From: Infirmifilum sp. NZ | Lineage (GTDB): Archaea > Thermoproteota > Thermoprotei > Thermofilales > Thermofilaceae | Direction: 5' to 3' | Assembly (NCBI RefSeq): GCF_022693705.1 | Contig: NZ_CP094288.1 | Location: 176,356-240,355, forward strand | Length of the DNA: 64,000 nt | Shown: piece by piece, positions 1 through 64,000 of the stretch | Position numbering within the stretch: the first letter of the stretch is position 1 | Layout of the letters: each line of letters starts with the position of its first letter | Position numbers and translations under genes: made by a program | Notes under the pieces: generated by a model | Told to the model about the DNA's origin: nothing | Database searches by the model: none | What the model saw: only the letters and a program-made list of their open reading frames with translations

Positions 1-1
1 G

Positions 2-184
2 AAGCTGACGTTCCACCTCTTCTTCTACCTGCTCCTAGCCTCAATAACGATAGTCCTCTACCTCGCCTACAAGGGGCTATACGACTTCAAAACATTCGCG
101 GTGGCGCTTGCTCCTTGGTACCTGGCGCTAGTCCTCGTCCTGTACTCGCGGATCGTGGGCGTGGGGACGATTTTCGTGTTCTAG
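2..184 (+). CDS. C-terminal end of a membrane protein (cut by window edge)
   Basis: An open frame runs from base 2 to a TAG at 182-184 and reads as two hydrophobic helices separated by a short basic/aromatic loop (KGLYDFKTFA), ending in a hydrophobic tail. It is the last 60 residues or so of an integral membrane protein whose start lies outside the window. The stop overlaps the stop of the converging ABC ATPase gene by 3 nt, which fits a real tail-to-tail gene end. The family cannot be told from this fragment. Confidence 0.6.
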   Translation, partial: KLTFHLFFYLLLASITIVLYLAYKGLYDFKTFAVALAPWYLALVLVLYSRIVGVGTIFVF

Positions 185-1182
185 CCGTGAAGGTGGCAGG
201 CGACCAGGTGCCCTCCGCCTGCATCGGCGAACGGGGGCTCCTCTACCCTGCACCTCTGCGTCGCGAACGGGCAGCGCGGGTGTAGTCTGCAGCCGCTGGG
301 TATGTTGACGGCATTAGGAACCTCCCCCCTCAGCGTCACCTTTTCCCGGAGCCTGTGCTCAGGGAGTAGCTGCGGGACAGCGCTCAGAAGGGCCCTCGTG
401 TAGGGGTGCAAGGGCCTCCCGAAGACCTCTTCGACGCCCCCGTACTCCACGATCTTACCTAGGTACATGACCGCAACTTTGTCTGCGATGGCCCACGCGG
501 AGGAGAGGTCGTGCGTGATGTAGATGAGCGAGAGCCCTAGCTCTCCGCGGAGCTCCCTCAGCAGGGAGAGGATCTGGGCCCTAGCGGAGACGTCGATGTT
601 GGATATAGGCTCGTCGGCGATGAGGAGCTTCGGCCTCAGCACTAGGGCCCTCGCGATGGCAACTCTCTGCCTCTGGCCTCCGCTAAGCTGGTGGGGGTAC
701 CTGTCGTAGAAGTCCTCGGGGGGCACGAGGCCCACCCGCCTCAGGGCCTCGAGGACCAGATTCCTCCGCTCATCCCTGCTTCCGATCCTGTTCACGTCCA
801 GCGGGAATTTCACCTGATCCCCCACCTTCATCCTGGGGTTGAGGCTGACGCTCGGATCCTGGAAAACCATCTGCACGCTGCGCCTGAAGTGTGAGAGTTC
901 CTTGCCTCTAAGCGTGGTCACGTCATAGCCGTTGTAGACGACCCTCCCGGCCGTGGGCTCTACGAGCCCCAATATGGCTCTTGCCACAGTCGTCTTGCCT
1001 GAGCCGCTCTCACCGACGAGAGCCAGAGCCTCGCCGTCCATCACCGAGAAGCTAACGCCGTCGACTGCTCTCAGGTACTTCCTCTTCCCCGAGAGCATCT
1101 CGCCGAGCGTCCTCCTCAGGGGGTAGTAGACCTTCAGGTCCTCAACCCTCAGTAGCTCCTTACCAGAGGTGGCACGCGACAT
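181..1182 (-). CDS. dppF: Dpp/Opp-type ABC transporter ATP-binding protein (DppF-like)
   Basis: Cytoplasmic ATPase of a peptide/nickel/oligosaccharide (PepT-type) importer. Walker A (GESGSGKTT), signature (LSGGQRQRVAIARAL), Walker B (LLIADEPIS) and H-loop (YITHD) are present. The C-terminal extension typical of this family carries CRLHPRCPFATQRC; in the family these cysteines can hold an Fe-S cluster. It is the last gene of a five-gene operon (binding protein, two permeases, two ATPases) and overlaps the upstream ATPase gene. I prefer ATG at 1182 over GTG at 1191 because a GGGTGAT ribosome-binding site lies just upstream. In archaea such systems may carry sugars as well as peptides, so the substrate is open. 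Confidence 0.9.
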   Translation of the reverse strand: MSRATSGKELLRVEDLKVYYPLRRTLGEMLSGKRKYLRAVDGVSFSVMDGEALALVGESGSGKTTVARAILGLVEPTAGRVVYNGYDVTTLRGKELSHFRRSVQMVFQDPSVSLNPRMKVGDQVKFPLDVNRIGSRDERRNLVLEALRRVGLVPPEDFYDRYPHQLSGGQRQRVAIARALVLRPKLLIADEPISNIDVSARAQILSLLRELRGELGLSLIYITHDLSSAWAIADKVAVMYLGKIVEYGGVEEVFGRPLHPYTRALLSAVPQLLPEHRLREKVTLRGEVPNAVNIPSGCRLHPRCPFATQRCRVEEPPFADAGGGHLVACHLHG

Positions 1183-2107
1183 ACCTATCACCCAAGCTTT
1201 TCACAGCCGGCTCCTCCCTCCGGCACCTCTCGGAGGCGAAGGGACACCTCGGGTGGAAGCGGCAACCTGGGGGAGGGCGGTGCATGTCCGGCGGCTCACC
1301 GGGTATGGGCTTGATGTCCTTTGAGCCGCCCACTCTCGGCACAGAGCTAAGGAGGGCCCTCGTGTAGGGGTGTAGTGGCTCCCTCACCACCTCATCGACC
1401 CTGCCGGACTCCACAACCTTGCCAGCGTACATCACCGCGACGCGGTCAGCCAGCTCGGCGACGAGGCCCATGTTGTGCGTTATGAAGAGCATTGAGGTCT
1501 TGAAGGAGGATTTAATCTCCTTCAGAAGCTCCACGATCTGCGCCTCCACGAGGGCGTCTAGCGCGGTTGTTATCTCGTCGGCTATGACCAGCCGAGGCTT
1601 CAAGGCTAGAGCAAGGCCGATGGCAACTCTCTGCCTCTGCCCACCGCTCAGCTGGTGGGGGTAGTCGTTCAGCCTCTCCCTGGGGACGCCCATCCTCTCG
1701 AGTATCTCGCCGGCCGCGCGCAGGGCCTCTTCCTCGCTACCCGCGGCACCGTGCTCCGTGAACAGCTCCACGAAGTGCTCACCAATCCTCATCACCGGGT
1801 TCAGGCTGGCGTAGGGGTCCTGGAAAACCATGCTTATCACCCGCCCGCGTATCCTCCTCAGTTCCTCCTCCCTCATCCCCAGGAGGTCTATCCCGTTGAA
1901 GTACACAGAGCCGCCCTCCACCACCGCGTTCCCCGGTAGCAGGCGTATCACCGTCAGCCCCAGCGTGCTCTTACCCGAGCCGCTCTCCCCGACGATCCCC
2001 ATAACCTCCCCCTCTTCGACGCTCAGCGACACGCTGCTCAGAGCCTCCAGTCTCCCCCTGCGGGTCCTGTAGGAGACCTTTAGGTCTTTAACCTCCAGCA
2101 GGCTCAT
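1160..2107 (-). CDS. dppD: Dpp/Opp-type ABC transporter ATP-binding protein (DppD-like)
   Basis: The second ATPase of the same importer. It shows Walker A GESGSGKST near residue 40, signature LSGGQRQRVAIG, Walker B RLVIADEIT and an H-loop (FITHN), then the Opp/Dpp C-terminal region with CRFHPRCPFASERC. The full length of 315 residues is normal for OppD/DppD. The start overlaps the end of the upstream permease gene by 4 nt (ATGA type), showing translational coupling. Pairing with the neighbouring DppF-like protein gives the expected ATPase heterodimer. The transported substrate cannot be read from the sequence. Confidence 0.92.
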   Translation of the reverse strand: MSLLEVKDLKVSYRTRRGRLEALSSVSLSVEEGEVMGIVGESGSGKSTLGLTVIRLLPGNAVVEGGSVYFNGIDLLGMREEELRRIRGRVISMVFQDPYASLNPVMRIGEHFVELFTEHGAAGSEEEALRAAGEILERMGVPRERLNDYPHQLSGGQRQRVAIGLALALKPRLVIADEITTALDALVEAQIVELLKEIKSSFKTSMLFITHNMGLVAELADRVAVMYAGKVVESGRVDEVVREPLHPYTRALLSSVPRVGGSKDIKPIPGEPPDMHRPPPGCRFHPRCPFASERCRREEPAVKSLGDRYVACHLW

Positions 2108-2985
2108 GCTTCCACCCTCCTGGGGTTCAGGATCTCGTTAAGGCCTTCGCCCAGCATCAGGAAGCCTAGTACGCTTAGGATGATCATGAGGCCTGGGAAC
2201 AAGCCGATCCACCAGTAGCCTGCCAGGAAAAACTGCCTCCCCTTGTTGAGGTCAAAGCCCCAGTCGGGGGTGGGCGGCTCCACGCCTAATCCGAGGAACG
2301 TCAAGCCGGCCTCCGTTATGATCGCGTCTGCGAAGCTTATCGGCAGGAGGGAGACTATGGCGGGCAGGGTGTTTGGGAGTATGTGCTTAGTGACGATGGC
2401 GAGGGGGCCCGCGCCGGCAACTCTGGCCGCTTCGACGAATGGCGAGGACTTGAGCGAGAGGACGACGCCCCTGACCATCCGATAGTAGCTCGGAATGTAC
2501 ACGACTGCTATGGCGACGGAGATGTTCAGCACGCCAACTCCGAGCAGAGCCGCTATGGCGATTGCCAGGATAAGGCCCGGGAGAGCGTACATGCTGTCCA
2601 TGACGAGGCTGACGGCGCGGTCGAAGAGCCCGCCTATATAGCCTGCGAGCAGACCGAGCAGCACGCCGATCGCAGCGGAGATCGCCGTGGACAGGAAGGC
2701 TATCGTTAAAACGAACCTAACGCCGCCGACAACCCGCGCGAAGACGTCCCTGCCCAGCTGATCCGTCCCCATCGGGAACACGATCCTCCTCCCCTCAACC
2801 TCGAGCACGAAGCCAGGGGGCATTAGCGGCGGTACTTCCACCCTCTTCCCGTCCACGACCACGAAGCTTTCGGTCGCGTTGCCGAAGGACACGAGCGACC
2901 CCGCTACAGCAGGGGAGACGAACAGCAACGTCAGCAGGCCTCCGACTAGCAGGCTCCACTCCCCGAAGCCTCTGGGCCGCCTCAC
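2104..2985 (-). CDS. dppC: Dpp/Opp-type ABC transporter permease (DppC-like)
   Basis: Inner permease subunit with an N-terminal transmembrane helix (about residues 11-30), an extracytoplasmic stretch up to about residue 75, then five membrane helices of the binding-protein-dependent permease domain. The EAA loop that docks on the ATPase is visible around residues 185-205 (VAGAGPLAIVTKHILPN). The conserved MGTDQLGRDVFARV before helix 2 is typical of DppC/OppC. It overlaps the DppB-like gene by 1 nt and the DppD-like gene by 4 nt, so it is part of the same transcript. Confidence 0.92.
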   Translation of the reverse strand: MRRPRGFGEWSLLVGGLLTLLFVSPAVAGSLVSFGNATESFVVVDGKRVEVPPLMPPGFVLEVEGRRIVFPMGTDQLGRDVFARVVGGVRFVLTIAFLSTAISAAIGVLLGLLAGYIGGLFDRAVSLVMDSMYALPGLILAIAIAALLGVGVLNISVAIAVVYIPSYYRMVRGVVLSLKSSPFVEAARVAGAGPLAIVTKHILPNTLPAIVSLLPISFADAIITEAGLTFLGLGVEPPTPDWGFDLNKGRQFFLAGYWWIGLFPGLMIILSVLGFLMLGEGLNEILNPRRVEA

Positions 2986-4007
2986 TAGTACCTCACCCTC
3001 GGGTCAACGTAGGCGTAGGCTATGTCAACGAGCAGGCTCACTAGGGCCACTATCACGGCGTATATCGTTACCGTGCCCTGCACGATCGCGTAGTCTCTCT
3101 TCAGGATGCCCTCGTAGACGAGGAGGCCGAGACCGTCCCAGTTGAACGTGGTCTCGGTGAGCACCGCGCCACCGAGCAACGCGGCGACCTGCAGGCCCCC
3201 CATGGTGAGGAGGGGTATCATCGCGTTCCTCAACCCGTACCTCAGCACGACACCCCACTCCCTTATTCCGCGAGACCTGGCCGCCCGCACGTACTCCTGG
3301 GACATTGACTCCTCGACGGCCAGGTAGGTTACTCGCGTGAAGACGCCGGAGAGGTACAGCCCGAGGGCCAAGGCGGGGAGCGTCAAGTGAGCCAGGAAGT
3401 CGAGGATTATGTCAGGTCGGCCGGCCAGAATCGAGTCCACAACGACGAAACCGGTTCTGTAGGGCAGGGAGTCGAGGGCTAAAAGGTTTATGGGTGAGAG
3501 CCTCCCCGTGGTCGGTAGCCCTAAGCCCTTAGAGGCTGTGAGCTGGAGCAGCATGCCGATGTAGAAGACCGGTATCGAGTACACGATCGACGAGTAGACT
3601 CTCACGAGGGTCTTCACAGACGCCGAGGGGTACCTTGCCGTCAGCACGCCTAGCGCAACGCCGATCGCCACGGCGACAACCGTGGAGGCGACTGCGAGCT
3701 CCACTGTCGCAGGGAAACGGGTCGCGATCAGGTACGAGACGGGTATCCGCTCGAGCGCCGTGTAGCCCAAGTCAAACCGAACGAAAACCGAGTAGATGTA
3801 GTCGACGTACTGCTGGTAGAGGGGCTTGTTCAAGCCCAGCTCCGCCCTACGCCTCGCTAGCACATCCTCAGGTATGTTCTTGCCCTCCAGCATCGTGACA
3901 GGGTCTCCTGGGAGGACGCGCATCAGCACGAAGACTATGGAGAGGAGGATGAGAACCATAACAGGCGTAAGTAGTAGGCGGGAAAAAACGTACTCTTTTA
4001 GGCCCAT
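2985..4007 (-). CDS. dppB: Dpp/Opp-type ABC transporter permease (DppB-like)
   Basis: Six-helix permease of the DppB/OppB family. The N-terminal helix with the RVLPGDPV motif (about residue 30) and the ARSRGIREWGVVLRYGLRNA EAA region (about residues 240-260) are diagnostic. At 340 residues it is full length. It starts 17 nt after the binding-protein gene and runs directly into the DppC-like gene, so the order A-B-C-D-F is conserved. It acts in the cytoplasmic membrane with DppC as the translocation pore. Confidence 0.92.
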   Translation of the reverse strand: MGLKEYVFSRLLLTPVMVLILLSIVFVLMRVLPGDPVTMLEGKNIPEDVLARRRAELGLNKPLYQQYVDYIYSVFVRFDLGYTALERIPVSYLIATRFPATVELAVASTVVAVAIGVALGVLTARYPSASVKTLVRVYSSIVYSIPVFYIGMLLQLTASKGLGLPTTGRLSPINLLALDSLPYRTGFVVVDSILAGRPDIILDFLAHLTLPALALGLYLSGVFTRVTYLAVEESMSQEYVRAARSRGIREWGVVLRYGLRNAMIPLLTMGGLQVAALLGGAVLTETTFNWDGLGLLVYEGILKRDYAIVQGTVTIYAVIVALVSLLVDIAYAYVDPRVRY

Positions 4008-4024
4008 TTAGCTGCACCGAAGCT

Positions 4025-5635
4025 CTAGCCCTGCACCTCGGCGTAGATAAGCCAGTAGCGGAATATCTGCGAGTAGTCGAGGACGATCCCCTCGACGTTC
4101 TTCTGCGCGACCGCGAACTGCCCCTCCTGCCACAGCGGTATTATCGGGGCGTCCTCGGCGGCTATGTCCTGAATCTGGGCGAGCGTCTTTATGCGCTCCT
4201 CTGTCGGCTGGAGGACCTGCTGGTCGATGAGCTGGTCGATCACCGGGTTTTTGTAGTTGACGTGGAGCCAGCCGTTCGCGCCGGAGTGGTAGAAGGGCCG
4301 GATGTAGTTGTCGGAGTCGAGGAAGTCTGGGAACCAGCCCAGGAGCCAGCACGCGATCTTCTCCTCCTTGAAGAGGCTCCTGTACGTAGCCCAGTCAGCG
4401 CTCTTGAGGTCGACTTTAATCATCCCGCTGGCCTCGAGGTTCTGCTTGATGATGGCGGCGATGTCCGGCTCGGCGGGGGTGTACCTGACTGGGGTGTACC
4501 AGAGCTCAATCCTGAGCGGGTTGGCTTCGCTGTACCCCGCCTGCGACAGGAGGTTTCGAGCGGCCTCGATGTTGGGCCTGTCACCGTACCTCTCTTTGAA
4601 CGAGTCCTTGTGGCCGAGGAAGCCTATTGGGACCATGCTGTAGAGCGGCTGCGCGAACTGCCCCATGAACACGGTGTTGACTATCTGGTTCCTGTCGATG
4701 AGGTACGCTATGGCTTGCCTCACCCTCTTGTCGTTGAAGGGCTCTTTGGCAGTGTTGAACACAAGGTACCTTATCGGCGCGATGCCCGGGCCGCTGATCA
4801 CCTGGAGCTGGCCCTTAGCCATTATGTCCTTCACGTCGGCGGGGGAGAGAGTCCTGAAGGCAATGTCGACTTCGCCGTTCTCCACGGCGAGCCTCAGGCT
4901 CTGCGCGTCCTTGTAGAACTTGATGATGATCCTTGGGGTCTTAGGCGGGTCCCCGTAGTAGTTCGGGTTAGCTACGAGCTCGATGTACTCGCCGGGTTTC
5001 CAGGCCCCGAGCTTGTAGGGGCCGATCATGTCGAGGGTGTTGGGCGGCTTCACCACCTCCATGGGCGAGGTCTTAGGGTTAACGGGGAACGCGACCCAGG
5101 TCGCGAGGAGCGACTTCACGTACGTCTCCTCGAAGGGCTGCTTGAGGTAGACTCTGATCGTGTCGTCGGAGACCGCTTCGGCCTTCTCGATCAGGTCGGC
5201 GATGAGGAAAGCGGGGTCCTGGTTCAGGGTGATCGTCCTGTTCCAGGACCAGACGACGGCCTGGGCGGTCAGCGGGGTCCCGTCCTGGAACTTTGCGTCC
5301 CGCCTGATCTTTATCTCCCACACTCTGCGGTCGGCGCTAATGGTGTAGCTCACCGCGAGCTTGTTGACCAGCCTGGCCGTGCCAGGCTCGTAGGCGAACA
5401 ACCCCTCGCCCATGTTCTGGATTATGTTGACGCCGAGGTAGTCGTACGCCTCGGCTGGGTCAAGGGTGGTTTGTATCGAGTCCGTGGTGCCGATGACCAG
5501 GACATCCTTGGGCCAGACCACGACGTCCTTGGCCTTGATTGTCGGAGCCTTAGGCATGAGCAGGTACGCGACAGCGCCGGCTATGATAACCGCTAGCACC
5601 GCTAATGCTATTATGTGCGGTGTTTTTAGCTTCAT
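4025..5635 (-). CDS. dppA: Extracellular solute-binding protein, family 5 (DppA-like)
   Basis: Substrate-capturing lipoprotein-like or membrane-anchored protein of the importer. After MKLKTP there is one strong hydrophobic helix (about residues 6-25), then the SBP_bac_5 fold with the usual motifs: a DSIQTTLDPAEAYD region, YEPGTARLVNKLA, and a DGTPLTAQAVVWSWNR segment near residue 125. There is no clear lipobox cysteine, so an N-terminal membrane anchor is more likely. ATG at 5635 is chosen; an in-frame start at 5659 is possible because two AT-rich boxes lie upstream. The gene is first in the operon, divergent from pcp. Confidence 0.9.
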   Translation of the reverse strand: MKLKTPHIIALAVLAVIIAGAVAYLLMPKAPTIKAKDVVVWPKDVLVIGTTDSIQTTLDPAEAYDYLGVNIIQNMGEGLFAYEPGTARLVNKLAVSYTISADRRVWEIKIRRDAKFQDGTPLTAQAVVWSWNRTITLNQDPAFLIADLIEKAEAVSDDTIRVYLKQPFEETYVKSLLATWVAFPVNPKTSPMEVVKPPNTLDMIGPYKLGAWKPGEYIELVANPNYYGDPPKTPRIIIKFYKDAQSLRLAVENGEVDIAFRTLSPADVKDIMAKGQLQVISGPGIAPIRYLVFNTAKEPFNDKRVRQAIAYLIDRNQIVNTVFMGQFAQPLYSMVPIGFLGHKDSFKERYGDRPNIEAARNLLSQAGYSEANPLRIELWYTPVRYTPAEPDIAAIIKQNLEASGMIKVDLKSADWATYRSLFKEEKIACWLLGWFPDFLDSDNYIRPFYHSGANGWLHVNYKNPVIDQLIDQQVLQPTEERIKTLAQIQDIAAEDAPIIPLWQEGQFAVAQKNVEGIVLDYSQIFRYWLIYAEVQG

Positions 5636-5660
5636 AACGTTGAGGGGTGTGGAATCCACC

Positions 5661-5686
5661 CTTTTTAAGGCTTTACGATTAAAAAG
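5661..5686 (-). promoter_or_regulatory. Candidate TATA boxes for the Dpp operon
   Basis: Two AT-rich boxes on the minus strand precede the binding-protein gene: CCTTAAAAAG at 5661-5670, about 28 nt before ATG 5635, and a TTTTTAAT-like box at 5678-5685, about 24 nt before the alternative start at 5659. Either would give a nearly leaderless mRNA. Which is used decides the start codon. Confidence 0.45.
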
Positions 5687-5842
5687 TGAAAAACATTCAG
5701 CGGCTTGGACATAGAAGAAGATTGACGGGAAGCACCGGGGCGGGGCACTCTAACTGGAAAAATTTGCAGTCGATAGACGAACACCTTTTTATACTACTCA
5801 CCGCGAAACGCCTAAAATCAGCTAGCCCCTGCTCAACTCTGT

Positions 5843-6460
5843 ATGAAAGTCCTCGTTACCGGCTTTGAGCCGTTCGGAGGAGACAAGGTCAACTCTTCCT
5901 GGGAGGCCGTGAAGCTCCTCCCGGACGAGGTAGGCGGAGCACCCGTGGTGAAGCAGCAGCTCCCTGTCAGCTTCAGGCGCGTCAGGGAGCTAGTCCCAAG
6001 CCTGATAGAGGAGCACAGCCCATCGCTCCTGCTCCTCACAGGGCAGGCTACAGGCATCAGCTCCTTGCATGTCGAGCGGGTTGCGATAAACGTCATGGAC
6101 GCCAGGATCGAGGACAACGACGGCTACAAGCCTGAGGACGAGCCGGTCGTGGAAGGAGCCCCCGCCGCGTACTTCGCCACCGTGCCCGTGAAGAGGGCCG
6201 TTGAAGCCATGAAGAGCGCCTCCGTCCCGGCCGCGGTCTCGAACAGCGCGGGCACGTTCGTCTGCAACGCCGCGATGTTCACAGCACTACACCATGTAGC
6301 CACGAGGGGTTTGAAGGTTATGGTGGGCTTCGTGCACGTCCCGAGCCTGCCTGAGCAGGCCTTAACTGGCAACGTTCCTTCAATGCCGCCAGCTCTGGCC
6401 GCGAGGGGGCTCGAGGCCTGCATAAGGCGGCTCATCGCCGCCTTTAGGGGCGAGAAGTAG
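5843..6460 (+). CDS. pcp: Pyroglutamyl-peptidase I (pyrrolidone-carboxylate peptidase)
   Basis: Cytoplasmic cysteine peptidase of family C15 that removes N-terminal pyroglutamate from peptides. The N-terminal TGFEPFGG motif is intact. The catalytic triad can be placed by motif: E78 in SLHVERVAIN, C141 in SNSAGTFVCN and H165 in VGFVHVPSLP. The length of 205 residues matches the family. A TATA-like box (TTTTTATACT, about 5787) lies upstream, giving a leader of about 27 nt. It is divergent from the peptide-type importer, which fits a role in finishing imported peptides. Confidence 0.96.
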   Translation: MKVLVTGFEPFGGDKVNSSWEAVKLLPDEVGGAPVVKQQLPVSFRRVRELVPSLIEEHSPSLLLLTGQATGISSLHVERVAINVMDARIEDNDGYKPEDEPVVEGAPAAYFATVPVKRAVEAMKSASVPAAVSNSAGTFVCNAAMFTALHHVATRGLKVMVGFVHVPSLPEQALTGNVPSMPPALAARGLEACIRRLIAAFRGEK

Positions 6461-6476
6461 AGGTGCGGTGCAGGGG

Positions 6477-7343
6477 TTAGTCGCTGGAGGGCTCCACGTG
6501 GATGGTTAAGTCTACGTTGCCTCCGAGCCTCTTGCTGACGTTTCTCTCAACCTGGTCGCACAGCGAGTGGGCCTCGTCGACGGAGAGCTGGGGGCTCACC
6601 TCCAGGTGCAGGTCAGCGTATATCCTGCCACCGACTGCGCGAGCCCTGAGCGAGTGAACCCCCTTCACGCCTCGAACCCTGAGGGCCTCCTCCTCGATGG
6701 CCTTGAGGACCTCCGGGGGAGGGCTGGTGTCAACAACCTGTGCTTGCAGTTCCCTTAGCGTCTCGTAAATGAAGTACGCGACGATGCCAAGGATGACGAA
6801 CGTGGCGGCTAAGTCGTAGTACGCCGAGAGCGTCGATCCGAGGGTCACGCCGGTGAGCGTGGTAACACCCTCGAGCACGTCGAGGCTCGTGTGCCTAGAC
6901 TCGGTCACCGCTATCTGGCTCCCCTTACCGTAGGCCCTCAGGAGGCTCGAGACCATGAGGTTCAGCGCAAGCGAGACGAGGGCGAAGGCTATGCCGATGG
7001 GGCCTACTCGCTCAGGCTCTCCGTGGCTGAAGCGGTCCACCGCCATGAAGCCGACGAAGCTGAAGGTCACCGCCATGAGGATGAGCACGAGTATCGAGCC
7101 GTAAGCCTCGAAGCGCGTGTGGCCGTAGGGGTGCTTCGCATCGGGGGGCTTCATGCTCCTGGTGTAGTAGCGGTAGGCGATGGCGGCGCTCGCAACGTTG
7201 AGCACGGAGTCGCTCCCGTCAGCCAGGAGAGCGGTGCTGCCTGAGACAAGGCCCCCGAGGATCTTCAGCAGACTGACCGCCGCGTTTCCAATTGAAGAGA
7301 AAATCAGTACACGCTTGACACGCCCGGCCTGCAAAGTGGACAC
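6477..7343 (-). CDS. Cation diffusion facilitator (CDF) family metal transporter
   Basis: Metal/proton antiporter of the cytoplasmic membrane (zinc, iron, manganese or cobalt class). Six membrane helices are visible. Metal-site aspartates D42 and D45 lie in helix 2 (ALLADGSDSVLN), and a second pair is in helix 5 (ESRHTSLDVLEG, a His and an Asp). The HPYGHTRFE loop is a family hallmark. The C-terminal cytoplasmic domain (from about residue 205) has the usual beta-alpha-beta metal-sensing fold. The full length is 288 residues. The exact metal cannot be assigned. Confidence 0.92.
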   Translation of the reverse strand: MSTLQAGRVKRVLIFSSIGNAAVSLLKILGGLVSGSTALLADGSDSVLNVASAAIAYRYYTRSMKPPDAKHPYGHTRFEAYGSILVLILMAVTFSFVGFMAVDRFSHGEPERVGPIGIAFALVSLALNLMVSSLLRAYGKGSQIAVTESRHTSLDVLEGVTTLTGVTLGSTLSAYYDLAATFVILGIVAYFIYETLRELQAQVVDTSPPPEVLKAIEEEALRVRGVKGVHSLRARAVGGRIYADLHLEVSPQLSVDEAHSLCDQVERNVSKRLGGNVDLTIHVEPSSD

Positions 7344-7500
7344 CTACGAGATTCTGCTTAGAGAAAATAACGGTTAAAACTTTACGCCTTAAAGACAGAT
7401 AATCCCTCTCGAGTAACCTGTTGTAGCTTGATATGCTTGGGGACTTGCATTTTCCCATGGCTAAAATGATGAATGCCGATACTAAGCGAGAATAGTGGAT

Positions 7501-9003
7501 TTATGATCCAGGACATGTGAGACCGCCATATTCTGGCGTTTTAAAATTTAACACCCGTTTGCCCCGAACCCTGCTAACTGAGAAAACCGCGGCGCTGAGG
7601 TTAACAAGGGCTAGGACTCTGAAGGCCTCACCCAAAGCCAGCGCGAGCGAGCTTCTACCTGCGGCCAGCTGCGCCTCGTCGAGCTCCGCGCCGAGCAGTA
7701 GCTTCGTTATGAGGTCGTAGGATAGCCTGCTGGAGAGGAGGAGCACGGAGATGTTGAGGCTGAGCGTCATGCCCAGGTTGAAGAGGACGTTTCTGAGGGC
7801 GGAGGCTACGCCCCTCCTTTCCTCTGGGACCGACGACATGATCGCGCTGGTGTTCGGCGACATGAAGAGCCCGTTGCCCGCTCCCAGCAAAGCGGAGCCA
7901 AGCGCCACCTGCCAGTAGGGGGTGGAGAGGCTTATGCTTGAAAGCACGAGGAGCGCAAGGCTTCCTACAAAGAGGCCTAGTATCGCGAAGCCCACGTAGC
8001 CGTACTTGTCCGAGAGCTTGCCGCTGATGAGGCTGAAGGCTAGGAATGAGAGCTCGAATGGCATCAGGAGGAGGCCCGTTTCTGACGGAGACATGCTCTT
8101 AGCGACCTCGAAGTATAGGGTCAGGAGAAGCATCACTGAGCCGAAGGCCACTGCGTTCAGGAACTGCGCGACTACGCCGCCCGTGAAGCTCCAGACCTTG
8201 AAGAGCCTAAGGTCCAGTAGCGGGTGGCTTTGCCTCAGCTCCCACAGCGTGAAGCCCGCTAGAGACGCCATGGACAGCGCGTACATGGCGTTGGCGATCT
8301 TCCGGTAGGATAGCCCGTAGCCCTCGAAGGTCAGCGCCAGCAGGATTGAGAAGGTGAAAACGGTGAATAGCGCGAAGCCGAGCCAGTCCATGCTCTTCTG
8401 CTCCCGGGGCTTGTAGATTTCCCTGAGCGTTCTCCTCCCCCAGATGACGGCTGCGACCCCTACGGGGACGTTGATCCAGAATATGAGGCGCCAGTCGAAG
8501 AGCCCTATTATCAGCCCTCCAAGCGTCAACCCGAGTATCGAGCCAAGCCTGAAGGCGAGGGAGTTCACGCTCAAGGCGAACGCTAGAGGCCCGTAAGCGG
8601 CCGCGTCGGTGACGATAGCCGCGCTGACCGTGTTGAGGATGCCGCCTCCAAGCCCCTGTACGAAGCGTGAAGCGATAAGGAGTAAGGGGTTCGGTGAGAG
8701 GCCCGACAGGAGCGACCCGACGGTGAAAACGGCGAAGCCGGCGAGGTACAGCCTTACCCGCCCGTACAGGTCCGCTAGCCTCCCGACTAGGAGCAACATG
8801 AGCGTGCTGCCGAGCATGTATGCCTGTGTGAACCAGAGGGCTTGCTCTATGTCAGCGTGCAGCGCGCCGGCAACCGCGTCGAGGCCGACCACGACTATGC
8901 GGGTATCGAGGCCGGCCATGAATGCTCCTAGGGTTGTGACCGACAGGACGGTCCAGAGGTACTTAGACGGGTCTGTGGGATGGTCCGCTGAACTCTGAGC
9001 CAT
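7501..9003 (-). CDS. MFS transporter, DHA2 (EmrB/QacA-like) drug-exporter type
   Basis: Major facilitator with about 14 predicted membrane helices over 500 residues, the DHA2 layout. The A motif between helices 2 and 3 reads GRLADLYGRVRLYLAG; the C-motif-like segment FVQGLGGGILNTVSAAIV follows in helix 5. It probably exports drugs or small metabolites by proton antiport; the substrate is unknown. ATG at 9003 is preferred, though TTG at 9018 would sit exactly 26 nt after the AT-rich box at about 9044. It is divergent from the broken marC gene, sharing an AT-rich promoter segment at 9038-9055. Confidence 0.88.
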   Translation of the reverse strand: MAQSSADHPTDPSKYLWTVLSVTTLGAFMAGLDTRIVVVGLDAVAGALHADIEQALWFTQAYMLGSTLMLLLVGRLADLYGRVRLYLAGFAVFTVGSLLSGLSPNPLLLIASRFVQGLGGGILNTVSAAIVTDAAAYGPLAFALSVNSLAFRLGSILGLTLGGLIIGLFDWRLIFWINVPVGVAAVIWGRRTLREIYKPREQKSMDWLGFALFTVFTFSILLALTFEGYGLSYRKIANAMYALSMASLAGFTLWELRQSHPLLDLRLFKVWSFTGGVVAQFLNAVAFGSVMLLLTLYFEVAKSMSPSETGLLLMPFELSFLAFSLISGKLSDKYGYVGFAILGLFVGSLALLVLSSISLSTPYWQVALGSALLGAGNGLFMSPNTSAIMSSVPEERRGVASALRNVLFNLGMTLSLNISVLLLSSRLSYDLITKLLLGAELDEAQLAAGRSSLALALGEAFRVLALVNLSAAVFSVSRVRGKRVLNFKTPEYGGLTCPGS

Positions 9004-9037
9004 GCTGATCAACGCCAAAGCCTTGGGAACCTCTACG

Positions 9038-9055
9038 TGGATAAAAATTTATTCA
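9038..9055. promoter_or_regulatory. Shared AT-rich promoter between MFS gene and truncated marC
   Basis: The stretch ATAAAAATTTATTCAAT can act as a TATA box on both strands. It lies about 26-28 nt before GTG 9076 (plus strand) and 26 nt before TTG 9018 (minus strand). Confidence 0.45.
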
Positions 9056-9075
9056 ATGAACCATAGGGAAGAAGC

Positions 9076-9276
9076 GTGGCAGACTTAGCGCAGGTGACTG
9101 TAAACGTCGCTTTGCTGGGGTTCCAGCTCTACGCCGTGCTAAACCCGATCAGCGTGATACCGACTTTTATGAGCCTGATGGGTGATAGGGGCAAGGATGA
9201 GAAGGCTGTAGCCGTGCGGAGGGCAAGCCTTTACGCCGCCGCTCTCACGGCGGTCTTCGCCGTCTTGGGGGAGCAA
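9076..9276 (+). pseudogene. marC: Truncated MarC/UPF0056-family membrane protein
   Basis: The first 65 or so codons match the MarC family: a first helix with LYAVLNPISVIPTFMSLM and a second helix ending in VFAVLGEQ. MarC proteins are usually about 200 residues with six helices. Here the family sequence ends near 9273 and the frame runs on through unrelated, T-rich DNA to a stop at 9427-9429. The N-terminal third therefore survives with its promoter while the rest is gone. The break lies about 130 nt before the proposed left end of the TnpB-bearing element, so the truncation may result from its arrival or from a linked deletion. The missing part is not found after the element's right end. Confidence 0.75.
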
Positions 9277-9405
9277 TTGTATTTTTTAACTTTTCCCTTG
9301 TTTCCTCCCGTGCTCGATTCGCCTTCCCTTGCTCCCGAGAGCTTGGAGTGGGGTTGTGGGAAGGTGTTCGAGCAACGCCTACACGCCTCCACGGCTACTA
9401 TTAGC

Positions 9406-9430
9406 CACAGCCTGTGTGAACGCCTATAAT
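9406..9430 (+). promoter_or_regulatory. Palindromic operator plus TATA box of the wHTH gene, copy A
   Basis: A perfect 11-bp palindrome CACAGCCTGTG (9406-9416) lies 7 nt upstream of a CTATAAT box (9424-9430), about 25 nt before the start at 9450-9453. The homologous gene at 42.8 kb has CACATCCTGTG at the same place. This suggests autoregulation by the encoded winged-helix protein (inference). Confidence 0.5.
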
Positions 9431-9452
9431 TCCCTTCTCACGTCTAGCGGTG

Positions 9453-9797
9453 ATGGTCGAGGTCAGCGCCGAGGTGTGGGAGAGTGCCGCGGGGTGGCTT
9501 GAGCTGACAGGCCTCGCTAGGACGCTCTGGCGCCTGCGCGAGCCTAAGCCAGTCAGCAGGACCTTCGCCACGAGGAACATCAGGCACACAGCCAGCGCCC
9601 TCGAGAGGCTCCGCTCAGCGGGCTTCGTCAAGGAGGCTGTGGTCGGCGACGTGAGTTACGTCTACCTGACGGAGAGAACCTGCGGTCTCCTCTTGTTGCT
9701 CGGCTACAGCCCTGAGGGGCTGGCCTGCGGCGAGGTTGCCTTAAGGTTTATTCGACGCGGAGCCTCATCTGCCTTCTGTAGAGCATCACCGTGGTGA
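9453..9797 (+). CDS. Small winged-helix DNA-binding protein, copy A
   Basis: I do not recognise a named family. The protein (about 114 residues) contains a compact winged-helix pattern: a first helix (TGLARTLWRLREP), a middle stretch (TRNIRHTASALERLRSAG) and a beta wing ending VGDVSYVYLTER. The region is clearly homologous, in protein and DNA, to the gene at 42505-42768. Compared with that copy it has about 16 extra residues (LLLLLGYSPEGLACGE region) bounded by a repeated cctgcgg, then a different tail, so its C-terminus may be damaged. ATG 9453 follows GTG 9450; a TATA box 26 nt upstream implies a leaderless mRNA. The protein is probably the regulator of the mobile element. Confidence 0.6.
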   Translation: MVEVSAEVWESAAGWLELTGLARTLWRLREPKPVSRTFATRNIRHTASALERLRSAGFVKEAVVGDVSYVYLTERTCGLLLLLGYSPEGLACGEVALRFIRRGASSAFCRASPW

Positions 9798-9837
9798 TAT
9801 GCGAGCACATCCTCGCCTCCTCGCGAGCTTGCTCTCA

Positions 9838-9975
9838 CTACTCTTTACTCTCCTCAGGCGAGAGCGCCCACAGAGCCTTCTCAGCGAGCGAGACGGTGAC
9901 GCCGGCGGGGTGCGGCTTCCCTTTTCAGGAAGCCGTAGTCCAGCAGACTCAGGTGGTCCTCCAGCTTAGTTGCCT
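9838..9975 (-). pseudogene. Remnant of a small HTH-type regulator
   Basis: On the minus strand two frames join into one plausible regulator end: ATKLEDHLSLLDYGFLKREA, then after an extra C in a CCCC run, AGVTVSLAEKALWALSPEES and a stop at 9838. The pattern resembles the winged-helix end of small archaeal regulators. A TAG precedes the first part and no start codon is left. I see no other coding signal between 9798 and 10126 apart from a TATA-like GGATATAAGG at 10034-10043. Confidence 0.4.
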
Positions 9976-10126
9976 AAGTAAAAGTCTGCTCCTGTTTGCT
10001 GTGTTTTCACTTTCGGCGTTTATTTTCGGCGCAGGGATATAAGGCCGCGTAGCGCATCTATGTGCGGGGCTCAAGCGCGGACAGGACCCGGGGCCACAGT
10101 GCGCCAGGCTCCCTGGAGGTGGGAGC

Positions 10127-11527
10127 GTGAGCAGAGGGAATGGTGAGGGGAGCGGCGAGGGACTGGCCGAGGCCTACAGGGTGTGGAGGATCAAGACTAG
10201 CAATGAAGAGAGGCTGAGGCTTCAGCGGCTGTACGCGAGGCTGTCGAGCGCGGTCAGGGAGGCGTGCAGGAGCCTCGAGGAGAGGCACGGCGAGGCCTTC
10301 AGGGAGGAGCCTGAGAGGTTCAGCGAAGAGCTGATCGGGGAGGCTTCAAAGATTGCGGGGTTGCCAAAGAACCTCTTCTGGTACGCCACGGAGTGGCGAA
10401 ACATGGTCGCGGAGGCCAGGGGGAAGTCTAAGAGGCGGAGCAGGTTCATGCCTCCGCCGATGCCGCTACTGGTCAGGGTGGTTAACAGTGGCGAGAGGCT
10501 TCACGGCAACACCGCTGCTGTAGTGGTGCTTGACGCCTCTAGAGGCGAGCTCCGCGTTCCCAGTGTGAACCTCAGCGTAAGGCTGAGGCCATCGCTGGTC
10601 AAAGCGGTGCTAGAGGACGTACAGAGGTTTGGCGACGTTAAGCTGACCTTGCAGCTAACGGCGAGAGGTAGGCTGAGGCTAGTGGCGCACCGCAAGGTTA
10701 GGCGGGCGTGGTGGGACGGCAACAATAAGCTGGCCGTCATAGCGTTGGACGTGAACTCGAGCCACGGGCTCTACCTGATGGCCTTCGCCTTCGACAGCGA
10801 AGCCAGGCTGGTGGCTCAGCGCGTCTTCAAGCCGCCAAACGCCACGTTGCTGAGGCTCCTCGCCGCCTTGATGACTAGCTACTCCGAGGTTAAGAGCTGG
10901 AGTGAGACCGTAGAGAGGTTCAGGCAAGAGAGGGACATAAAAGAGCTGCGGAGAACGGGCTACGCTGTGGAGGAGGCGCTGCGGCTCGCTGAGAGGCTGA
11001 GGGCGAAGGTGAACCTGACCCCCGAGAGGGCTGAGCGCATAGCTAGTCAGGCCCTCAGGAAGGTGAGGAAGCTCAACGACGATTGGGTCAGAGGCGTGCT
11101 CAGGGAGGTTAGGAGCCTGGTTAGAAAGCTCAGGGACCAAGGCTACCTCGTCGTCATCGTAGCGGACGTGCCCCGGGCCGAGTCCCTCAGGGGCTCAGAG
11201 CTACAGAGGACGCTGCTCAGAGTGGCGAGCAGACTGGAGAACATGGCCTGGTACGAGGGCGCCAAGTGGTTCCAGCCGGAGAACAATGTCAGTGGCAAGC
11301 GGTGCCCCGTCTGCGGCTCGTGGGGCGTGGAGGTGAGGAAGCGCTACTACCGATGCCCTAAATGTGGCTTGGAGTGGACCAGGGACTGGGCCGCAGCGTT
11401 CAACGCCACAAAGCTCCTTCTCGGAAAAATCCTCAAAGCGGAGGAGCAACTCGAGGCGTTGCAGAGCTGGCTCAGCCAGCACCCCAGAGCCCCGACCCAC
11501 GGCACAAGAGACAGGCCAGTGCACTAG
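10127..11527 (+). CDS. tnpB: TnpB-like (IS605 OrfB/IS1341 family) RNA-guided nuclease homologue
   Basis: Member of the TnpB family (ancestor of Cas12), 466 residues, longer than the common length of about 400. RuvC motif I is seen as IALDVN (D208). The zinc ribbon is complete (C393-x2-C396 and C410-x2-C413, in CPVCG and YRCPKCG). RuvC motif III is RDWAAAFNAT (D420). Motif II, usually VVEDL with the catalytic Glu, reads IVADVP, placing A346 where Glu is expected. The protein may thus be a weak or dead nuclease, or use a shifted acid such as E352. GTG 10127 has a good GGAGGT site 7-12 nt upstream. No tnpA is nearby. A conserved RNA-like repeat follows within 220 nt. Confidence 0.85.
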   Translation: MSRGNGEGSGEGLAEAYRVWRIKTSNEERLRLQRLYARLSSAVREACRSLEERHGEAFREEPERFSEELIGEASKIAGLPKNLFWYATEWRNMVAEARGKSKRRSRFMPPPMPLLVRVVNSGERLHGNTAAVVVLDASRGELRVPSVNLSVRLRPSLVKAVLEDVQRFGDVKLTLQLTARGRLRLVAHRKVRRAWWDGNNKLAVIALDVNSSHGLYLMAFAFDSEARLVAQRVFKPPNATLLRLLAALMTSYSEVKSWSETVERFRQERDIKELRRTGYAVEEALRLAERLRAKVNLTPERAERIASQALRKVRKLNDDWVRGVLREVRSLVRKLRDQGYLVVIVADVPRAESLRGSELQRTLLRVASRLENMAWYEGAKWFQPENNVSGKRCPVCGSWGVEVRKRYYRCPKCGLEWTRDWAAAFNATKLLLGKILKAEEQLEALQSWLSQHPRAPTHGTRDRPVH

Positions 11528-11661
11528 AGGCAGGCCACCAGGCCCCGGCCCCAGTTCCCGGCACGGCCTACAGGCCGCCCGCCGGGTGCCGCGCGCGGCG
11601 CGATGAGGCTGAGAGGCGCCGAGGCTAAAGCCCCGCCGCACAGCCCAAGCAAGCTGGCGGG

Positions 11662-11744
11662 GCGGTCCGAAGGCGCGGAGCCCATGAGTACCCCGAAGAG
11701 GGGGCCCCGGATCAGTGAAGGGGTGGATGAGCCAGGCGCGGCCA
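11662..11744 (+). ncRNA. Conserved right-end repeat / possible guide-RNA scaffold, copy A
   Basis: About 76 nt here match 40612-40695 (minus strand) with roughly 7 differences. The core reads CCCATGAGTA, a stem CCCC-GAAGA-GGGG, then AGTGAAGGGGTGGATGAGC. In copy B the stem is CTCC/GGGG, which still pairs through a G-U wobble. The position 3' of tnpB and at the element end is where the omega-RNA (reRNA) scaffold and right end of IS200/IS605 elements lie, so a guide would be read from bases after about 11744. This role is inference from position and conservation. Confidence 0.5.
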
Positions 11745-11832
11745 TCAGCGCTGAGATGATCCACTCAGCCCTTTTAGAGTGGGGGCTTTTCGCAAGGTAA
11801 AGAATATTTCTCAGCCTAACGCTGTAAGCGCG

Positions 11833-12657
11833 ATGGCGGACGAAAAGCCTGTCCGCTTTAGCAGCGGGCTAGAAACGGTCGTTCGGGCTTGGCGGCCACG
11901 AGAGGCTTCGAAGGCCGTTGTCGTTGGGGTTCACGGGTTCGCGGAGCACAGCGGGAGGTACGAGCACTTCGGCGCTTACCTCGCCGAAAAGGGGTTCTCG
12001 CTCTACATGTACGATCTCCGCGGCCACGGCCTGTCGAAGAGCGAGAGAGGGTACGTCGAATCCTTCAACGACTTCGTACGCGACACGATCTCCTTCATCA
12101 GCTACGTGAAGGAGGAAGCTAGGATCCCCCGAGTGTTCCTCTTCGGGCACAGCATGGGCGGGCTCATAGCAGTCCACGTCGCCGGGTCCCTTGTTGAGGA
12201 GCTAAGGGGGCTCGTTACGAGCGGAGCCGCCCTAGAGGTCAGGACGACTTTCACCCAAAGGATGCTGCTCAGCGTTCTAGGAATGTTCTCGCCCAGGAAG
12301 AGGCTCCCGCTCCCAGTGAGCACCGAGTGCCTTACACACGACGAGGAGGTTGTCAAGCGCTACCTCAGCGACCCCCTGGTTTTTAAGGACCCCACTGTGA
12401 GGTTGCTGGTGGAGTTCGGGAGAGGCGTGTCCCAGGCTTGGAGGAGCGTAGAATCCATCAAATGCCCTGCCCTCGTGCTCCACGGAAAGGAGGACTGCCT
12501 TGTGCCTCCAAGCGCGTCTCAAAGGCTCTACGAGAAGCTTCGAGTCGCCGACAAAACCCTCAGGTTGTACGAGGGCCTAAAGCACGAGATCCTTAACGAG
12601 TCCCAGTGGCGTACGGTGGCGGACGACATAGCTAGGTGGCTCGAAGAGCACCTCTAG
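11833..12657 (+). CDS. Alpha/beta hydrolase, monoacylglycerol lipase/lysophospholipase type
   Basis: Cytoplasmic serine hydrolase of 274 residues. The oxyanion region HGFAEHSGRYEH, the YDLRGHGLS strand and the nucleophile elbow GHSMGG (S107) are those of the lysophospholipase/MGLL group. The acid is probably the Asp in GKEDCLVPP and the base the His in GLKHEILNES. ATG 11833 is chosen because the preceding 18 codons have no family character and come from the AT-rich upstream stretch. It may hydrolyse monoacylglycerols or other carboxyl esters; the natural substrate is unknown. A T6 run follows the stop. Confidence 0.88.
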   Translation: MADEKPVRFSSGLETVVRAWRPREASKAVVVGVHGFAEHSGRYEHFGAYLAEKGFSLYMYDLRGHGLSKSERGYVESFNDFVRDTISFISYVKEEARIPRVFLFGHSMGGLIAVHVAGSLVEELRGLVTSGAALEVRTTFTQRMLLSVLGMFSPRKRLPLPVSTECLTHDEEVVKRYLSDPLVFKDPTVRLLVEFGRGVSQAWRSVESIKCPALVLHGKEDCLVPPSASQRLYEKLRVADKTLRLYEGLKHEILNESQWRTVADDIARWLEEHL

Positions 12658-12668
12658 AAAACACACGC

Positions 12669-12674
12669 TTTTTT
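12669..12674 (+). terminator. T-run terminator after the hydrolase gene
   Basis: Six consecutive T residues 12 nt after the stop codon, the usual form of an archaeal transcription terminator. The next gene remnant starts shortly after. Confidence 0.5.
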
Positions 12675-12698
12675 AGCCTGGTTATTGAACTGTTGATT

Positions 12699-12933
12699 AT
12701 GGGAGCCAACTTCGGGGAGGACTTGGAAAGAGTACTTGGAGCGATACGCGACCACCGCCCCTGGATGCTAATGCGCTGAGGGAGAAGACGGGGCTGCCTC
12801 GTGAAAAGGTCGATCTCCTCCTCATAATACTCCGCGACCTGAAGAGGGTAGGGTACGCTCCTGTCCCCGTTGCCTGCACCCGGCGTGCGTGAAGTGCCCT
12901 CTCGCGCGCTCGTGCAAGTTTAGGGAGAGTTAG
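12699..12933 (+). pseudogene. Frameshifted FeoC-like winged-helix/Fe-S regulator
   Basis: Three frames join into one small protein. Frame 1 starts at ATG 12699 (MGANFGEDLERVLGAIRDHRP). After one extra C in a CCCC run the next frame reads LDANALREKTGLPREKVDLL and on to LRDLKRVGY. After a one-base loss near 12880 a third frame reads HPACVKCPLARSCKFRES and stops at 12931-12933. The C-x2-C-x5-C cluster after a winged helix is the layout of FeoC-like regulators, which sense iron or redox state. No feoAB genes lie in the window. Either the gene is dead or two homopolymer-type base errors exist in the sequence. Confidence 0.65.
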
Positions 12934-13016
12934 GAGCGCTTACCTTGAGCCCTACCGGTTGCTGAAATTGCGCCTTGTATCAATACCGTTATATTAAGGT
13001 TTTTGGAACAGGTCTC

Positions 13017-13421
13017 GTGGTGGAGCTCGCCGAGCTTAAGGAGGGACTAAAGAGGGTTTTGCTCAGAGAGGGTAACGTGATCTACGCCGTATTGTTCGGG
13101 TCCGCGGCGAGGGGGGAAATGCGGGAGGACAGCGACGTTGACCTCGCCGTGAAGTTTCGAATAAAGCCGGATTTGGTGGAGCTGGGGAGGCTCTCCGCAG
13201 AGCTAGAGTCCGAAGTTGGGTTTCCCGTCCACATAGTCGACCTTGACGATGCCCCTCCACCGCTTCGCTACGAGATCTTCAAGGAGGGGGTGGTTGTGAT
13301 TGTGCGGGACGAGACACTACTGGCGGAGGATAAGGCTAGGGCGATCATGGAGTTCCTGGACTTTAAGTACCACTACGATGCCATGGCTAGGGGGATGTTG
13401 GAGGCGATCAAACGTGCCTAG
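13017..13421 (+). CDS. MNT-type nucleotidyltransferase (antitoxin of HEPN/MNT pair 1)
   Basis: Minimal nucleotidyltransferase with the defining motif GSAARGEMREDSDVDLAV (GSxARG plus DxD). In HEPN/MNT modules the MNT partner AMPylates the HEPN RNase and silences it. GTG 13017 is chosen because the TTATATTAAG box at 12989-12998 lies about 26 nt upstream; a TTG at 12975 is also in frame but overlaps the promoter. The gene overlaps the HEPN gene by 8 nt, so both are translated from one message. Confidence 0.85.
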   Translation: MVELAELKEGLKRVLLREGNVIYAVLFGSAARGEMREDSDVDLAVKFRIKPDLVELGRLSAELESEVGFPVHIVDLDDAPPPLRYEIFKEGVVVIVRDETLLAEDKARAIMEFLDFKYHYDAMARGMLEAIKRA

Positions 13422-13842
13422 CCCAGGCCTGGTAGGCAGGGTGGAGAGGTTTAAGAGGGCTGTGCTGCGGTTGGTTAAGGTAAGGGAGATGAGCAAGGAA
13501 GAGTTTCTCAGCAACCCTCTGGTTATCGACGCCACCGAAAGGAACTTTCAAGTGGCTATAGAGGCCCTGCTGGACGTGGGAAGCTTCATAATATCTAAGA
13601 AGGGGTGGCCGACGCCGTCGAGGTACCAGGAGATCGGTAGGGAGCTGGCTGACCAGGGGGTCCTCACACTCGAGGAGGGCAAAAGGCTTTCCTCCATGGC
13701 AGGTCTGCGAAATATACTTGTCCACGTCTACGCGCAGGTGGATCACGAGAGGCTCTACTCACTCCTGTGGCGGGTGGAGGAGCTGGAGGAGATCATGAGA
13801 AAGCTCCTGGACTACATAGAAAAGGAAGGCTTAGACCCCTGA
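13414..13842 (+). CDS. HepT/DUF86-type HEPN toxin (pair 1)
   Basis: All-helical HEPN-domain protein of 142 residues with the RNase motif R-x4-H seen as RNILVH followed by VYAQVD, the DUF86/HepT consensus. It would be an RNA-cutting toxin held off by the preceding nucleotidyltransferase. GTG 13414 overlaps the upstream stop by 8 nt; longer frames upstream are out-of-frame readings of the partner gene. This is the best preserved HepT in the window. Confidence 0.85.
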   Translation: MPSPGLVGRVERFKRAVLRLVKVREMSKEEFLSNPLVIDATERNFQVAIEALLDVGSFIISKKGWPTPSRYQEIGRELADQGVLTLEEGKRLSSMAGLRNILVHVYAQVDHERLYSLLWRVEELEEIMRKLLDYIEKEGLDP

Positions 13843-13965
13843 GCCTCTTCAGGGCGTTCCCAACATTAAGGGAAGCAAATGTGTCAAGTGATGCCGGGAC
13901 ACTGACCGTTTTTCACAAAGTTTTTGAAACAGTTTCGAACCTCAGAACCTAGGAAGCACTACCGG

Positions 13966-14460
13966 GTGTGCCGCGTGCAACAGCCGTACGAGAAGGTCCT
14001 CAACGTGCTCCTTGAGAGCCTAAGGAAGCGCTTCGACTTGGTGAGCGTCGTAGTTTACGGCTCCGTTGCTAGAGGGGAGGCGAGGAAAGACAGCGACATC
14101 GACATACTCATCGTGGCCGACAACCTTCCTGAGGACAGGTACTTGAGGTACAGGATGTTCGAGGAGGCCGAAAAGGAGGTAGAGGGCATCCTGAGTGAGC
14201 TCAGGAAGGAAGGGTACAGCGCCTTCATAAGCCCGATAATTAAGTCGAGGGAGGAGGCATCGAAGATGACACCGCTCTACCTGGACATGGTTGAAGACGC
14301 CGTCATCCTCTTCGACAGGGACGGCTTTTTCGCTGGTATCCTGGCGCGCCTGAGGAGGAGGCTTGAGGAGCTGAAAGCTAGGAGGGTGAGAATCGGGAAG
14401 ATGTGGTACTGGGTGCTCAAGGAGGAGTACCGCTTCGGCGAGGTGATAGAGATTGAATAA
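13966..14460 (+). CDS. MNT-type nucleotidyltransferase domain protein (pair 2)
   Basis: Nucleotidyltransferase with YGSVARGEARKDSDIDILIV and a C-terminal helical part rich in Lys/Arg (LRRRLEELKARRVRIGKMWY). It is larger than the first MNT protein and has the extra C-terminal helix of the archaeal NT/HEPN pair type. The start is uncertain: GTG 13966 or 13975 gives a compact N-terminus, while TTG 13924 adds 14 codons with no family character. It overlaps the HEPN gene after it by 8 nt. Confidence 0.82.
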   Translation: MCRVQQPYEKVLNVLLESLRKRFDLVSVVVYGSVARGEARKDSDIDILIVADNLPEDRYLRYRMFEEAEKEVEGILSELRKEGYSAFISPIIKSREEASKMTPLYLDMVEDAVILFDRDGFFAGILARLRRRLEELKARRVRIGKMWYWVLKEEYRFGEVIEIE

Positions 14461-14872
14461 TGTTGAGATGGCCAGAGCTTACCTGGAGGAGGCTCTCAGG
14501 AGGATCAAGACCGCCGAGAGGGCCTTCGAGGAGGGCGGCTACGCCTACTGCATAAGGCAGTGCCAAGAGGCCGTCGAGCTATCCTTGAAGGCGGCCCTAA
14601 GGTATGTTGGGATAGAGCCACCGAAGTGGCACGACGTGGGCCCGATCCTCATCGAGAACAGAGACCGGTTCCCCGACTGGTTCCAGGCAGAGATAGAGGA
14701 AGTAGCCTCCACCTCAAGGTGGCTCAGGAGGGAGAGGGAGCCAAGCATGTACGGCGACGAGGAGACAGGCCTACCGCCTCAGAGGATTTACACGCGAAGC
14801 TACGCGCAGAGGGCACTCTTAGAATCCAGAAAAGTCGTAGACATAGTCTTGAAGCTTGTTCCACCCCCTTAG
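14453..14872 (+). CDS. HEPN domain protein (pair 2)
   Basis: HEPN-family helical protein of 139 residues. The pattern MARAYLEEALRRIKTAERAF, then YAYCIRQCQEAVELSLKAAL and a WHDVG segment is that of the broad HEPN (PF05168-type) group rather than DUF86. An H-D pair in PKWHDVGP takes the place where the R-x4-H toxin motif would be, so RNase activity is not certain. The TTG start at 14453 overlaps the partner stop; ATG 14468 is an alternative. It works with the preceding nucleotidyltransferase. Confidence 0.82.
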   Translation: MNNVEMARAYLEEALRRIKTAERAFEEGGYAYCIRQCQEAVELSLKAALRYVGIEPPKWHDVGPILIENRDRFPDWFQAEIEEVASTSRWLRREREPSMYGDEETGLPPQRIYTRSYAQRALLESRKVVDIVLKLVPPP

Positions 14873-14995
14873 CAGTCCCCTTCCACTTGGAGCATCCTTG
14901 AAATCCTCAGCGTACCAAGGCAGTCTTCAAGCGAGATCGAGGATCCGCGTGAGGAGCACGAAATGAAGCTGATAGTTGGAGGAGGCGATAGAGGA

Positions 14996-15337
14996 TCAAA
15001 TCAATAGTTCAATGACTTTTCCCCTTCTTAAAAACGGCTCGGCCTCGTCTGGGGTCACCAAGTGTATCTCGAAGGGGTGGTAGTGCGGCAACCCGCATCT
15101 CTCCTCCACTAGCGCCTTTATCCTTGCCCTTTCGAGGTGCGATCTTGGGAGCTCTTGGGCTACCACGAGTATATCCACGTCGCTGGAGCCGACAGCTTTT
15201 CCTGAGACGACGCTACCGAAAACGTATATTTTCGCCTCAGGCAAAAGCTCTCTAATAGCCCTCGCGATGGCCTCCGCGTACTTTGTCCAGTCCCTCAGCA
15301 TTCTAGCCCTCTCAACCATCACCTCTGAGACACTCAT
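14996..15337 (-). CDS. MNT-type nucleotidyltransferase (pair 3)
   Basis: Short nucleotidyltransferase of 113 residues with FGSVVSGKAVGSSDVDILVV, a normal GS..(S/A)xG plus DxD core. It follows a HEPN gene with a 4-nt ATGA overlap, the reverse gene order of pairs 1 and 2. The C-terminus (HPFEIHLVTPDEAEPFLRRG) is shared with archaeal MNT proteins. Probable antitoxin that modifies the HEPN partner. Confidence 0.83.
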   Translation of the reverse strand: MSVSEVMVERARMLRDWTKYAEAIARAIRELLPEAKIYVFGSVVSGKAVGSSDVDILVVAQELPRSHLERARIKALVEERCGLPHYHPFEIHLVTPDEAEPFLRRGKVIELLI

Positions 15338-15714
15338 TTCCTCACCAGCTCTAAGACCTCTTTAGCCAGCTTTATCGCATCCTCAGCGTCCTCCTGGGTG
15401 AATTGGCTGGTTGAGTACCTAGCGGTGAAGTATGCGTCCTCTAAAGCTATCAGCCTGGCCCTGTTGGCCCTCACGAAGTCCTCTATATCTTTCCTCCCGA
15501 GGTGCTTAGATATCTCCGAGAGCAGCACCCTGATGCTATGGGTCCTAGGGTAATCTCCAACGGCCTCAAGAAGGACGCTCTTCAGGTAAAGCTGCAGGGA
15601 GATTTCGGCTAAAAACGCCGCGGCATCGTATGCACCGCTGCGCAGAGAAGCCTCAGCTTGCTGCAAGAATTCCTCAGACCTCCTCCTGAGGGTGCTAACC
15701 TCATCGAACCTCAT
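15334..15714 (-). CDS. HEPN domain protein (pair 3)
   Basis: HEPN-type helical protein with YDAAAFLAEISLQLYLKSVL and RTHSIRVLLSEI, which are the conserved helices of the family. ATG 15714 is chosen over 15732 because a GTTATAGC box is centred near 15740, 26 nt upstream, giving a leaderless message. It is first in a two-gene operon with the nucleotidyltransferase that follows. It is probably the toxin half; the R-x4-6-H motif is not obvious, though SIR/H residues are near. Confidence 0.8.
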   Translation of the reverse strand: MRFDEVSTLRRRSEEFLQQAEASLRSGAYDAAAFLAEISLQLYLKSVLLEAVGDYPRTHSIRVLLSEISKHLGRKDIEDFVRANRARLIALEDAYFTARYSTSQFTQEDAEDAIKLAKEVLELVRK

Positions 15715-15732
15715 GCTAGGGTACATACACAA

Positions 15733-16283
15733 GGCTCTGCTATAACTTTTAGGTTTTGCCAGTGGGGTTCAAGTAGAGATAAAATCCTTCCCAACCTCGG
15801 GGGACGTTAGGGGCCTTGCAGCAATCGGCAACTTCAACACTAACCGAGCAATTTTGCTTCGCGTCATCCTCTTCACTTCATGCTCGACCCGGATTTTCCT
15901 AAGCCCCGGATCCACTGCGCTACTTGGGGTGTGTTCGAATAACGTCTTTACGCACAGCGATCGCCGCGTTCTGTGTGGGGGGGCTTGCAACCCATCCCTT
16001 GACGCTTATGGTGATACTTGATGTCGGCGGCAAGGAGAGAAATGCGGAGAGACAGCGACAGCGGATGTGCAGGCTACCTTGGGAATGAACAGGAACAGAT
16101 AGGGAAACTAGGCATATCGAAGAGCGAAAAGCGCACCTATGCTTGAAAAGCCAGCAAGGCAATACCGGTATCTTGCTTCCCGGGGATTCTCTTCACTGAG
16201 GCCAAATTTGTTTCTCGACGTAGCGTTTGTGGCAACTGAGAGGAGCAAAATTAAGCGATGCAGTAATTACAGAAAAGCTTATG
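15733..16283. other. Gene-poor stretch with decayed sequence
   Basis: More than 500 bases without an intact gene between the HEPN promoter and the VapB-like gene. The base composition is less GC-rich than its neighbours. The only recognisable content is a short nucleotidyltransferase-motif remnant at about 16015-16070. The open frames here have no family character. Confidence 0.5.
16015..16070 (+). pseudogene. Remnant of an MNT nucleotidyltransferase active-site region
   Basis: The frame reading SAARREMRRDSDSGC closely follows the active-site segment of the intact gene at 13.1 kb (SAARGEMREDSDVDL), with the DxD second Asp lost and no open frame around it. The upstream bases also resemble the preceding beta strand in another frame. 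It is most simply a dead relic of a fourth nucleotidyltransferase gene. Confidence 0.4.
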
Positions 16284-16308
16284 AGTATAATGTGGTATAT
16301 ACCGACTG

Positions 16309-16578
16309 GTGTTGCGCCTGAAGAAGAAGACAAGCATTTACATAGAGGATGAGCTCTGGGAGAGGTTTAAGGTGCGTGCGTCTGCCAAGGGAGTCGAGGC
16401 CAGCTCTCTTCTCGAGGAGCTCATCAAGGAGGAGCTGGCTGACCAGGTCAGTAAAGCCTTGGAGGAGCTAGCGGGACCGGAAGACTACCAGCTGGACTTT
16501 GACCCTGTTAAACCCCGGGAGCCGGTCAGTCCTCTGATCAGGGAGATGAGGGATGAGAGGGCAGACAGTCTACCTTGA
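16309..16578 (+). CDS. VapB-like antitoxin (probable ribbon-helix-helix)
   Basis: Protein of 89 residues with an N-terminal beta strand and two helices (TSIYIEDELWERFKVRASAKG...SLLEELI) in the ribbon-helix-helix pattern, then an acidic C-terminal tail that would neutralise the toxin. It overlaps the PIN-domain gene after it by 26 nt, the common vapBC arrangement. GTG 16309 is about 24 nt after an AGTATAAT box (16284-16291), so it is probably leaderless. Confidence 0.8.
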   Translation: MLRLKKKTSIYIEDELWERFKVRASAKGVEASSLLEELIKEELADQVSKALEELAGPEDYQLDFDPVKPREPVSPLIREMRDERADSLP

Positions 16579-17005
16579 CAGCAGCGCCGTTCTGAAGAGG
16601 TATGTGCAGGAGCCTGGAAGCGATCTTGTCAGGGAGCTGTACAGGAGGGCTTACTCCGCTGAGGTGAAGCTGTTCCTAAGCCTTTGGAACATCGGAGAAG
16701 TCCTGGGGGCGCTTGGAAAAGCCGAGAGGATTGGGAGGATAGGGAAGGAGGAGTACGTCGAGGCTAGACGGAAGTTCCTTCTAGAGACCCGAAGACTAGT
16801 GAAACTCAACCTGTTGGAGATAGTCCCGGTTAAAGCCGAAATTGTGGTTAGCGCTTGGAGAGTGCTGGAGAAGTATCAAATATACGAGGCTGACGCTCTG
16901 CAGGTGGCATCGGCGAAGTACGTGGGTGCAGACCACTTCCTGACATCCGACAAAAAGCTCCATGAAGTTGCCCGTGAAGAAGGATTGAATAGCACTTGCA
17001 TTTGA
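16553..17005 (+). CDS. vapC: VapC-like PIN-domain ribonuclease toxin
   Basis: PIN-domain protein of 150 residues. The four acidic residues of the active site are visible: D9 in VYLDSSAVLKRY, E in WNIGEVLG, D in YEADALQVAS and D in FLTSDKKL. It would cut RNA (often tRNA or rRNA) when freed from its antitoxin, which is encoded just upstream with overlap. Length and motif spacing are normal for VapC. Confidence 0.88.
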   Translation: MRGQTVYLDSSAVLKRYVQEPGSDLVRELYRRAYSAEVKLFLSLWNIGEVLGALGKAERIGRIGKEEYVEARRKFLLETRRLVKLNLLEIVPVKAEIVVSAWRVLEKYQIYEADALQVASAKYVGADHFLTSDKKLHEVAREEGLNSTCI

Positions 17006-17198
17006 GCGTAAAGAGGGTGAACCTTTTCTCCTTTGCCGGGTTTAAACAGCCTCTCTCGATCTAAGAACGGCTTAATCAAGCAGAGATTACGGGAAAAAAA
17101 TAAGGTAATTAAGCCTAGTCGAAGAGTGCCTTTTTCGTATGGAAAAGTATACTATGGGAATAATGGTGAGGTAGCTTGCACAGAGGTTACAGTCTCAT

Positions 17199-17600
17199 AT
17201 GTTAAGGGGGTTCTTGAAAAGGGTGATTGAGAGGGAGAAGCTCAGAGAGATTGCCAGCAGGTTTAATATGACTATAGTCCTCTTTGGGTCTAGAGCTAAA
17301 GGGAAGTCGACCCCTGCGAGCGACTACGACTTACTTGTGATCTACGACGACCCGGCTGAGCTTGAAGAGCTGCTGAGAGAGCTCAGGGGCGCCAGGATTC
17401 CTGCAGATGTTCATGCCTTCAACCTAGCAGACGCCTTAAACGCTATGCCGACCTCGACGATCATCCTAGATGCCCTGGAGGAGGGCGTCGTGCTCAAGGA
17501 GGGCATCTCCCTGAGGGGCTTCAGGGAGAGGCTTGCGGCGCTGAAGAGTGCGGGTTACAGGAAGGAAGCTGAGGGGTGGGTTCTGAGAATCGGTGAGTGA
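17199..17600 (+). CDS. Nucleotidyltransferase domain protein without an adjacent HEPN partner
   Basis: Small nucleotidyltransferase with LFGSRAKGKSTPASDYDLLVI (GSRAKG and DxD) and a C-terminal amphipathic helix (GFRERLAALKSAGYRKEAEG). No HEPN gene follows; the next gene is on the other strand. A box AAGTATACTATGG lies about 50 nt upstream. It may be an orphan antitoxin or a stand-alone MNT enzyme. The 190 nt before it hold no supportable gene. Confidence 0.78.
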   Translation: MLRGFLKRVIEREKLREIASRFNMTIVLFGSRAKGKSTPASDYDLLVIYDDPAELEELLRELRGARIPADVHAFNLADALNAMPTSTIILDALEEGVVLKEGISLRGFRERLAALKSAGYRKEAEGWVLRIGE

Positions 17601-17602
17601 TG

Positions 17603-18910
17603 TTAGGCGGGCTCCGTAGTTGCCAGGTGGTGCCGCCTGGAGCCGGTTAGGAGCTTGTACGAGTAGTACCAGGCTACGGCTAAGGCCATGTTCAGGAGCC
17701 CTGCCATAACGGTGGCGAGGCCCAGGCTCAGGGAGAGCACCAGGCTCAGGAATGCCCCTAGGTAGGCGTGCACCGGGACCCCCCTCAGGGAGTAGCTTTT
17801 CCTCGGCCTGCCGGCTGCGCGGAGCCTGATAGCGGCGATGTTGGTTAACACGTGGGTGAAGAGGACGCTGAAGCTCGTAAGCGAGGCCAGCCCGGATATG
17901 TCCATGCTGAGGGCCAGCGTGAGCATCAGGGCTCCCGAGAGGAGGATCGAGTATACTGGGGTGCCGAGGCGCTCGGGGACGCTCGCCAGCTTGTAGGGGA
18001 CCTCCCTGTTTCGAGCCATTGCGAAGAAAACCCTCGACTGCCCCATCACGGAAGTAAGGGTCACGCTGAAGGTGGCTAGAAGCGCTCCAGCCTCAACCAA
18101 CGGCTTGACTCCGAGGCGCTCCGCGGCGGTTGCTATCGGTGCCGTCGAGCTCGCAAGGGACTCGTAGCCGACCAGCCCCACCGCCACCACGGCGGTAGAG
18201 ACGTAGAGCGCCATCGAGATGTAGAGGGCTAAGAGGATCGCCTTAGGGATGTTCTCCTCAGGGTTCACGATTTCCTCAGCCATCGTGCTTATGCGGGGAA
18301 AGCCGATGTAGGCGAAGTAGAACAGCCCGGCCGCCGTTAAAACCGGCAAGAAGCCTCTGGGCATAAAGTTCTGGAAGTGGCTGGGGTTGATTCCGAAAAT
18401 CCCGACTAGAACGAAGACCATTAATGCGAGGACTTTCCCAGCCACTATCACGTTGTTGACTCCAGCGGAGAGCTTCGCGCCCAGGACGTTGACCAGGGTA
18501 ACCGATAGTATTAGGAGCACTGCCCCGAGCTTGGGGTCCACCCACGGGAAAGCGCTCGCAAGGTAGAAGCCGAAGCTGAGGCTCGCGGTGGCGCCCAGGA
18601 TGATGTTCCCGCTCACCCACATCCATCCCATCACGAAGCCCACGAGCGGGTGGATCAAGGTGTGACCGTACTCGTAGACCCCACCGGCCCTCGGTATGGA
18701 CGCGCCGAGCTCGCAGAAGCTCAGCGCGGTAAACGTGGCGCTCACTCCTGAGATGATGACTGAGAGAATGACCGCAGGACCCGCGAGCCCTGCTGCGAGC
18801 CCTATGACGACGAATATTCCTGCGCCGATTATCGCTCCGAGCCCCACTGAAACAGCGTCCAGGAGGCTGAGCTGCCTTCTAAGCCTGGGTTCGCTTCCGT
18901 GCGACGACAC
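17603..18910 (-). CDS. APC-family amino acid permease
   Basis: Membrane transporter of the amino acid-polyamine-organocation family with 12 predicted helices over 435 residues. The first helix motif GLGAIIGAGIFVVIG and the FCELGASIPRAGGVYEYGHT segment in helix 2-3 are family hallmarks. The substrate is unknown; cationic or neutral amino acids are common. It stands alone, divergent from the convergent nucleotidyltransferase gene, with a TATA-like AGCTTATTTAC region just before the start. Confidence 0.9.
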   Translation of the reverse strand: MSSHGSEPRLRRQLSLLDAVSVGLGAIIGAGIFVVIGLAAGLAGPAVILSVIISGVSATFTALSFCELGASIPRAGGVYEYGHTLIHPLVGFVMGWMWVSGNIILGATASLSFGFYLASAFPWVDPKLGAVLLILSVTLVNVLGAKLSAGVNNVIVAGKVLALMVFVLVGIFGINPSHFQNFMPRGFLPVLTAAGLFYFAYIGFPRISTMAEEIVNPEENIPKAILLALYISMALYVSTAVVAVGLVGYESLASSTAPIATAAERLGVKPLVEAGALLATFSVTLTSVMGQSRVFFAMARNREVPYKLASVPERLGTPVYSILLSGALMLTLALSMDISGLASLTSFSVLFTHVLTNIAAIRLRAAGRPRKSYSLRGVPVHAYLGAFLSLVLSLSLGLATVMAGLLNMALAVAWYYSYKLLTGSRRHHLATTEPA

Positions 18911-18959
18911 ACTGACCTCACAGGTGCTAGGTAAATAAGCTTTTGGAGAATAAGCCGAG

Positions 18960-19364
18960 TTAAACCTGGGACGCTAGCCTGAGCATCTCGTCGATCTTAA
19001 CAACGTCTCGAATGGAGATCACGCCCACGAGCTTGCCCTCAGTGTCTACCACGACGAGGTGCCTGATCCCCCTCTCGAGCATTAGGCGCGCGGCCTCACC
19101 GACGCTTGCATCCTCCCTGATCGCAACAACATCACCCATGGTGCCAACGTCCTCGACGTTCAAGTCATCAAGCCCGCGCTGAGTAGCGAAAGCCTTCACG
19201 AAATCCCTCTCGGAGATAACCCCCAGCACCCTCCTCCTGTCCCCCGGTGAAACGATAGGCAGCAGCCCAACCCCCTCGCGAACCATAATCTGCGCGGCCT
19301 GCCTGAGAGAGGTGCCGAGCTCCACCACGATGGGTTCCCTTCTGAGAAGCTTCTTCACCTCCAT
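18960..19364 (-). CDS. Tandem CBS-domain protein
   Basis: Protein of 134 residues made of two CBS domains (first: REPIVVELGTSLRQAAQIMV...ISERDFVKA; second: VVAIREDASVGEAARLMLER...ISIRDVVK). Such pairs bind adenine nucleotides or S-adenosylmethionine and act as sensors. ATG 19364 is the only sensible start: the frame stays open upstream but that part lies across the tRNA-Gln gene. A CTTATATG box at about 19396-19402 gives a short leader. No effector domain is attached, so its partner is unknown. Confidence 0.9.
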   Translation of the reverse strand: MEVKKLLRREPIVVELGTSLRQAAQIMVREGVGLLPIVSPGDRRRVLGVISERDFVKAFATQRGLDDLNVEDVGTMGDVVAIREDASVGEAARLMLERGIRHLVVVDTEGKLVGVISIRDVVKIDEMLRLASQV

Positions 19365-19424
19365 TCCTCTCGAGGATAAGCTCCACAGAGGCGCATATAA
19401 GCTTTGCCGTTTAAGGATAAAAAG

Positions 19425-19498
19425 TAGCCCGGCGGGGATTCGAACCCCGGATCTGCGGGTCCAAAGCCCGCCATGCTTGACCGCTACACCACCGGGCT
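19425..19498 (-). tRNA. tRNA-Gln (anticodon TTG)
   Basis: On the minus strand the cloverleaf is complete: acceptor AGCCCGG pairing with CCGGGCT plus discriminator A, anticodon stem GCGGG/CCCGC around loop CTTTGGA (anticodon TTG), and T-arm CGGGG-TTCGAAT-CCCCG. It is 74 nt with no intron and no encoded CCA, as usual in archaea. A TTTAAAT box at about 19524-19530 is well placed as its promoter. Confidence 0.95.
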
Positions 19499-19546
19499 TC
19501 CACAGACAATCAAGCGTCCCAGGATTTAAACCTAGCTCTAAACTCC

Positions 19547-21109
19547 CTACGAGACGTCCGAGACCCACATCCTCCTGTACAAAGTGTCCTCACCGACCTT
19601 AAACAGCAGCAACGCCACGGCTGTGGAAACAGCGGCGAGGTAGAGGGGCCACGCGAGGGTGCTGGCGTACTCGAGCATCAGCTCGAAAAGCGTCAGCGCC
19701 ACGACGGCGAGCACTGTTGAGAAGCCCATGAGAGCAGTTGCAACCAGGTCTTCGACCATGTAGAACCCCCTCGAGGAGTAGCGTACAAGCCTACGCCTCG
19801 CAGACACAGAGACCATGAAGCCCAGCATCAGGATTGCGGTGAAGCACAGGAAAGGCAGAGACGCGATCGGCAGTAGCAGCCAGGCCGCGTTCCAGCTGTA
19901 CACGGCCCTGAAGAGCCCAACCAGCGTGAACCCCTCCAGGCTGTACAGCAGAGTTTTAGCGAGCAGAGCACTGGAGAGCGGCTTCAGGCTCCACGGCGCG
20001 GTCCTGTAGAGCCAGAGGTGCGATAAGTCTCTCTGGGCCGTGAAAGCGGAGGTTATGGTGGTTTCGCTGGCTATGAAAACGACAGCGAAGGCAGACAAGG
20101 TCAGCGGGTCCACCTCCATACCTAGCTTCTTTAGCACGAGTGCCAAGAGCACCGCCAAGGACAAGCCAACAGTGACAAAGATAGCGTGGCGCTTGGTGAG
20201 GAAGGTGAGCCCCAGCGTCACCCTGTAGACCGCCTCCCGAGGTGAGAGCCCAGCAAGCGAGACAGGCTTCCTCCTCGCCAGCCCAATCTCCCGCAGAATC
20301 TCAGCGAGCGGGCGCACGTTCTCGGGGTGCACGTGCTCCGAGAGAAGGTACAGCGCGACCAAGAGAGAGGCTAACACGAGTGCAAGTATAGCGAACTCCT
20401 CGAGGAGCTGAGAGACCGCAACTTTTCTCGAGAAGACGTCGACAAGGGGCCTCACAGCCGGGAGGCTCGGCGCGACCAGGAGCGGGGACACGTCTCGGAC
20501 GAGGAGCGAGTGGACCAGCGACGCGGCGAGGTACGCGTAGCCGATCACATCGGCGATAGGCCTCTCACCGCTGAGGACTCTGGCGATCGTAGCCAGCATT
20601 ACGAGCGTTTCAGCGTACACGGACAACGCGACCACGGCCAGGACGAGGAGGACCGCCCGAGCGGAGCTGAAACCCGCGAGACTATACACGAGGGGTATGC
20701 CGATGTAGAGCACCGGTGCCGAGTAGAAAAGCGTCTGGATGGCGAAGTAAACGGTCTTCCCGATCACGTACTCCCCCATCCTCAGGGGAAGCGCCAGCAG
20801 AAGCTCATGCTCAGCCTCCTCGGACGCGGCGACCTCCCTCCTGCCCCTGATGAGCGTAAGGAGAAAAGTGACGGTGAGCAGAGCGCTGGTGCTCTTAACC
20901 AGCCCCTCCCGGCTCAAACCGAGCCCGTAAACCCAGCTAGGCGGTTGTGGGGCGGCGGCTTTGACTGCCAGGGGTAGCAGGATCATTGCTAGGAGAGTGA
21001 GAGCCAGCAGGTATAGCGCAGCCTGGCCCGGCCTCCTCCTGAGGAGTGGGTTGAGGTTGTTCTTAGCTAGGTAGAAGGCTACGACGAGTGGCTTGGGCAG
21101 GCTACTCAC
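19547..21109 (-). CDS. ABC-2 type transporter permease, large
   Basis: Integral membrane protein of 520 residues with 12 or more hydrophobic helices. The duplicated layout (helices at about 30-50, 85-105, 120-210, then again 300-480) is seen in ABC exporters whose permease is a fused dimer. It overlaps the ATPase gene upstream by 8 nt. Together they form a two-gene ABC exporter. I cannot assign the cargo. Confidence 0.8.
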   Translation of the reverse strand: MSSLPKPLVVAFYLAKNNLNPLLRRRPGQAALYLLALTLLAMILLPLAVKAAAPQPPSWVYGLGLSREGLVKSTSALLTVTFLLTLIRGRREVAASEEAEHELLLALPLRMGEYVIGKTVYFAIQTLFYSAPVLYIGIPLVYSLAGFSSARAVLLVLAVVALSVYAETLVMLATIARVLSGERPIADVIGYAYLAASLVHSLLVRDVSPLLVAPSLPAVRPLVDVFSRKVAVSQLLEEFAILALVLASLLVALYLLSEHVHPENVRPLAEILREIGLARRKPVSLAGLSPREAVYRVTLGLTFLTKRHAIFVTVGLSLAVLLALVLKKLGMEVDPLTLSAFAVVFIASETTITSAFTAQRDLSHLWLYRTAPWSLKPLSSALLAKTLLYSLEGFTLVGLFRAVYSWNAAWLLLPIASLPFLCFTAILMLGFMVSVSARRRLVRYSSRGFYMVEDLVATALMGFSTVLAVVALTLFELMLEYASTLAWPLYLAAVSTAVALLLFKVGEDTLYRRMWVSDVS

Positions 21110-21854
21110 CCCGTGTGAGGGTTAGGAAGACCTCCTCTAGGGTTGCGTTTCCGCCACCGCTGGCTGTTCTCTTAACCTCCTCAAGGGTACCCTCCGCGAT
21201 TATCGAGCCTTTGTGGAGGATTCCGACGCGGCTGCAGAGCTTCTCCACCGTGTCGAGCAGGTGGCTAGAAATCAGCACAGCTGCGCCGCTTGAGGCAAGC
21301 GAGGCCACCTCCTCTCGGAACACCCGCTGGCTCTCCGGGTCCATTCCCGACGTAGGCTCGTCGAGAACAAGCACGCGAGGCTTGAACATGAGCGCGCTGA
21401 CGACCAGAACCTTCTGGACTGTGCCCCTTGAAAGCCTCCCCATAAACGCGTCCATGTGCTCCTCGAGCCTGAACCTCTCCGACAAGCGGTGAACGTTGCC
21501 CTCGACTGACTCCCAGGGAACACCCCTCAGCGAGGCGACGAACTCGAGGAACTCCTTAACGGTCAGGTAGTCGAAGCCCACAGCGAGCTCGGGGACATAG
21601 CCCACGCACGACAAGGCCTGCAACCTCTGGCTTCTCACATCGTACCCGCACACCTCGATCCTCCCGCTATCGGGCTGGACAAGCCCCACTATGGACTTGA
21701 GGGTTGTAGTCTTGCCGGCCCCATTCGGGCCCAGTAGCCCGTATATTTCCCCGTACCTGACCCTCAGGGACACGCCCCTCAGCACGACTCTCCTGCTGTA
21801 GCTCTTGTAGAGGTTTTCGACGAGAATGCCCTCGGACACAAGCTGGGAAAGCAC
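21102..21854 (-). CDS. ABC-2 type transporter ATP-binding protein
   Basis: ABC ATPase of the CcmA/NatA type with Walker A GPNGAGKTT, a signature LSRGTVQKVLVVSAL (LSRGT instead of LSGGQ, common in this subfamily), Walker B VLVLDEPTSGMD and H-loop ISSHL. A length of 250 residues is normal. It overlaps the permease gene after it, so the pair forms an exporter. The first ATG (21854) is kept; GTG about 7 codons later is possible. Confidence 0.9.
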   Translation of the reverse strand: MLSQLVSEGILVENLYKSYSRRVVLRGVSLRVRYGEIYGLLGPNGAGKTTTLKSIVGLVQPDSGRIEVCGYDVRSQRLQALSCVGYVPELAVGFDYLTVKEFLEFVASLRGVPWESVEGNVHRLSERFRLEEHMDAFMGRLSRGTVQKVLVVSALMFKPRVLVLDEPTSGMDPESQRVFREEVASLASSGAAVLISSHLLDTVEKLCSRVGILHKGSIIAEGTLEEVKRTASGGGNATLEEVFLTLTRGE

Positions 21855-21891
21855 GTAAAATTAAAAACGTTGCCGGGTTTTGAGTCTTCGC

Positions 21892-22435
21892 ATGGACAAA
21901 TTCGCGGCTTCGAAAGTCGTTGTGATGCTGGCTCTAGCCTTCTCGGGGTTGCTTGCCGAGCCTCTCGAGGCGATCCCTCGAAGCAACTGATGTTACGCTC
22001 AAGCAGGCTTTGACAGGTGGATACTTGTGCCAGCTTACTTATACAGCGAGGAGATCTGGTCTAGGCTGGCTCTTCTGTCCGCACGCTGGAGTATCATGGT
22101 CATCGCCAACCCCAGTAACGGGCCGGGGACGGAAGTGGACCGGAATTACACGAGGTGGATCAGGAGGGTATCGTCTGGAGACGGGCTTGTCTTAGGCTAC
22201 GTTCACACCGGCTGGGCTTCGCGACCGCTCACCGAGGCGGAGAGAGACATGGACAAATGGCTTGAGCTTCACCCGGAAGCGCGGGGTTTCCTCGTGGACG
22301 GGTTTCAGACCGAGCGGAGGACGTGATTTACTACGAGTCGCTTGCGCAGTATATTAGACAGAGGAGTGACCTCACCATAGTATTCAACCCGGGTACAGCT
22401 GTCCCGTTTACTTAGAGCCTGTAGTGCTTGTCAAC
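21892..22435 (+). pseudogene. Decayed secreted spherulin-4-like protein gene
   Basis: ATG 21892 starts a clear signal peptide (VVVMLALAFSGLLAEP). An in-frame TGA at 21988-21990 interrupts it. The same frame goes on with FDRWILVPAYLYSEEIWSRL and MVIANPSNGPGTEVDRNY, then VLGYVHTGWASRPL and FLVDGF, the consensus of the spherulation-specific family 4 (endo-galactosaminidase-like fold). A frameshift near 22319 leads to VIYYESLAQYIRQRSDL and IVFNPGTAVP; a further shift gives VYLEPVVLVNRYGKLV before more stops. The gene once encoded a secreted protein acting on surface glycans and is now dead. A TATA box (AAATTAAAAA) still precedes it. Confidence 0.75.
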
Positions 22436-22536
22436 CGCTACGGCAAACTCGTCTAGCATAACGTACTCGGGCTGAAGGCCCTCGAACACCACCATTTATC
22501 GTTTCGAGTAGAGAAAAGCCATTTGAGAAAAACGCC

Positions 22537-22549
22537 TTTTTTCTTTTTT
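22537..22549 (+). terminator. T-rich terminator after the spherulin-4 remnant
   Basis: TTTTTTCTTTTTT, a typical archaeal terminator on the plus strand, lies at the end of the decayed gene region and just overlaps the end of the convergent small gene. Confidence 0.5.
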
Positions 22550-22730
22550 ACTCCCCGTAGTCGGAGTAGGGGAAGTCCCCTACGTTTGTCTGGGTCGCAT
22601 GTGTCTTAACGAAGCCGCCGATTAAGTCTACCACTACCTCGCTCGGTTCCCGGCCCATGTGCTCAGCCACGCGTACGAGCTCAAGGTACAGCTCCTCGGG
22701 TATTCTCACTACTTGTCCTTTGTCGCTCAT
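22548..22730 (-). CDS. Small ribbon-helix-helix-like protein
   Basis: About 60 residues with a beta strand (GQVVRIPEEL) and two helices (LVRVAEHMGREPSEVVVDLI), the ribbon-helix-helix pattern of CopG/VapB regulators, and an acidic tail. ATG 22730 is chosen because the TTAAATATAG box is centred 26 nt upstream. No toxin gene is next to it, so it may be an orphan antitoxin or a transcription factor. Confidence 0.65.
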   Translation of the reverse strand: MSDKGQVVRIPEELYLELVRVAEHMGREPSEVVVDLIGGFVKTHATQTNVGDFPYSDYGE

Positions 22731-22935
22731 TAATTTGACGTAGTTCAAGAGCTATATTTAAGTTTATCCCAGTTATCGATGAAACTTTTTCAAAGATTTT
22801 TTAGATCTTAGGCAATCCATGGCCAGGTTTCCCGGCGCTAATACCGGCGACGTAGAGTAAAGCATCATTATTCTGTGCTCGGCGTGCAGGAGTAGAAGAG
22901 GATTGAGGTAAAAAAAGTAAATTTTAGCGAAGTAC

Positions 22936-23202
22936 TTAAAGCCCCTTGCGCTGCAGCCACTTCGGCATGTGCTTCCTCGCTTCCTCCAGCGAGAGCATGC
23001 CGTCCCTGAACATCGCCCTGAGTATGGGCGCGTTCGCCGGGTGAAGCACGGCGAACAGGTGTAAGTAAACGAAGATCAGGGTTAGGTAGAAGCCCAGGTC
23101 GTGCAGCAAAAGCATCTGCCTGTACTGCCCTACGCTTAACGGGAAGAAAATCATGGCCGCACCGCTGACAGCCTCAGCAGGGTTCGAGAAGAAGAGCATC
23201 AC
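22936..23202 (-). pseudogene. C-terminal fragment of a di-heme cytochrome b (FdnI/hydrogenase-type)
   Basis: The last 85 residues or so of a membrane cytochrome b subunit: one helix with LLHDLGFYLTLIFVYLHLFA (conserved His and Asp), then NAPILRAMFRDGMLSLEEAR and HMPKWL. This tail is typical of the gamma subunit of formate dehydrogenase or related oxidoreductases, which is normally about 200 residues with four helices. Three helices and most heme ligands are missing. The frame stays open upstream without family likeness, and no catalytic subunit is nearby. It is probably a deletion remnant. Confidence 0.65.
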
Positions 23203-23364
23203 ATCGCTACTGTAGACGTCCTCTCTGCTGACTGTCTCGGCCCCCAGCCGTCGGTGGCCGCGAGAGCACTTATCGCTTTGAACGAAAACTATATATTTTC
23301 GTCTGCAGCACCCCCCAGAGCACAGCCGCTAACGCTTATGACTCCCTGAGGCGCCTCAACGCAC

Positions 23365-24024
23365 GTGAGAGCATTCATCAGAGCGTCGGAGCTCGCCGCC
23401 GAGGGCACGGAGTTCCTAGTCGACGGGGTGCACCCGGGGGCCTCGCTCCTCGTCTACGGGCAGCCCAGCCTGCTGGAGGTTGCTCTGTACAGGCTCGCGG
23501 CTCGCTGGGCCTCCATGGGCGACAGGACGCTCGCCGTGACCTTCGTGGACTACCACGAGGCCCGGCTGATAGACACCTACGCGCTCGCGGAGTACATGCT
23601 CGCCGAGGGGCTTGACCCCGCCGCCGGTCTGAAAATGGTTTACCTCGCCACAGTGTACAACAGGAGGCAGGCCGTGGAGCTGGACTACGAGCGACTGCTG
23701 CAGAGGACCGGGGCTGGCCTAGTCGTGCTCTACAGGCTTTCAAGGCTCTTTAGGCAGGCCGCGCACCCTCTCCTGCTGAAAGCCCTCTCGAGGGCCAAGG
23801 CTGTGATGGCCAGGGGCGTGCCCCTGGTGCTGATGGTTGATGAGTCGGCTCGCAGGGGCTGGCCCGACGCCCCGGCCTACGTCCTGCACTTCGCGTCGAG
23901 CGCGGTGTGGCTCAGGGGTAGGCGCGGATCCTACGTGGAGGCCAGGCTGGTCAAGAGCGCCGCGCGCCCCGAGGCGGCGAAGACCTTCACGGGCAGGCTG
24001 AGCAGCGTAGAGGGGTGGTTCTAG
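23365..24024 (+). CDS. RecA-superfamily-like protein lacking a P-loop
   Basis: The order of strands and helices follows RadA/KaiC-type domains: an N-terminal EFLVDGVHPGASLLVYGQ strand, a helix (LEVALYRLAARWASMG), the TLAVTFVD strand, a TGAGLVVLYRLSRLF Walker-B-like strand and a C-terminal VLHFASSAVWLRGRRG/YVEARLVKS hairpin as in RadA. Where Walker A should stand the text is VYGQPSLLE, with no GxxxxGK(T/S). It therefore probably binds no ATP in the usual way and may be a regulatory paralogue. GTG 23365 is the start. It overlaps the next small gene by 1 nt (TAGTG). The exact family is not recognised. Confidence 0.6.
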   Translation: MRAFIRASELAAEGTEFLVDGVHPGASLLVYGQPSLLEVALYRLAARWASMGDRTLAVTFVDYHEARLIDTYALAEYMLAEGLDPAAGLKMVYLATVYNRRQAVELDYERLLQRTGAGLVVLYRLSRLFRQAAHPLLLKALSRAKAVMARGVPLVLMVDESARRGWPDAPAYVLHFASSAVWLRGRRGSYVEARLVKSAARPEAAKTFTGRLSSVEGWF

Positions 24025-24284
24025 TGGGCAGGGTTAACTACAGCTTCACCTCCAGGCTCAGGGAAGAGGTCTCAAGGATCAGGCGGGAGCTCTGGGAGCT
24101 CTTGGGCGAGGATGAGCGGGGAGCGCTCGAGAGGCTTGAATCCATGTGGATCAGCAGGTCACACGTCGCCGAGTCGCTGTCGAACCCCTACCTCCTGGGC
24201 TCCCTGCTGCTGCTCGCGATCCTCGACATCGAGGCGAGGCTCAGGAGGGTTGAGGAGGAGCTGGCCAAGCTGGAGCTCGAGTAA
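24024..24284 (+). CDS. Small helical protein coupled to the RecA-like gene
   Basis: Eighty-six residues, mostly charged helices (LREEVSRIRRELWELLGEDE, then LESMWISRSHVAESLSNPYL) and a C-terminal coiled-coil (IEARLRRVEEELAKLELE). GTG 24024 shares a base with the stop of the preceding gene, so the two are translationally coupled and may form a complex. I do not recognise the family. A T6 run (about 24291-24296) after the stop may end the transcript. Confidence 0.6.
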   Translation: MGRVNYSFTSRLREEVSRIRRELWELLGEDERGALERLESMWISRSHVAESLSNPYLLGSLLLLAILDIEARLRRVEEELAKLELE

Positions 24285-24316
24285 AAAATATTTTTTGACG
24301 GGGCGGTTACCGCGTT

Positions 24317-24919
24317 GTGGAGAAGCTCACCCGGCTTGACACGCTCCTCTTGGCCCTGCCCTGGCTGCTCTTCACCGTCCCTTTCCAGCTCCTGCGCGGC
24401 CAAATGGTGGAAGCCATGTCCGTCGTCGCGGCTCTGCTGGCGGCGTGCGTCCTCGCTACCGGGAGAGTGAGGGTCGACCTCAAGGGTAGCCTGTGGCCCG
24501 CCTACACGCTCGGGGGAGCCGCGGCGCTGTACGCTGCATTCCTGGCTGGGGGGCTGTTCGCCAAAGCGACGGGCATGTGGTGGCAGGTAGAAGCCGTGTA
24601 CAGCTCGGTGAAGCCCGGCCTACTCCAGCTGCTCGGGCTGCTCGTGCTGGGCGTGGCGGAGGAGGTCTACTGGAGAGGCTACGTCCAAGGCTACGTTGTA
24701 GTGAGGGTGCTGGGGAAGAGGTGGTGGCTGTCCGTGGTGCCCTACTCCCTGGTTCACCTCGTCTCGGGGATGCCCCTGCTGGTCCTCGCAGCCGTACCCG
24801 TGGGGCTTGTGCTGGGCTTTGTCGCTGAGAAGGCCGGTGTCGCCGCCTCGGGGCTGGGGCACGCGCTGTGGCTTTACGCGGTTCTCTACGCGCTCCCCGT
24901 GCCAGCGGTGATCGGCTAG
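24317..24919 (+). CDS. CPBP (CAAX/Abi) family intramembrane metalloprotease
   Basis: Membrane protein of 200 residues with about seven helices. The glutamate pair in GVAEEVYWRGYVQG matches the EExxxR motif of CPBP proteases, followed by SLVHLVSG (His) and SGLGHALW (second His), the presumed zinc ligands and catalytic residues. The substrate is unknown; in prokaryotes members cut membrane peptides or relate to bacteriocin immunity. GTG 24317 is the start. It is convergent with the next gene (4-nt overlap of ends). Confidence 0.85.
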   Translation: MEKLTRLDTLLLALPWLLFTVPFQLLRGQMVEAMSVVAALLAACVLATGRVRVDLKGSLWPAYTLGGAAALYAAFLAGGLFAKATGMWWQVEAVYSSVKPGLLQLLGLLVLGVAEEVYWRGYVQGYVVVRVLGKRWWLSVVPYSLVHLVSGMPLLVLAAVPVGLVLGFVAEKAGVAASGLGHALWLYAVLYALPVPAVIG

Positions 24920-25428
24920 AGCTTCGGCTTCCTTCCGAGGGTCTCTGCGAGCTCCTTCACTACGTCCTGCTTACTCTTAGCTCTGAGAGCCTCATCGAGC
25001 TGCGGCCAGGGAACTCGTCTCTTCACCGGCTTGGGCTCGAGCTCGACCAGAGTCTCGGCGCTCCCAAGGCCGAAGGTGGACTCCGCCTTCACGACGATGA
25101 GCCCCGCTCCGCTCCTCCTGAGCTCCTCGGGCCTCCCCAGCGCCACGTAAGCCTCGAAGGGGACCGCTAGCCAGTGGATGTTAGCCACCCCCTCCTGAAC
25201 AGCTCGGGTCAGCCTCTCCAGCGCCTGCCTTGCCTCGCTGTAAGTGGCACCGACGAACACCGCGTGCACGGCCAGGGCTGGGGAGATCGAGACGGCAACC
25301 AGGTCGACCTCAACCCCTCCCGGCGTCCTGAGGCTTTCGAGGGCAATGTACCTTGCCCCGAAGACCCCGGCCCCGCACATGGCGAGGTGCTTCGCTAGAA
25401 CAGGCCGAGTCACCTTGTCGGGAGGCAT
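24916..25428 (-). CDS. Uncharacterised 170-residue protein
   Basis: No family recognised. The N-terminal half alternates strands and helices (RYIALESLRTPGG, EVDLVAVSISPALAVHAVFV, then IHWLAVPFEAYVAL and SGAGLIVVKAEST), which could fit a PD-(D/E)XK-like or related alpha/beta fold. The EVD and VHAVFVGAT residues may stand for a D...ExK-type site with the Glu and Lys lost. The tail is basic (KPVKRRVPWPQL). It is a lone gene between two convergent or divergent neighbours. Confidence 0.6.
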   Translation of the reverse strand: MPPDKVTRPVLAKHLAMCGAGVFGARYIALESLRTPGGVEVDLVAVSISPALAVHAVFVGATYSEARQALERLTRAVQEGVANIHWLAVPFEAYVALGRPEELRRSGAGLIVVKAESTFGLGSAETLVELEPKPVKRRVPWPQLDEALRAKSKQDVVKELAETLGRKPKL

Positions 25429-25526
25429 GAAGCTTGCCTAATCATCTGGCGCGGCTCAGGTAATTATGCTTATCCACCCTATAGCGGGCAGTAAAGGCTT
25501 TTAACCGGACAATCAAGTGCTCATCG

Positions 25527-25856
25527 ATGATAGTAACCACAACCCCCAGCATCCCGGGCTACAGGATCAAGTGGGTGTTGGGGGTCGTGACTGGCATGAG
25601 CGTTAGAACGAGGGGCTTTCTGGGCAGGATGGCGGCGGGGATAGAGGCGATTGTCGGGGGAGCCTCGAGCGCTTACGTGACCGAGCTGAAGAAGGCGAGA
25701 GATGAGGCGCTCAGCGACCTCATTAACTCTGCCAGGCAGATGGGGGCGAACGCCGTCGTGGGCCTAGACTTCGAGACCTCCGAGGTCCTTGAGGGCTTCA
25801 TCATCGTGACGGCTACGGGCACAGCCGTGGAGGTGGAGCCCGAGCAGGCGGGCTAG
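25527..25856 (+). CDS. YbjQ/UPF0145 heavy-metal-binding domain protein
   Basis: Protein of 109 residues with the family signatures VTTTPSIPGYRIKWVLGVVTG and SARQMGANAVVGLDFETSEV. Members form pentameric beta-alpha rings of unknown function sometimes called heavy-metal-binding. The start at ATG 25527 follows an AT-rich upstream region. Its end overlaps the convergent methyltransferase gene by 4 nt. Confidence 0.92.
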   Translation: MIVTTTPSIPGYRIKWVLGVVTGMSVRTRGFLGRMAAGIEAIVGGASSAYVTELKKARDEALSDLINSARQMGANAVVGLDFETSEVLEGFIIVTATGTAVEVEPEQAG

Positions 25857-27214
25857 AGGCCCAGACCGATCTCCGCCAGCTCCGCCTTAACGGAGCGGAT
25901 GACCTCGACCCACCCTGTACTGGGTGCGCCTGAGGCGGGGTTGTAGACCTCCCAGAAGGGCTTACCGTAGGAGGGGCTCCGCAGCTTCTCACCGTACCTC
26001 TTATAGAGCTCCTGCACGACGGCGCAGGCATCGCTCAGGCCAAGGCCCTGGGACGCCACCGCGGCGCCGAGCTCCGCCATGAGCTGCGCTTCCAGCCCCC
26101 CGCCGTTGGGGGCTGTTCCGTTCGCGGGAACCGGGCCCAGGAGGTGTAGGCCTGCCGCGGCTGCGGCCACGGTGTTGGCGGCCACCTCGTAGAGGTACTC
26201 CCTCGTGCCCAGCCCGAAGGCCGGCCACACGTCGGCCACCAGTGGTAGCTTCATGTGCTCGTTCGCCAGGCCAACCGCAACCTGCACCCAGATGCACTCC
26301 GCCGACGAGGTGGCCTTCTTGACGATGTGCGTGGGGTGGATCAGCACGTAGCCAGCCCTGTAGGCCGCGAGCGCCAGGATCGTCTCAGCCACGGAGACTA
26401 TCGCGGAACCCGCGGGGCCTCTTGCGAAGCCCCCGACGATCGGGTCGACCAGCGCCGCGCCGATCACCCCCTTCTCGAGGCCGACCTGCGCCTTGGTCAG
26501 CTGGGAGTAGTCCGTCTTCAGCTCGTTCAGCACGGGCAGGAGCTGCGCGTCCCCCTCGAGCAGGAGGCCAGCGGACATCGCCGCGAGGCTGGCGACGGAC
26601 GAGATGCTGCTCTCGCCGGCGAGGAGGTGCATCCCGGGCCTCCCGGAGTCCCTGAGCGCGCGGCGCAGGTGCAGCAGCTCCCTGACACCAGCCACGGCCT
26701 CGCTCGGCGCGCCAGCCTTGACCCTGACCCCCGACACCTCCTGTATGCTCCCGTGGTCCAGAGCGTCCACGAGCGGCTGCCTCGTGTAGGAGAGTGCCGT
26801 GGCGTAGAAGTACTCCTCGGGCACCGGCGTCCCAGCTAGGCCGCCGAACACGAAGGGCCTCCTCCTGTCGCCCGGGACCCTCGCCCACAGCAGCCTAGCG
26901 TCCAGCCCCCTGCCCAGCACCAGCTCGCGGCGCGCGCTGGCTAGGGCCTCCCGCAGCTCCTCCTCGGCGAACCTCGCGACCCTGCTCTCCTCCACCACGT
27001 AGAGCCCAACCTCAAGGGCGAGCTCGAAGCCCGCCTCGAACACCGACCTCCCGAGGCCCGCGTCGCCGGGCACGGGGCAGGAGGGGTCGTAGGCTACGCC
27101 GTGCTCCCTCTCCAGCTCGGCGACCCTCCTGGAGACCAGCTCGAGGTCGAACCTCCTCTGCTCGACGTACTCGCCGAGCCTCGCCCTCCCCTCGACCTGC
27201 AGGGGGGTCAGCAT
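25853..27214 (-). CDS. MtmB-family corrinoid methyltransferase homologue without pyrrolysine
   Basis: A TIM-barrel methyltransferase of about 453 residues that follows monomethylamine methyltransferase MtmB (about 458 residues) along its length: VFEAGFELALEVGLYV, VPGDRRRPFVFGG, the GRPGM segment, LNELKTD and the C-terminal YGKPFWEVYNPASG...PSTGW region. In MtmB the GRPGM segment continues to the amber-coded pyrrolysine; here that position is an ordinary leucine (L201, counting from GTG 27223; L198 from ATG 27214), and no in-frame TAG exists. The segments that in MtmB include E259, Q333 and Y335 also differ (GGFARGPAGS, ADVWP). It therefore probably methylates a corrinoid from another, unknown donor. 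ATG 27214 follows a GGTG site, 16 nt after the corrinoid gene. Confidence 0.8.
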   Translation of the reverse strand: MLTPLQVEGRARLGEYVEQRRFDLELVSRRVAELEREHGVAYDPSCPVPGDAGLGRSVFEAGFELALEVGLYVVEESRVARFAEEELREALASARRELVLGRGLDARLLWARVPGDRRRPFVFGGLAGTPVPEEYFYATALSYTRQPLVDALDHGSIQEVSGVRVKAGAPSEAVAGVRELLHLRRALRDSGRPGMHLLAGESSISSVASLAAMSAGLLLEGDAQLLPVLNELKTDYSQLTKAQVGLEKGVIGAALVDPIVGGFARGPAGSAIVSVAETILALAAYRAGYVLIHPTHIVKKATSSAECIWVQVAVGLANEHMKLPLVADVWPAFGLGTREYLYEVAANTVAAAAAGLHLLGPVPANGTAPNGGGLEAQLMAELGAAVASQGLGLSDACAVVQELYKRYGEKLRSPSYGKPFWEVYNPASGAPSTGWVEVIRSVKAELAEIGLGL

Positions 27215-27230
27215 GCGACGCACCTCTCGC

Positions 27231-27884
27231 TCAATCCCTGCCCAGCAGCTTCTTGCACTTCTCTACCGCCTCGACTGCGTCCCTGGCGTAGGCGTCGGCC
27301 CCGATCTCCCTGGCGAACTCCTCTGTCACCGGGGCGCCGCCGACGATCACCTTCACCTTGTCCCTCAAGCCCGCCGCCCTCAGCGCGTCGATGACGTTCC
27401 TCATCTCCAGCATCGTCGTCGTGAGCAGCGCGCTCATCCCCAGGATGTCTGGCCTGTAGGCCCTCACGGCCTCGACGAACTTCTCAGGCGGCACGTCGAC
27501 CCCCAGGTCCACCACCTCGAACCCGTTCACCCTCAGCATCACCGCCACCAGGTTCTTCCCGATGTCGTGTATGTCCCCGCGGACCGTGCCTATCACGACC
27601 CTCCCCCTGCCGGAGGACTGCCTCGAGGCCTCGAGAAGCGGCAGAAGCAACTCCCCCATCACGCCGTTGAAGATGTCCGCGGCAGCTATGAGCTCGGGCA
27701 GAAAGTACTCGCCCCGCTCGAACCTCTCCCCAACCTCCCACATGCCGGGCCTCAAGCCCTCCTCGACCACTGCAAGCGGGCTACAGCCTGCTCTCAGAGC
27801 CTCCTCTACGAGCTTGCGCGTCAGCTCGCCGTCCAGCCCCGCGACGGCCCTACGAACCCTGTTTAACAGATCCTTGCAGTCCAC
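27231..27884 (-). CDS. MtmC/MtbC-type corrinoid (B12-binding) methyl carrier protein
   Basis: Methyl carrier of 217 residues. The N-terminal four-helix cap (to about residue 90) with PGMWEVGERFERGEYFLPEL is followed by the Rossmann B12 domain. The cobalt-ligand motif is GDIHDIGKN with H106; SALLTTTM and VGGAPV complete the B12 site. It is the first gene of a two-gene operon with the MtmB-like methyltransferase and gives it the expected partner. A GCTTAAAG box about 26 nt before ATG 27884 suggests a leaderless message. A second methyltransferase (MtbA/MtrH type) or a RamA reactivator is not in the window. Confidence 0.93.
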   Translation of the reverse strand: MDCKDLLNRVRRAVAGLDGELTRKLVEEALRAGCSPLAVVEEGLRPGMWEVGERFERGEYFLPELIAAADIFNGVMGELLLPLLEASRQSSGRGRVVIGTVRGDIHDIGKNLVAVMLRVNGFEVVDLGVDVPPEKFVEAVRAYRPDILGMSALLTTTMLEMRNVIDALRAAGLRDKVKVIVGGAPVTEEFAREIGADAYARDAVEAVEKCKKLLGRD

Positions 27885-27918
27885 AATCCGATAACCTACG
27901 CGAAGACTTTAAGCATTG

Positions 27919-28032
27919 TTATCTCATCCGTGAAAAATGAAAACCCTTCTCAAGAAGGCCCACCGCCCCTAGAGCGACGACCAGAGCCCAGGCCTCTAGG
28001 AAGTAGCGGAGCACGCTCGCATCAATGAACAT
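27919..28032 (-). pseudogene. Truncated VapC (PIN toxin), N-terminal stub
   Basis: ATG at 28032 overlaps the end of the AbrB-like antitoxin gene, as in an intact vapBC pair, and begins MFIDASVLRYFLEA, the first strand and helix of a PIN domain with its first catalytic Asp. After about 14 codons the likeness ends and the frame stops at 27919. The rest of the domain is absent, and the methyltransferase promoter lies at the break. The toxin is dead. Confidence 0.6.
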
Positions 28033-28261
28033 CTTCTTCGAGCACTCTCTCCGTCTCACGAACCACCGCTTCATCTATCTGCTCAGCCGTGTCGTAGGCG
28101 GCTGGTTTAGCGGCCCCGTAGTGTTCTCCAACCTTTACGGGCACGAGCACAATCCGCTCACCCTCAACCCTGACTATGAAGCGCTTAAAGGGTACCGCAC
28201 GGCGCACACTGGCTGGAAGGTAGACCCGACCCTCGCTGTCGACTTCAACCACTATTGCCAC
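28022..28261 (-). CDS. AbrB/SpoVT-type antitoxin, orphaned
   Basis: Swapped-hairpin DNA-binding domain of about 50 residues (VVEVDSEGRVYLPASVRRAV...VEGERIVLVPV) and an acidic tail (AEQIDEAVVRETERVLEED) that would bind a toxin. GTG 28261 is chosen because a GCTTAATGG box is centred about 27 nt upstream; the longer frame adds 29 codons without family likeness. The partner toxin after it is only a stub, so this antitoxin is an orphan. Confidence 0.75.
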   Translation of the reverse strand: MAIVVEVDSEGRVYLPASVRRAVPFKRFIVRVEGERIVLVPVKVGEHYGAAKPAAYDTAEQIDEAVVRETERVLEEDVH

Positions 28262-28340
28262 GCTTATGCTGCGCTTTTGGCAGACCATTAAGCTTTCTGT
28301 AGCATCAGACGCTACAGTACTCCTAGAAGACTTAGTCAGT

Positions 28341-28652
28341 TCACTCAAGTATCAGGACGACTCGCTCCGGCGCGAAGCGCCACTCCTCGCCCTCGCGCAG
28401 CAGCCTGTACTCGACCACCGCACCGTCCTCCAGCTCCTCCACCGAGACGATGCCGGCCCTGAAGCCCCTCCCGGCAAGCAGGTAGGCGAAGTCCTCGAAG
28501 TAGTCGTAGAAGCCGCACGTCACGCAGAAGCTCCCCCTAAACTCAACCGCGAACCTACCCTCCTCAACCCAGAGGACCCTTGCCCTGCCCTCAGCCCCGT
28601 GGTACCTGTTGAACTCCTCCACAGCCTCCCTCAAAGCCTCCTCCAAACTCAC
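28341..28652 (-). CDS. Uncharacterised small protein
   Basis: About 103 residues with an N-terminal helix (LEEALREAVEEFNRYHG), beta strands (ARVLWVEEGRFAVEFRG), a CVTCGFYDYFEDFAYLLAGR segment with a C-x2-C pair, and C-terminal strands. GTG 28652 is chosen since a CTTATATTC box lies 26 nt upstream (28675-28682); a start at 28670 would precede the likely transcription start. No family is recognised; the two-cysteine motif alone does not prove metal binding. Confidence 0.6.
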   Translation of the reverse strand: MSLEEALREAVEEFNRYHGAEGRARVLWVEEGRFAVEFRGSFCVTCGFYDYFEDFAYLLAGRGFRAGIVSVEELEDGAVVEYRLLREGEEWRFAPERVVLILE

Positions 28653-28697
28653 AGCCACAGGAATAAACACTCAGAATATAAGGTTGACGCTCGGGGG

Positions 28698-30791
28698 CTA
28701 GCCGTAGGTGTAGACGTCTCCGCCGACGATGTCTGCTGGCCCCAGGGTGGCTGCGGTGGTGCCGCTGGGGTCGAGGACCTCGAGGATTGCGTTCCTGACT
28801 ATGAAGGCGTAGTCCTTCGAGGGGACCTCTGAGAGCCACAGCGGTATCGATGCCACGCCGCCCGCCGCTTTGGCGCTCGAGACCACAGTGGAGCCCACCC
28901 TCACCCTCGCCGTCCAGCCGTCCGGTAGGCCCGTCACGTTCACGAACCAGGGCCTAGCGTCCACCGAGACGACAAGGTTGTCGAACCTGACGGTGAGCGC
29001 CCCGCTGACCCAGTAGGCGCCCAGCCCTGGGTACACGGGATGAACGCTCTTGTCTCCGTCTGACACCTTGCGCGAGCCGTTGCTCCAGAGCTCGATGGCG
29101 TCGCTATCGCTGTCGTAGAAGCCTACCAGGTCGTACCAGACCCCGCTCTGGAAGGAGCCGTGCTCGCTGCTTATGGGGTGCCAGTTTCCGACGAAGCGGT
29201 ATATGCTGTAGTAGCCTGAGGAGTCGAGGGACCACTCGTAGAACTTCTTGTAGTCGCTCTCTCCGTACACTACTCCTGCCCGGCCGGAGCCTCCGGTGAA
29301 GCTCACCAGGGCCGCCACGTACACCTTCCCCGTCAGCTGCTGGGAGGTGTAAGTTAGCAGGCACTCTCCATCGTAGCTGCTGGGGTTGCTGCTCGCGGTG
29401 ACGTAGAGGAGCTTGTCTGTGCTGTCGTGCTGCCAGCTGCAGGAGAGGGGTGTGAGATTTGAGTTGATGGGGTCGGCGTCGAAGGTGTCGTAGTACACGG
29501 CCGCCCTTCTTGGGCCCGCGAGCAGGGGTTGCGTGACGGTGACTATCATGCTCCGGCTGTCGTCGTAGCTGTTCGTGGCTAGGTTGAGCACGGCTATTGT
29601 CCAGGTGTAGGTGCTGGGGGTTGTGGGGAGTGTTACCTGTAGCTGTGCCTGTGCCTGCGAGCCGGGTGGTATGGTTAGTGCTGTGGAGTTCACTAGGCCT
29701 CCGCTGCTGTCCCGCACCTCCACCCTAGCGTCGCCCTGCAGGTCCCCGGTGTTCGCGACAGTGACGCTGACGAGGGCCTTCGAGCCCGGTGGGCCTGAGA
29801 CGCTGCCAGTGCTGCTCGCTATCGCGAAGCGCGCCGGCTGAAGGGCTGTGACGGCGATTGCCTTGGAGTCGTCGTAGCTGCCTGTGGCTGGGTTCTTGAC
29901 CTTGAGTGTCCAGGTGTATGTGCCCCTCGCCGCGGGGAGCGTGACGGCGAGGCTGGCGGTCTGGGGCGCGGCGGGGGGTACTGAGAGCTGGGTCGCGTTG
30001 ACGAGGTTGCTGTTGTGGTCGTAGACCTCCACCACCGCCACGCCCGCCTGCTGGCCGGTGTTGTTCACCTTAACCACCAGAAACTGCCTCGAGCCCACCG
30101 CGCCGCTGATGCTTGAGTTGTAGCTGAGGATCGAGAAGCGGGGCGGCTGGAGGGGCTGGAACACAGCGGTCAGGTTAACCACCCCCGCAACCACCACCTC
30201 CACCACGGGGCTAGTGGAGAGGGCCGAGCCGTTCAGAAGCCACCCGGAGAAAGCGTAGCCGGCAGCCGGCGAAGCGGAGACACGCACCCTGCTACCAGCA
30301 GGGTACACGTACCTGCCGGGAGCAGGATCCGTGGAGCCAGAGCCAGGCGGGTACACGTATACCAGTAGGGTTGCGTAAGCTATGCCGCCGGCGCCGGTGT
30401 ACATGAAGCTGAACCCCGGGGACACCACCCCGCTGGCCCCGGCGACCGTTACAGTGTACCTCTCGCCAGGCTTGAGGCTTGCCAAATCTAGTCGCACGAG
30501 CACGAGCTGCCCGGGCTGCGCGGTGAGGTTGAGGCCGCCTGCGTGCCATACGAGCCTGCCTGAGCTGTCGTAGACGTAGACCGCGTCCAAAACCTCCCTC
30601 GTTTCGCCGATGTTCCTGACGTAGAGCACTAGCCCGCCCTCGAAGCCGACACCCTCCACCTTAAGGAGGGGGCGCGCACCACTAACGGAGGGCCTGAAGC
30701 CCGAGATGAACAGGTAGGCTAGAACCCCCGCTGCCACCGCGACCAGTACGAGGAGCAGGGACGCTAAGACCGGCGATACTCCCCTCTCCAT
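28698..30791 (-). CDS. Large secreted protein with type IV pilin-like signal and CARDB-type domains
   Basis: The N-terminus MERGVSPVLASLLLVLVAVA is a class III (pilin-type) signal: a short basic leader and a hydrophobic helix. A VSPV-type archaeal pilin motif is present. After it come a pilin-like beta segment, a repeat-like domain (about 170-210, YAFSGWLLNGS, InlB/Big-type), two CARDB-like beta domains (about 220-320 and 325-425) and a C-terminal concanavalin-like domain (about 430-620, YYDTFDADPIN...RFDNLVVS). It is probably an extracellular adhesin or filament-associated binding protein. ATG 30791 is 24-26 nt after a CTAAATATT box. It follows a normal-size pilin gene. Confidence 0.8.
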   Translation of the reverse strand: MERGVSPVLASLLLVLVAVAAGVLAYLFISGFRPSVSGARPLLKVEGVGFEGGLVLYVRNIGETREVLDAVYVYDSSGRLVWHAGGLNLTAQPGQLVLVRLDLASLKPGERYTVTVAGASGVVSPGFSFMYTGAGGIAYATLLVYVYPPGSGSTDPAPGRYVYPAGSRVRVSASPAAGYAFSGWLLNGSALSTSPVVEVVVAGVVNLTAVFQPLQPPRFSILSYNSSISGAVGSRQFLVVKVNNTGQQAGVAVVEVYDHNSNLVNATQLSVPPAAPQTASLAVTLPAARGTYTWTLKVKNPATGSYDDSKAIAVTALQPARFAIASSTGSVSGPPGSKALVSVTVANTGDLQGDARVEVRDSSGGLVNSTALTIPPGSQAQAQLQVTLPTTPSTYTWTIAVLNLATNSYDDSRSMIVTVTQPLLAGPRRAAVYYDTFDADPINSNLTPLSCSWQHDSTDKLLYVTASSNPSSYDGECLLTYTSQQLTGKVYVAALVSFTGGSGRAGVVYGESDYKKFYEWSLDSSGYYSIYRFVGNWHPISSEHGSFQSGVWYDLVGFYDSDSDAIELWSNGSRKVSDGDKSVHPVYPGLGAYWVSGALTVRFDNLVVSVDARPWFVNVTGLPDGWTARVRVGSTVVSSAKAAGGVASIPLWLSEVPSKDYAFIVRNAILEVLDPSGTTAATLGPADIVGGDVYTYG

Positions 30792-30800
30792 ACCCACAGG

Positions 30801-30812
30801 AAAAAGAAAAAA
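30801..30812 (-). terminator. Oligo-T terminator after the pilin gene
   Basis: On the minus strand TTTTTTCTTTTT lies 26-37 nt after the pilin stop codon, and the next gene has its own TATA box overlapping this point. The pilin is therefore probably transcribed alone or in excess. Confidence 0.5.
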
Positions 30813-30837
30813 TATTTAGTGCAAATTTTTAGACGCT

Positions 30838-31278
30838 TTAAGTCCTGTACGTCCAGGTGTAGGTTGCCTCCGTGCCCTTAGTTGTCACAACCTTCACGGT
30901 GTACGTCTTACCAGACTGCAGGCCAGCAGACGGCATGTTACTGGCGAGGATTTGAACGCGATTCACACCGCCTGGAGTGAGGGTTACGTCAGTGACTGAT
31001 TGATTAGCGATGACGGTGCCGCTGCTGGCGTCAATAAGGTACACGGCTGAAATGTCCACAGCAACATCTCCAATGTTCCTGACGTACACATCGAGGTTGC
31101 CGTTGCTGTAGTTTACAGCCTCGATCTTTATCCTCTCTTGGAGCTGCTGGGCGCTGGCTTGCTGGGTGAGTGTGCCCTGGTAGCCGATGATCCAGATGTA
31201 TGCTAGCACGGCGGCTGCGACGGCTATGACGATGAGCAGGAGTGTCGCGATAACCGGCGATACTGCTTGCCGCCTCAT
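30838..31278 (-). CDS. Archaeal type IV pilin-like protein
   Basis: Protein of 146 residues with an MRRQAVSPVIATLLLIVIAV N-terminus, the archaeal pilin/DUF1628 signal (basic residues, VSPV, long hydrophobic helix), then a QQLQERIKIEA linker and a beta domain. It would be processed by a PibD/EppA-type peptidase and assembled into a surface filament or membrane complex. ATG 31278 is chosen because a TTTTATAAAATT box is 26-30 nt upstream. It is related in its N-terminus to the larger protein encoded next. Confidence 0.88.
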   Translation of the reverse strand: MRRQAVSPVIATLLLIVIAVAAAVLAYIWIIGYQGTLTQQASAQQLQERIKIEAVNYSNGNLDVYVRNIGDVAVDISAVYLIDASSGTVIANQSVTDVTLTPGGVNRVQILASNMPSAGLQSGKTYTVKVVTTKGTEATYTWTYRT

Positions 31279-31325
31279 CGGTAGGTACAACTGCATGCCA
31301 ATTTTATAAAATTAACGTTAAAAAT

Positions 31326-32153
31326 CTAGAGGTAGTAGTCCCTCTTCGTCAGGCTGAGGAAGAGCTCGCGCAGCTCCTCGACTTCTCTCCTCACCTGGGG
31401 GTCCTGGAGCTCGCGTAGCCTCTGCTCGTTGGACTCCAAGACGAACTCCAGGAGCTTGGACGGGCTGGCCTCGTTGAGGATGCGGGTGTTGGGTATGAGG
31501 CAGTGGCCGCCGATGTAGTCGGGGTAGTAGACCGGCCTGTCGTGTAGCACGCTGTGGACCTCGGCGACGAACTCCGCCACCGTCCTCAAGCCCACGCCGT
31601 GGCGCCTGGCTATGCGGTCGACCTCCTGCCAGGCGGCGATCATCACAGCCCTGTAGACCGTCTCCCAGAGCTTTGCTAGCTCGAGCGCCTCAGGCTCCTC
31701 CTCGGAGACCCTGACCTTGAGGCCCATCTCCTCCAGGTGCCTCCTCGCCTCCTCCGCGGACTCCCTGGGGAGCGCTGAGACCCACTTGGGCCAGAAGTAG
31801 AGGTGCTCCTTGATCTTCGGGTGCTTCCCCCTCACCGGCGAGAACGCCACCGGGAGGCCAAGCTGGCCGTGCAACCTCCTCGTTGTGCCAGGGGCGACCG
31901 TGGAGTGCACTATAACGAACCTCGGCCTGAACTCCCGCGCGTACCGGCTGACGTGGTCCACGAAGCTGGCGCTGTAGGGTATCGCCACGTGCAACACGTC
32001 CACGGGCCTCGGAACCTCCTCGAGCCTGTGAACGGTTTTCGCCGGGTCTGCGTCGTAGCCGTAAACCTCGAAGCGGCCGGAGTCTCGGGCCACCTCGAAT
32101 AGCGCCCCTCCAACCTCGCCGAGCCCCACGACTAGTATCCTCGTCCTCGACAC
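31326..32153 (-). CDS. Short nucleotide-sugar dehydrogenase-like NAD-binding protein
   Basis: A Rossmann N-terminus (ILVVGLGEVGGALFEVARDS) and an overall pattern like UDP-glucose/GDP-mannose dehydrogenases, ending in a helical middle domain with YPDYIGGHCLIPNTRIL. The Cys stands where these enzymes have their catalytic Cys (GGPCFPKD). At 275 residues it lacks the C-terminal UDP-binding domain of the usual enzymes of about 430 residues. It might oxidise a smaller or unlinked substrate, or work with a partner. Surface-protein genes on both sides suggest a role in cell-surface glycans. Confidence 0.7.
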   Translation of the reverse strand: MSRTRILVVGLGEVGGALFEVARDSGRFEVYGYDADPAKTVHRLEEVPRPVDVLHVAIPYSASFVDHVSRYAREFRPRFVIVHSTVAPGTTRRLHGQLGLPVAFSPVRGKHPKIKEHLYFWPKWVSALPRESAEEARRHLEEMGLKVRVSEEEPEALELAKLWETVYRAVMIAAWQEVDRIARRHGVGLRTVAEFVAEVHSVLHDRPVYYPDYIGGHCLIPNTRILNEASPSKLLEFVLESNEQRLRELQDPQVRREVEELRELFLSLTKRDYYL

Positions 32154-32186
32154 CGGTGCTCAGAGAGCCCTGAGGGTAATAAACGT

Positions 32187-32615
32187 TTAGGCTGACCTCG
32201 AAACCCAGTCATATGCATCCGACAGCGATAGGATGAGCGCGCCAACCAGGACGATGAAGGCCAGCGGGCTCAGGTCCAGCTCCATCCTAAGCCCCTGCGC
32301 AACCGCAAGAGAAGCGGTCGTCCCGCCCAGCCCTATCAGGAAAGCGTAAGCCTGGACAAGCCTCGAGGCAAGGGAGAGGAGTAGGCTAACCGGGGAGCGC
32401 TCGAGAAGCACCCGCGTAAACGAGAAAGCGGAGGCCATGAAGACGACTAGGAGGGCGATCGGACCCTCGAGGCCGTAGGCCATCCCCAGAGACGATGCAA
32501 GGAGCCTCCCAGCCAGGAGTAGCAGCAGGGCGGCGACGGCGGTGATGAAGGCTGAGGCAAGGGCCCTCGCGAGCGTCCACAACAAGCCTCGCCTCCCCTC
32601 AGCCTCGAATGCCAC
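32187..32615 (-). CDS. Membrane protein of unknown function (third of a three-gene set)
   Basis: Protein of 142 residues with four hydrophobic helices (about 12-32, 35-60, 75-95, 108-130). It overlaps the preceding gene by 17 nt and is the last of three small overlapping genes. I do not recognise a family. The tight overlap suggests a membrane complex with the two proteins encoded upstream. Confidence 0.65.
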   Translation of the reverse strand: MAFEAEGRRGLLWTLARALASAFITAVAALLLLLAGRLLASSLGMAYGLEGPIALLVVFMASAFSFTRVLLERSPVSLLLSLASRLVQAYAFLIGLGGTTASLAVAQGLRMELDLSPLAFIVLVGALILSLSDAYDWVSRSA

Positions 32616-33018
32616 CTAAGCTCACCTCCTGCACGGCACGGAACCTGTACACCCCGCCCAGGAGGCCCTCGGCCTCGAGCTCTAGTGTGTCCGCCGTCAA
32701 GGGCACCTTTAACTCCAGCGTGATGGAAGCTCCGCGCGCGAGCGTGGCGGGCGTGCTTGACGCCTCCGCGCAGACGGTGTTCCCGCAGAGCGCTCTAGCC
32801 CTCAGGGTGAATGCGGTAACGGGGGTGTTGCCCCTGTAGGTTAGGGTCAGCTTTAAGCTGGCGCGGCCCCCCTCTTCGACGGTGAAAGCGGGCTCCAAGC
32901 TGAAGAGCCCTGAGCCGAGGCTCGCGGCGTCTCCGGCGAAGCTGAGGAGCGGTGCTACGCAGGCCAGCAGGAGGAGGGTCGACACCGCGTAGGCTGCTAG
33001 CTTAAGGGGGAAACTCAA
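32599..33018 (-). CDS. Secreted or membrane-anchored protein with a CARDB-like beta domain
   Basis: Protein of 139 residues: an N-terminal hydrophobic segment (LAAYAVSTLLLLACVAPLLS) that may be a signal peptide or anchor, then a beta-sandwich pattern (ASLKLTLTYRGNTPVTAFTL, ASITLELKVPLTADTLELEA). Two cysteines (ALCGNTVCAE) could form a disulfide outside the cell. It overlaps its neighbours by 4 and 17 nt. Confidence 0.65.
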   Translation of the reverse strand: MSFPLKLAAYAVSTLLLLACVAPLLSFAGDAASLGSGLFSLEPAFTVEEGGRASLKLTLTYRGNTPVTAFTLRARALCGNTVCAEASSTPATLARGASITLELKVPLTADTLELEAEGLLGGVYRFRAVQEVSLGGIRG

Positions 33019-33296
33019 GCTTCCCGCTCACCCTCCCGGCTGCCTCTCGCTAGACCGTACTTCAGCAGCTGCGCCGCGGCGAGCAGGGCTACGCCGAGGA
33101 AGGCTACCTTCCCGAGGAGGTAGACGGCCTCGGACGCCAGCCCCGCTATCGAGGACTGGAGGTCCGCTCCCAGCTGGGGCCTCTGGTAGGAGTAGAAGAA
33201 CTGCAGCGCGACCGCGAACACTAGGATTACCAGAAATATCCCGAGAACAGTGCTCAGCGTCCTTAAACCTTCACTACCCAGTGAAAAATACGACAT
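33015..33296 (-). CDS. Small two-helix membrane protein (first of a three-gene set)
   Basis: Ninety-three residues with two membrane helices (about 18-36 and 57-77) separated by a loop of about 20 residues, and a charged C-terminus (ARGSREGEREA). A GTTATATAAG box at about 33318-33327 gives a leaderless start at ATG 33296. It heads a run of three overlapping genes. No family is recognised. Confidence 0.65.
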   Translation of the reverse strand: MSYFSLGSEGLRTLSTVLGIFLVILVFAVALQFFYSYQRPQLGADLQSSIAGLASEAVYLLGKVAFLGVALLAAAQLLKYGLARGSREGEREA

Positions 33297-33437
33297 AACA
33301 CTTTAAGGAACTCTACTCTGCTTATATAACTTTCTTGACCAGGGTTTAAAGATTTTTAACGAAGTGCTTGTTACAATTGGTAACCCTAGATGCAAGCGGG
33401 GTTTACTCGGCATTCTCTTCCGCGAGCGAAGCATACG

Positions 33438-33665
33438 CTAAACGACTACCGGTATTTTGGCCTTGGTTCTCAGCTGGTTAAACTCGTCTATAGAGAGCCC
33501 GGCTATCTTGGCGGCTAGGCGCATGTCCCCTAGCTCTACGAAGCACTTCAGCTCCGAGCGTATGGGCTCAGGCTGGGACTCGATGAAAGCCCAGTCGGCG
33601 AACCTCTTCCTGACTTCTCTGGCCTCCGCGTCCTCTGCTTTCCACTTCTCGAGCAACCTCTCCAC
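33438..33665 (-). CDS. Small helical antitoxin-like protein (UPF0175-like pattern)
   Basis: Seventy-five residues, all helical. The C-terminal RLAAKIAGLSIDEFNQLRTK and KIPVVV resemble the end of UPF0175-type helix-turn-helix antitoxins (GLSIDEFNxLRxKAxIP). No PIN toxin is adjacent, so it may be an orphan. The protein contains a single cysteine and no membrane part. Confidence 0.55.
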   Translation of the reverse strand: MERLLEKWKAEDAEAREVRKRFADWAFIESQPEPIRSELKCFVELGDMRLAAKIAGLSIDEFNQLRTKAKIPVVV

Positions 33666-33742
33666 GGTCAGTGTTTCGCTTTGAGTGGTAAAATGCCTTC
33701 ACCATGCGAAAACTTATTTGAGGCCGGGTCGGTGAACAGCGC

Positions 33743-34309
33743 GTGAGGCTGAAGTTAGCTGTCCTATCTACCTCCCTGTTCCTCGTGGGACTCCTTGCAG
33801 GCTACACGCTACCGTCACTCTCGCCCGAGACCGCCAGGATGGTGTACGACCTTCTACGGGAGGCTGTACTCGGGAGGGTGGGTGGTAGCCTCAAGCCGGG
33901 GCTAGGCTTGTCGATGCTGATCTTCACGAACAACATCCGGGTCGCCCTGATGACGCTCCTCCTCGGTTTCACTATGGCGATGCCCATCTTGGTGGTTTTG
34001 GGCAACGGGGCGCTTCTTGGCCTGGTGTGCGCTATGGAGGTCTCGATGGGGAGGCCCCCGCTCCTGATCCTCGCCTCGGTGCTCCCCCACGGTGTCGTCG
34101 AGGTCGCGGCGCTTGTCTACACGGTGAGCGTTTCCCTGGAGCTCGGCTTAGCCCTGTGGCTCAGGATCCTGAGGGGCTCGCGGGAGCTAAACGGTGTGTT
34201 GCGCAGGCTTCCAAGAGACCTGGTTGTCATCGTCGCCCTGTTTCTCGTAGCCGCGCTCATCGAGGGGTTTGTCACACCGGCTGTGGTGGCGGCGGTGCAA
34301 AGCTTATAA
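33743..34309 (+). CDS. SpoIIM/DUF95 family membrane protein
   Basis: Protein of 188 residues with five membrane helices. The conserved IFTNNIRVALMTLLLGF, VVLGNGALLGLV and LPHGVVEVAALVY segments are the SpoIIM/DUF95 signature. In archaea these proteins are often near MoxR-type ATPases and may have a role in membrane protein complexes. GTG 33743 is the start. The AAA+ ATPase gene follows on the same strand after 39 nt. Confidence 0.85.
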   Translation: MRLKLAVLSTSLFLVGLLAGYTLPSLSPETARMVYDLLREAVLGRVGGSLKPGLGLSMLIFTNNIRVALMTLLLGFTMAMPILVVLGNGALLGLVCAMEVSMGRPPLLILASVLPHGVVEVAALVYTVSVSLELGLALWLRILRGSRELNGVLRRLPRDLVVIVALFLVAALIEGFVTPAVVAAVQSL

Positions 34310-34348
34310 CTTCCAGCGGCGCTCCTCCTACTTTGGATTGATGTCGGG

Positions 34349-36079
34349 GTGGCGTACGACAAGATCGCTGAGCGCGTGATACTGCTCAAGCGCTTTCTAC
34401 CACAGCTTGAGCAGCCGTCAGGCTGGGAGCTGAGGGCTAGGGTCTACGGCGAGGTACTCGGGCTCAGGCAGGGCTGGCCTAGGAGCCTAGAGGAGCTCGC
34501 CGGGATTATCAGCGACTCCCAGCTGGTCGAGGTCTTCAGGCTATCCCCTTACAGGGAGTACTACTCCTTCCGCGGCCGCTACTACACCGTCAGGGGCGGC
34601 GAGCTCATCCTCGAGGGCTCATGGGGGCAGGTGAGGGAGGCCGTCTGGGAGGCCTTCAGGCTCAACGGCATCAAGACCTACGCGGTGCTGAAGGCCCTGC
34701 TCGAGCTCGGGGAGGCACCCTACGCGTCCGTGGAGGCGAGGGCCAGCGAGATACTTGGGTCGAGGCTCAACGCCGCGCGCCTCCTGGCCCAGCTGAGGGA
34801 CAGGTGGGAGCTGGTGTGGGAGTCGGGGTCGGCCCGCGAAAAGGGCTGGACGATACCGGAGGAGATAAGGCCCGTGGTGGAGGAGTTCGTGAAGGCTGTG
34901 GAGTCGAAGCCCATACCCAGGCTGAGCACGAGGCAGGCCGAGGACGAGTTCGTCCAAGTGCTGGAGATGGAAGCCGCGTACAACTCCTACCTCGAGGGGC
35001 TCGTCAGGGAGAGGCTGGACGAAGCGCTGAGCTTCGGCAGAAGCTTCACTGTCGCGAAGCTAGTGGAGTACCTTGTGGACCTGTTCGGGAGCGTGATCTT
35101 CTTCGACGAGCTACTCACCCTGGCGCAGCAGTACTCGATAGCGGACACGCCGGTCGTCACGGAGTCCGGCCACAAGGCCATGTCCACGGGCTTCAACCTA
35201 GCGCTCTTCGGGGAGCCGGGGACGGGTAAGACCTTCGCCACGAAGGACTTCATCTTGGGCAACGAGTCGCTCGGCGTGCCGCCACACGGCCTGCCGGGGC
35301 TGAACAGGTACTGCGGCGGGATGACGCCCGCGATGTTCATAGCGATCGGCGAGGCCTACGCGGGAAGGAGGTTCAACTTCATCGTGACGGAGTTCAACGA
35401 CTGGTTCAAGCACAGGGGGATGGTGGAGCCCCTCAAGCTCGCGCTGGAGGGCGGGGTCATTGCCTACGAGACGAAGACCTACAGGGTCGGCCCCTACAGG
35501 TTCTCCTCGTTCTTCAGCGTCAACTACAACACGCGGGTGCTCGAGAGGGGCTACGAGGTGACAGTCAGCGACCCCAACTTCAACGCGATCGAGGACAGGA
35601 TGCTGTGCAGGCTGCACAGGCTGACGAAGGAGAAGTACCGCGAGCTAGCAGAGAGCCAGAGGAGGCTGATGCTCGGCATCACGACCGAGAAGATGGCGAA
35701 AATGGCACCGAGGATCCGGGACCACCTCACACTCGTCCACGCTGTGCAGACAGGGCACCCCCTGGTGAGGGACTTCACCCCCAAGAGAGTGGTCCTCACG
35801 GAGCGGGACCTCGAGGCGGTTACGAGGGCGAGGGAGGCGATCCTCGAGGCGATGGGCGAGGTTAAAGCCCTCCCATTCTCCATGAGGCTGGAGCGGAGGG
35901 CGGTCCAGCTCGCCTCAGCCCTGAGCCTCGCCTCGTACTTCAACAGGGATGAGCCTGAGCTCGGAATAGACCCCGAGGCCCTCAGGCTCGCAGTCAGGTT
36001 CTACGTGGAGGAGGCCTGGATACGCGCCAGGGAGAGCTTCGACGTGGGCGAGGTTCTCAGGAGGCTCAACCTGGGCTGA
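34349..36079 (+). CDS. Large AAA+ ATPase (MCM/MoxR-like) with N-terminal winged helices
   Basis: Protein of 576 residues. The N-terminal half (1-270) is helical with winged-helix-like segments and no named family. Walker A is GEPGTGKTFATKDFI (about residue 290). The Walker B strand reads RRFNFIVTEFND, with Glu in place of the usual D-E pair. A sensor-1-like FFSVNYNTR and an arginine-rich NAIEDRMLCRLHRL follow. The C-terminus (about 500-576) is a helical lid, LASALSLASYFN...RLAVRFYVEEAWIRAR, like that of MCM/MoxR helicase-type ATPases. It may remodel protein or DNA complexes. It overlaps the convergent flavoprotein gene by 14 nt. Confidence 0.7.
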   Translation: MAYDKIAERVILLKRFLPQLEQPSGWELRARVYGEVLGLRQGWPRSLEELAGIISDSQLVEVFRLSPYREYYSFRGRYYTVRGGELILEGSWGQVREAVWEAFRLNGIKTYAVLKALLELGEAPYASVEARASEILGSRLNAARLLAQLRDRWELVWESGSAREKGWTIPEEIRPVVEEFVKAVESKPIPRLSTRQAEDEFVQVLEMEAAYNSYLEGLVRERLDEALSFGRSFTVAKLVEYLVDLFGSVIFFDELLTLAQQYSIADTPVVTESGHKAMSTGFNLALFGEPGTGKTFATKDFILGNESLGVPPHGLPGLNRYCGGMTPAMFIAIGEAYAGRRFNFIVTEFNDWFKHRGMVEPLKLALEGGVIAYETKTYRVGPYRFSSFFSVNYNTRVLERGYEVTVSDPNFNAIEDRMLCRLHRLTKEKYRELAESQRRLMLGITTEKMAKMAPRIRDHLTLVHAVQTGHPLVRDFTPKRVVLTERDLEAVTRAREAILEAMGEVKALPFSMRLERRAVQLASALSLASYFNRDEPELGIDPEALRLAVRFYVEEAWIRARESFDVGEVLRRLNLG

Positions 36080-37388
36080 GCGACGACGCGAGCCTGTTGA
36101 CCTCCGCCAGGACGCGGTCCATGTTCCAGTAGTGCCAGGAGCCCCACCTCCCGACGCTGGCGACCCCGAGCTCTTCGAGGTAGCTGAGGACCTTGCCCCT
36201 GGCCTCGGCGTGCCCGTGCGTGTAGACGGGGTAGCCGTGCTCGTGGACCCAGGCCCTAGTGAAGAGAACCTCCTCCTCCGACTCGCTGACCACGCCCAGC
36301 TGCTTTAGCCCGTCCATCGTCTCCTCGACGACCTCCTCTACCCGCAGGTTCCTCCAGGGCTCCACGGTCACCTCCGCGATCAGCGAGGAGCAACCCCTGG
36401 GTGCGTTCAGGGGGCTGTAGTTCGAGACCCAGGCGTAGCGGTGGAAAACGTGGTCCCTCTGCGGAACGTACACCCAGTGCTCGCGCGGGGCTTCCTTCCT
36501 CAATGCAACGCCGACCACAACCACCCTGTTGTACTGGAGGCTGGAGGCCGCGCGCGCGACGTCGCTGGGGAGCTCCAGGATCCCGGGGAGGGAGCTCAAA
36601 GGCAGCGTTGAGAACACCCTCTTCGCCTCGATCTCCCCGTTTATGAGCCACCTATCCCTCTTTTCCAGCCTCTCGACTCTGAAGCCTCGAATCACTCGCG
36701 CTCCGAGCCTCTCGGCCGCCGCAGCTGCACCATCGAACAGCCTCTGGATGCCCCCGGAGAGAGGGTAGTAGAACCTGGCCTGCTCGCGGTAACCTGTCGT
36801 GGGGACTCCTGCACCGCTCCTGACCACGTCCCTCCAGTCAGGCCAGGGGAGCCGCCCGGGGGTGTACAGCCAGTCCGCCGCTATCTGCTCTGCGCCTCTC
36901 TTCCATATCTTCTCGTTGTAGGGTATGAGGTACTCGCCAGCTATCCCGGGGCCGAAGAACCACTCGGCCCACTCCTTGAGGTTTCTGGGCTTCCTCTCGG
37001 ACTTCGCGTTCTCGAGCAGGGCCTCCACGAAACCCACGAGCAGCTCAGCCCTCCTCTCGGGCGGGAGGGCGTAGATGCCGTTCTCGAAGGGGTACGGGAC
37101 TCTGTGGTCGTCGTAGAGGATGAAGCTCAGTCTATCGTGAGGAACGACCTCGCCCGCGAAGCCAAGCATTTCCCTGAGGAGGCCCTCGTCCCGAGAGAAG
37201 ATTATGTGGCTCCCCCCTATGTCGAATGTGAAGCCATCGACAACCTCGGTCCTCAGGAGGCCGCCGGGACTGCTTGAGGCTTCAAGGCAAATGAGGCTCG
37301 CCGACGGAAACCTCTCCTTGAGCTTGAGCGAGAGAAGCACACCGGCCCAGCCGCAACCCAGCACCGCGAAGTCGACTGCAGTGGCCAC
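36066..37388 (-). CDS. FAD-dependent oxidoreductase, UDP-galactopyranose mutase/protoporphyrinogen oxidase-like
   Basis: Flavoprotein of 440 residues with the N-terminal dinucleotide fold VLGCGWAGVLLSLKLKERF, the GGLLRTEVVDGFTFDIGGSH second motif and a C-terminal SVGRWGSWHYWNMD FAD-contact strand. The YNEKIWKRG and RFYYPLSGGIQRLFD motifs resemble UDP-galactopyranose mutases and their relatives in surface-polysaccharide genes. Whether it isomerises a nucleotide sugar or oxidises another substrate is unclear. Nearby ABC exporter and surface-protein genes support a cell-envelope role. Confidence 0.75.
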   Translation of the reverse strand: MATAVDFAVLGCGWAGVLLSLKLKERFPSASLICLEASSSPGGLLRTEVVDGFTFDIGGSHIIFSRDEGLLREMLGFAGEVVPHDRLSFILYDDHRVPYPFENGIYALPPERRAELLVGFVEALLENAKSERKPRNLKEWAEWFFGPGIAGEYLIPYNEKIWKRGAEQIAADWLYTPGRLPWPDWRDVVRSGAGVPTTGYREQARFYYPLSGGIQRLFDGAAAAAERLGARVIRGFRVERLEKRDRWLINGEIEAKRVFSTLPLSSLPGILELPSDVARAASSLQYNRVVVVGVALRKEAPREHWVYVPQRDHVFHRYAWVSNYSPLNAPRGCSSLIAEVTVEPWRNLRVEEVVEETMDGLKQLGVVSESEEEVLFTRAWVHEHGYPVYTHGHAEARGKVLSYLEELGVASVGRWGSWHYWNMDRVLAEVNRLASSLSPG

Positions 37389-37449
37389 GTGGCTGTTACT
37401 GTGATCCTTGAATTAAAGGTTGCTTCGGCGCCTGTAAGCGTCCCCACGG

Positions 37450-38235
37450 CTACTTCCTCGTGAGGTTCCACAGGTAGATCAAGGCGGCGGCGAGGAGCAT
37501 AGCCCCGGTCCACAGGGAGAGTAGCCAGACCCTCTGTGCGACGTCCACGGCGGTGTTGTACCCGAAGGCCCACCTGTAGATGTCCGCGGCCAGCGAGACC
37601 GGCGTGTAGCCCACGGCTTCGGCGACTGGTTTAGGGAACCTCATCTCCAGGACCTGCTTGGGGTAGAAGACGTTGGAGAAGAAGAAGAAAACGTAGTACG
37701 TGAGAGCCCTGAACGTCGCCTGGAGGTTGAAGTCCTTCGTCGAGGAAGAGATCGCTATCGCCAGCCCCGACATCGAGGCGGAGAGGGCCAGAGAGGTAAA
37801 CAAGACGAGGAGCCAGCCGTAGGGGCTAGGCATACCCACCAGCAGCGCGGCGAGGACGATGAAGCTCGACTGGTACACGACGCCGCGAAGCATCCCGCCC
37901 AGGATGCGGCCCGCGACGAGGCTGGTTCGGGAGAAGGGGAGGCCCAGGAGGTAGTGCGTGTACTCCCTCCTGATCTCGATGCCGACCTCCCGCCCGATGG
38001 AGAAGGCGGACGCGAAGGCCGCTATCGCTATCACCCCTGTCGTGAAGAACTTGAAGTAGTCGGGTATGAGCTGGGTGTTCACCATGTTGTTGAACACGAG
38101 CGCGTAGATCAGTATGTCCGCCAGGTTCATGCCGATTTGCCCAGCGAGCCAGAACCTGTACTTCCAGAACCTCGAGAGGTCCCGGTATACGATCAGCGCT
38201 ACGCTTCGCAGCTCGCCGTAGATACTCACTTCCAC
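37450..38235 (-). CDS. ABC-2 type transporter permease
   Basis: Six-helix permease of 261 residues, with an N-terminal amphipathic stretch (SVALIVYRDLSRFWKYRFWL) and ABC-2 features. It is the third gene of a three-gene exporter and overlaps the preceding permease gene by 10 nt. The two permeases probably form a heterodimer energised by the ATPase at 39041-39982. Confidence 0.85.
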   Translation of the reverse strand: MEVSIYGELRSVALIVYRDLSRFWKYRFWLAGQIGMNLADILIYALVFNNMVNTQLIPDYFKFFTTGVIAIAAFASAFSIGREVGIEIRREYTHYLLGLPFSRTSLVAGRILGGMLRGVVYQSSFIVLAALLVGMPSPYGWLLVLFTSLALSASMSGLAIAISSSTKDFNLQATFRALTYYVFFFFSNVFYPKQVLEMRFPKPVAEAVGYTPVSLAADIYRWAFGYNTAVDVAQRVWLLSLWTGAMLLAAALIYLWNLTRK

Positions 38236-39035
38236 CCACCCCCCTCAACTGCCTTCTCAACGACCAGGATGGCCAGCGTTGAGAGCCCGACCGCGAAACC
38301 CAGGATGTACGAAGCCATTAGGTCTGGACTGGCGACCGCGATGGCCTTGAACTCCTCGAAGAAGAAAACCGTCCTCAGGAAGTCGGCGAAGTGGGATATG
38401 GGGTTCACCAGGGCTGAGTAGTAGTAAGGCGCAATCTTGCTCAGCACGACCGCGGGGTAGAACACCGTGCTCAGCCGTATGAGCACGGCGTCCAGCAGCC
38501 CGAACACTATGTCCGTCGTGTCACTAGACTTGAGGCTGAGGACGACCGAGAGGACGAAGCCGACTACGCCGACGGAGAAGGCCAGGGCCGCCGCCAGAGA
38601 CGTTGCGATGGCCGCGGGGTCGTAGTCGCCGAGCAGGTAGATTATGAAGGCGTACATCGGCAGTGTGAACAGGAAAGCCGCGAGCCCCCCGCCCAGCGCC
38701 CTCCCGAGGGCCAGCGCACGCCTCGTTATAGGGAGGGAGAGGAGGTACTCGATCGTCCCCTCCTCGAACTCCTCCGCGATGTCGTAAGCCCGCGAGACGC
38801 TTATCGAGAATAGCATCGAGGTGTACACGCCGAAGAGGTAGAAGTGGTAGTAGTCGAGGTTCACCCCGGCCACAGCCCTGAACCTGACCATCGCCGAGAG
38901 GGCTAGGCCGAATATGGAGACCTGGATGGCGAACCACGTTACACGCATCACCACGAACAGCGTTCTGCGCTGCATCCTGTTGAGGTCCCAGAGGACGAGG
39001 AGCCAGAGCCCCCTCAAGTCCTCGCGGAGAGACAT
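38226..39035 (-). CDS. ABC-2 type transporter permease
   Basis: Protein of 269 residues with six helices and the ABC-2 permease pattern: the short cytoplasmic FEEGTIEYLLSLPITRRALAL coupling helix after helix 2 is a clear mark. It starts 5 nt after the ATPase gene and overlaps the next permease by 10 nt. It probably exports a lipid-linked sugar or drug-like molecule; the cargo is unknown. Confidence 0.87.
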   Translation of the reverse strand: MSLREDLRGLWLLVLWDLNRMQRRTLFVVMRVTWFAIQVSIFGLALSAMVRFRAVAGVNLDYYHFYLFGVYTSMLFSISVSRAYDIAEEFEEGTIEYLLSLPITRRALALGRALGGGLAAFLFTLPMYAFIIYLLGDYDPAAIATSLAAALAFSVGVVGFVLSVVLSLKSSDTTDIVFGLLDAVLIRLSTVFYPAVVLSKIAPYYYSALVNPISHFADFLRTVFFFEEFKAIAVASPDLMASYILGFAVGLSTLAILVVEKAVEGGGWK

Positions 39036-39040
39036 GGGGG

Positions 39041-39982
39041 TTACTCCCTCAGGGCGGCGCCCGTGAAGTAGAAGAAGACGTCGTCGAGCGTGGGCTCCTG
39101 TATCATTATCCGCTTAACCTTGAGGTTGGACATCGTGAAGGCGTTGATGATCTCCGCGGCCCTCTCCTCCCCCTTGTTGAGGTAGATGCGGACCCTGTGG
39201 TCGCTGATCTGGTACTTGCCCACGTCCGCGAGGGACTCGACGATCCTCTTGACGGCGGCCTCGTCGCCCTCGTAGTGGATCTCGACCACGTCTCCCCCGG
39301 GTATCTGGTCTTTAAGCTCGTCCACGCGGCCGAGCGCCCGGAGCTTCCCCTTGTATATGATGCCTATCCTCTCGCATATCCTCTCGGCCTCGAACATGTC
39401 GTTCGTGGCAACAATTATCGTCGACCCCTCGTCCCGCAGCTCCCTAATGATGTCCCACAGCGCGTGCTTCGTGATCACGTCGACCTGGGCTGTGGGCTCG
39501 TCGAATATCGCTATCCTGGGGCGCTGGATGAGGACCTTGGCTATCTCCAGCTTCTTCCTGGTCCCCCCGCTCAGCTGGTAGAACTGCTTCTTCCTGTGCT
39601 CCCACAGGTTGAGCTTCTCCATGACGTCTCTAACGACCTCCTTGGCCTCGCCCGAGGAGTAGCCCACGACCCTCGCGTGCCAGAGCAGGAGCTCGTATGG
39701 GGTGTCTATCCACAGAGCCTTCGGCTCTTGGAAGGCTATCCCGACGTACTTCCTGACGACGTCGCCCTCCCTCGTGACGGAATGCCCGAACACGTAAATG
39801 TCCCCGCTGGTCGGCTTGTACACCGTGGCTAGCGTGAGCAACGTGGTGGACTTTCCTGAGCCGTTAGGGCCCAGGAGCCCGAAGATCTCGCCCTCGTAGA
39901 TGTCGAGGTTTAAGCCATCGACCGCGACGGTCGCGCCGAACCGCTTGGTGAAGCCCCGTATCTCCACCGCTTTACCCGCCAT
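39041..39982 (-). CDS. ABC-2 type transporter ATP-binding protein
   Basis: ATPase of 313 residues with Walker A GPNGSGKST, signature LSGGTRKKLEIAKVL, Walker B IAIFDEPTAQVD and an H-loop-like VATND in which Asn replaces the usual His. A C-terminal extension of about 80 residues (VEIHYEGDEAAVKRIVESLA) matches drug/polysaccharide exporter ATPases. The missing H-loop His is odd, since it is usually needed for hydrolysis. It heads a three-gene operon with two permeases. Confidence 0.88.
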   Translation of the reverse strand: MAGKAVEIRGFTKRFGATVAVDGLNLDIYEGEIFGLLGPNGSGKSTTLLTLATVYKPTSGDIYVFGHSVTREGDVVRKYVGIAFQEPKALWIDTPYELLLWHARVVGYSSGEAKEVVRDVMEKLNLWEHRKKQFYQLSGGTRKKLEIAKVLIQRPRIAIFDEPTAQVDVITKHALWDIIRELRDEGSTIIVATNDMFEAERICERIGIIYKGKLRALGRVDELKDQIPGGDVVEIHYEGDEAAVKRIVESLADVGKYQISDHRVRIYLNKGEERAAEIINAFTMSNLKVKRIMIQEPTLDDVFFYFTGAALRE

Positions 39983-40103
39983 GCAACCGACCGCAGTACA
40001 AACCCCCCTTGCGGAAATATAACTTTTTTATTAAAAGGGGTAAGCGACAACAAGGCACTAAACCTTAAAATACCGCGCACCGTTCTCTACCGCTGGGGTG
40101 CTC

Positions 40104-40610
40104 ATGGCGGGCGAAAAAAGGTCACCTGTCTACGAGGAGGCCCTCATGCAGGAGCTAGCCTACGCCATAGCCCACATCGCGCACGCCGAGCAGCATCTGC
40201 TTGAGATAGACTCCCAGCTCAGCGAGCCCAAGCTCGCCCAACGCATAGACAAGCTGAGGATGAGCAGGAAGGCGCTGGGCGAGGTTCTGCTCGAGGTAGC
40301 GGGCATAAGGGGCAACGGGGGTGGGGGAGAGGAGAGGAGCGCGGCCGAGAGCCTCTGGTGCACGCTGAAGCATCTGTCTATGGCTATCGTCCACTGCGAC
40401 GAGTGCGCCGAGAAGGTTACGCGCAGGCTGGTTGAAAGGGCCAGCGCCGGGGACGTGTCTGGGACGAGGGAGCTCCTCGCCCAGCTGTCAAAGATCTACG
40501 CTACGCGCCGCGAGGCGCTCGGCATGCTCATGGAGCTTCTCAGAGGGGAGGAGCTGAGGGGTGAGAGCGTCGAGGCAGTAAGGTGCCGCGAGGACCTCTG
40601 CGTCGAGTAG
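40104..40610 (+). CDS. Uncharacterised helical protein
   Basis: About 168 residues, entirely helical, with a His/Glu-rich first pair of helices (LAYAIAHIAHAEQHLLEIDS) and a later TLKHLSMAIVHCDECAEKVT segment with a His and two nearby Cys. The pattern recalls four-helix bundle metal proteins, but no ferritin-type ExxH pair is clear. ATG 40104 (MAGEKR) is preferred to 40098. Its stop touches the right-end repeat copy B, so an insertion seems to have landed at its very end. Confidence 0.6.
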   Translation: MAGEKRSPVYEEALMQELAYAIAHIAHAEQHLLEIDSQLSEPKLAQRIDKLRMSRKALGEVLLEVAGIRGNGGGGEERSAAESLWCTLKHLSMAIVHCDECAEKVTRRLVERASAGDVSGTRELLAQLSKIYATRREALGMLMELLRGEELRGESVEAVRCREDLCVE

Positions 40611-40611
40611 G

Positions 40612-40695
40612 CCACGCCTAGCTCATCCACCCCTTCACTTGTCCGGGGCCCCCTCTTCGGAGTACTCATGGGCTCAGCGCCTTCGGCTGTGCGCC
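40612..40695 (-). ncRNA. Conserved right-end repeat / possible orphan guide RNA, copy B
   Basis: On the minus strand this matches 11662-11744 (plus) over about 76 nt with some 7 differences, including the CTCC-GAAGA-GGGG stem and GTGGATGAGC near the end. No tnpB lies beside it. An ACTTAAACC box at about 40704-40712 (minus strand) is well placed to start a short RNA here. The end of the repeat abuts the stop codon of the 40104-40610 gene, so a guide read from this RNA would be antisense to that gene's 3' end. The role is inferred. Confidence 0.5.
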
Positions 40696-40731
40696 GGTGA
40701 GGTTTAAGTACCAGTTTCACGTGACCTCCTC

Positions 40732-40872
40732 GTGCCTGGCCGCGATTTCCTGTACGAGGGCGACGTGTTCAGGCCCCTCCAGCTGAGCCTAGGAGCTAGC
40801 CGTTAAGGAGGCTAGGAGGCTAAACTCCTGAGGCTGATTAGGCGACAGAGAAAACTCCTAGAGTACCCCTAA
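40732..40872 (+). pseudogene. Possible degraded small ORF
   Basis: GTG 40732 lies 26 nt after a TTTAAGTA box (40703-40710). The frame reads VPGRDFLYEGDVFRPLQLSL, then two in-frame stops, then in the same frame KLLRLIRRQRKLLEYP before a stop at 40870-40872. The middle reads sensibly in a neighbouring frame (ELAVKEARRL). It may be a small gene broken by two indels; no family is recognised. Confidence 0.25.
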
Positions 40873-41675
40873 ACCCTATCCCCGGTATTAGCGTGCTCCA
40901 CCTTCCTCGTGGAAAGGTACAGCGCGTAGGCGCTGGTAGCGACTAGCGGTATGTGTAGGAAAGCGTTCCAGTTGAACCCCCTGAATAGCAGTATGTTCGT
41001 GCCGAACACTAAGCCTGGGAAGGCCGTGAACCTCATGACCGCCTTGTTCACCCTCGGGTAGTAGAGTATCAGAATCGAGAGTATAACGGGCGTCACTAGG
41101 CAGTAGCCAACCGGGTAGTAGCCGGCTACGAGCCACTTCAGCAGCAGGTATGGGTCTAGGACCGGCTCAGCCGGGTACCAGAAGGCTAGGGCGGCTAGAG
41201 GCACCACCCATAGCCTACGCCTATCCGGGATCGGCCCGCCAACCCTATTGCGCCTAACCACGCACTCCCAGGCCCACAGCGCCGCTACTAGGGACGTTAG
41301 GAGGACGTTGCCCGTTAGCACGACGAATCCGTACTCCTCGGTGTAGGCGAAGTTCTCCCCCACGAGTAGTGCATACTGGGCTAGGGCATACAGGTCGAAG
41401 AGCAAGGAGCCTCTCTCGCCCCACCTAGCCAGCGCGGCCAGCACTAGGAGCAGGGCTACGTGTAGTAGGAGGGAGGGCCACACGAGGTCTACTAGACTGA
41501 AAATTAATGGGCGGCGTAGCGCGACCCATACCACGCTACTTGCCTCCTCGAGCGAGTAGCCTTTAGACGCGTATGGCCATAGCACCCAGAAGCATAGAAC
41601 GTACATTGCTATGTAGAACCACCACTTACCCGTGACGTAGTCGATGGCCCCGCTAACCCTCTCCAACAGCCCCAT
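40869..41675 (-). CDS. Multi-helix membrane protein of unknown function
   Basis: About 268 residues with seven or eight membrane helices, rich in Trp and Tyr, and no recognised motif. ATG 41675 is chosen: a TTTATAGAG box at about 41720-41728 and a GGTGGCGG site precede it. The longer open frame to 41780 would run through the promoter. It lies inside proposed mobile element copy B and is probably cargo. It could be a carotenoid- or lipid-related membrane enzyme, but nothing in the sequence shows this. Confidence 0.65.
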   Translation of the reverse strand: MGLLERVSGAIDYVTGKWWFYIAMYVLCFWVLWPYASKGYSLEEASSVVWVALRRPLIFSLVDLVWPSLLLHVALLLVLAALARWGERGSLLFDLYALAQYALLVGENFAYTEEYGFVVLTGNVLLTSLVAALWAWECVVRRNRVGGPIPDRRRLWVVPLAALAFWYPAEPVLDPYLLLKWLVAGYYPVGYCLVTPVILSILILYYPRVNKAVMRFTAFPGLVFGTNILLFRGFNWNAFLHIPLVATSAYALYLSTRKVEHANTGDRV

Positions 41676-41799
41676 TCCGCCACCCAGCGAGGTCGCGTAG
41701 CGTGGAGCGAAATGAGCTAGCTCTATAAATTTTTTGTACCACTTCCCTGCTCCCTCCGGCTGTTCTAGTGCGCGGAGCATGGAGAGCTTTTGAAGATCT

Positions 41800-41991
41800 C
41801 GCTAAACCTCGACCCTCGGCATGAGCGTTAGGGAGCTGGAGCCTAGGCCCCCTAATCGTCACTATCCTGTAGTATCCCGGCTCGGGCAGGTACCGTTTGA
41901 TGTGGTAGTAGAGTCGCGGAGGCTTCCGGAGAACAGACATCTTGACTGCCTGGAGCAGCGGGTCTCTCCGCCTCCACCCTGGGTCATGCAC
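41800..41991 (-). other. Possible small basic ORF after the RHH-like remnant
   Basis: GTG 41991 overlaps the stop of the preceding frame (TAGTG) and reads a basic, aromatic stretch (SVLRKPPRLYYHIKRYLPEP, then GYYRIVTIRGPRLQLP) before losing any coding character. It could be a small DNA-binding protein or the stub of one. No family is recognised, and it runs into the promoter of the next gene. Confidence 0.3.
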
Positions 41992-42299
41992 TAAGGGTTG
42001 AAGGGGGCTAGAAGGCGCCTAGCCTCCCTCGCGTTCAACCGGAACTCCTTCTGGCCCCGACTGTTCTCATAACGTAGGCGAAGTCTTTCTCGATCCTTCT
42101 CAGCTTCCTGGCTATCCTCTCGTACTTCTCGTCGAGTTCACGAACCTCCTGCGGGGCCCACGGTCTTGTCGAGCCCCAAGTACACGAGCACAATCTTCTT
42201 AGCCAGCGCTGCCGGGGTCATCCCCAGCTCCCTGGCCAGGCTCTCAAGCCTAGCGTACTCCCCCACCTTCAAGTTGAACTTGACCTGCCTATACTTGTA
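41991..42299 (-). pseudogene. Frameshifted small ribbon-helix-helix-like gene
   Basis: The first frame reads YKYRQVKFNLKVGEYARLES and LARELGMTPAALAKKIVLVY, a good strand-helix-helix pattern, then stops at 42138-42140. One extra C in GGCCCC explains the shift: the next frame goes on as PQEVRELDEKYERIARKLRR and IEKDFAYVMRTVG. A further shift gives QKEFRLNAREARRLLAPFNP, ending at 41991. The joined product would be an antitoxin-like protein of about 100 residues. The start codon is unclear, as the frame overlaps the preceding small gene. Confidence 0.5.
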
Positions 42300-42475
42300 G
42301 CCTCCACGCCGCTCAGCTCGGCGGCGACGCCGAGCACCTCGAGCCCCTCTCTGGGGCCGAAGAGGCTGGGTTGGGTGAGGTGGAGCGCGAGAAGCGCCAA
42401 GGCGGCGAGGAGTAGCGATATGGCGGGTATGAGGGCTGCGCGACGCAACCAGGAAACCGCTTTAGTCAGTGGCAA
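42269..42475 (-). CDS. Small single-pass membrane or secreted protein
   Basis: Sixty-eight residues with one hydrophobic helix (RAALIPAISLLLAALALLAL) after a basic N-terminus, followed by a short soluble part. It begins 30 nt after the winged-helix gene and overlaps the ribbon-helix-helix-like remnant. It might be a signal-peptide protein or a small toxin-like membrane peptide. No family is known to me. Confidence 0.45.
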   Translation of the reverse strand: MPLTKAVSWLRRAALIPAISLLLAALALLALHLTQPSLFGPREGLEVLGVAAELSGVEATSIGRSSST

Positions 42476-42504
42476 GAAGTGCTTTAAGCCTTACGCCACC
42501 CAGC

Positions 42505-42768
42505 TCAGCCTCTCAGGAGCCTCAAGGCTGACTCGCCGCAGGCCCTCTCGGTGAGGTAGACGTACCTCACGTCGCCAATGACGGCCACCCTGACGAGGCC
42601 CGCCGAGCGGAGCCTCTCCAAGGCCGAGGCGGTGTGCCTCGTGTTGCGGGTGCCGAACGCCCTGCTGAGAGGCTTCGGCTCTCGTAGGCGCCACAGCGTT
42701 TTAGTGAGGCCGGTCAGCTCGAGCCGCCTGGCGACGCTCTCCCACATCTCACCGCTAACCTCGACCAC
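42505..42768 (-). CDS. Small winged-helix DNA-binding protein, copy B
   Basis: About 87 residues, homologous to the gene at 9453-9797: the shared core includes TLWRLREPKP, HTASALERLRSAG and GDVRYVYLTER. It lacks the extra residues of copy A and ends CGESALRLLRG. GTG 42768 (or TTG 42771) is chosen by comparison with copy A and because an ATATATAAC box sits about 26 nt upstream; the longer frame to 42876 runs through the promoter. It is probably the regulator of the proposed element. Confidence 0.65.
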   Translation of the reverse strand: MVEVSGEMWESVARRLELTGLTKTLWRLREPKPLSRAFGTRNTRHTASALERLRSAGLVRVAVIGDVRYVYLTERACGESALRLLRG

Positions 42769-42790
42769 CAAGGCTAAGTGTAGGATGGGG

Positions 42791-42814
42791 TTATATATCT
42801 TCACACAGGATGTG
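42791..42814 (-). promoter_or_regulatory. Near-palindromic operator plus TATA box of the wHTH gene, copy B
   Basis: On the minus strand CACATCCTGTG (42804-42814) lies a few bases before an ATATATAAC box (about 42791-42799). It matches CACAGCCTGTG at copy A with one base changed and similar spacing. The following TGTGAA is also shared. Confidence 0.5.
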
Positions 42815-42874
42815 CTCACAGTCCTCCTAAGCGAAAGCTTGGCGTGAAACGCTTCGTAAAATGCGGTGAGAGAC

Positions 42875-42979
42875 ATGACGGGGGACTTGGCGCGGACCTG
42901 CCTAGTGAACGTGGACGACAGGGGTCGGTTGATGCTGGAGCGGCTGGCGGTCGAGGGCAGAATAGCGAGTTTCTGGTGA
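42875..42979 (+). other. Short ORF in frame with, and stopped by TGA just before, the next ORF
   Basis: ATG 42875 opens a 34-codon frame (TCLVNVDDRGRLMLERLAVE, GRIASFW) that stops at TGA 42977-42979. GTG 42980 follows at once in the same frame. The text reads smoothly across the TGA, so the two may once have been, or still be, one protein of about 168 residues. The VDDRGRLML stretch resembles the beta strand of AbrB-type proteins, weakly. Confidence 0.4.
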
Positions 42980-43381
42980 GTGGAGGGCTCGCCGGTGCTG
43001 TGCTTCGAGTTCGCTGGCGAGCTGAGCGTCGGGTTCGAGGACTACATCGACGGCGTGCCGGAAAGCATGCTGTCTAAGAAAGCGGTGGTGGACGCGCTGA
43101 GAGACGAGTTCAGGAGGCACGTGGTAATCAAGATCCTGAGGACGCTGAGCGGCGCTAGGGTCGTAGACGTGACGGACTACCACATTGTGCTGGAGCAGAC
43201 GGAGCGCACGGAGATAATTTGCGTGCGCGTGACGCCAGCCGAGAAGGAGAGGCTTAGAAAGGGGGCGGGGGGAGAGGGGCCTGAGCCTTCCGGACCGCGT
43301 GCGGCTCAAGCCCCTAGGCCGAAAAGAGCAAACCTCTTTTTCTCTCCCCCTCTTTTGTACCTCACCCCCTCGGGCGCCTAG
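42980..43381 (+). CDS. Uncharacterised small protein
   Basis: Up to 133 residues. The first 95 have normal alpha/beta composition (VLCFEFAGELSVGFEDYIDG, KKAVVDALRDEFRRHVVIKI, then strands VVDVTDYHIVLEQTERTEII). The rest is a low-complexity Gly/Pro-rich tail that is probably not conserved. No family is recognised. It begins directly at the stop of the preceding short ORF. The 190 nt after it hold nothing I can call a gene. Confidence 0.5.
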   Translation: MEGSPVLCFEFAGELSVGFEDYIDGVPESMLSKKAVVDALRDEFRRHVVIKILRTLSGARVVDVTDYHIVLEQTERTEIICVRVTPAEKERLRKGAGGEGPEPSGPRAAQAPRPKRANLFFSPPLLYLTPSGA

Positions 43382-43645
43382 CTCCGCAGCGAGGCCCTTG
43401 GAGCCCTTCACAGCCACCGTGACTACATGGCCCCCTGCTTATGCTCGAACACACTCCCACAACACCTCAAGCCCGCTGAGAGCAAAGGAAGACGCGAGTC
43501 GAACACGGGGAGAAAACAGGGAAAAACAAAAAAGTACCATTACTGTGTCGAGTAGGGTGGTTTTACGGGAGACGAGGAGCAGCTACCCGAGAAGCCTCTC
43601 CTAGAGCACGTCTACGAGCTACTCGAGACGCTGAGGAAGATACTC

Positions 43646-44389
43646 GTGCTGCACGTAGCCTTCATCCTAGCGCTTCTCATTGCGCCGGCGCCCAACGAGC
43701 TCCCGCGGAGCTACGACCCCATCCTCTTCTACGCGATGAACCTGACGAAGGGCTACATGCTCGACTTCGAGCACAACATCTTCGCGTACCCGTTCGCCAA
43801 GCTTTTCGGTGTGAGCGGCGCGAAAGTCACCCTCATAGCCCACGGATGGTTCGACAGCCTCACCGCAGCCCTCTACCTCGCCGCGCTCATCACCATCGCT
43901 GTGCTCAGCCCCGTTACGACCGTGCTCGTGTACCGGTACGTTGAGCCGGGCCTCTACTCCCACGAGAAGAGGATCGTGAAGAAGTACATGTACATGGCCC
44001 TAGGCCTCTTCCTCTCAGGGGTGGTCTACGGCTACTTCGTCGTCATGCCAATAATCTTCGCCACGGCGGTCTGGCTCTCCACGCTCGGCGGGGCGAGCCT
44101 CCTCTTCTCCATCGAGGAGTTCTACAACGACATATTCATCGGGAGCATCGCCACGGGGGTCTTCTTCATGTTCCCGCTTGCGATACTGACCCTCCACAGG
44201 ATCGGCGTGGTGAACTACGAGACTCTGAACAAGAACTGGAGGTACATCGTGTTCGCCGGCTACGCCATACTCGCCCTCATAACACCGGACCCGACCCCCT
44301 TCAGCGACCTCGCGATGGGCATACCCTTCGTGGCGCTCTACTTCCTCTCGATGTGGCTCGTCAAGAGGTCTGAGCAAAGGAAGTCCTGA
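43646..44389 (+). CDS. tatC: TatC-like twin-arginine translocase subunit
   Basis: Integral membrane protein of the Tat pathway, which exports folded proteins. Six helices are seen; the conserved FYAMNLTKGYMLDFEH-type first periplasmic loop, the YGYFVVMPIIFATAV helix and the EEFYND loop with IGSIATGVFFMFPLAILTL are family features. GTG 43646 is the first usable start, but it leaves out a typical TatC N-terminus that reads in the same frame upstream (PLLEHVYELLETLRKIL, about 43595-43645). No ATG, GTG or TTG lies between it and TAG 43553-43555. The true start is thus non-standard or hidden by a frameshift. No tatA is adjacent. Confidence 0.85.
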   Translation: MLHVAFILALLIAPAPNELPRSYDPILFYAMNLTKGYMLDFEHNIFAYPFAKLFGVSGAKVTLIAHGWFDSLTAALYLAALITIAVLSPVTTVLVYRYVEPGLYSHEKRIVKKYMYMALGLFLSGVVYGYFVVMPIIFATAVWLSTLGGASLLFSIEEFYNDIFIGSIATGVFFMFPLAILTLHRIGVVNYETLNKNWRYIVFAGYAILALITPDPTPFSDLAMGIPFVALYFLSMWLVKRSEQRKS

Positions 44390-44435
44390 GACGCCAAGAA
44401 ATATATTCTGCCTCCAGTGAAATAGCCGACCAAGA

Positions 44436-46919
44436 ATGTCGTACTTCAAGCAGGGTCGGGGCTTCGCCTACCCCGACTACGAGCCGCAGTGGCCCCCAGA
44501 GCCGCCTTTCGAGCTCCTAAGCGTCAGAGCGAGAGTGAAGGTGGACCTCGAGAACAGGTCCATCGAGGGGTCTGCTGTGAACGTTTTCCGAGCGCTTGAC
44601 GGCATCGACGTCCTACAGCTGCACGCGCGGGACATGGACATAAGGAGCGTGAGGGTGGACGGCGCGGTCGCGAAGTACTTCTACGACGGGGACGTGCTAG
44701 AGGTGCACCTCCCTAGATCGTACCAGAGGGGTGAGGCCTTCGAGGTCCAGGTCGACTACAGGGCTGTGAGGCCAAAGGCGGGTGTCTGGTTCGTGCCGAC
44801 TGATGTTGAGGGCCCGGCGAGGCTCGCCTACACTCAGGGCCAGCCTGAGGACACGAGGTTCTGGCTCCCGACCTACGACTACCCGAACAGGAAGACCACC
44901 GTCGAGCTAACCGTCATCGCACCCAGCGGCCTCCAGGTTGTCGCAAACGGAACGCTAACCTCTAAGCGTGTCGAAGGCGGGCTGTCGGAGTGGGTGTTCA
45001 GGCTAGACTCCCGGATACCGACGTACCTTATAGCGTTCGCTGTGGGGGACTTCACCGTCGTGGAGGAGAGCTTCGACGGAGTTCTCCTACAATACGTCGT
45101 CCCGAGGGGGAGGGAAGCCGACATCGAGAGGAGCTTCAGGTACACCAAGGAGATGATCAGGTTCTTCGAGGACTTCACCGGCGTGAAGTACCCCTACCCG
45201 AAGTACGCGCAGGTCTGCGTCGACGAGTTCGTGGCAGGGGGTATGGAGAACGCCTCCGTCACCATACTAACCAGCGCAACCCTGCACGACGAGAAGGCGC
45301 ACGTGGACTACAGGAGCGAGCCCCTCGTGAGCCACGAGCTGGCTCACCAGTGGTTCGGGGACCTGGTCACCTGCAGGGACTGGTCGCACCTCTGGCTGAA
45401 CGAGAGCTTCGCCACCCTGATGGAGGCGCTGTGGAGGAGGAGGGAGCTCGGGGAAGACGAGTTCGTCTACGACCTCATCGGGATGCTCGACTCGTACTTA
45501 GGCGAGTACGAGAGGTACTCCCGACCCATCGTCACCCGCACCTACAGGTACGCGGAGGAGCTCTTCGACGCCCACAGCTACCCGAAGGGGGCGCTCGTCC
45601 TCTGGACCCTCATGAACCTCGTGGGGGAGCAGGTCTTCCGCAGAGGGGTGAACCTGTACCTCACGAGGCGCAGGGAGGATAACGCGGACACAGACGACCT
45701 CCGCAAGGCCATGGAGGAGGCTTCGGGGAGGAGGCTCGACTGGTTCTTCGAGCAGTTCGTCCAGAACTCCGGTCACCCGTCTCTGACCGTCTCCTGGAAG
45801 TGGAGCGAAAAGGAGGGGCTCCTCGAGCTCCGCGTCTCGCAGAGCCAGGGAGAGGACTCGCTACCAAGGTACATGCTGACGCTGGAGGTCGAGTTCGTCG
45901 GGGACGGGTGGAAGATCCGCAGGGCCTTCGAGATCTCGGAGAAGAGCCACTACTTCCCGGTGAAGCTCCCCTCGCAGCCCAAGGCGGTCTGCGTCGACCC
46001 TGACTTCAAGCTCTTCAAAGCCCTTAGCCTAGACGTCGGCCCGGAGGAGCTCGTCAATATAATCAGGAACTGCGGGAAGCTCTACCCGCGCGTCGTCGCC
46101 GTCCGCGAGCTCGGGAAGAAGGGCGGGGCAAGGCACGTCGACGAACTGGGCAAAGTGCTCCTCGATGAGGCCGAGTTCTGGGGCCTGAGAGCCGAGGCCG
46201 CGGACGCGCTCAGGCGGATAGGCGGGGACAGCGCCGCGAGGCTCCTCCTGGACTCTCTCGCCACAGTCAAGCACCCTCGCGTCCGGAGAGCCGTCGTGAG
46301 GGCCCTCTCGGGCTTCAGGGGGGACCGCTTCGGGAAAGCCCTAGCCGAGGTGCTCAGGAACCCCGAAGAAAGCTACTACGTGCGCGCGGAGGCCGCGATC
46401 GCGGTCGCGAAAACCCGCTACTCCCAGGCGTTCGAGGAGCTCAAAAAGGCCTTAGAGTACCCTTCCCACAACCACGTTATAGCAGCAAGCGCCCTCGAGG
46501 GCCTAGGGCTACTCGGCACCGAGGAGGCGCTCGAGGTAATCCTCCCCTACACCGAGCCTGAGAAACCACTGCAGCTACGCACGGCGGCTCTGAGGGCGCT
46601 TGGCTACTTCGCTCCCAGCCCTCGCGTGCTCGATGTCCTCGAGCAGGCCTCCAGGAGCCAGCACCCCCACATCAGAACAGCAGTGGTGGTTGCTGCTACG
46701 CGGTCGCTCAGCCCGAGGTATCTGGGTATACTCGAGGCGCTGAGAGGGGATGTATCGGGCTCAGTCGCGAGGCGCGCTAGGGACGCGATCGAGCAGATCA
46801 AGAAGAGCATGGAGAGAGGAGAGGAGTACAGGAAGCTGCGGGAGGAACTCGACAAACTAGCGGAGGAGGAGCGCAGGCTCGCAGAGAGGGTTGAGAAGCT
46901 AGAGAAGCGAGGGGCCTAA
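44436..46919 (+). CDS. M1-family aminopeptidase with C-terminal HEAT-like repeats
   Basis: Zinc aminopeptidase of 827 residues (aminopeptidase N/tricorn-factor type). GGMENAS (about residue 268) binds the peptide N-terminus. The zinc site HELAHQW (about residue 300) is completed by Glu in NESFATLMEA 18 residues on. The C-terminal part from about residue 540 is a run of HEAT-like helical repeats, ending in a charged coiled-coil (KLREELDKLAEEERRLAERV). It probably finishes peptide breakdown in the cytoplasm; no signal peptide is seen. It starts 47 nt after tatC, with a TATA-like box (AAATATATTC) before it. Confidence 0.95.
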   Translation: MSYFKQGRGFAYPDYEPQWPPEPPFELLSVRARVKVDLENRSIEGSAVNVFRALDGIDVLQLHARDMDIRSVRVDGAVAKYFYDGDVLEVHLPRSYQRGEAFEVQVDYRAVRPKAGVWFVPTDVEGPARLAYTQGQPEDTRFWLPTYDYPNRKTTVELTVIAPSGLQVVANGTLTSKRVEGGLSEWVFRLDSRIPTYLIAFAVGDFTVVEESFDGVLLQYVVPRGREADIERSFRYTKEMIRFFEDFTGVKYPYPKYAQVCVDEFVAGGMENASVTILTSATLHDEKAHVDYRSEPLVSHELAHQWFGDLVTCRDWSHLWLNESFATLMEALWRRRELGEDEFVYDLIGMLDSYLGEYERYSRPIVTRTYRYAEELFDAHSYPKGALVLWTLMNLVGEQVFRRGVNLYLTRRREDNADTDDLRKAMEEASGRRLDWFFEQFVQNSGHPSLTVSWKWSEKEGLLELRVSQSQGEDSLPRYMLTLEVEFVGDGWKIRRAFEISEKSHYFPVKLPSQPKAVCVDPDFKLFKALSLDVGPEELVNIIRNCGKLYPRVVAVRELGKKGGARHVDELGKVLLDEAEFWGLRAEAADALRRIGGDSAARLLLDSLATVKHPRVRRAVVRALSGFRGDRFGKALAEVLRNPEESYYVRAEAAIAVAKTRYSQAFEELKKALEYPSHNHVIAASALEGLGLLGTEEALEVILPYTEPEKPLQLRTAALRALGYFAPSPRVLDVLEQASRSQHPHIRTAVVVAATRSLSPRYLGILEALRGDVSGSVARRARDAIEQIKKSMERGEEYRKLREELDKLAEEERRLAERVEKLEKRGA

Positions 46920-46996
46920 GAATTTCTATTTCAGCCTTTTAGATTTTTACGTTCCCTTGGAAGAAGGCATCTTTCTACTCACGTGAGCGCTGGGAG

Positions 46997-48199
46997 CTAC
47001 TCCGCTAAGAAGTGTCCTAGGAAAACTGTGACTGCTGCAGTCCACCCGAAGTTGAAGCGGTTCGTGATGCCAGGTTTACCGTCTGCGTAGTAGTATTCAG
47101 CGAAGTTAAGCGAGCTCGCCATTAGGTCGAGCCACTTTCGCGCAACACTGATGGCTAGGTCGCGGTAAGAGTAGTTGGTAAGACCTATCACCACTAGAGC
47201 AGTAGTGGGCGGCCATATGGGGCCCCTCCAGTAACATGGGTCAAACGAGTACAGCCAGTCCGGCTCCTCAGACATGTACTTAGGGTCATCGAAGGCCACG
47301 GTCGGGACGCCGTGCTGGCCCCAGAACTCCTTCTCGGATGTCAAGTGGCTTACCAGCTTCGCGGCCTGGCCTTTATCGGCGGCTTCAGCATAGAGCATTG
47401 TGAAGGCCTGAACCGACTTCACCCTGACGGGCTGGAGAGACCACGTTAGCGGGTAGTAGAAGCCGTCTTCGCTATCCCAGAACAGCTCGTTGATCACGTT
47501 AGATAGCTCCTCGTGCTCAGACTCGAAGAAGCTCTTTTCATCCCCCAGGCCGAGCTCCTCGGCTACTATTGACATCGACCGGGCGCTCGCGGCTAAAGAG
47601 GCCGTGAGGAAGGGGTCAAGCACCTCTATGAAGTAGTAGTCCCCGACCTTCACGGTCCTGCCCTCGGCGACGTCGTAGGTGGGGTGGTTGTCCATCCCAG
47701 TCGAGCAGACAGCCCAGTACGCGAGCTTAAACTCCTTCTCGGGGTCCCCCTCGCGGGCGCCCGTGAACGGGCTTAGAGTCCTCTTCGCTCTGCCGTGCAG
47801 GTTACCGTTCCGGCTCCACCAGCGGTAGTACTGCTTCAGCCTCGGGAACCACCTCCTAACGCTCTCCCTGTCGCCTGTGCGGCGCAAGTAGTACTCGACC
47901 GCGAAGTGTATGATCGGGGGCTGGCTTCTCAGATCCTGGTTGCCAGCGCTCAGCGGCGCGTTCGGGATAAGCCCGTCATCCCTCATCAGCAGTAAAAGCG
48001 ATTCGATGTTTTCTTTCGCCAGCGCGGGATCAACGTGGACCAACCCAAGCACGTGAAATGCCGTGTCCCAGCAGTACGGGACGGGGTACGCCTTAAGGTG
48101 AGGCACAACCACCCTGTAGCCGTTAAACACCTTCACGTTCCCAAGCAGGACCTCCCTGGCCTTGCTCAAAACAGGCGAATAGCGCTCACCCAGCATCAT
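46997..48199 (-). CDS. Glycoside hydrolase, GH63/GH37-like (alpha/alpha)6-barrel
   Basis: Protein of 400 residues with an all-helical barrel pattern. YCWDTAFHVLGLVHVDP near the N-terminus and YWRGPIWPPTTALVVIGL near residue 320 are marks of the GH63/GH37/mannosylglycerate-hydrolase group. The Asp in WDTAF and a Glu/Asp in later loops (WDSEDGFYYPLT) are likely catalytic. No signal peptide, so it acts inside the cell. It is divergent from the GH38 alpha-mannosidase gene, suggesting a shared role in glycan or mannoside breakdown. The true substrate is open. Confidence 0.8.
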   Translation of the reverse strand: MMLGERYSPVLSKAREVLLGNVKVFNGYRVVVPHLKAYPVPYCWDTAFHVLGLVHVDPALAKENIESLLLLMRDDGLIPNAPLSAGNQDLRSQPPIIHFAVEYYLRRTGDRESVRRWFPRLKQYYRWWSRNGNLHGRAKRTLSPFTGAREGDPEKEFKLAYWAVCSTGMDNHPTYDVAEGRTVKVGDYYFIEVLDPFLTASLAASARSMSIVAEELGLGDEKSFFESEHEELSNVINELFWDSEDGFYYPLTWSLQPVRVKSVQAFTMLYAEAADKGQAAKLVSHLTSEKEFWGQHGVPTVAFDDPKYMSEEPDWLYSFDPCYWRGPIWPPTTALVVIGLTNYSYRDLAISVARKWLDLMASSLNFAEYYYADGKPGITNRFNFGWTAAVTVFLGHFLAE

Positions 48200-48324
48200 G
48201 ACAACTACGCTGTATGTCTATGGCGCTAATAAGCCTTATACACTACATGCAAGCGGATAACGCTCAAGCTTGCGGCTCGTTCAGCAGGAACGCAAGTAGG
48301 AGGTGATCGAAGAAATTACACGTT

Positions 48325-51300
48325 ATGGTTTTAATCCCTGCGAATGCCGTAGAACACGTGTCAAGCCTAAGCCTCTCCGAGATCGAGAGAAGGCTGTTCG
48401 ACCTTCTCGCATCGACGGTGCTCGGCTTCTCCGAGCTCAACGAGTGGAGGCTCGGAGACCGGGAGGTGGAGCTACCCTTCATGCGCAAGGCTAGGGCCGA
48501 CGAGGAGATTACGCTCGAGCGAGAGGTCAGCCTGCCCGCGGATGCGGGCTCGTGGCTCCTCAGGCTCGACATCACGGGAAACGGTGAGCTGTACGTTGAC
48601 GGGGAGCTCTACCAGGCGCTGGACGAGTACCACAGAGTGGCCGTGCTCCAGCCTGGCTCCCACGCGCTGCGCTTGTCGGCCACCCCCAGGAGGCTGTTCG
48701 GCGAGAGCCCCTGGGTTTTTGGCTTCCTCGGTGCGGGAGCCGCCTCGGTGCTGTGGGACGAGTTCGTGAAGGCTCTCTCGCTCATGGACCTCGTTCCGCT
48801 AGCTAGGTCCGACGCGCGAGTTAGGGAGGCTCTCGCAGGCGCCGCGTCGAAGATCACGGTGACACCCTCCCAGCTGCAGGTCTACGCGGCCACCGTCCTG
48901 CTCTACGGCTTCACGCTCCAGGACAGGAGCCCGGAGTTCCGCGGACTAAGGTGGGACTACGCGTACAACTCGTCCGTGTACGGGTCAGCTGTGGCGAGAG
49001 GGCTCATCGCCGACACACCGCGGCCCAGCCCCGAGGAGGTCAAGAGGGAGGTGGAGGAGGCCGTTGTGGAGGTGCGTCGGCTTCTGGGGGGTGAGAGGCC
49101 CGGCGGCGAGATCTACCTCTTCGGCCACGCGCACATAGACACGGCGTGGCTCTGGCCATTCAGCGAGACGAAGCGCAAGGTCAGGAGGACATTCAGTACG
49201 GTTGTGAGACTCGCGGAGCTGGGCTACAGGTTCACCTACGCGCAGAGCGGGGCGCAGAACTACGCTTGGCTTGAGGAGCTGGACCCACGCCTCTTCGAGA
49301 AGCTGAAGGGGCTCCTCGCGAGGGGCTTGTGGCTGCCGGTTGGTGGGATGTGGGTGGAGTCGGACACCCAGCTCGTCACGGGTGAGTCCCTTGCGAGGCA
49401 GTTCCTCTACGGCCAGAGGTACTTCGCGGAGAAGCTCGGCAGGAGGTGCAGGATCGGCTGGCTCCCCGACAGCTTCGGCTTCTCGGCCCAGCTACCCCAG
49501 CTCCTGAGGAAGTCCGGGCTTGAGGTGTTCGTGACGCACAAGGTCATGTGGAACGACACGAACGAGTTCCCGTACCACGCCTTCGTGTGGAGGGGGCTCG
49601 ACGGCTCGGAGGTGGTGTCCCACATCCTGGTCCAGACGTACAACGGCGTCCTCACGGCCGAGGAGCTCCGGTCCCTGTGGGAGAGGTACAAGCAGAAGGA
49701 CGTGTTCCCGGTGGCCGTCCACGCGTACGGCTTCGGCGACGGCGGCGGGGGGCCAACTATAACGATGCTCGAGCGCCTAAAGCTCCTGAAGGAACTATCC
49801 ATCACCCCCCGGCTGGTCGAGGCCCCGAGCGAGGAGGAGTACCTGGCTCAGCTCCGGGCCAGCAGGGACAAGTTGCCCGTCTGGGCCGGGGAGATTTACA
49901 ACGAGTTCCACCGGGGAGTGTACACCACCAACCTGAGAGTCAAGCAGCTTATGGCGAAGGCTGAGAGCGAGGCGATGTGGGCTGACTTCCTGGCGGCCGT
50001 TTCGCTACTACACGGAATCAGCGGGCCGAGGACTTTCAGCGAGGAGTGGAAGACCATACTCAGGAACCAGTTCCACGACGTCCTCCCCGGCTCCTCCTGC
50101 TACGAGGCCTACCTCGAGTCGTACAGGGAGCTGGAGGAGGTTCTGCGGTCGCTGGGCACTGCCTCTGGCGAGATGCTCAGGAGCGTCGCCGAGAGGATCT
50201 CGTCTCCTAAGGGGAGCATAATCCTGTTTAACAGGCTCTCGTGGCCCGTGAAGCTCCCCGTTACGCTGCCCTCTTGCCGATACGCTTCACGCTCGATCCA
50301 CGCCTGCCAGGAGGAGGGCGAGGGGGCTGTGGCCGTAGTTTCGGTGCCGGCGCTCGGCTACACGGCACTCGAGCCAGCTGATGAGCCGAGGGTGGCGGGG
50401 GAGGCTAGAGCCTACGAGGAAGAAGGGAGGGTTGTTCTCGAGAACGAGGGGGTGCGCGTTGTCATCGAGAAGGATGGGAGGATCTCCTCCGTTTTCAGCA
50501 AGAGGCATGGGTTCGAGGCAGTCAAGCAGGTGGAGTTCAGAGTTCACGTGGACAAGCCTGGGAACTTCGACGCCTGGGATATCGACAGGTCGGCGCTGCA
50601 GCTCCCCTCCGAGCTCCTCGTGGCCTCTGAGGGTCCGAGGGTGGTCTCCGGCGGGCCTTGCGCTGCTAGGGCCGAGGTGGTGTACAGGTACCGCGGCTCC
50701 ACGGTGAAGCTCCGGGTCAGCGTCTACTCTGGCCTGGACCTCGTTGAGGTTGAAGTGGGGCTTGAGTGGAGCGAGAAGTCCCGCCTCCTGAAAGCCTGGG
50801 TGGACACCGCGCTCGACGTCGACCACGCGTACTGCCACGTGCCCTTCGGGGTCGTGAGGCGTCCCACGAGGCCTTCGGACAGGAGGTCTGAGGCCATGTT
50901 CGAGGTCCCAGCGCTCCACTGGGTGGACCTCAGCGACGGCACGCGAGGTCTGAGCCTGATAGCGACGGACAGGCACGGCTACAGCTTCAGCGGCGGCAGG
51001 GTTGGCCTGAGCATCCTGAAGTCCCCCTCGATGCCTAACCCCTGGTCCGACCTCGGCAGCATGACCACGAAGTTCTACCTATACCCCCACCTCGGAGACT
51101 ACGTCACGGGTGAGGTGTACAAGGTCGCCTACGCGCTGTTCTCAGGCCTTAAGGCCGCCTCCAAGGCGCAGACTGGGGGCGACCTCCCGCCGGAGGGATC
51201 GTTCCTGGAGGTGCGCGGGGGCATTTTGGAGTCCCTGAAGGTCTCTGAGGACCTGAGCGGCATCGTCGCGAGGGTCTACGACATCACAGGCCAGGGTGCG

Positions 51301-51456
51301 GTCGTCGAGGTGAGGCTCCCGAGAGAGGTGTCGCTACTCGAGTCGGATATCCCAGAGCTTGACCTTAAAGAGCTCGGCTCGGGCGCGAGCTCCTTCAAGG
51401 TGAACCTCTCACCCTTCGAGGTGAAAACGCTCCTCTTCCGGCTCAGCCGCCGCTAA
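48325..51456 (+). CDS. GH38 alpha-mannosidase
   Basis: Cytoplasmic class II alpha-mannosidase of 1043 residues. The first zinc-site motif GHAHIDTAWLWPF lies near residue 266, WLPDSFGFSAQLPQ near residue 380 holds the nucleophile Asp, and RNQFHDVLPGSS near residue 580 is the third conserved zinc/helix motif. Middle and C-terminal beta domains follow. It removes alpha-linked mannose from glycans or glycoconjugates. ATG 48325 is chosen; no signal peptide is present. It lies between the GH63-like gene and the sugar importer genes. Confidence 0.95.
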   Translation: MVLIPANAVEHVSSLSLSEIERRLFDLLASTVLGFSELNEWRLGDREVELPFMRKARADEEITLEREVSLPADAGSWLLRLDITGNGELYVDGELYQALDEYHRVAVLQPGSHALRLSATPRRLFGESPWVFGFLGAGAASVLWDEFVKALSLMDLVPLARSDARVREALAGAASKITVTPSQLQVYAATVLLYGFTLQDRSPEFRGLRWDYAYNSSVYGSAVARGLIADTPRPSPEEVKREVEEAVVEVRRLLGGERPGGEIYLFGHAHIDTAWLWPFSETKRKVRRTFSTVVRLAELGYRFTYAQSGAQNYAWLEELDPRLFEKLKGLLARGLWLPVGGMWVESDTQLVTGESLARQFLYGQRYFAEKLGRRCRIGWLPDSFGFSAQLPQLLRKSGLEVFVTHKVMWNDTNEFPYHAFVWRGLDGSEVVSHILVQTYNGVLTAEELRSLWERYKQKDVFPVAVHAYGFGDGGGGPTITMLERLKLLKELSITPRLVEAPSEEEYLAQLRASRDKLPVWAGEIYNEFHRGVYTTNLRVKQLMAKAESEAMWADFLAAVSLLHGISGPRTFSEEWKTILRNQFHDVLPGSSCYEAYLESYRELEEVLRSLGTASGEMLRSVAERISSPKGSIILFNRLSWPVKLPVTLPSCRYASRSIHACQEEGEGAVAVVSVPALGYTALEPADEPRVAGEARAYEEEGRVVLENEGVRVVIEKDGRISSVFSKRHGFEAVKQVEFRVHVDKPGNFDAWDIDRSALQLPSELLVASEGPRVVSGGPCAARAEVVYRYRGSTVKLRVSVYSGLDLVEVEVGLEWSEKSRLLKAWVDTALDVDHAYCHVPFGVVRRPTRPSDRRSEAMFEVPALHWVDLSDGTRGLSLIATDRHGYSFSGGRVGLSILKSPSMPNPWSDLGSMTTKFYLYPHLGDYVTGEVYKVAYALFSGLKAASKAQTGGDLPPEGSFLEVRGGILESLKVSEDLSGIVARVYDITGQGAVVEVRLPREVSLLESDIPELDLKELGSGASSFKVNLSPFEVKTLLFRLSRR

Positions 51457-51666
51457 ACCCAAGCGTGGCGTGCGGAGTTGTTCTCCCGAAAAGTATCCCA
51501 GTTCTACCGGCTTACTCTACCTAAGTGGTCATGTGAAAGAGCTGTAGCGGAAACCTTAGGGGGTGGGGAAAACGATTAGGCATCGCGCTCACGCCTTCCC
51601 GTTGCTGGGTTGGAGCCACATATACGCGATAAGCGGGGCAAATGCGTCTAGAGGCGCGAATGATGC

Positions 51667-52425
51667 TTAGGAAGCCTCCTGGAGGGGTTGGCCCTTCCTG
51701 ATTATCTCGATGACTTCCTCGGGGGTCACCTCCTCCTTTGGAGTGTCGGCTATCTTCCTGCCGTGGTCGAGGACCACGATCCTGTCCGCGACCTCGTAGA
51801 CGTGGTAGATGTTGTGCGAGATTATGATGACGCTCACACCCTGGTTCTTAACCTCGAGCACGTGGTCTAGCACCCTCCTGGTCTCCCTCACCGACAGCGC
51901 CGCTGTAGGCTCGTCTAGGATCAGGAGCTTGGCCTTGAAGTGCATAGCCCTCCCGATCGCCACCGACTGCCTCTCACCTCCGCTGAGCTTCGCGACCCTC
52001 TCGCTTGGGCTCCTGAGCCTCTTGAGGCCTATGCTCTGGATGATGCTCCAGGCCTGCTCGTCCATCGCCCTCCTGTCGAGGAAGGTGAACGGCCCTATCT
52101 TCTTGGTCGGCTCCCTTCCCAGGAAGATGTTCCTGCTGATGCTGAGGAGGTCTATGAGGGCTAGGTGCTGGTAAACTATCTCCACGCCGGCCGCCCTGGC
52201 CTCCGCGGGGTCGCGGAATATCCTCGGCTGCCCCTCCCAGTAGATCTCACCCTCGTCCGGCTGGTAGACGCCAGCGATTATCTTCACCAGCGTGCTCTTA
52301 CCCGCGCCGTTGTCCCCCACAAGCCCCACTACCTCGCCTCTCCCGACGTGGAAGTCCACGCCCCGGAGGGCCTCTACGCGGCCGAACCTCTTGACGATCT
52401 TCCTCATCTCTAGGAGCCTCTCCAT
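51667..52425 (-). CDS. CUT2-type sugar ABC transporter ATP-binding protein (single domain)
   Basis: ATPase of 252 residues related to one half of RbsA/XylG. Walker A GDNGAGKST, signature LSGGERQSVAIGRA, Walker B LLILDEPTAALS and H-loop IIISHN are present. RbsA normally has two fused ABC domains; here there is only one, so it should work as a homodimer. It is the last gene of the binding protein-permease-ATPase set and starts 7 nt after the permease. Confidence 0.9.
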   Translation of the reverse strand: MERLLEMRKIVKRFGRVEALRGVDFHVGRGEVVGLVGDNGAGKSTLVKIIAGVYQPDEGEIYWEGQPRIFRDPAEARAAGVEIVYQHLALIDLLSISRNIFLGREPTKKIGPFTFLDRRAMDEQAWSIIQSIGLKRLRSPSERVAKLSGGERQSVAIGRAMHFKAKLLILDEPTAALSVRETRRVLDHVLEVKNQGVSVIIISHNIYHVYEVADRIVVLDHGRKIADTPKEEVTPEEVIEIIRKGQPLQEAS

Positions 52426-52432
52426 AGGCGGA

Positions 52433-53422
52433 TCACCCCGCTGTCACGAACTTCTTGACGATGAAGGTGTTTATCACAGTGGCGACTATGAGTATCACTC
52501 CTATGAAGGCGCTGTACCAGTACGCCGGGGCTTTCGCCAGCACGAGCCCGACGCGTGTCATGGCTACGAGGAGGGCTCCGAGGAAGGTTCCCGCGATGCT
52601 CCCATAGCCCCCCGTCAGTAGGCAGCCGCCGAGCACCGCGCTCGTGATAGTCTCGAGCTCGAGCCCCTGCCCCAGCGTGGGGTCGACGACCTTGAAGCGC
52701 GAGAAAGCCATCAGCCCCGCGAGCCCGGCCATTAGCGAGGAGAGGCCGAAGTTTACGAGCTTCACCCTCTGGACCCTCACTCCAAGCTCTCTAGCAGTCG
52801 CGGCGCTCGCGCCCACAGCGTAGGTCCAGTTGCCGTAGGGTGTGTAGTCGAGGATCACCGCGTACAGCACCGTCAGGAGTACGAGCCACATCGCGCTCGT
52901 GCGAAGGCCCTCCGTCCCTATAGGGCCGTTCAGCACGTCCGTGAGCCAGTGAGCGACCTCGAGCCGAACCGGGAACCCCCCTGTTACCGCTAGGAGGATC
53001 CCCCTGAGGAACATCATCATGCCCAGCGACGTTATGAAGCTCGGGATCCCCGTCCTCACTGTGATGTAGCCCGTTAGAACGCCTAGAGCGAAGGCCAAAG
53101 CGAGCATGACTATGCTAGCCAGCAGGAGGTCTACACCGCTGTTGGCCATCAGGGCTACTCCCATCGGGACCAACGCGTAAACCGAGCCGACGGACAGGTT
53201 GAACTCGCCCGTGATCATGAGGAAAGCCACGCCTATGGAGGCTACGCCTAGCTCGCCCGCCAGGGTGAGGATGCTATAAAGCGTAGTCAGTGTGGGGAAA
53301 CGGTCAGGCGCGAGGGCGGTGAAGGCTATGGCTATCGAGAAGAAGCTCGCTACAACGCCCAGCTCGGGGTGCTGAAGGAGGAAAACAGGCAAAGACATCT
53401 TCCCTTTATAGCCTGACCCCAT
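52433..53422 (-). CDS. CUT2-type sugar ABC transporter permease (RbsC-like)
   Basis: Membrane permease of 329 residues with about ten helices and the BPD_transp_2 pattern: GEFNLSVGSVYALVPMGVAL, TVRTGIPSFITSLGMMMFLR and SAVLGGCLLTGGYGSIAGTF are shared with ribose/xylose/simple-sugar permeases. ATG 53422 or 53398 may be the start. It follows the binding-protein gene after 40 nt that include an oligo-T run. Confidence 0.92.
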   Translation of the reverse strand: MGSGYKGKMSLPVFLLQHPELGVVASFFSIAIAFTALAPDRFPTLTTLYSILTLAGELGVASIGVAFLMITGEFNLSVGSVYALVPMGVALMANSGVDLLLASIVMLALAFALGVLTGYITVRTGIPSFITSLGMMMFLRGILLAVTGGFPVRLEVAHWLTDVLNGPIGTEGLRTSAMWLVLLTVLYAVILDYTPYGNWTYAVGASAATARELGVRVQRVKLVNFGLSSLMAGLAGLMAFSRFKVVDPTLGQGLELETITSAVLGGCLLTGGYGSIAGTFLGALLVAMTRVGLVLAKAPAYWYSAFIGVILIVATVINTFIVKKFVTAG

Positions 53423-53444
53423 CAGCGATCACCCACGAGAAAAT

Positions 53445-53452
53445 AAAAAAAA
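53445..53452 (-). terminator. Oligo-T run between binding protein and permease genes
   Basis: TTTTTTTT on the minus strand, 11-18 nt after the binding-protein stop codon. It may end part of the transcripts, so the binding protein is made in excess over the permease and ATPase, as common for importers. Confidence 0.45.
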
Positions 53453-53462
53453 GGTGTAATTT

Positions 53463-54533
53463 TCAGGCACCACCTGTGGTAGCGATCTGCTTCCTGACGG
53501 TGTCTAGCTTAGCCTTGTCGATGACTGTGGGCCCTGTCGGCACGTGGGCTGGAGGTATAATGCCGTACTTGACGTAGAGGTACATGAAGACCACCGGCAG
53601 GAAGCCCTGGGCGAAGGGCTGCTGGCTGACGGCGGCGTCGAGCTCTCCCGCCTCGATGGCCTTCAGTATGGTGTCATCGATGTCGACTGTGAGCAGGTGG
53701 ACTTTGCCTACGAGGTTCATCTCCCTGAGAACCTGCAGCGCGGGGTGTGCGCCGAGGGGCCCTAGGGTGAAGATCACGTCTGTGTCGGGGTGGGCTGTGA
53801 GGTAGTCCCGGAAGGCCTGCGCCGCCTTGGTCGGGTCGGTGGTGATATCTAGCTTCTCAACGGGGGTTCCGGGGTACGCCTGTGTGATAGCGTCCGTGAT
53901 GCCCTTAGCCCTGGTTTCGAGGCCTACGTGCCCTACCTCGTGTATGCCTATGACGACGCGCTTGGGTTTGTATCCCTTGTCGACCAGGTACTTCGCGAGG
54001 TAGTAGCCAGCATCATACTCGTTCTGACCAACGTAGCTGAGGTAGGGGATCCTCTGGTTCTCGGGCCTAGGGTCTGGAACGTTCACCGCGATTATCGGGA
54101 TACCCTGGCTTATCGCCCTGCGCGCAGGCTCGTCGAGGGCCTTGTAGTCCGTTATCGTAAGGATGATCCCGTTGGGCTTAGCCGCTATCGCGCTGTTGAG
54201 GAGGTCGACGAGGGCCTGGATGCTGAACTTCTCAGGCCCGCTGTAGACGACCTTAACGTTGAGAAGCTGCCCGGCTAGCTGAGAGCCCTTGATGACAGGA
54301 GCCCACCACGGGTCGGCGGGGCCGCCGTGGGAGACGTAGTAGAAGGTGTACTCGGGAGCCCCTGCCGGGGCGCCTGCCTTGTACTGCTCCAGCTGCTTCT
54401 CCAGCTCGGCGTACTTGGAGTAGGGCACCATCGTCGCGGCGGCAAATCCGTAGCCGACCACTGCGCCTATGATTAGGCCGATTACAAGGTAGACGGCTAT
54501 CGTCGTCAGCTTGCTTTTTTGTTGCTGGCTCAT
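53463..54533 (-). CDS. Sugar-binding protein of a CUT2-type importer (RbsB-like, Peripla_BP_4)
   Basis: Protein of 356 residues: an N-terminal hydrophobic anchor (about 11-32, IAVYLVIGLIIGAVVGYGFA), a charged spacer, then a two-lobed periplasmic-binding fold (YYVSHGGPADPWWAPVIKGS, ALVDLLNSAIAAKPNGIILT, IPIIAVNVPDP, VGQNEYDAGYYLAKYLVDKG). It captures a simple sugar outside the membrane. A CATATATAG box about 26 nt before ATG 54533 suggests a leaderless message. The position next to the mannosidase locus points to a sugar released from glycans (inference). Confidence 0.92.
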   Translation of the reverse strand: MSQQQKSKLTTIAVYLVIGLIIGAVVGYGFAAATMVPYSKYAELEKQLEQYKAGAPAGAPEYTFYYVSHGGPADPWWAPVIKGSQLAGQLLNVKVVYSGPEKFSIQALVDLLNSAIAAKPNGIILTITDYKALDEPARRAISQGIPIIAVNVPDPRPENQRIPYLSYVGQNEYDAGYYLAKYLVDKGYKPKRVVIGIHEVGHVGLETRAKGITDAITQAYPGTPVEKLDITTDPTKAAQAFRDYLTAHPDTDVIFTLGPLGAHPALQVLREMNLVGKVHLLTVDIDDTILKAIEAGELDAAVSQQPFAQGFLPVVFMYLYVKYGIIPPAHVPTGPTVIDKAKLDTVRKQIATTGGA

Positions 54534-54720
54534 ACAACCTTCTCGTGCAATAACACTCTATATATGATTATACAGCAAGGTTTATATTATTCACTCTTTA
54601 AGAGTTAAGGAGCTTGAACTGAGGATTAGCTGGTGCTCCGGCTTGCGATATCTAGTCCCTTTTAACTCATGCAACACTCTGCGATATACAACGAGGCCGT
54701 TCGATCAAGGGCAACTCTTC

Positions 54721-56043
54721 CTACTGCGAGTAGAAAGCCTCGAGAACCTTGCGGGTCGTCTTGTAGCTGAACTCCACGTTCCTGAGGGACACGCGCTCAT
54801 CCACGCCGTGAACCATCTTGAAGAGCTCTTTAAGAGGGAGGTCGGACCTGAGGGGGACGAAGCCGTAGGCCTTTGATCCGAAGGCGCTGCGAAAGAACCT
54901 GGAGTCTGTGCCGCCTGTCGACATGTAGGGCGCTATTCGAGAGCCCGGCGACTCAGCCGCCACAGCCTCTTCTATGGCCTTGTACAGGCGTGTCCCGACG
55001 GGCGACTCCGTGGCGCCGTCGGTGTGGATGAACTTCAGCTCGTAGCTGATGCCCCTCAGCAGCTCCGCTATGTATCCTCGGACCCAATCCTCCCCGTAGC
55101 CGGGCAGGAGCCTGCAGTCAACGCTGAGCTCGCAGGAGGACGGGATCACGTTCACCTTCTCCCCGCCCCTAATGACCGTGGGGGCCATCGTATTCCGGAG
55201 CATCGCGTCCAGCATCGGCGCGATTTCCCACGACGACCTCAAGAGCATGGGGAGCCCGAGCCTGGACGTGAGCAGCACTCTCAGCGGAGCGGGCACGCCC
55301 TGGGACTCGAGCATCCTCTCGAGCATGAGCTTAACGTAGGGCTTGACGTCCAGCGGCGGCTGCCGAGAGGCTAGCCTTGCAGCGGCCTCAGACGCCTTCA
55401 GCACCGCGTTGTCGCCCGACCTGGGCATCGAGGCATGGCCCGGAGATCCCTTGAAAGCCAGCTTAAACCAGTAGACCCCCTTCTCGGCCGTCTGCACGAG
55501 GAAAACGCTCCCCCTCTTCCCCGGAACCTCGAAGCCTCCGCCCTCGTTCAGCACGTACTCCGCTTTCACGAGCTCCGGGTGCTTCTCCACCAGCCACCCC
55601 GCGCCCATCCTCCCGCCCATCTCCTCGTCGGCTGTCGCTGCGTAGATGAGGCGTCCCTTAAACCTCCTGGACTCGACGAAGTCCAGGAAGACGCGGAGCA
55701 TCACGGCGACGCTCAGCTTGTCGTCGACAGCCCCGCGTCCCCAGATGAATCCGTCCTTCACCAGCCCCGAGAAGGGGTCGACGCTCCACTCCTCGGGGTT
55801 AGCGGGTACGACGTCGAGGTGGGAGAGTAGGAGCAGGGACGGGCCCGGCTCATTGGACTCGGCCCACGCTACAATGCTACCCCTGTTTGGCGCGCTCTCG
55901 AGCAGCTTGTACTCGACGCCTGCTCCGCTTAGGGCCTCTGCGATGAGCTTCGCGGCAGGCGTCTCGTTGCCTGGAGGGTTAGTGGTGTCCACGCGTATGA
56001 GCTCCGAGAGCATGTCGGCGACAAATGCTACTTTGGGATCCAC
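54721..56043 (-). CDS. M20-family metallopeptidase (ArgE/DapE/ACY1-like)
   Basis: Cytoplasmic di-zinc peptidase or deacylase of about 440 residues. Metal-ligand motifs are LLLSHLDVVPANPEEW (His, Asp), WGRGAVDDKLSVAVML (Asp), ATADEEMGGRMG (catalytic Glu and ligand Glu) and a C-terminal STGGTDSRFFR with the last ligand region. GTG 56043 is preferred: the longer open frame to 56217 adds 58 residues of unlike sequence, and a CTTATGCG box lies about 26 nt before 56043. The substrate may be a peptide or an N-acyl amino acid. Confidence 0.88.
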   Translation of the reverse strand: MDPKVAFVADMLSELIRVDTTNPPGNETPAAKLIAEALSGAGVEYKLLESAPNRGSIVAWAESNEPGPSLLLLSHLDVVPANPEEWSVDPFSGLVKDGFIWGRGAVDDKLSVAVMLRVFLDFVESRRFKGRLIYAATADEEMGGRMGAGWLVEKHPELVKAEYVLNEGGGFEVPGKRGSVFLVQTAEKGVYWFKLAFKGSPGHASMPRSGDNAVLKASEAAARLASRQPPLDVKPYVKLMLERMLESQGVPAPLRVLLTSRLGLPMLLRSSWEIAPMLDAMLRNTMAPTVIRGGEKVNVIPSSCELSVDCRLLPGYGEDWVRGYIAELLRGISYELKFIHTDGATESPVGTRLYKAIEEAVAAESPGSRIAPYMSTGGTDSRFFRSAFGSKAYGFVPLRSDLPLKELFKMVHGVDERVSLRNVEFSYKTTRKVLEAFYSQ

Positions 56044-56297
56044 GGGTAAGCTTCTCGCCCAAGCGCATAAGCCTTTCGCTCTTCGAGGCTCGCTGACGGA
56101 CCCAAGTATAAAAGGAGGGAGCGGGCAGTTCTCCCGCGCAAACCACCCAGTGAACTCCTTCCTCCGCATTTTAAGGTTAAAGGTGCTCTCAAGGGCTTTG
56201 CGACGTATAACCTCCAATAAAAAAGTTGGGATACCGGCTTCGCATTTTAGAAGAGAGCTGATTCGAATCTCGCGCTACGTTTTTATCGGAGGTCACC

Positions 56298-57134
56298 GTG
56301 GCTAGCGTAGGGAGGGTGTTGACAAGCAGCCTCAGCGACCTCAAGAAGGAGTTCCTCAGGCTGTTGGATACAGACGAGGAGTTCCGCTACGCTGTGGCAG
56401 GCTACCTAGGGTACTCCGAGATCCTTAACGAGCTGAAAGCACTCCGCGAGGAGCAGCGGAGAATCTGGGAGAGCATCGAAAAGCTGTGGAACGAGGTCAG
56501 GGCTCTCAGAGAGGAGCAGAACAAGCTGTGGGAGGAGATCAAGAACCTTAGAGAAAACCAGGAGAAACTCTGGCAGGAGGTCAGGGCTCTTAGAGAAGAT
56601 ACCAAGACCCTTTGGGAGGAGGTGAGGACTTTGAGGGAAGGTCAGGAAACTCTGAGTGAGGGGCAGGAAAAGCTTTGGGAGGAGGTGAGGACCTTGAAGG
56701 ATGGTCAGGAGAGGCTGTGGAGGTACATGAAGGCCGGCTTCGCTGAGCTACGGGCAACGCTGGGGGCCACGTTCGAGGACTACGCCAGAGCATTCCTAGA
56801 GGTGATGCTGGAGGAGATGGGTTACCCCGGGGCGCGCGTCACAAGAGGGTACCTGCTCCGCGACAGAGAGGTCGTGGAGGTCGACATGCTCTGCGAGAAC
56901 CCCCTTGTGGTAGGCGAGGCGACTTCCAGGATCCAGAGCATCGAGGATGCTGAGAGGGAGGTTGAGAAGCTCACGGAGAGGGTCCGCCTCGCTGAGGAGA
57001 AGTACGGGAGGAAGCCCGTCCTGGCTGTGCTCGCCGTGGGCTCCGCCCCCCCAGAGGTCCTCGATAGGCTCAAATCGCTCGCCGAGAAAAATGGCTTCAA
57101 GCTGGTCGTTGGCAGACTGTACGAGGAGAGCTGA
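56298..57134 (+). CDS. Coiled-coil protein with PD-(D/E)XK-like C-terminal domain (DUF3782 type)
   Basis: Protein of 278 residues. Residues 1-40 are helical; residues about 45-150 form a long coiled-coil built of near-perfect 14-residue repeats (LWxEVRALREExxK). The C-terminal domain (about 160-278) has the restriction-endonuclease-like pattern EVDMLCENPLVVGEATSR (Asp, then Glu-x-Thr) and a strand VLAVLAVGS. Such proteins are frequent in Thermofilum and Sulfolobales with unknown role. GTG 56298 follows an ATCGGAGGT-type site. A nuclease role is possible; the Lys of (D/E)xK is replaced by Thr. Confidence 0.8.
   Translation: MASVGRVLTSSLSDLKKEFLRLLDTDEEFRYAVAGYLGYSEILNELKALREEQRRIWESIEKLWNEVRALREEQNKLWEEIKNLRENQEKLWQEVRALREDTKTLWEEVRTLREGQETLSEGQEKLWEEVRTLKDGQERLWRYMKAGFAELRATLGATFEDYARAFLEVMLEEMGYPGARVTRGYLLRDREVVEVDMLCENPLVVGEATSRIQSIEDAEREVEKLTERVRLAEEKYGRKPVLAVLAVGSAPPEVLDRLKSLAEKNGFKLVVGRLYEES
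56484..56714 (+). repeat. Tandem 42-nt (14-residue) repeats in the coiled-coil gene
   Basis: Five 14-residue units of the form LWxEVRALREEQxK and one 7-residue half unit run from 56484 to 56714. They are conserved at DNA level too, so copy number may change by slippage or recombination and alter the length of the coil. Confidence 0.7.
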
Positions 57135-57343
57135 GCTGGACTCCCTGCGCCTTCACCCCTTAGGCGCTTCCGCTCTCGGGATGCGATTCTTCAAAGTAGG
57201 AAGAGCTGTCGAAAAGTCAGCGCTTTCCGCTTGAACATTATCCCCTGTGTGCGGCGGTCAATGCACGTGAGGGCTTCTCCGAACTGGCATGGAGTATGCG
57301 GTGATTATCGATAGATAACACTTTATACTCCACTGCTGATTTA

Positions 57344-58471
57344 ATGCTTGTGACCTCTGAGCATGTTTCCGCTCTTCTCCTCGTTCTACTCGTGGTAGCC
57401 GGTGCCGTAGCTCTCTGGATCCTTCAGCAGCAACTGCACTCAGAGTACACTAAGGCGGCTCAGGAGCGGCTGCCCTCGAAGATTAAAGTCGATGCAGTCG
57501 AGGTGGGTTTGGATGGGACGGTTGTGCTCTACATTAGAACGCTTGACGACTACACGTCGAAGGTTCAGACCTTCTACCTGGTCGACCCGGTTAGCGACCT
57601 AGCCCTCGCGGTCTACAACTACGAGGTCACCCTGAGCCCGGGCAACGTTACCCGAGTGCTCATACCCTCCTACGTCCTGAAGGGAACATCCCTGCCGGAG
57701 AGGAGCTACCTCGTGCTGAAGACAGGGAGCGCCACCTCGCTTACGACGGTTGCCGTCGTGCCTCGTCAAGTGCTCGAGCAGGCCCTTGCGCGCGAGTTCC
57801 CAAAGCTGGCTTACAAGGCTTATGAAAGCTCCACCAACCTCAACATAAACCACTACGTGGTGCTGGATCCAGTGAGGGGGGATTTCAGGCTCCACGACGA
57901 GCCTACCGGCAAGGATTCCTACGGCAAAGCTCCTTTGATCACGGACAGCGAGGTGGGGCTCCCCGGCTGGGTGCCCTGGAGCAGCAGGCCCTTCGATTCA
58001 CCAGTAATCATCGCGGTCAACCCCACCTACGCGCGCCGCGACTGGGTGTTCACCGTTAACTTGGCGGGTCAGCCTTACAGGTTCTACCTGCAGGCGCTCG
58101 GAGAGGATGCGCTGGGAGACTACCTGCTTCTGTGGGAGGACCTCTACAACCCGTTCAGGCCGCCGGGCAGCGTGGACGACTGGATGGACCACGTCGTCAG
58201 GGTGACGCTCTTCGAGAACGGCACGCTCCGCATCGCCATTTTCAGAGCGAAAGGCGGGTACCGCCAGGCGTTCTACGTGGGGCTACCCAGCATCGACGCG
58301 CCTCCCGCAGATCCCTCCGCGGGTTGCTGCAGCTCCTCGATAAGCAACATAGGAAGGCTGCCCTGCGGCGATTCCTGCGTCTACTGCAAGGACTTCAACG
58401 CATATTGGCAGGTCGTGTCTGGCGGCTACTACCGCGAGTTCTATGTCACGAGCACGGTCGCCAGCCCCTAG
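57344..58471 (+). CDS. Secreted protein with pilin-like N-terminal helix, function unknown
   Basis: Protein of 375 residues. The N-terminus MLVTSEHVSALLLVLLVVAG carries a long hydrophobic helix like that of archaeal pilins, followed by a charged linker and beta-rich domains. A cysteine cluster near the end (CCSSSISNIGRLPCGDSCVY, C) probably forms disulfides outside the cell. No named domain is recognised. It may be a surface filament subunit or membrane-anchored exoprotein. A TATA-like ACACTTTATACTCC precedes ATG 57344 by about 25 nt. Confidence 0.65.
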   Translation: MLVTSEHVSALLLVLLVVAGAVALWILQQQLHSEYTKAAQERLPSKIKVDAVEVGLDGTVVLYIRTLDDYTSKVQTFYLVDPVSDLALAVYNYEVTLSPGNVTRVLIPSYVLKGTSLPERSYLVLKTGSATSLTTVAVVPRQVLEQALAREFPKLAYKAYESSTNLNINHYVVLDPVRGDFRLHDEPTGKDSYGKAPLITDSEVGLPGWVPWSSRPFDSPVIIAVNPTYARRDWVFTVNLAGQPYRFYLQALGEDALGDYLLLWEDLYNPFRPPGSVDDWMDHVVRVTLFENGTLRIAIFRAKGGYRQAFYVGLPSIDAPPADPSAGCCSSSISNIGRLPCGDSCVYCKDFNAYWQVVSGGYYREFYVTSTVASP

Positions 58472-58675
58472 GCTCCTCGCGCATTCCCAGCCAGAAGCAC
58501 CTGAAAGCTAGTTGCATCCCCGCGATACGGGAGGAGCTATTACTTCCACTCAGTGATTCTGTGAATGCACTCGCTCTCCTTTCTCTCCTCGAGGCCGATT
58601 CCCGTAATTCAAAGTGCATTCCGAAAAATCGCTGTAGTAAGATTTAAGTAAGAATTCTTTCTTACTACACCCCTG

Positions 58676-58942
58676 GTGAGTGAGTTGAAGACTGTGGTTT
58701 CAAGCAAAGGGCAGGTCGTGATCCCGAAGCGCGTGAGGGAGGAGCTGGGGCTGACTCCCGGCACAGTCCTTAGAGTGCGAGTCGAGGGGAGAAGGGTAAT
58801 CCTGGAGCCGGTCGAGGAGCCGCCTGAGGAGGTGTTCGTCAGGGCTGGGTCGAGCGTCACCGAGCGAATACTCAGGGAGGCTAAAAGCTTTGGCGATAAG
58901 GCGCAGAGGCTGCTGGAAGACCTAGGTGTCCCTGTTGGCTAG
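58676..58942 (+). CDS. vapB: AbrB/VapB-type antitoxin
   Basis: Protein of 88 residues with the classical swapped-hairpin motif VSSKGQVVIPKRVREELGL...VEGRRVILEPV and an acidic/amphipathic tail that should wrap the toxin. It overlaps the PIN toxin gene after it by 17 nt. GTG 58676 lies about 26 nt after a TTTAAGTAAG box (58643-58652). It probably represses its own operon with the toxin. Confidence 0.9.
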   Translation: MSELKTVVSSKGQVVIPKRVREELGLTPGTVLRVRVEGRRVILEPVEEPPEEVFVRAGSSVTERILREAKSFGDKAQRLLEDLGVPVG

Positions 58943-59390
58943 CGTGGGCTTAGACACGAGCGTGATAATAGAGTACATCGACGAGGAGGGCGAGTACCAC
59001 GAGCACGCCGAGGCCGTATTTTCAGCTATCATGTCGGGGAAGCTGGAGGCGCTGATACCCCACCCCATCCTGGCGGAGACGTTCTACGTAGCCGCGAGGA
59101 TGTACCGGGAGCTAGGCGCCCGAGAGCCGGAGGCCACCGCTTCGAAACTGGTGGAGTGGCTCTACAGGCTCCCACAGGTGAAGGTGATTGGCACGAGCTT
59201 AGAGCTCGCCCTGGAAGCGGGGAAGGTCAAGCTACGCTACAAGCTCGCCTTGACGGACTGCTACGTCATCGCGGCGTGCAAGATACACGGCTGCACAGCG
59301 CTCTTCAAGAAGCCCGAGGCAGAGATGAGGGAAAGCATCCAGCAGCTGAAGAAGGACTACAGGGTAGTCTTCCTCGAGGAGTACAAGTAG
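58926..59390 (+). CDS. vapC: VapC-type PIN-domain ribonuclease toxin
   Basis: PIN domain of 154 residues: GLDTSVIIEYIDEE (first Asp), HPILAETFYVAAR (Glu) and LALTDCYVIAACK (third acid) are in order; the last acid position is FKKPEAEM, where a Glu replaces the usual Asp. It would cut cellular RNA when free. The partner antitoxin is encoded directly upstream with overlap. The following 250 nt up to 59646 hold no gene. Confidence 0.9.
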   Translation: MSLLASVGLDTSVIIEYIDEEGEYHEHAEAVFSAIMSGKLEALIPHPILAETFYVAARMYRELGAREPEATASKLVEWLYRLPQVKVIGTSLELALEAGKVKLRYKLALTDCYVIAACKIHGCTALFKKPEAEMRESIQQLKKDYRVVFLEEYK

Positions 59391-59646
59391 GAGGCTTTGA
59401 CCAACAGAATCAAACAGCCCTTGGGACTACTAACAGCAATTGTTAAAAACCTGTACTCAATGATGTTCAGGGAATGAGGTAATTGGCTGCCTGCCGACCG
59501 CGTGAGGCTTCCCGGCCTTGACCGACCGCTTGCGGGTGCCGAGAATTCAACTACTTACTTCAAAGTAAAGGCTAATGTTGGAGAGCCGTGGATTTTGCAA
59601 GCCAGCTGATCTAGTCAGTTTGCACCGACCAACCTTTTCGCCTGAA

Positions 59647-60735
59647 CTAGTTGTTTCCCAGCTCCTCCACCAGTAAGTCAATGATTCTCTTTAGCTCCAG
59701 CTTTCCGAGGCTGTCCTCGACGAGGCTGTGGTAGGCGCCCTTCACGAGTGCCTCGACAGCCTCGTCGTAGCTGAACCCCCTCGACCTGAGGTAGAAGACC
59801 TGGTCCTCGTCGAGAGGCGCTTGCGCCACCGAGTGGCTGGCCTCCGCGGGCTCGTCTGACTCTATCTCGAGGACTGGGGAGGCGTACACCTTCGCTTTGC
59901 TCGTGAGCGGCACCAGCCTCGAGCTGACCCGCAGCCTACTACCCCTTGCACCGCGGCGAGACCTCGCGTACCCCTTGTGGGCAATGTACCCGTCCCCGGC
60001 GAAGCCGACGGCCCTGATGTCGAGCTCTGCCCCAGGGGCGCGGGCCTCCGCGTCCGTTACCAGCGCGAGCTTCGAGCCCTTGTTGGAGGCGAGGAGGGCT
60101 CTCGTGCTTAGCCGGGAGTTCGCACCTGCGAGGTCTGCGTGCGCTTCTAGGTGGAGCATCCGCGAGCGCGCCGCGACTATGAGGTTTTCCAAGGAGGCGT
60201 TCTCCCCGAGGGATGCGTCCTGGAAGATGGCTGAGGGCGAGTCCCGTGAGTCGAAGACCACGTAGCTCGCCTTGAGGTTCGCCCCCGGCGCCACGTTGAT
60301 GTTCAGGGTGAGGGTCACCAGCCCCCTAGAGGATTCTGGCGAGAGTAGTAGGACCCTGAGGTCTGAGCGGCCCCGAGCCTGGACCTCGAGGTGCGCGGAC
60401 AGCACACCCTCGTTCGGCTTCGGCACGAGGAGGGTTACGCTGGCGTCTGTGAGGAGGAGCCTGTGGAAGGAGTTGAGGTTGCGCTCGTGGAAGCTCAGGA
60501 TCCTTAGGGAGCTTGCCCTCGGGAAGGCGGGTCTCTCCGCGACGGGGGTGGGCTTCAGTATGGTCGTGGGCTCTGCGCCTAGAACGTTCAGCAGGTCGTC
60601 GTCCCAGCCCAGCCCTAGGGGCGGGGAGGGGTTCTCGATGTACGGGTCGAACGCCTTCCAGTCGGTGTAGTAGCGCACCGTTGGGGAGTCGGCTACCGGC
60701 TGGTAGGGCACCTTGAGTACTTCCTCGAGCTTCAC
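59647..60735 (-). CDS. sufD: SufD-like Fe-S cluster assembly protein
   Basis: Protein of 362 residues with the long right-handed beta-helix core of SufB/SufD, ending in the conserved SHSVAQAPLDEDQVFYLRSR-type motif and helical C-terminus (SYDEAVEALVKGAYHSLVED). It forms the SufBCD scaffold with SufB and SufC for Fe-S cluster synthesis in the cytoplasm. It overlaps the SufB gene by 4 nt. The His and Glu of the terminal motif are present. Confidence 0.93.
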   Translation of the reverse strand: MKLEEVLKVPYQPVADSPTVRYYTDWKAFDPYIENPSPPLGLGWDDDLLNVLGAEPTTILKPTPVAERPAFPRASSLRILSFHERNLNSFHRLLLTDASVTLLVPKPNEGVLSAHLEVQARGRSDLRVLLLSPESSRGLVTLTLNINVAPGANLKASYVVFDSRDSPSAIFQDASLGENASLENLIVAARSRMLHLEAHADLAGANSRLSTRALLASNKGSKLALVTDAEARAPGAELDIRAVGFAGDGYIAHKGYARSRRGARGSRLRVSSRLVPLTSKAKVYASPVLEIESDEPAEASHSVAQAPLDEDQVFYLRSRGFSYDEAVEALVKGAYHSLVEDSLGKLELKRIIDLLVEELGNN

Positions 60736-62144
60736 CCGTAGCCACCCAGCTCCTCGAACTCCAGCTCAAGGACCCGCCGGAAGACCACCTGGTACTCGAA
60801 GGGCAGCCTCCCCAGTAGGTCCCCGACGTAGCCCAGGACCAGCATCCGCCTAGCCTCGCCCTCGCTTAAGCCCCTCGACTGGGCGTAGAACAGTGCGTCC
60901 TCGCTCAGCCTGCCCGTTGTCGCCTCGTGAACGACGGTTACGCTCTCCTCCTCGACCTCGTTCTTGGGGTACGTGTAGGCCCTCGACGACTCATCGAGTA
61001 TCAGGCTGTCGCACTTCACCGAGGCCTTGGAGCCAGACGCCCCCCTCGCCACCCTCACGAGCCCCCTGTAGACGGCCACCCCGCCCTGCGCGCTGATGCT
61101 CTTGCTCACGACCTCGCTGCTCGTGTTGGGCGCCAGGTGGAAGACCTTGGCTCCGCCGTCCTTCCAGGTCGGGCCCTTCGCGAGGGTGATGTTCGCTATG
61201 CTCGCCCTAGCCCCCTCGCCCTTGAGTACAGCGGCAGGGTAGACGTAGCTGACCTTGCTACCTAGGCTCCCCTCAGCCCACTCGATTGTGGCGTTCTCCT
61301 CGAGGATCGCCCTCTTGTTGTTGAAGTTGATGAGGTTCTTGCTCCAGTTCTGGACAGTGGTGAACTTAACGTGCGACCCCCTGTGCGCGTATATCTCCAC
61401 CATGCCGTCGTGGAAGCTGTACTTCTTGAAGAGGGGAGCCGCGCAGCCCTCGATGAAGTGCACGAAGCTACCCTCGTCGGCGACTATCAGGGTGTGCTCG
61501 AACTGGCCCTCGAGCTCGCTGGCTACGAAGAAGAAAGCCTCGATGGGCGCCTCTATCCTGACCCGAGGGGGAACGTAGAGGAACACTCCCCCGCTCCACA
61601 GGGCCCCGTGCAGTGCGGCGAACTTGTGGTCGCTGGGCGGGAAAACGCGCATGAAGTACCTCTTTACGAGGTCAGGGTACTTCACGAGAGCCTCGCTCAT
61701 GTCCATGAGGACCACACCGGACCGCTCGAGGTATTTTTTGAAAGCCAGGTACACGGTCTCGCTCTCGAACTGGGCGGCGAGGCCCGAGAGGACCTTCGCC
61801 TCGATCTCCGGCAAGCCCAGCCTCTCGTAGACACGTCTGATCTCCTCGGGCAGCTCCTCCCAGCTCCTCGCCCTCTCTACGTCAGGCTGGACGTAGTGGG
61901 CGAGCTCCTCCAAGTCCAGCTCCTCAACCCCCACAAGCCAGTTGGGCATAGGTAGCTTTTCGAAGAGCTCGAGGCTCCTGAGCCTGAGCCTCAGCATCCA
62001 CTCCGGCTCCTTCTTCGACCTCGAGAGCTCCTCCACCAGGCTCCTCGAGATCCTTCCCCTGAGCTCCAGCCGCGGCTTGTGCATTATCGAGCTGACAGTG
62101 TAGTCCAGCTCAGGTAGCCCCTCGAGGACAGCCGGCCTGCTCAC
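60732..62144 (-). CDS. sufB: SufB Fe-S cluster assembly scaffold protein
   Basis: Protein of 470 residues with the SufB features: an N-terminal helical region (MHKPRLELRGRISRSLVEEL...KKEPEWMLRLRLRSLELFEK), an ALHGALWSGGVFLYVPPRVR segment, the beta-helix core with FTTVQNWSKNLINFNNKRAI, and the C-terminal VHEATTGRLSEDALFYAQSR. A Cys in EGCAAPLFKKYS and one in KCDSLIL may serve cluster assembly. It overlaps sufC and sufD by 4 nt each. Confidence 0.95.
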   Translation of the reverse strand: MSRPAVLEGLPELDYTVSSIMHKPRLELRGRISRSLVEELSRSKKEPEWMLRLRLRSLELFEKLPMPNWLVGVEELDLEELAHYVQPDVERARSWEELPEEIRRVYERLGLPEIEAKVLSGLAAQFESETVYLAFKKYLERSGVVLMDMSEALVKYPDLVKRYFMRVFPPSDHKFAALHGALWSGGVFLYVPPRVRIEAPIEAFFFVASELEGQFEHTLIVADEGSFVHFIEGCAAPLFKKYSFHDGMVEIYAHRGSHVKFTTVQNWSKNLINFNNKRAILEENATIEWAEGSLGSKVSYVYPAAVLKGEGARASIANITLAKGPTWKDGGAKVFHLAPNTSSEVVSKSISAQGGVAVYRGLVRVARGASGSKASVKCDSLILDESSRAYTYPKNEVEEESVTVVHEATTGRLSEDALFYAQSRGLSEGEARRMLVLGYVGDLLGRLPFEYQVVFRRVLELEFEELGGYG

Positions 62145-62857
62145 TCCGCGACCACCGGGAAGCCCTCAGCTTCCACCCTCCTCGCAAGCTCGAGTCCACC
62201 CTGCGCCACAATCCTCCCAGACACCATGATGAGCACTTTGTCCGGCTTCACGTACTCGATCGTCGTGGGGTTGTGGCTGACAAGCAGAACCGCTTTCCCG
62301 CTGGAGGCCAGCTGCCTAACCTTCTCAGCCAGCATCCTCAAACCGTCTATGTCGAGGCCCGAGTCCGGCTCGTCCAGCATCACGACCTTGGGGTTGAAGA
62401 CCAGCGCCTGCGCCAGCTCGAACCTCTTCCTCTCACCGCCCGAGAAGCCCACGTGCACACTGCGGTCCGCGTACTCCCTCGGAAGACCCACCTCCTCCAG
62501 AGAGCTCTCCACCTTATCCTTCACGCTGACACCCAGCTTACCCGCAGCCTCTACGAGAAAATTGAACACCTTAACCCCCGGCAGCTCTGGGGGCGACTGG
62601 AAGGCGAGGAAGAGACCCCTCCTGGCCCTCTCCTCCGGCCTCAAAGCCAGCAGATCCTCCCCGTCAAGCAGAGCGCGGCCCTCCGTAACCGTGTACCTGG
62701 GGTGGCCCATGAGCGCGAGGAGTAGCGTGCTCTTCCCGCTGCCGTTGGGCCCCATGATCACTGTAACCACTCCCTTCGGCGCCGTGAAGCTGGCTCCGCG
62801 CACTATCCGCTTCCCCTCAACGGCAACCGTTAGGTTTTCAACAACGAGCCCTTCCAT
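62141..62857 (-). CDS. sufC: SufC ATPase of the SufBCD complex
   Basis: ABC-type soluble ATPase of 238 residues that drives the SufBCD scaffold. Walker A GPNGSGKST, the Q-loop with FQSPPELPGV typical of SufC, signature FSGGERKRFELAQAL, Walker B VVMLDEPDSGLD and H-loop VSHN are present. It is the first gene of the operon sufC-sufB-sufD; a CTTTATATT box (about 62889-62897) lies upstream. The operon supplies Fe-S clusters and is the only such system in this window. Confidence 0.96.
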   Translation of the reverse strand: MEGLVVENLTVAVEGKRIVRGASFTAPKGVVTVIMGPNGSGKSTLLLALMGHPRYTVTEGRALLDGEDLLALRPEERARRGLFLAFQSPPELPGVKVFNFLVEAAGKLGVSVKDKVESSLEEVGLPREYADRSVHVGFSGGERKRFELAQALVFNPKVVMLDEPDSGLDIDGLRMLAEKVRQLASSGKAVLLVSHNPTTIEYVKPDKVLIMVSGRIVAQGGLELARRVEAEGFPVVAE

Positions 62858-62904
62858 GCGTATCCCACCGTCATAAACACCTGTTTGAATATAAAGGTTA
62901 CCGG

Positions 62905-64000
62905 CTAGACAAGCACCCTGAACTCCTCGTTGACGAAGACCTTGTGGCTCTCGAGCTCCGCGAGCACACCCCTCCTTACAACACCAGGCAGAGCCTCAGG
63001 TGGATATACGCCCGCGAGCCTCCTGCCCCTGAGGACCCTCATGACTGCTAGGGCGACGAGCGCCGTTGGGTAGGTGATGTAGGTAGCGCCGGGCATGAGC
63101 TCGTTAACCCTCCTCTGGCTGGGGAAGACGACGCTCCTGGATGAGACGGCCCTAGCCCCCCCGACCTCGCCCTCGACGACCACCTTCAGGGCGAAGAAAG
63201 CGTCCTCCAGGTCCCCCTCCTCGACTGCGCGGATAGCCTCAAGCGGCCCGCTGGGCTCTCTGAGAACCTGGTAAAGGATACTCCTCAGGGGAACCAACCG
63301 CCCCCTGACCAGTATCTTCCTGTCCTCCAAGACGCCTAGGCGGTAGAGCGCCCTCAGCGTCTCGATGTCGCTCCCGCCGGCGTAGTAGGAGAAGTCCCTT
63401 ATCCTAAGGAAAGCCGGGATGGTGTAGCTCTCGTCGTTCGAGACGGAGTAGCAGCGAATCGACCCGATAGGCTCTGGGAACTCGCAGAGCGCTGACTCCG
63501 CGAACGGCTCGGACATGAAGTACCTCCCGTTCCTGTACACCAGGACGGGCGTGGCCACGTTCAGCATCTCCTCCTTGGACCACGAGATTATGAAGGACGA
63601 GCCCCGCTGGTCCTCGAGAGACATCACCTTGACCGAGTGCGCCCTGTCGAAGTCCTCGTAGGCCTCCCTAGCCAGAATGTTCGAGAGCCCCGGCGAGGCC
63701 CCCGCGTTTATCACAGCCGTCACGCCCTCGGCCAAGAACCTTTTCGACAAGGAGAGCTGCTCAGCCCTCCTCCTCTTCCCCCCGTAGCACGCCAGGTCCA
63801 CGTAGCCGACCCCAGCCCTCAGCGCGGCCTCCATAACCAGGGGGTTCAGGAGAACTTCTCTCTCCCCCACCCTGACGAAGGTTGGGAGGGAGTTCACGAC
63901 GAAGTCGAAGCCCTTAAGCTTAGCCGCAAGCTCGTCAACCCTGACGGCGTCCGCCTCCTCAACGGGCACGCCACCTCCCTCGTCGAGGCTCAGGAAGCTC
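62905..64000 (-). CDS. Saccharopine dehydrogenase-like oxidoreductase (N-terminus beyond window)
   Basis: At least 365 residues of a dehydrogenase of the saccharopine/carboxynorspermidine dehydrogenase family. The visible part starts in the Rossmann domain (KGFDFVVNSLPTFVR, YVDLACYGGKRRRAEQLSLS), then VINAGASPGLSNILAREAYE, a hallmark, and a C-terminal alpha/beta domain (GATYITYPTALVALAVMRVL). The frame stays open to base 64000, so the NAD(P)-binding start lies outside. It may act in lysine, polyamine or another amino-acid pathway; it is not in the suf operon (separate promoter region between). Confidence 0.85.
   Translation of the reverse strand, partial: SFLSLDEGGGVPVEEADAVRVDELAAKLKGFDFVVNSLPTFVRVGEREVLLNPLVMEAALRAGVGYVDLACYGGKRRRAEQLSLSKRFLAEGVTAVINAGASPGLSNILAREAYEDFDRAHSVKVMSLEDQRGSSFIISWSKEEMLNVATPVLVYRNGRYFMSEPFAESALCEFPEPIGSIRCYSVSNDESYTIPAFLRIRDFSYYAGGSDIETLRALYRLGVLEDRKILVRGRLVPLRSILYQVLREPSGPLEAIRAVEEGDLEDAFFALKVVVEGEVGGARAVSSRSVVFPSQRRVNELMPGATYITYPTALVALAVMRVLRGRRLAGVYPPEALPGVVRRGVLAELESHKVFVNEEFRVLV

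Follow-up and report, generated by a model that had tools for sequence, protein, structure and literature searches.

Why does Thermofilum, a heat-loving archaeon that to our knowledge is not a methane producer, encode a relative of the monomethylamine methyltransferase MtmB, and to what acceptor would such an enzyme pass a methyl group? The gene lies in a window (here, the whole stretch of DNA that was analysed) of 64,000 nucleotides. An earlier note, made from the letters of this window, had described it as an MtmB-family methyltransferase with leucine in place of pyrrolysine (Pyl), encoded beside a corrinoid protein and possibly acting on a new methyl donor. The features of the locus are the following:

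25853..27223, minus strand: Pyl-free MtmB-family methyltransferase, 456 amino acids from GTG 27223 (PF05369, PDB 1l2q, tree, dN/dS).
26621..26623, minus strand: codon CTC for Leu201, aligned with Pyl202 of M. barkeri MtmB1 (alignments, codon reading).
27231..27884, minus strand: MtmC-like corrinoid protein, the upstream partner (PF02310 and PF02607, TIGR02370, motifs, adjacency).
28341..28670, minus strand: small conserved neighbour of about 105 amino acids with a SFCVTCGFYDYFEDF motif (comparison of loci).

The first of these genes encodes a full-length MtmB homologue, and the statements made here on its family and active site are secure. The ORF matches the MtmB profile PF05369 with 246.3 bits (E 7.5e-73; gathering cut-off 25 bits) over positions 9-450 of 450, and its residues 14-456 match the M. 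barkeri MtmB1 structures PDB 1l2q and 1nth (E 2e-50). The profile and structure alignments with Methanosarcina MtmB that the earlier note had called for thus agree with its placement of the protein in this family over the whole length, and put the Pyl column at L201. That number is correct when counted from GTG 27223, but ATG 27214 is the likelier start because GAGAGGTG just upstream would be its ribosome site, in which case the leucine may be residue 198. The gene's own stop codon is TAG, which ends 25 of the 54 long ORFs in the window, this one included. A search of plasmids for MtmB gave no match. AlphaFold2, run from three sequences, returned a mean pLDDT of only 35, and for this reason neither a pocket model nor a fold search was used.

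The GRPGM segment is found at residues 194-198, and the sense codon for leucine at the Pyl202 column that the earlier note had read after it is indeed there. The same note had named E259, Q333 and Y335 as altered; they correspond to L258, D331 and W333, and two further residues, E229 and M261, are replaced by L228 and D260. The features of a Pyl-dependent MtmB are therefore missing: the 202 column holds neither TAG nor Pyl, and E229, E259, Q333 and Y335 have given way to L, L, D and W. An identical pocket (Leu-Leu-Leu-Asp-Asp-Trp) is present in all 13 Thermofilaceae MtmB-like sequences, and 17 sequences of families f17 and f15 have Leu or Ile followed by Leu, Leu, Asp, Asp and Trp. The Pyl-MtmBs of G175 and G240, the only two in the phylum sample, retain E, E, Q and Y. 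Since Pyl and its neighbours have all changed, and to the same set across Thermofilaceae, the alignments indicate that the active site is rebuilt as a whole. These observations bear on whether the protein is still a monomethylamine methyltransferase that works without Pyl. Its family and the arrangement with its partner are those of MtmB/MtmC, and the Pyl-free MtmB homologue MtqB retains slight methylamine activity (PMC13044021), but the replacement of E229, E259, Q333 and Y335 around Pyl is complete and fixed, as expected for a different substrate, and we regard this reading as improbable.

Loss of the catalytic Pyl and of its polar neighbours could also mean that the protein is a catalytically inactive relic, retained by chance or for a structural role. 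A comparison with the G159 copy gives a dN/dS of 0.10 at a dS of 1.4, so the protein is under purifying selection and is not decaying; an alternative pocket is fixed, and the operon with its intact corrinoid protein is conserved across the genus. A relic is accordingly the least probable of the explanations weighed here, with very little chance of being right.

Among 398 sampled Thermoproteota genomes, PF05369 is present in 47, only two of which (G175 and G240, both of another family) have an in-frame TAG in MtmB, and the same two are the only ones with PylS above the cut-off among the 26 Thermoproteota genomes searched. The close relatives thus carry no TAG at this position. A tree of the family, of the kind suggested in the earlier note, separates Thermofilaceae from the Pyl clade: all 13 of their sequences lie on one branch (support 100/100), sister to the f17-A/f15-A clade of 17 sequences (100/100) and apart from the Pyl-MtmBs.

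Several other arrangements were observed in the phylum. At one locus of G175 (L067), two MtmBs follow each other end to end on a single contig close to PylS: one contains Pyl, with its in-frame TAG, and the other is Pyl-free and long-branched. In family f17 (L047-L049, L052, L058, L060, L061, L063, L069), tandem MtmB paralogues A and B stand behind a single MtmC and face a PnrA/BMP-type ABC transporter; in paralogue B the Pyl site carries Asn and its loop is shortened (GRPGMHINDV). Such a transporter also adjoins MtmB in families f22 and f15. In f22 (L050, L053, L054, L059, L066), MtmC, MtmB and a homologue of the methanol methyltransferase MtaB form one run, in which MtmB has His at the Pyl column and which has RACo and the BMP transporter alongside.

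The corrinoid partner, whose integrity the earlier note had asserted, lies upstream of the MtmB-like gene across a gap of 7 nt. It scores 216.5 bits against TIGR02370 (cut-off 215.3), which places it among the MtxC corrinoid proteins, and has the DIHDIG, SAL and GG motifs in the expected order at 104, 151 and 182. MtmB and MtmC adjoin in six genomes of the Thermofilum genus, and MtmB occurs without an adjoining MtmC in some Thermofilaceae. At three loci of other Thermofilaceae genera that lack MtmC beside MtmB (L043, L044, L046), a conserved 198-aa gene and then a galactarate/altronate dehydratase-like gene follow downstream. In the tree, Thermofilum MtmC groups with corrinoid proteins linked to core methionine synthase (Mes), URO-D or RACo and not with other MtmB-linked MtmCs; a single MtmC clade is not rejected by the AU test (p 0.21), and the grouping is only a hint of a partner swap in Thermofilum.

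Near MtmC, the loci of the window, G177, G159, G072 and G111 share the small protein (28341-28670, minus strand) with its invariant motif, for which a Pfam search returned no family; it is a possible accessory protein. Between it and MtmC (27950-28348), an antitoxin-like short gene and an apparent shortened PIN-toxin remnant were seen by eye. Elsewhere in the window, 30838-31296 and 28698-30797 encode proteins with archaeal type IV pilin-like signals, with weak Pfam matches for the smaller and a repeat domain of surface proteins in the larger. Additionally, 10127-11527 encodes a protein of 466 residues whose nuclease domain is Cas12f1-like/TnpB; it is probably the TnpB of an insertion sequence.

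The next question, more informative and not reached by the earlier note, is where a methyl group taken up by MtmC could go. The window's own genome is complete (1.83 Mb), and searches of the kind proposed in the earlier note gave no PylS above the cut-off (best 21 bits, cut-off 178), one RACo-type corrinoid reductive activase (C1:1446992, the protein spanning C1:~1445876-1447747), and no match to MtrH or to URO-D, the family of the MtaA/MtbA type acceptors. MTHFR likewise had no match in this genome. RACo is present in 47 of 47 genomes with MtmB versus 85 of 351 without it, as raw counts that ignore common descent. A second pair, a corrinoid protein (MttC) beside a Pyl-free MttB, is encoded at C1:~492070-494150, and MtmC and MttC are 52% identical.

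The presence of two MtxB/MtxC pairs, with no dedicated methyl acceptor near the MtmB-like gene, would suit a reaction in the opposite direction, in which the MtmB-like protein uses methyl-corrinoid made by MttB/MttC to methylate a metabolite; corrinoid methyl transfers are in principle reversible. However, we know of no precedent for this in the MtmB family, and the adjoining MtmC implies a methyl loading or unloading site of its own, so that we consider it unlikely.

A candidate acceptor is provided by a divergent MetE-core protein in the same genome (C1:528708-529715), which keeps Ser27, Asp173, His214, Cys216, Glu239 and Cys302, which in core methionine synthases bind homocysteine and zinc. 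All six ligands are found in 24 of 25 aligned Mes homologues, G353 having no last Cys; a protein of f17, outside this count, differs. The C1 protein reaches 30 bits against PF01717 (cut-off 21), and a sequence search of solved structures revealed no relative. Because it is far from characterised families, with 63.3 bits against NF002119 (PRK00957) where the cut-off of this equivalog is 258, its methionine synthase activity is predicted from the ligands. All seven genomes of the genus encode a core methionine synthase, at >500 bits. Mes at 100 bits or more is found in 72 genomes, 61 of which also have RACo and 56 of which are without MtmB, so it is not a dedicated partner of MtmB.

In other Thermoproteota, relatives of Mes are clustered with MtxC and usually RACo, together with MttB, URO-D or MtrH (L169-L179):

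L169 (G373) and L173 (G357), with RACo, and L178 (G310), without RACo: Mes, MtxC and Pyl-free MttB.
L172 (G365): Mes, MtxC, RACo and a URO-D protein.
L170, L171 and L174-L177 (G381, G044 and others), with RACo, and L179, without RACo: Mes, MtxC and MtrH.

The link between Mes and RACo comes from a partly selected sample, 6 of the 20 loci having been picked for a known nearby RACo; in seven of the remaining 14 loci, four of them from f15, MtxC, MtrH or MttB adjoins Mes. As judged from gene order, these clusters would make methionine through a modular corrinoid system in which the source of the methyl group can be exchanged. Identity to Thermofilum's own MttB is 60-61% for the MttBs of the G310/L178 and G357/L173 clusters and 47% for that of G373/L169, and in the MtxC tree G310, G357 and Thermofilum MttC form a clade (100/100) that L169 joins at 98/93. 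Because the MttBs and MtxCs clustered with Mes are so closely related to those of Thermofilum, a methionine route for the MttB/MttC pair is well supported at the level of sequence. In none of the loci examined does MtmB stand directly beside a methionine synthase, whose direct neighbours are MttB, URO-D and MtrH. For MtmB/MtmC, we infer the same route by analogy, because MtmC and MttC are similar and no other acceptor was recognised.

We therefore propose, with a probability of about 0.5, a corrinoid relay in which a methyl group from a donor, probably a quaternary amine, would pass through MtmB/MtmC to homocysteine. The ligand of the MtmB-like protein would be a small methylated compound, probably a quaternary ammonium because the pocket is hydrophobic with a Trp and two Asp, and it would be placed so that Co(I) of MtmC can attack its methyl group. 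The methyl-Co(III)-MtmC so formed would then hand the methyl to homocysteine on the core methionine synthase to give methionine, RACo would rescue oxidised Co(II), and MttB/MttC would supply the same acceptor as a second pair. The whole would amount to a counterpart of betaine-homocysteine methyltransferase that is built from several proteins and works through a corrinoid, with a role in methionine regeneration and not in energy. Homocysteine as the acceptor is a good inference, with even chances of being correct, and the identity of the donor is a guess.

Alternatively, the enzyme could demethylate a quaternary amine or a similar compound by the same chemistry but for catabolism, with the methyl group passing to some other, unrecognised acceptor, for instance a divergent methyltransferase acting on a pterin or a thiol. 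In most of the catabolic MtxB/MtxC systems that have been characterised, a second methyltransferase delivers the methyl group to a pterin or to CoM. URO-D proteins are abundant in Thermofilaceae outside the genus (8-13 copies in most), and a URO-D gene adjoins a corrinoid protein in two genomes of the genus (G072, G171). Nevertheless, the lack of MtrH, URO-D and MTHFR matches in the own genome and the occurrence of core methionine synthase throughout the genus count against such an acceptor, which we hold to be a real if minority possibility, at perhaps one chance in four.

Returning to the relay to homocysteine, a bolder version is that the clade takes a methyl donor used by no characterised MtxB and feeds it into methionine. 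One candidate would be nucleosides or bases that are methylated and charged and come from the turnover of RNA, by which hyperthermophiles would return the methyl groups of RNA to methionine. This is a long shot, prompted by the sister clade (f17-A, f15-A), whose genes adjoin those of a PnrA/BMP-type ABC importer; the importers known from this family transport nucleosides. In the own complete genome no BMP protein was found. A BMP transporter was consequently rejected as part of the window's MtmB system, and nucleosides as the donor of this MtmB are speculation.

What is new and testable in this work is the proposal that an archaeon lacking recognised methyl-folate enzymes makes methionine by a corrinoid route. 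If true, it would account for methionine regeneration in archaea that lack these enzymes, join methylotrophy enzymes of methanogens to the amino-acid metabolism of non-methanogens, and provide core methionine synthases, whose donors are otherwise only predicted, with a donor system fed by MttB and MtmB. The own genome makes a clean test case: it is small and complete, encodes a single MtmB-like protein and a single corrinoid activase, and offers few candidates for the acceptor.

Pyl-free relatives of these enzymes have been noted before. The earlier note knew of no prior description, but a 2010 review mentioned rare MtmB homologues without Pyl, observed that Pyl-free relatives have hydrophobic residues in its place and recorded a Pyl-free homologue of the trimethylamine methyltransferase MttB in Thermofilum (PMC2933860); beyond it, the literature outside subscription journals yielded nothing on MtmB in Thermofilum. 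In 2026, MtqB became the first such protein with a function, a non-Pyl MtmB that demethylates tetramethylammonium and choline, and a tree of 1,061 MtmBs with and without Pyl was presented in which the remaining non-Pyl enzymes are without known function (PMC13044021); most of this tree is functionally blank, one non-Pyl member having been assayed. The idea of a Pyl-free MtmB relative with a new methyl donor is, because of this precedent, less novel than the earlier note supposed: family, site and partner hold, and the new donor is only plausible. Pyl-free MtmB is already known as a kind, and the Thermofilum branch represents another lineage, one found outside the methanogens.

Compared with MtmB of Methanosarcina (PDB 1NTH/1L2Q), the Thermofilum protein shares full-length homology, the GRPGM segment and a corrinoid partner, but has no Pyl, has Leu, Leu, Asp and Trp for E229, E259, Q333 and Y335, and belongs to a separate clade in an organism without PylS. 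MtqB/MtqC of Methanococcoides methylutens Q3c likewise combines a Pyl-free MtmB homologue with a corrinoid protein and a RamA-type activase, whereas MtqB acts in a methanogen, where the methyl group reaches CoM via MtqA (PMC13044021). The MtqB clade is marked by a conserved Met-Cys and aromatic pocket. In MtgBCD of marine bacteria, one corrinoid protein ties demethylation of glycine betaine, a quaternary amine, to methionine synthesis, as would be the case here (PMC12478193); that system employs a split MetH-like synthase and the betaine enzyme MtgB of the MttB family, in contrast to the MtmB-like donor enzyme and putative core MetE-type acceptor of Thermofilum. Finally, MesA, MesB and MesC also consist of the MetE catalytic core only, with zinc and homocysteine ligands, and are thought to take methyl groups from corrinoid proteins, with MtrA or CoFeSP proposed as donors (PMC7857596). 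To these enzymes the Thermofilum protein is only distantly related, and its family differs in being found with MttB, URO-D or MtrH together with MtxC and RACo.
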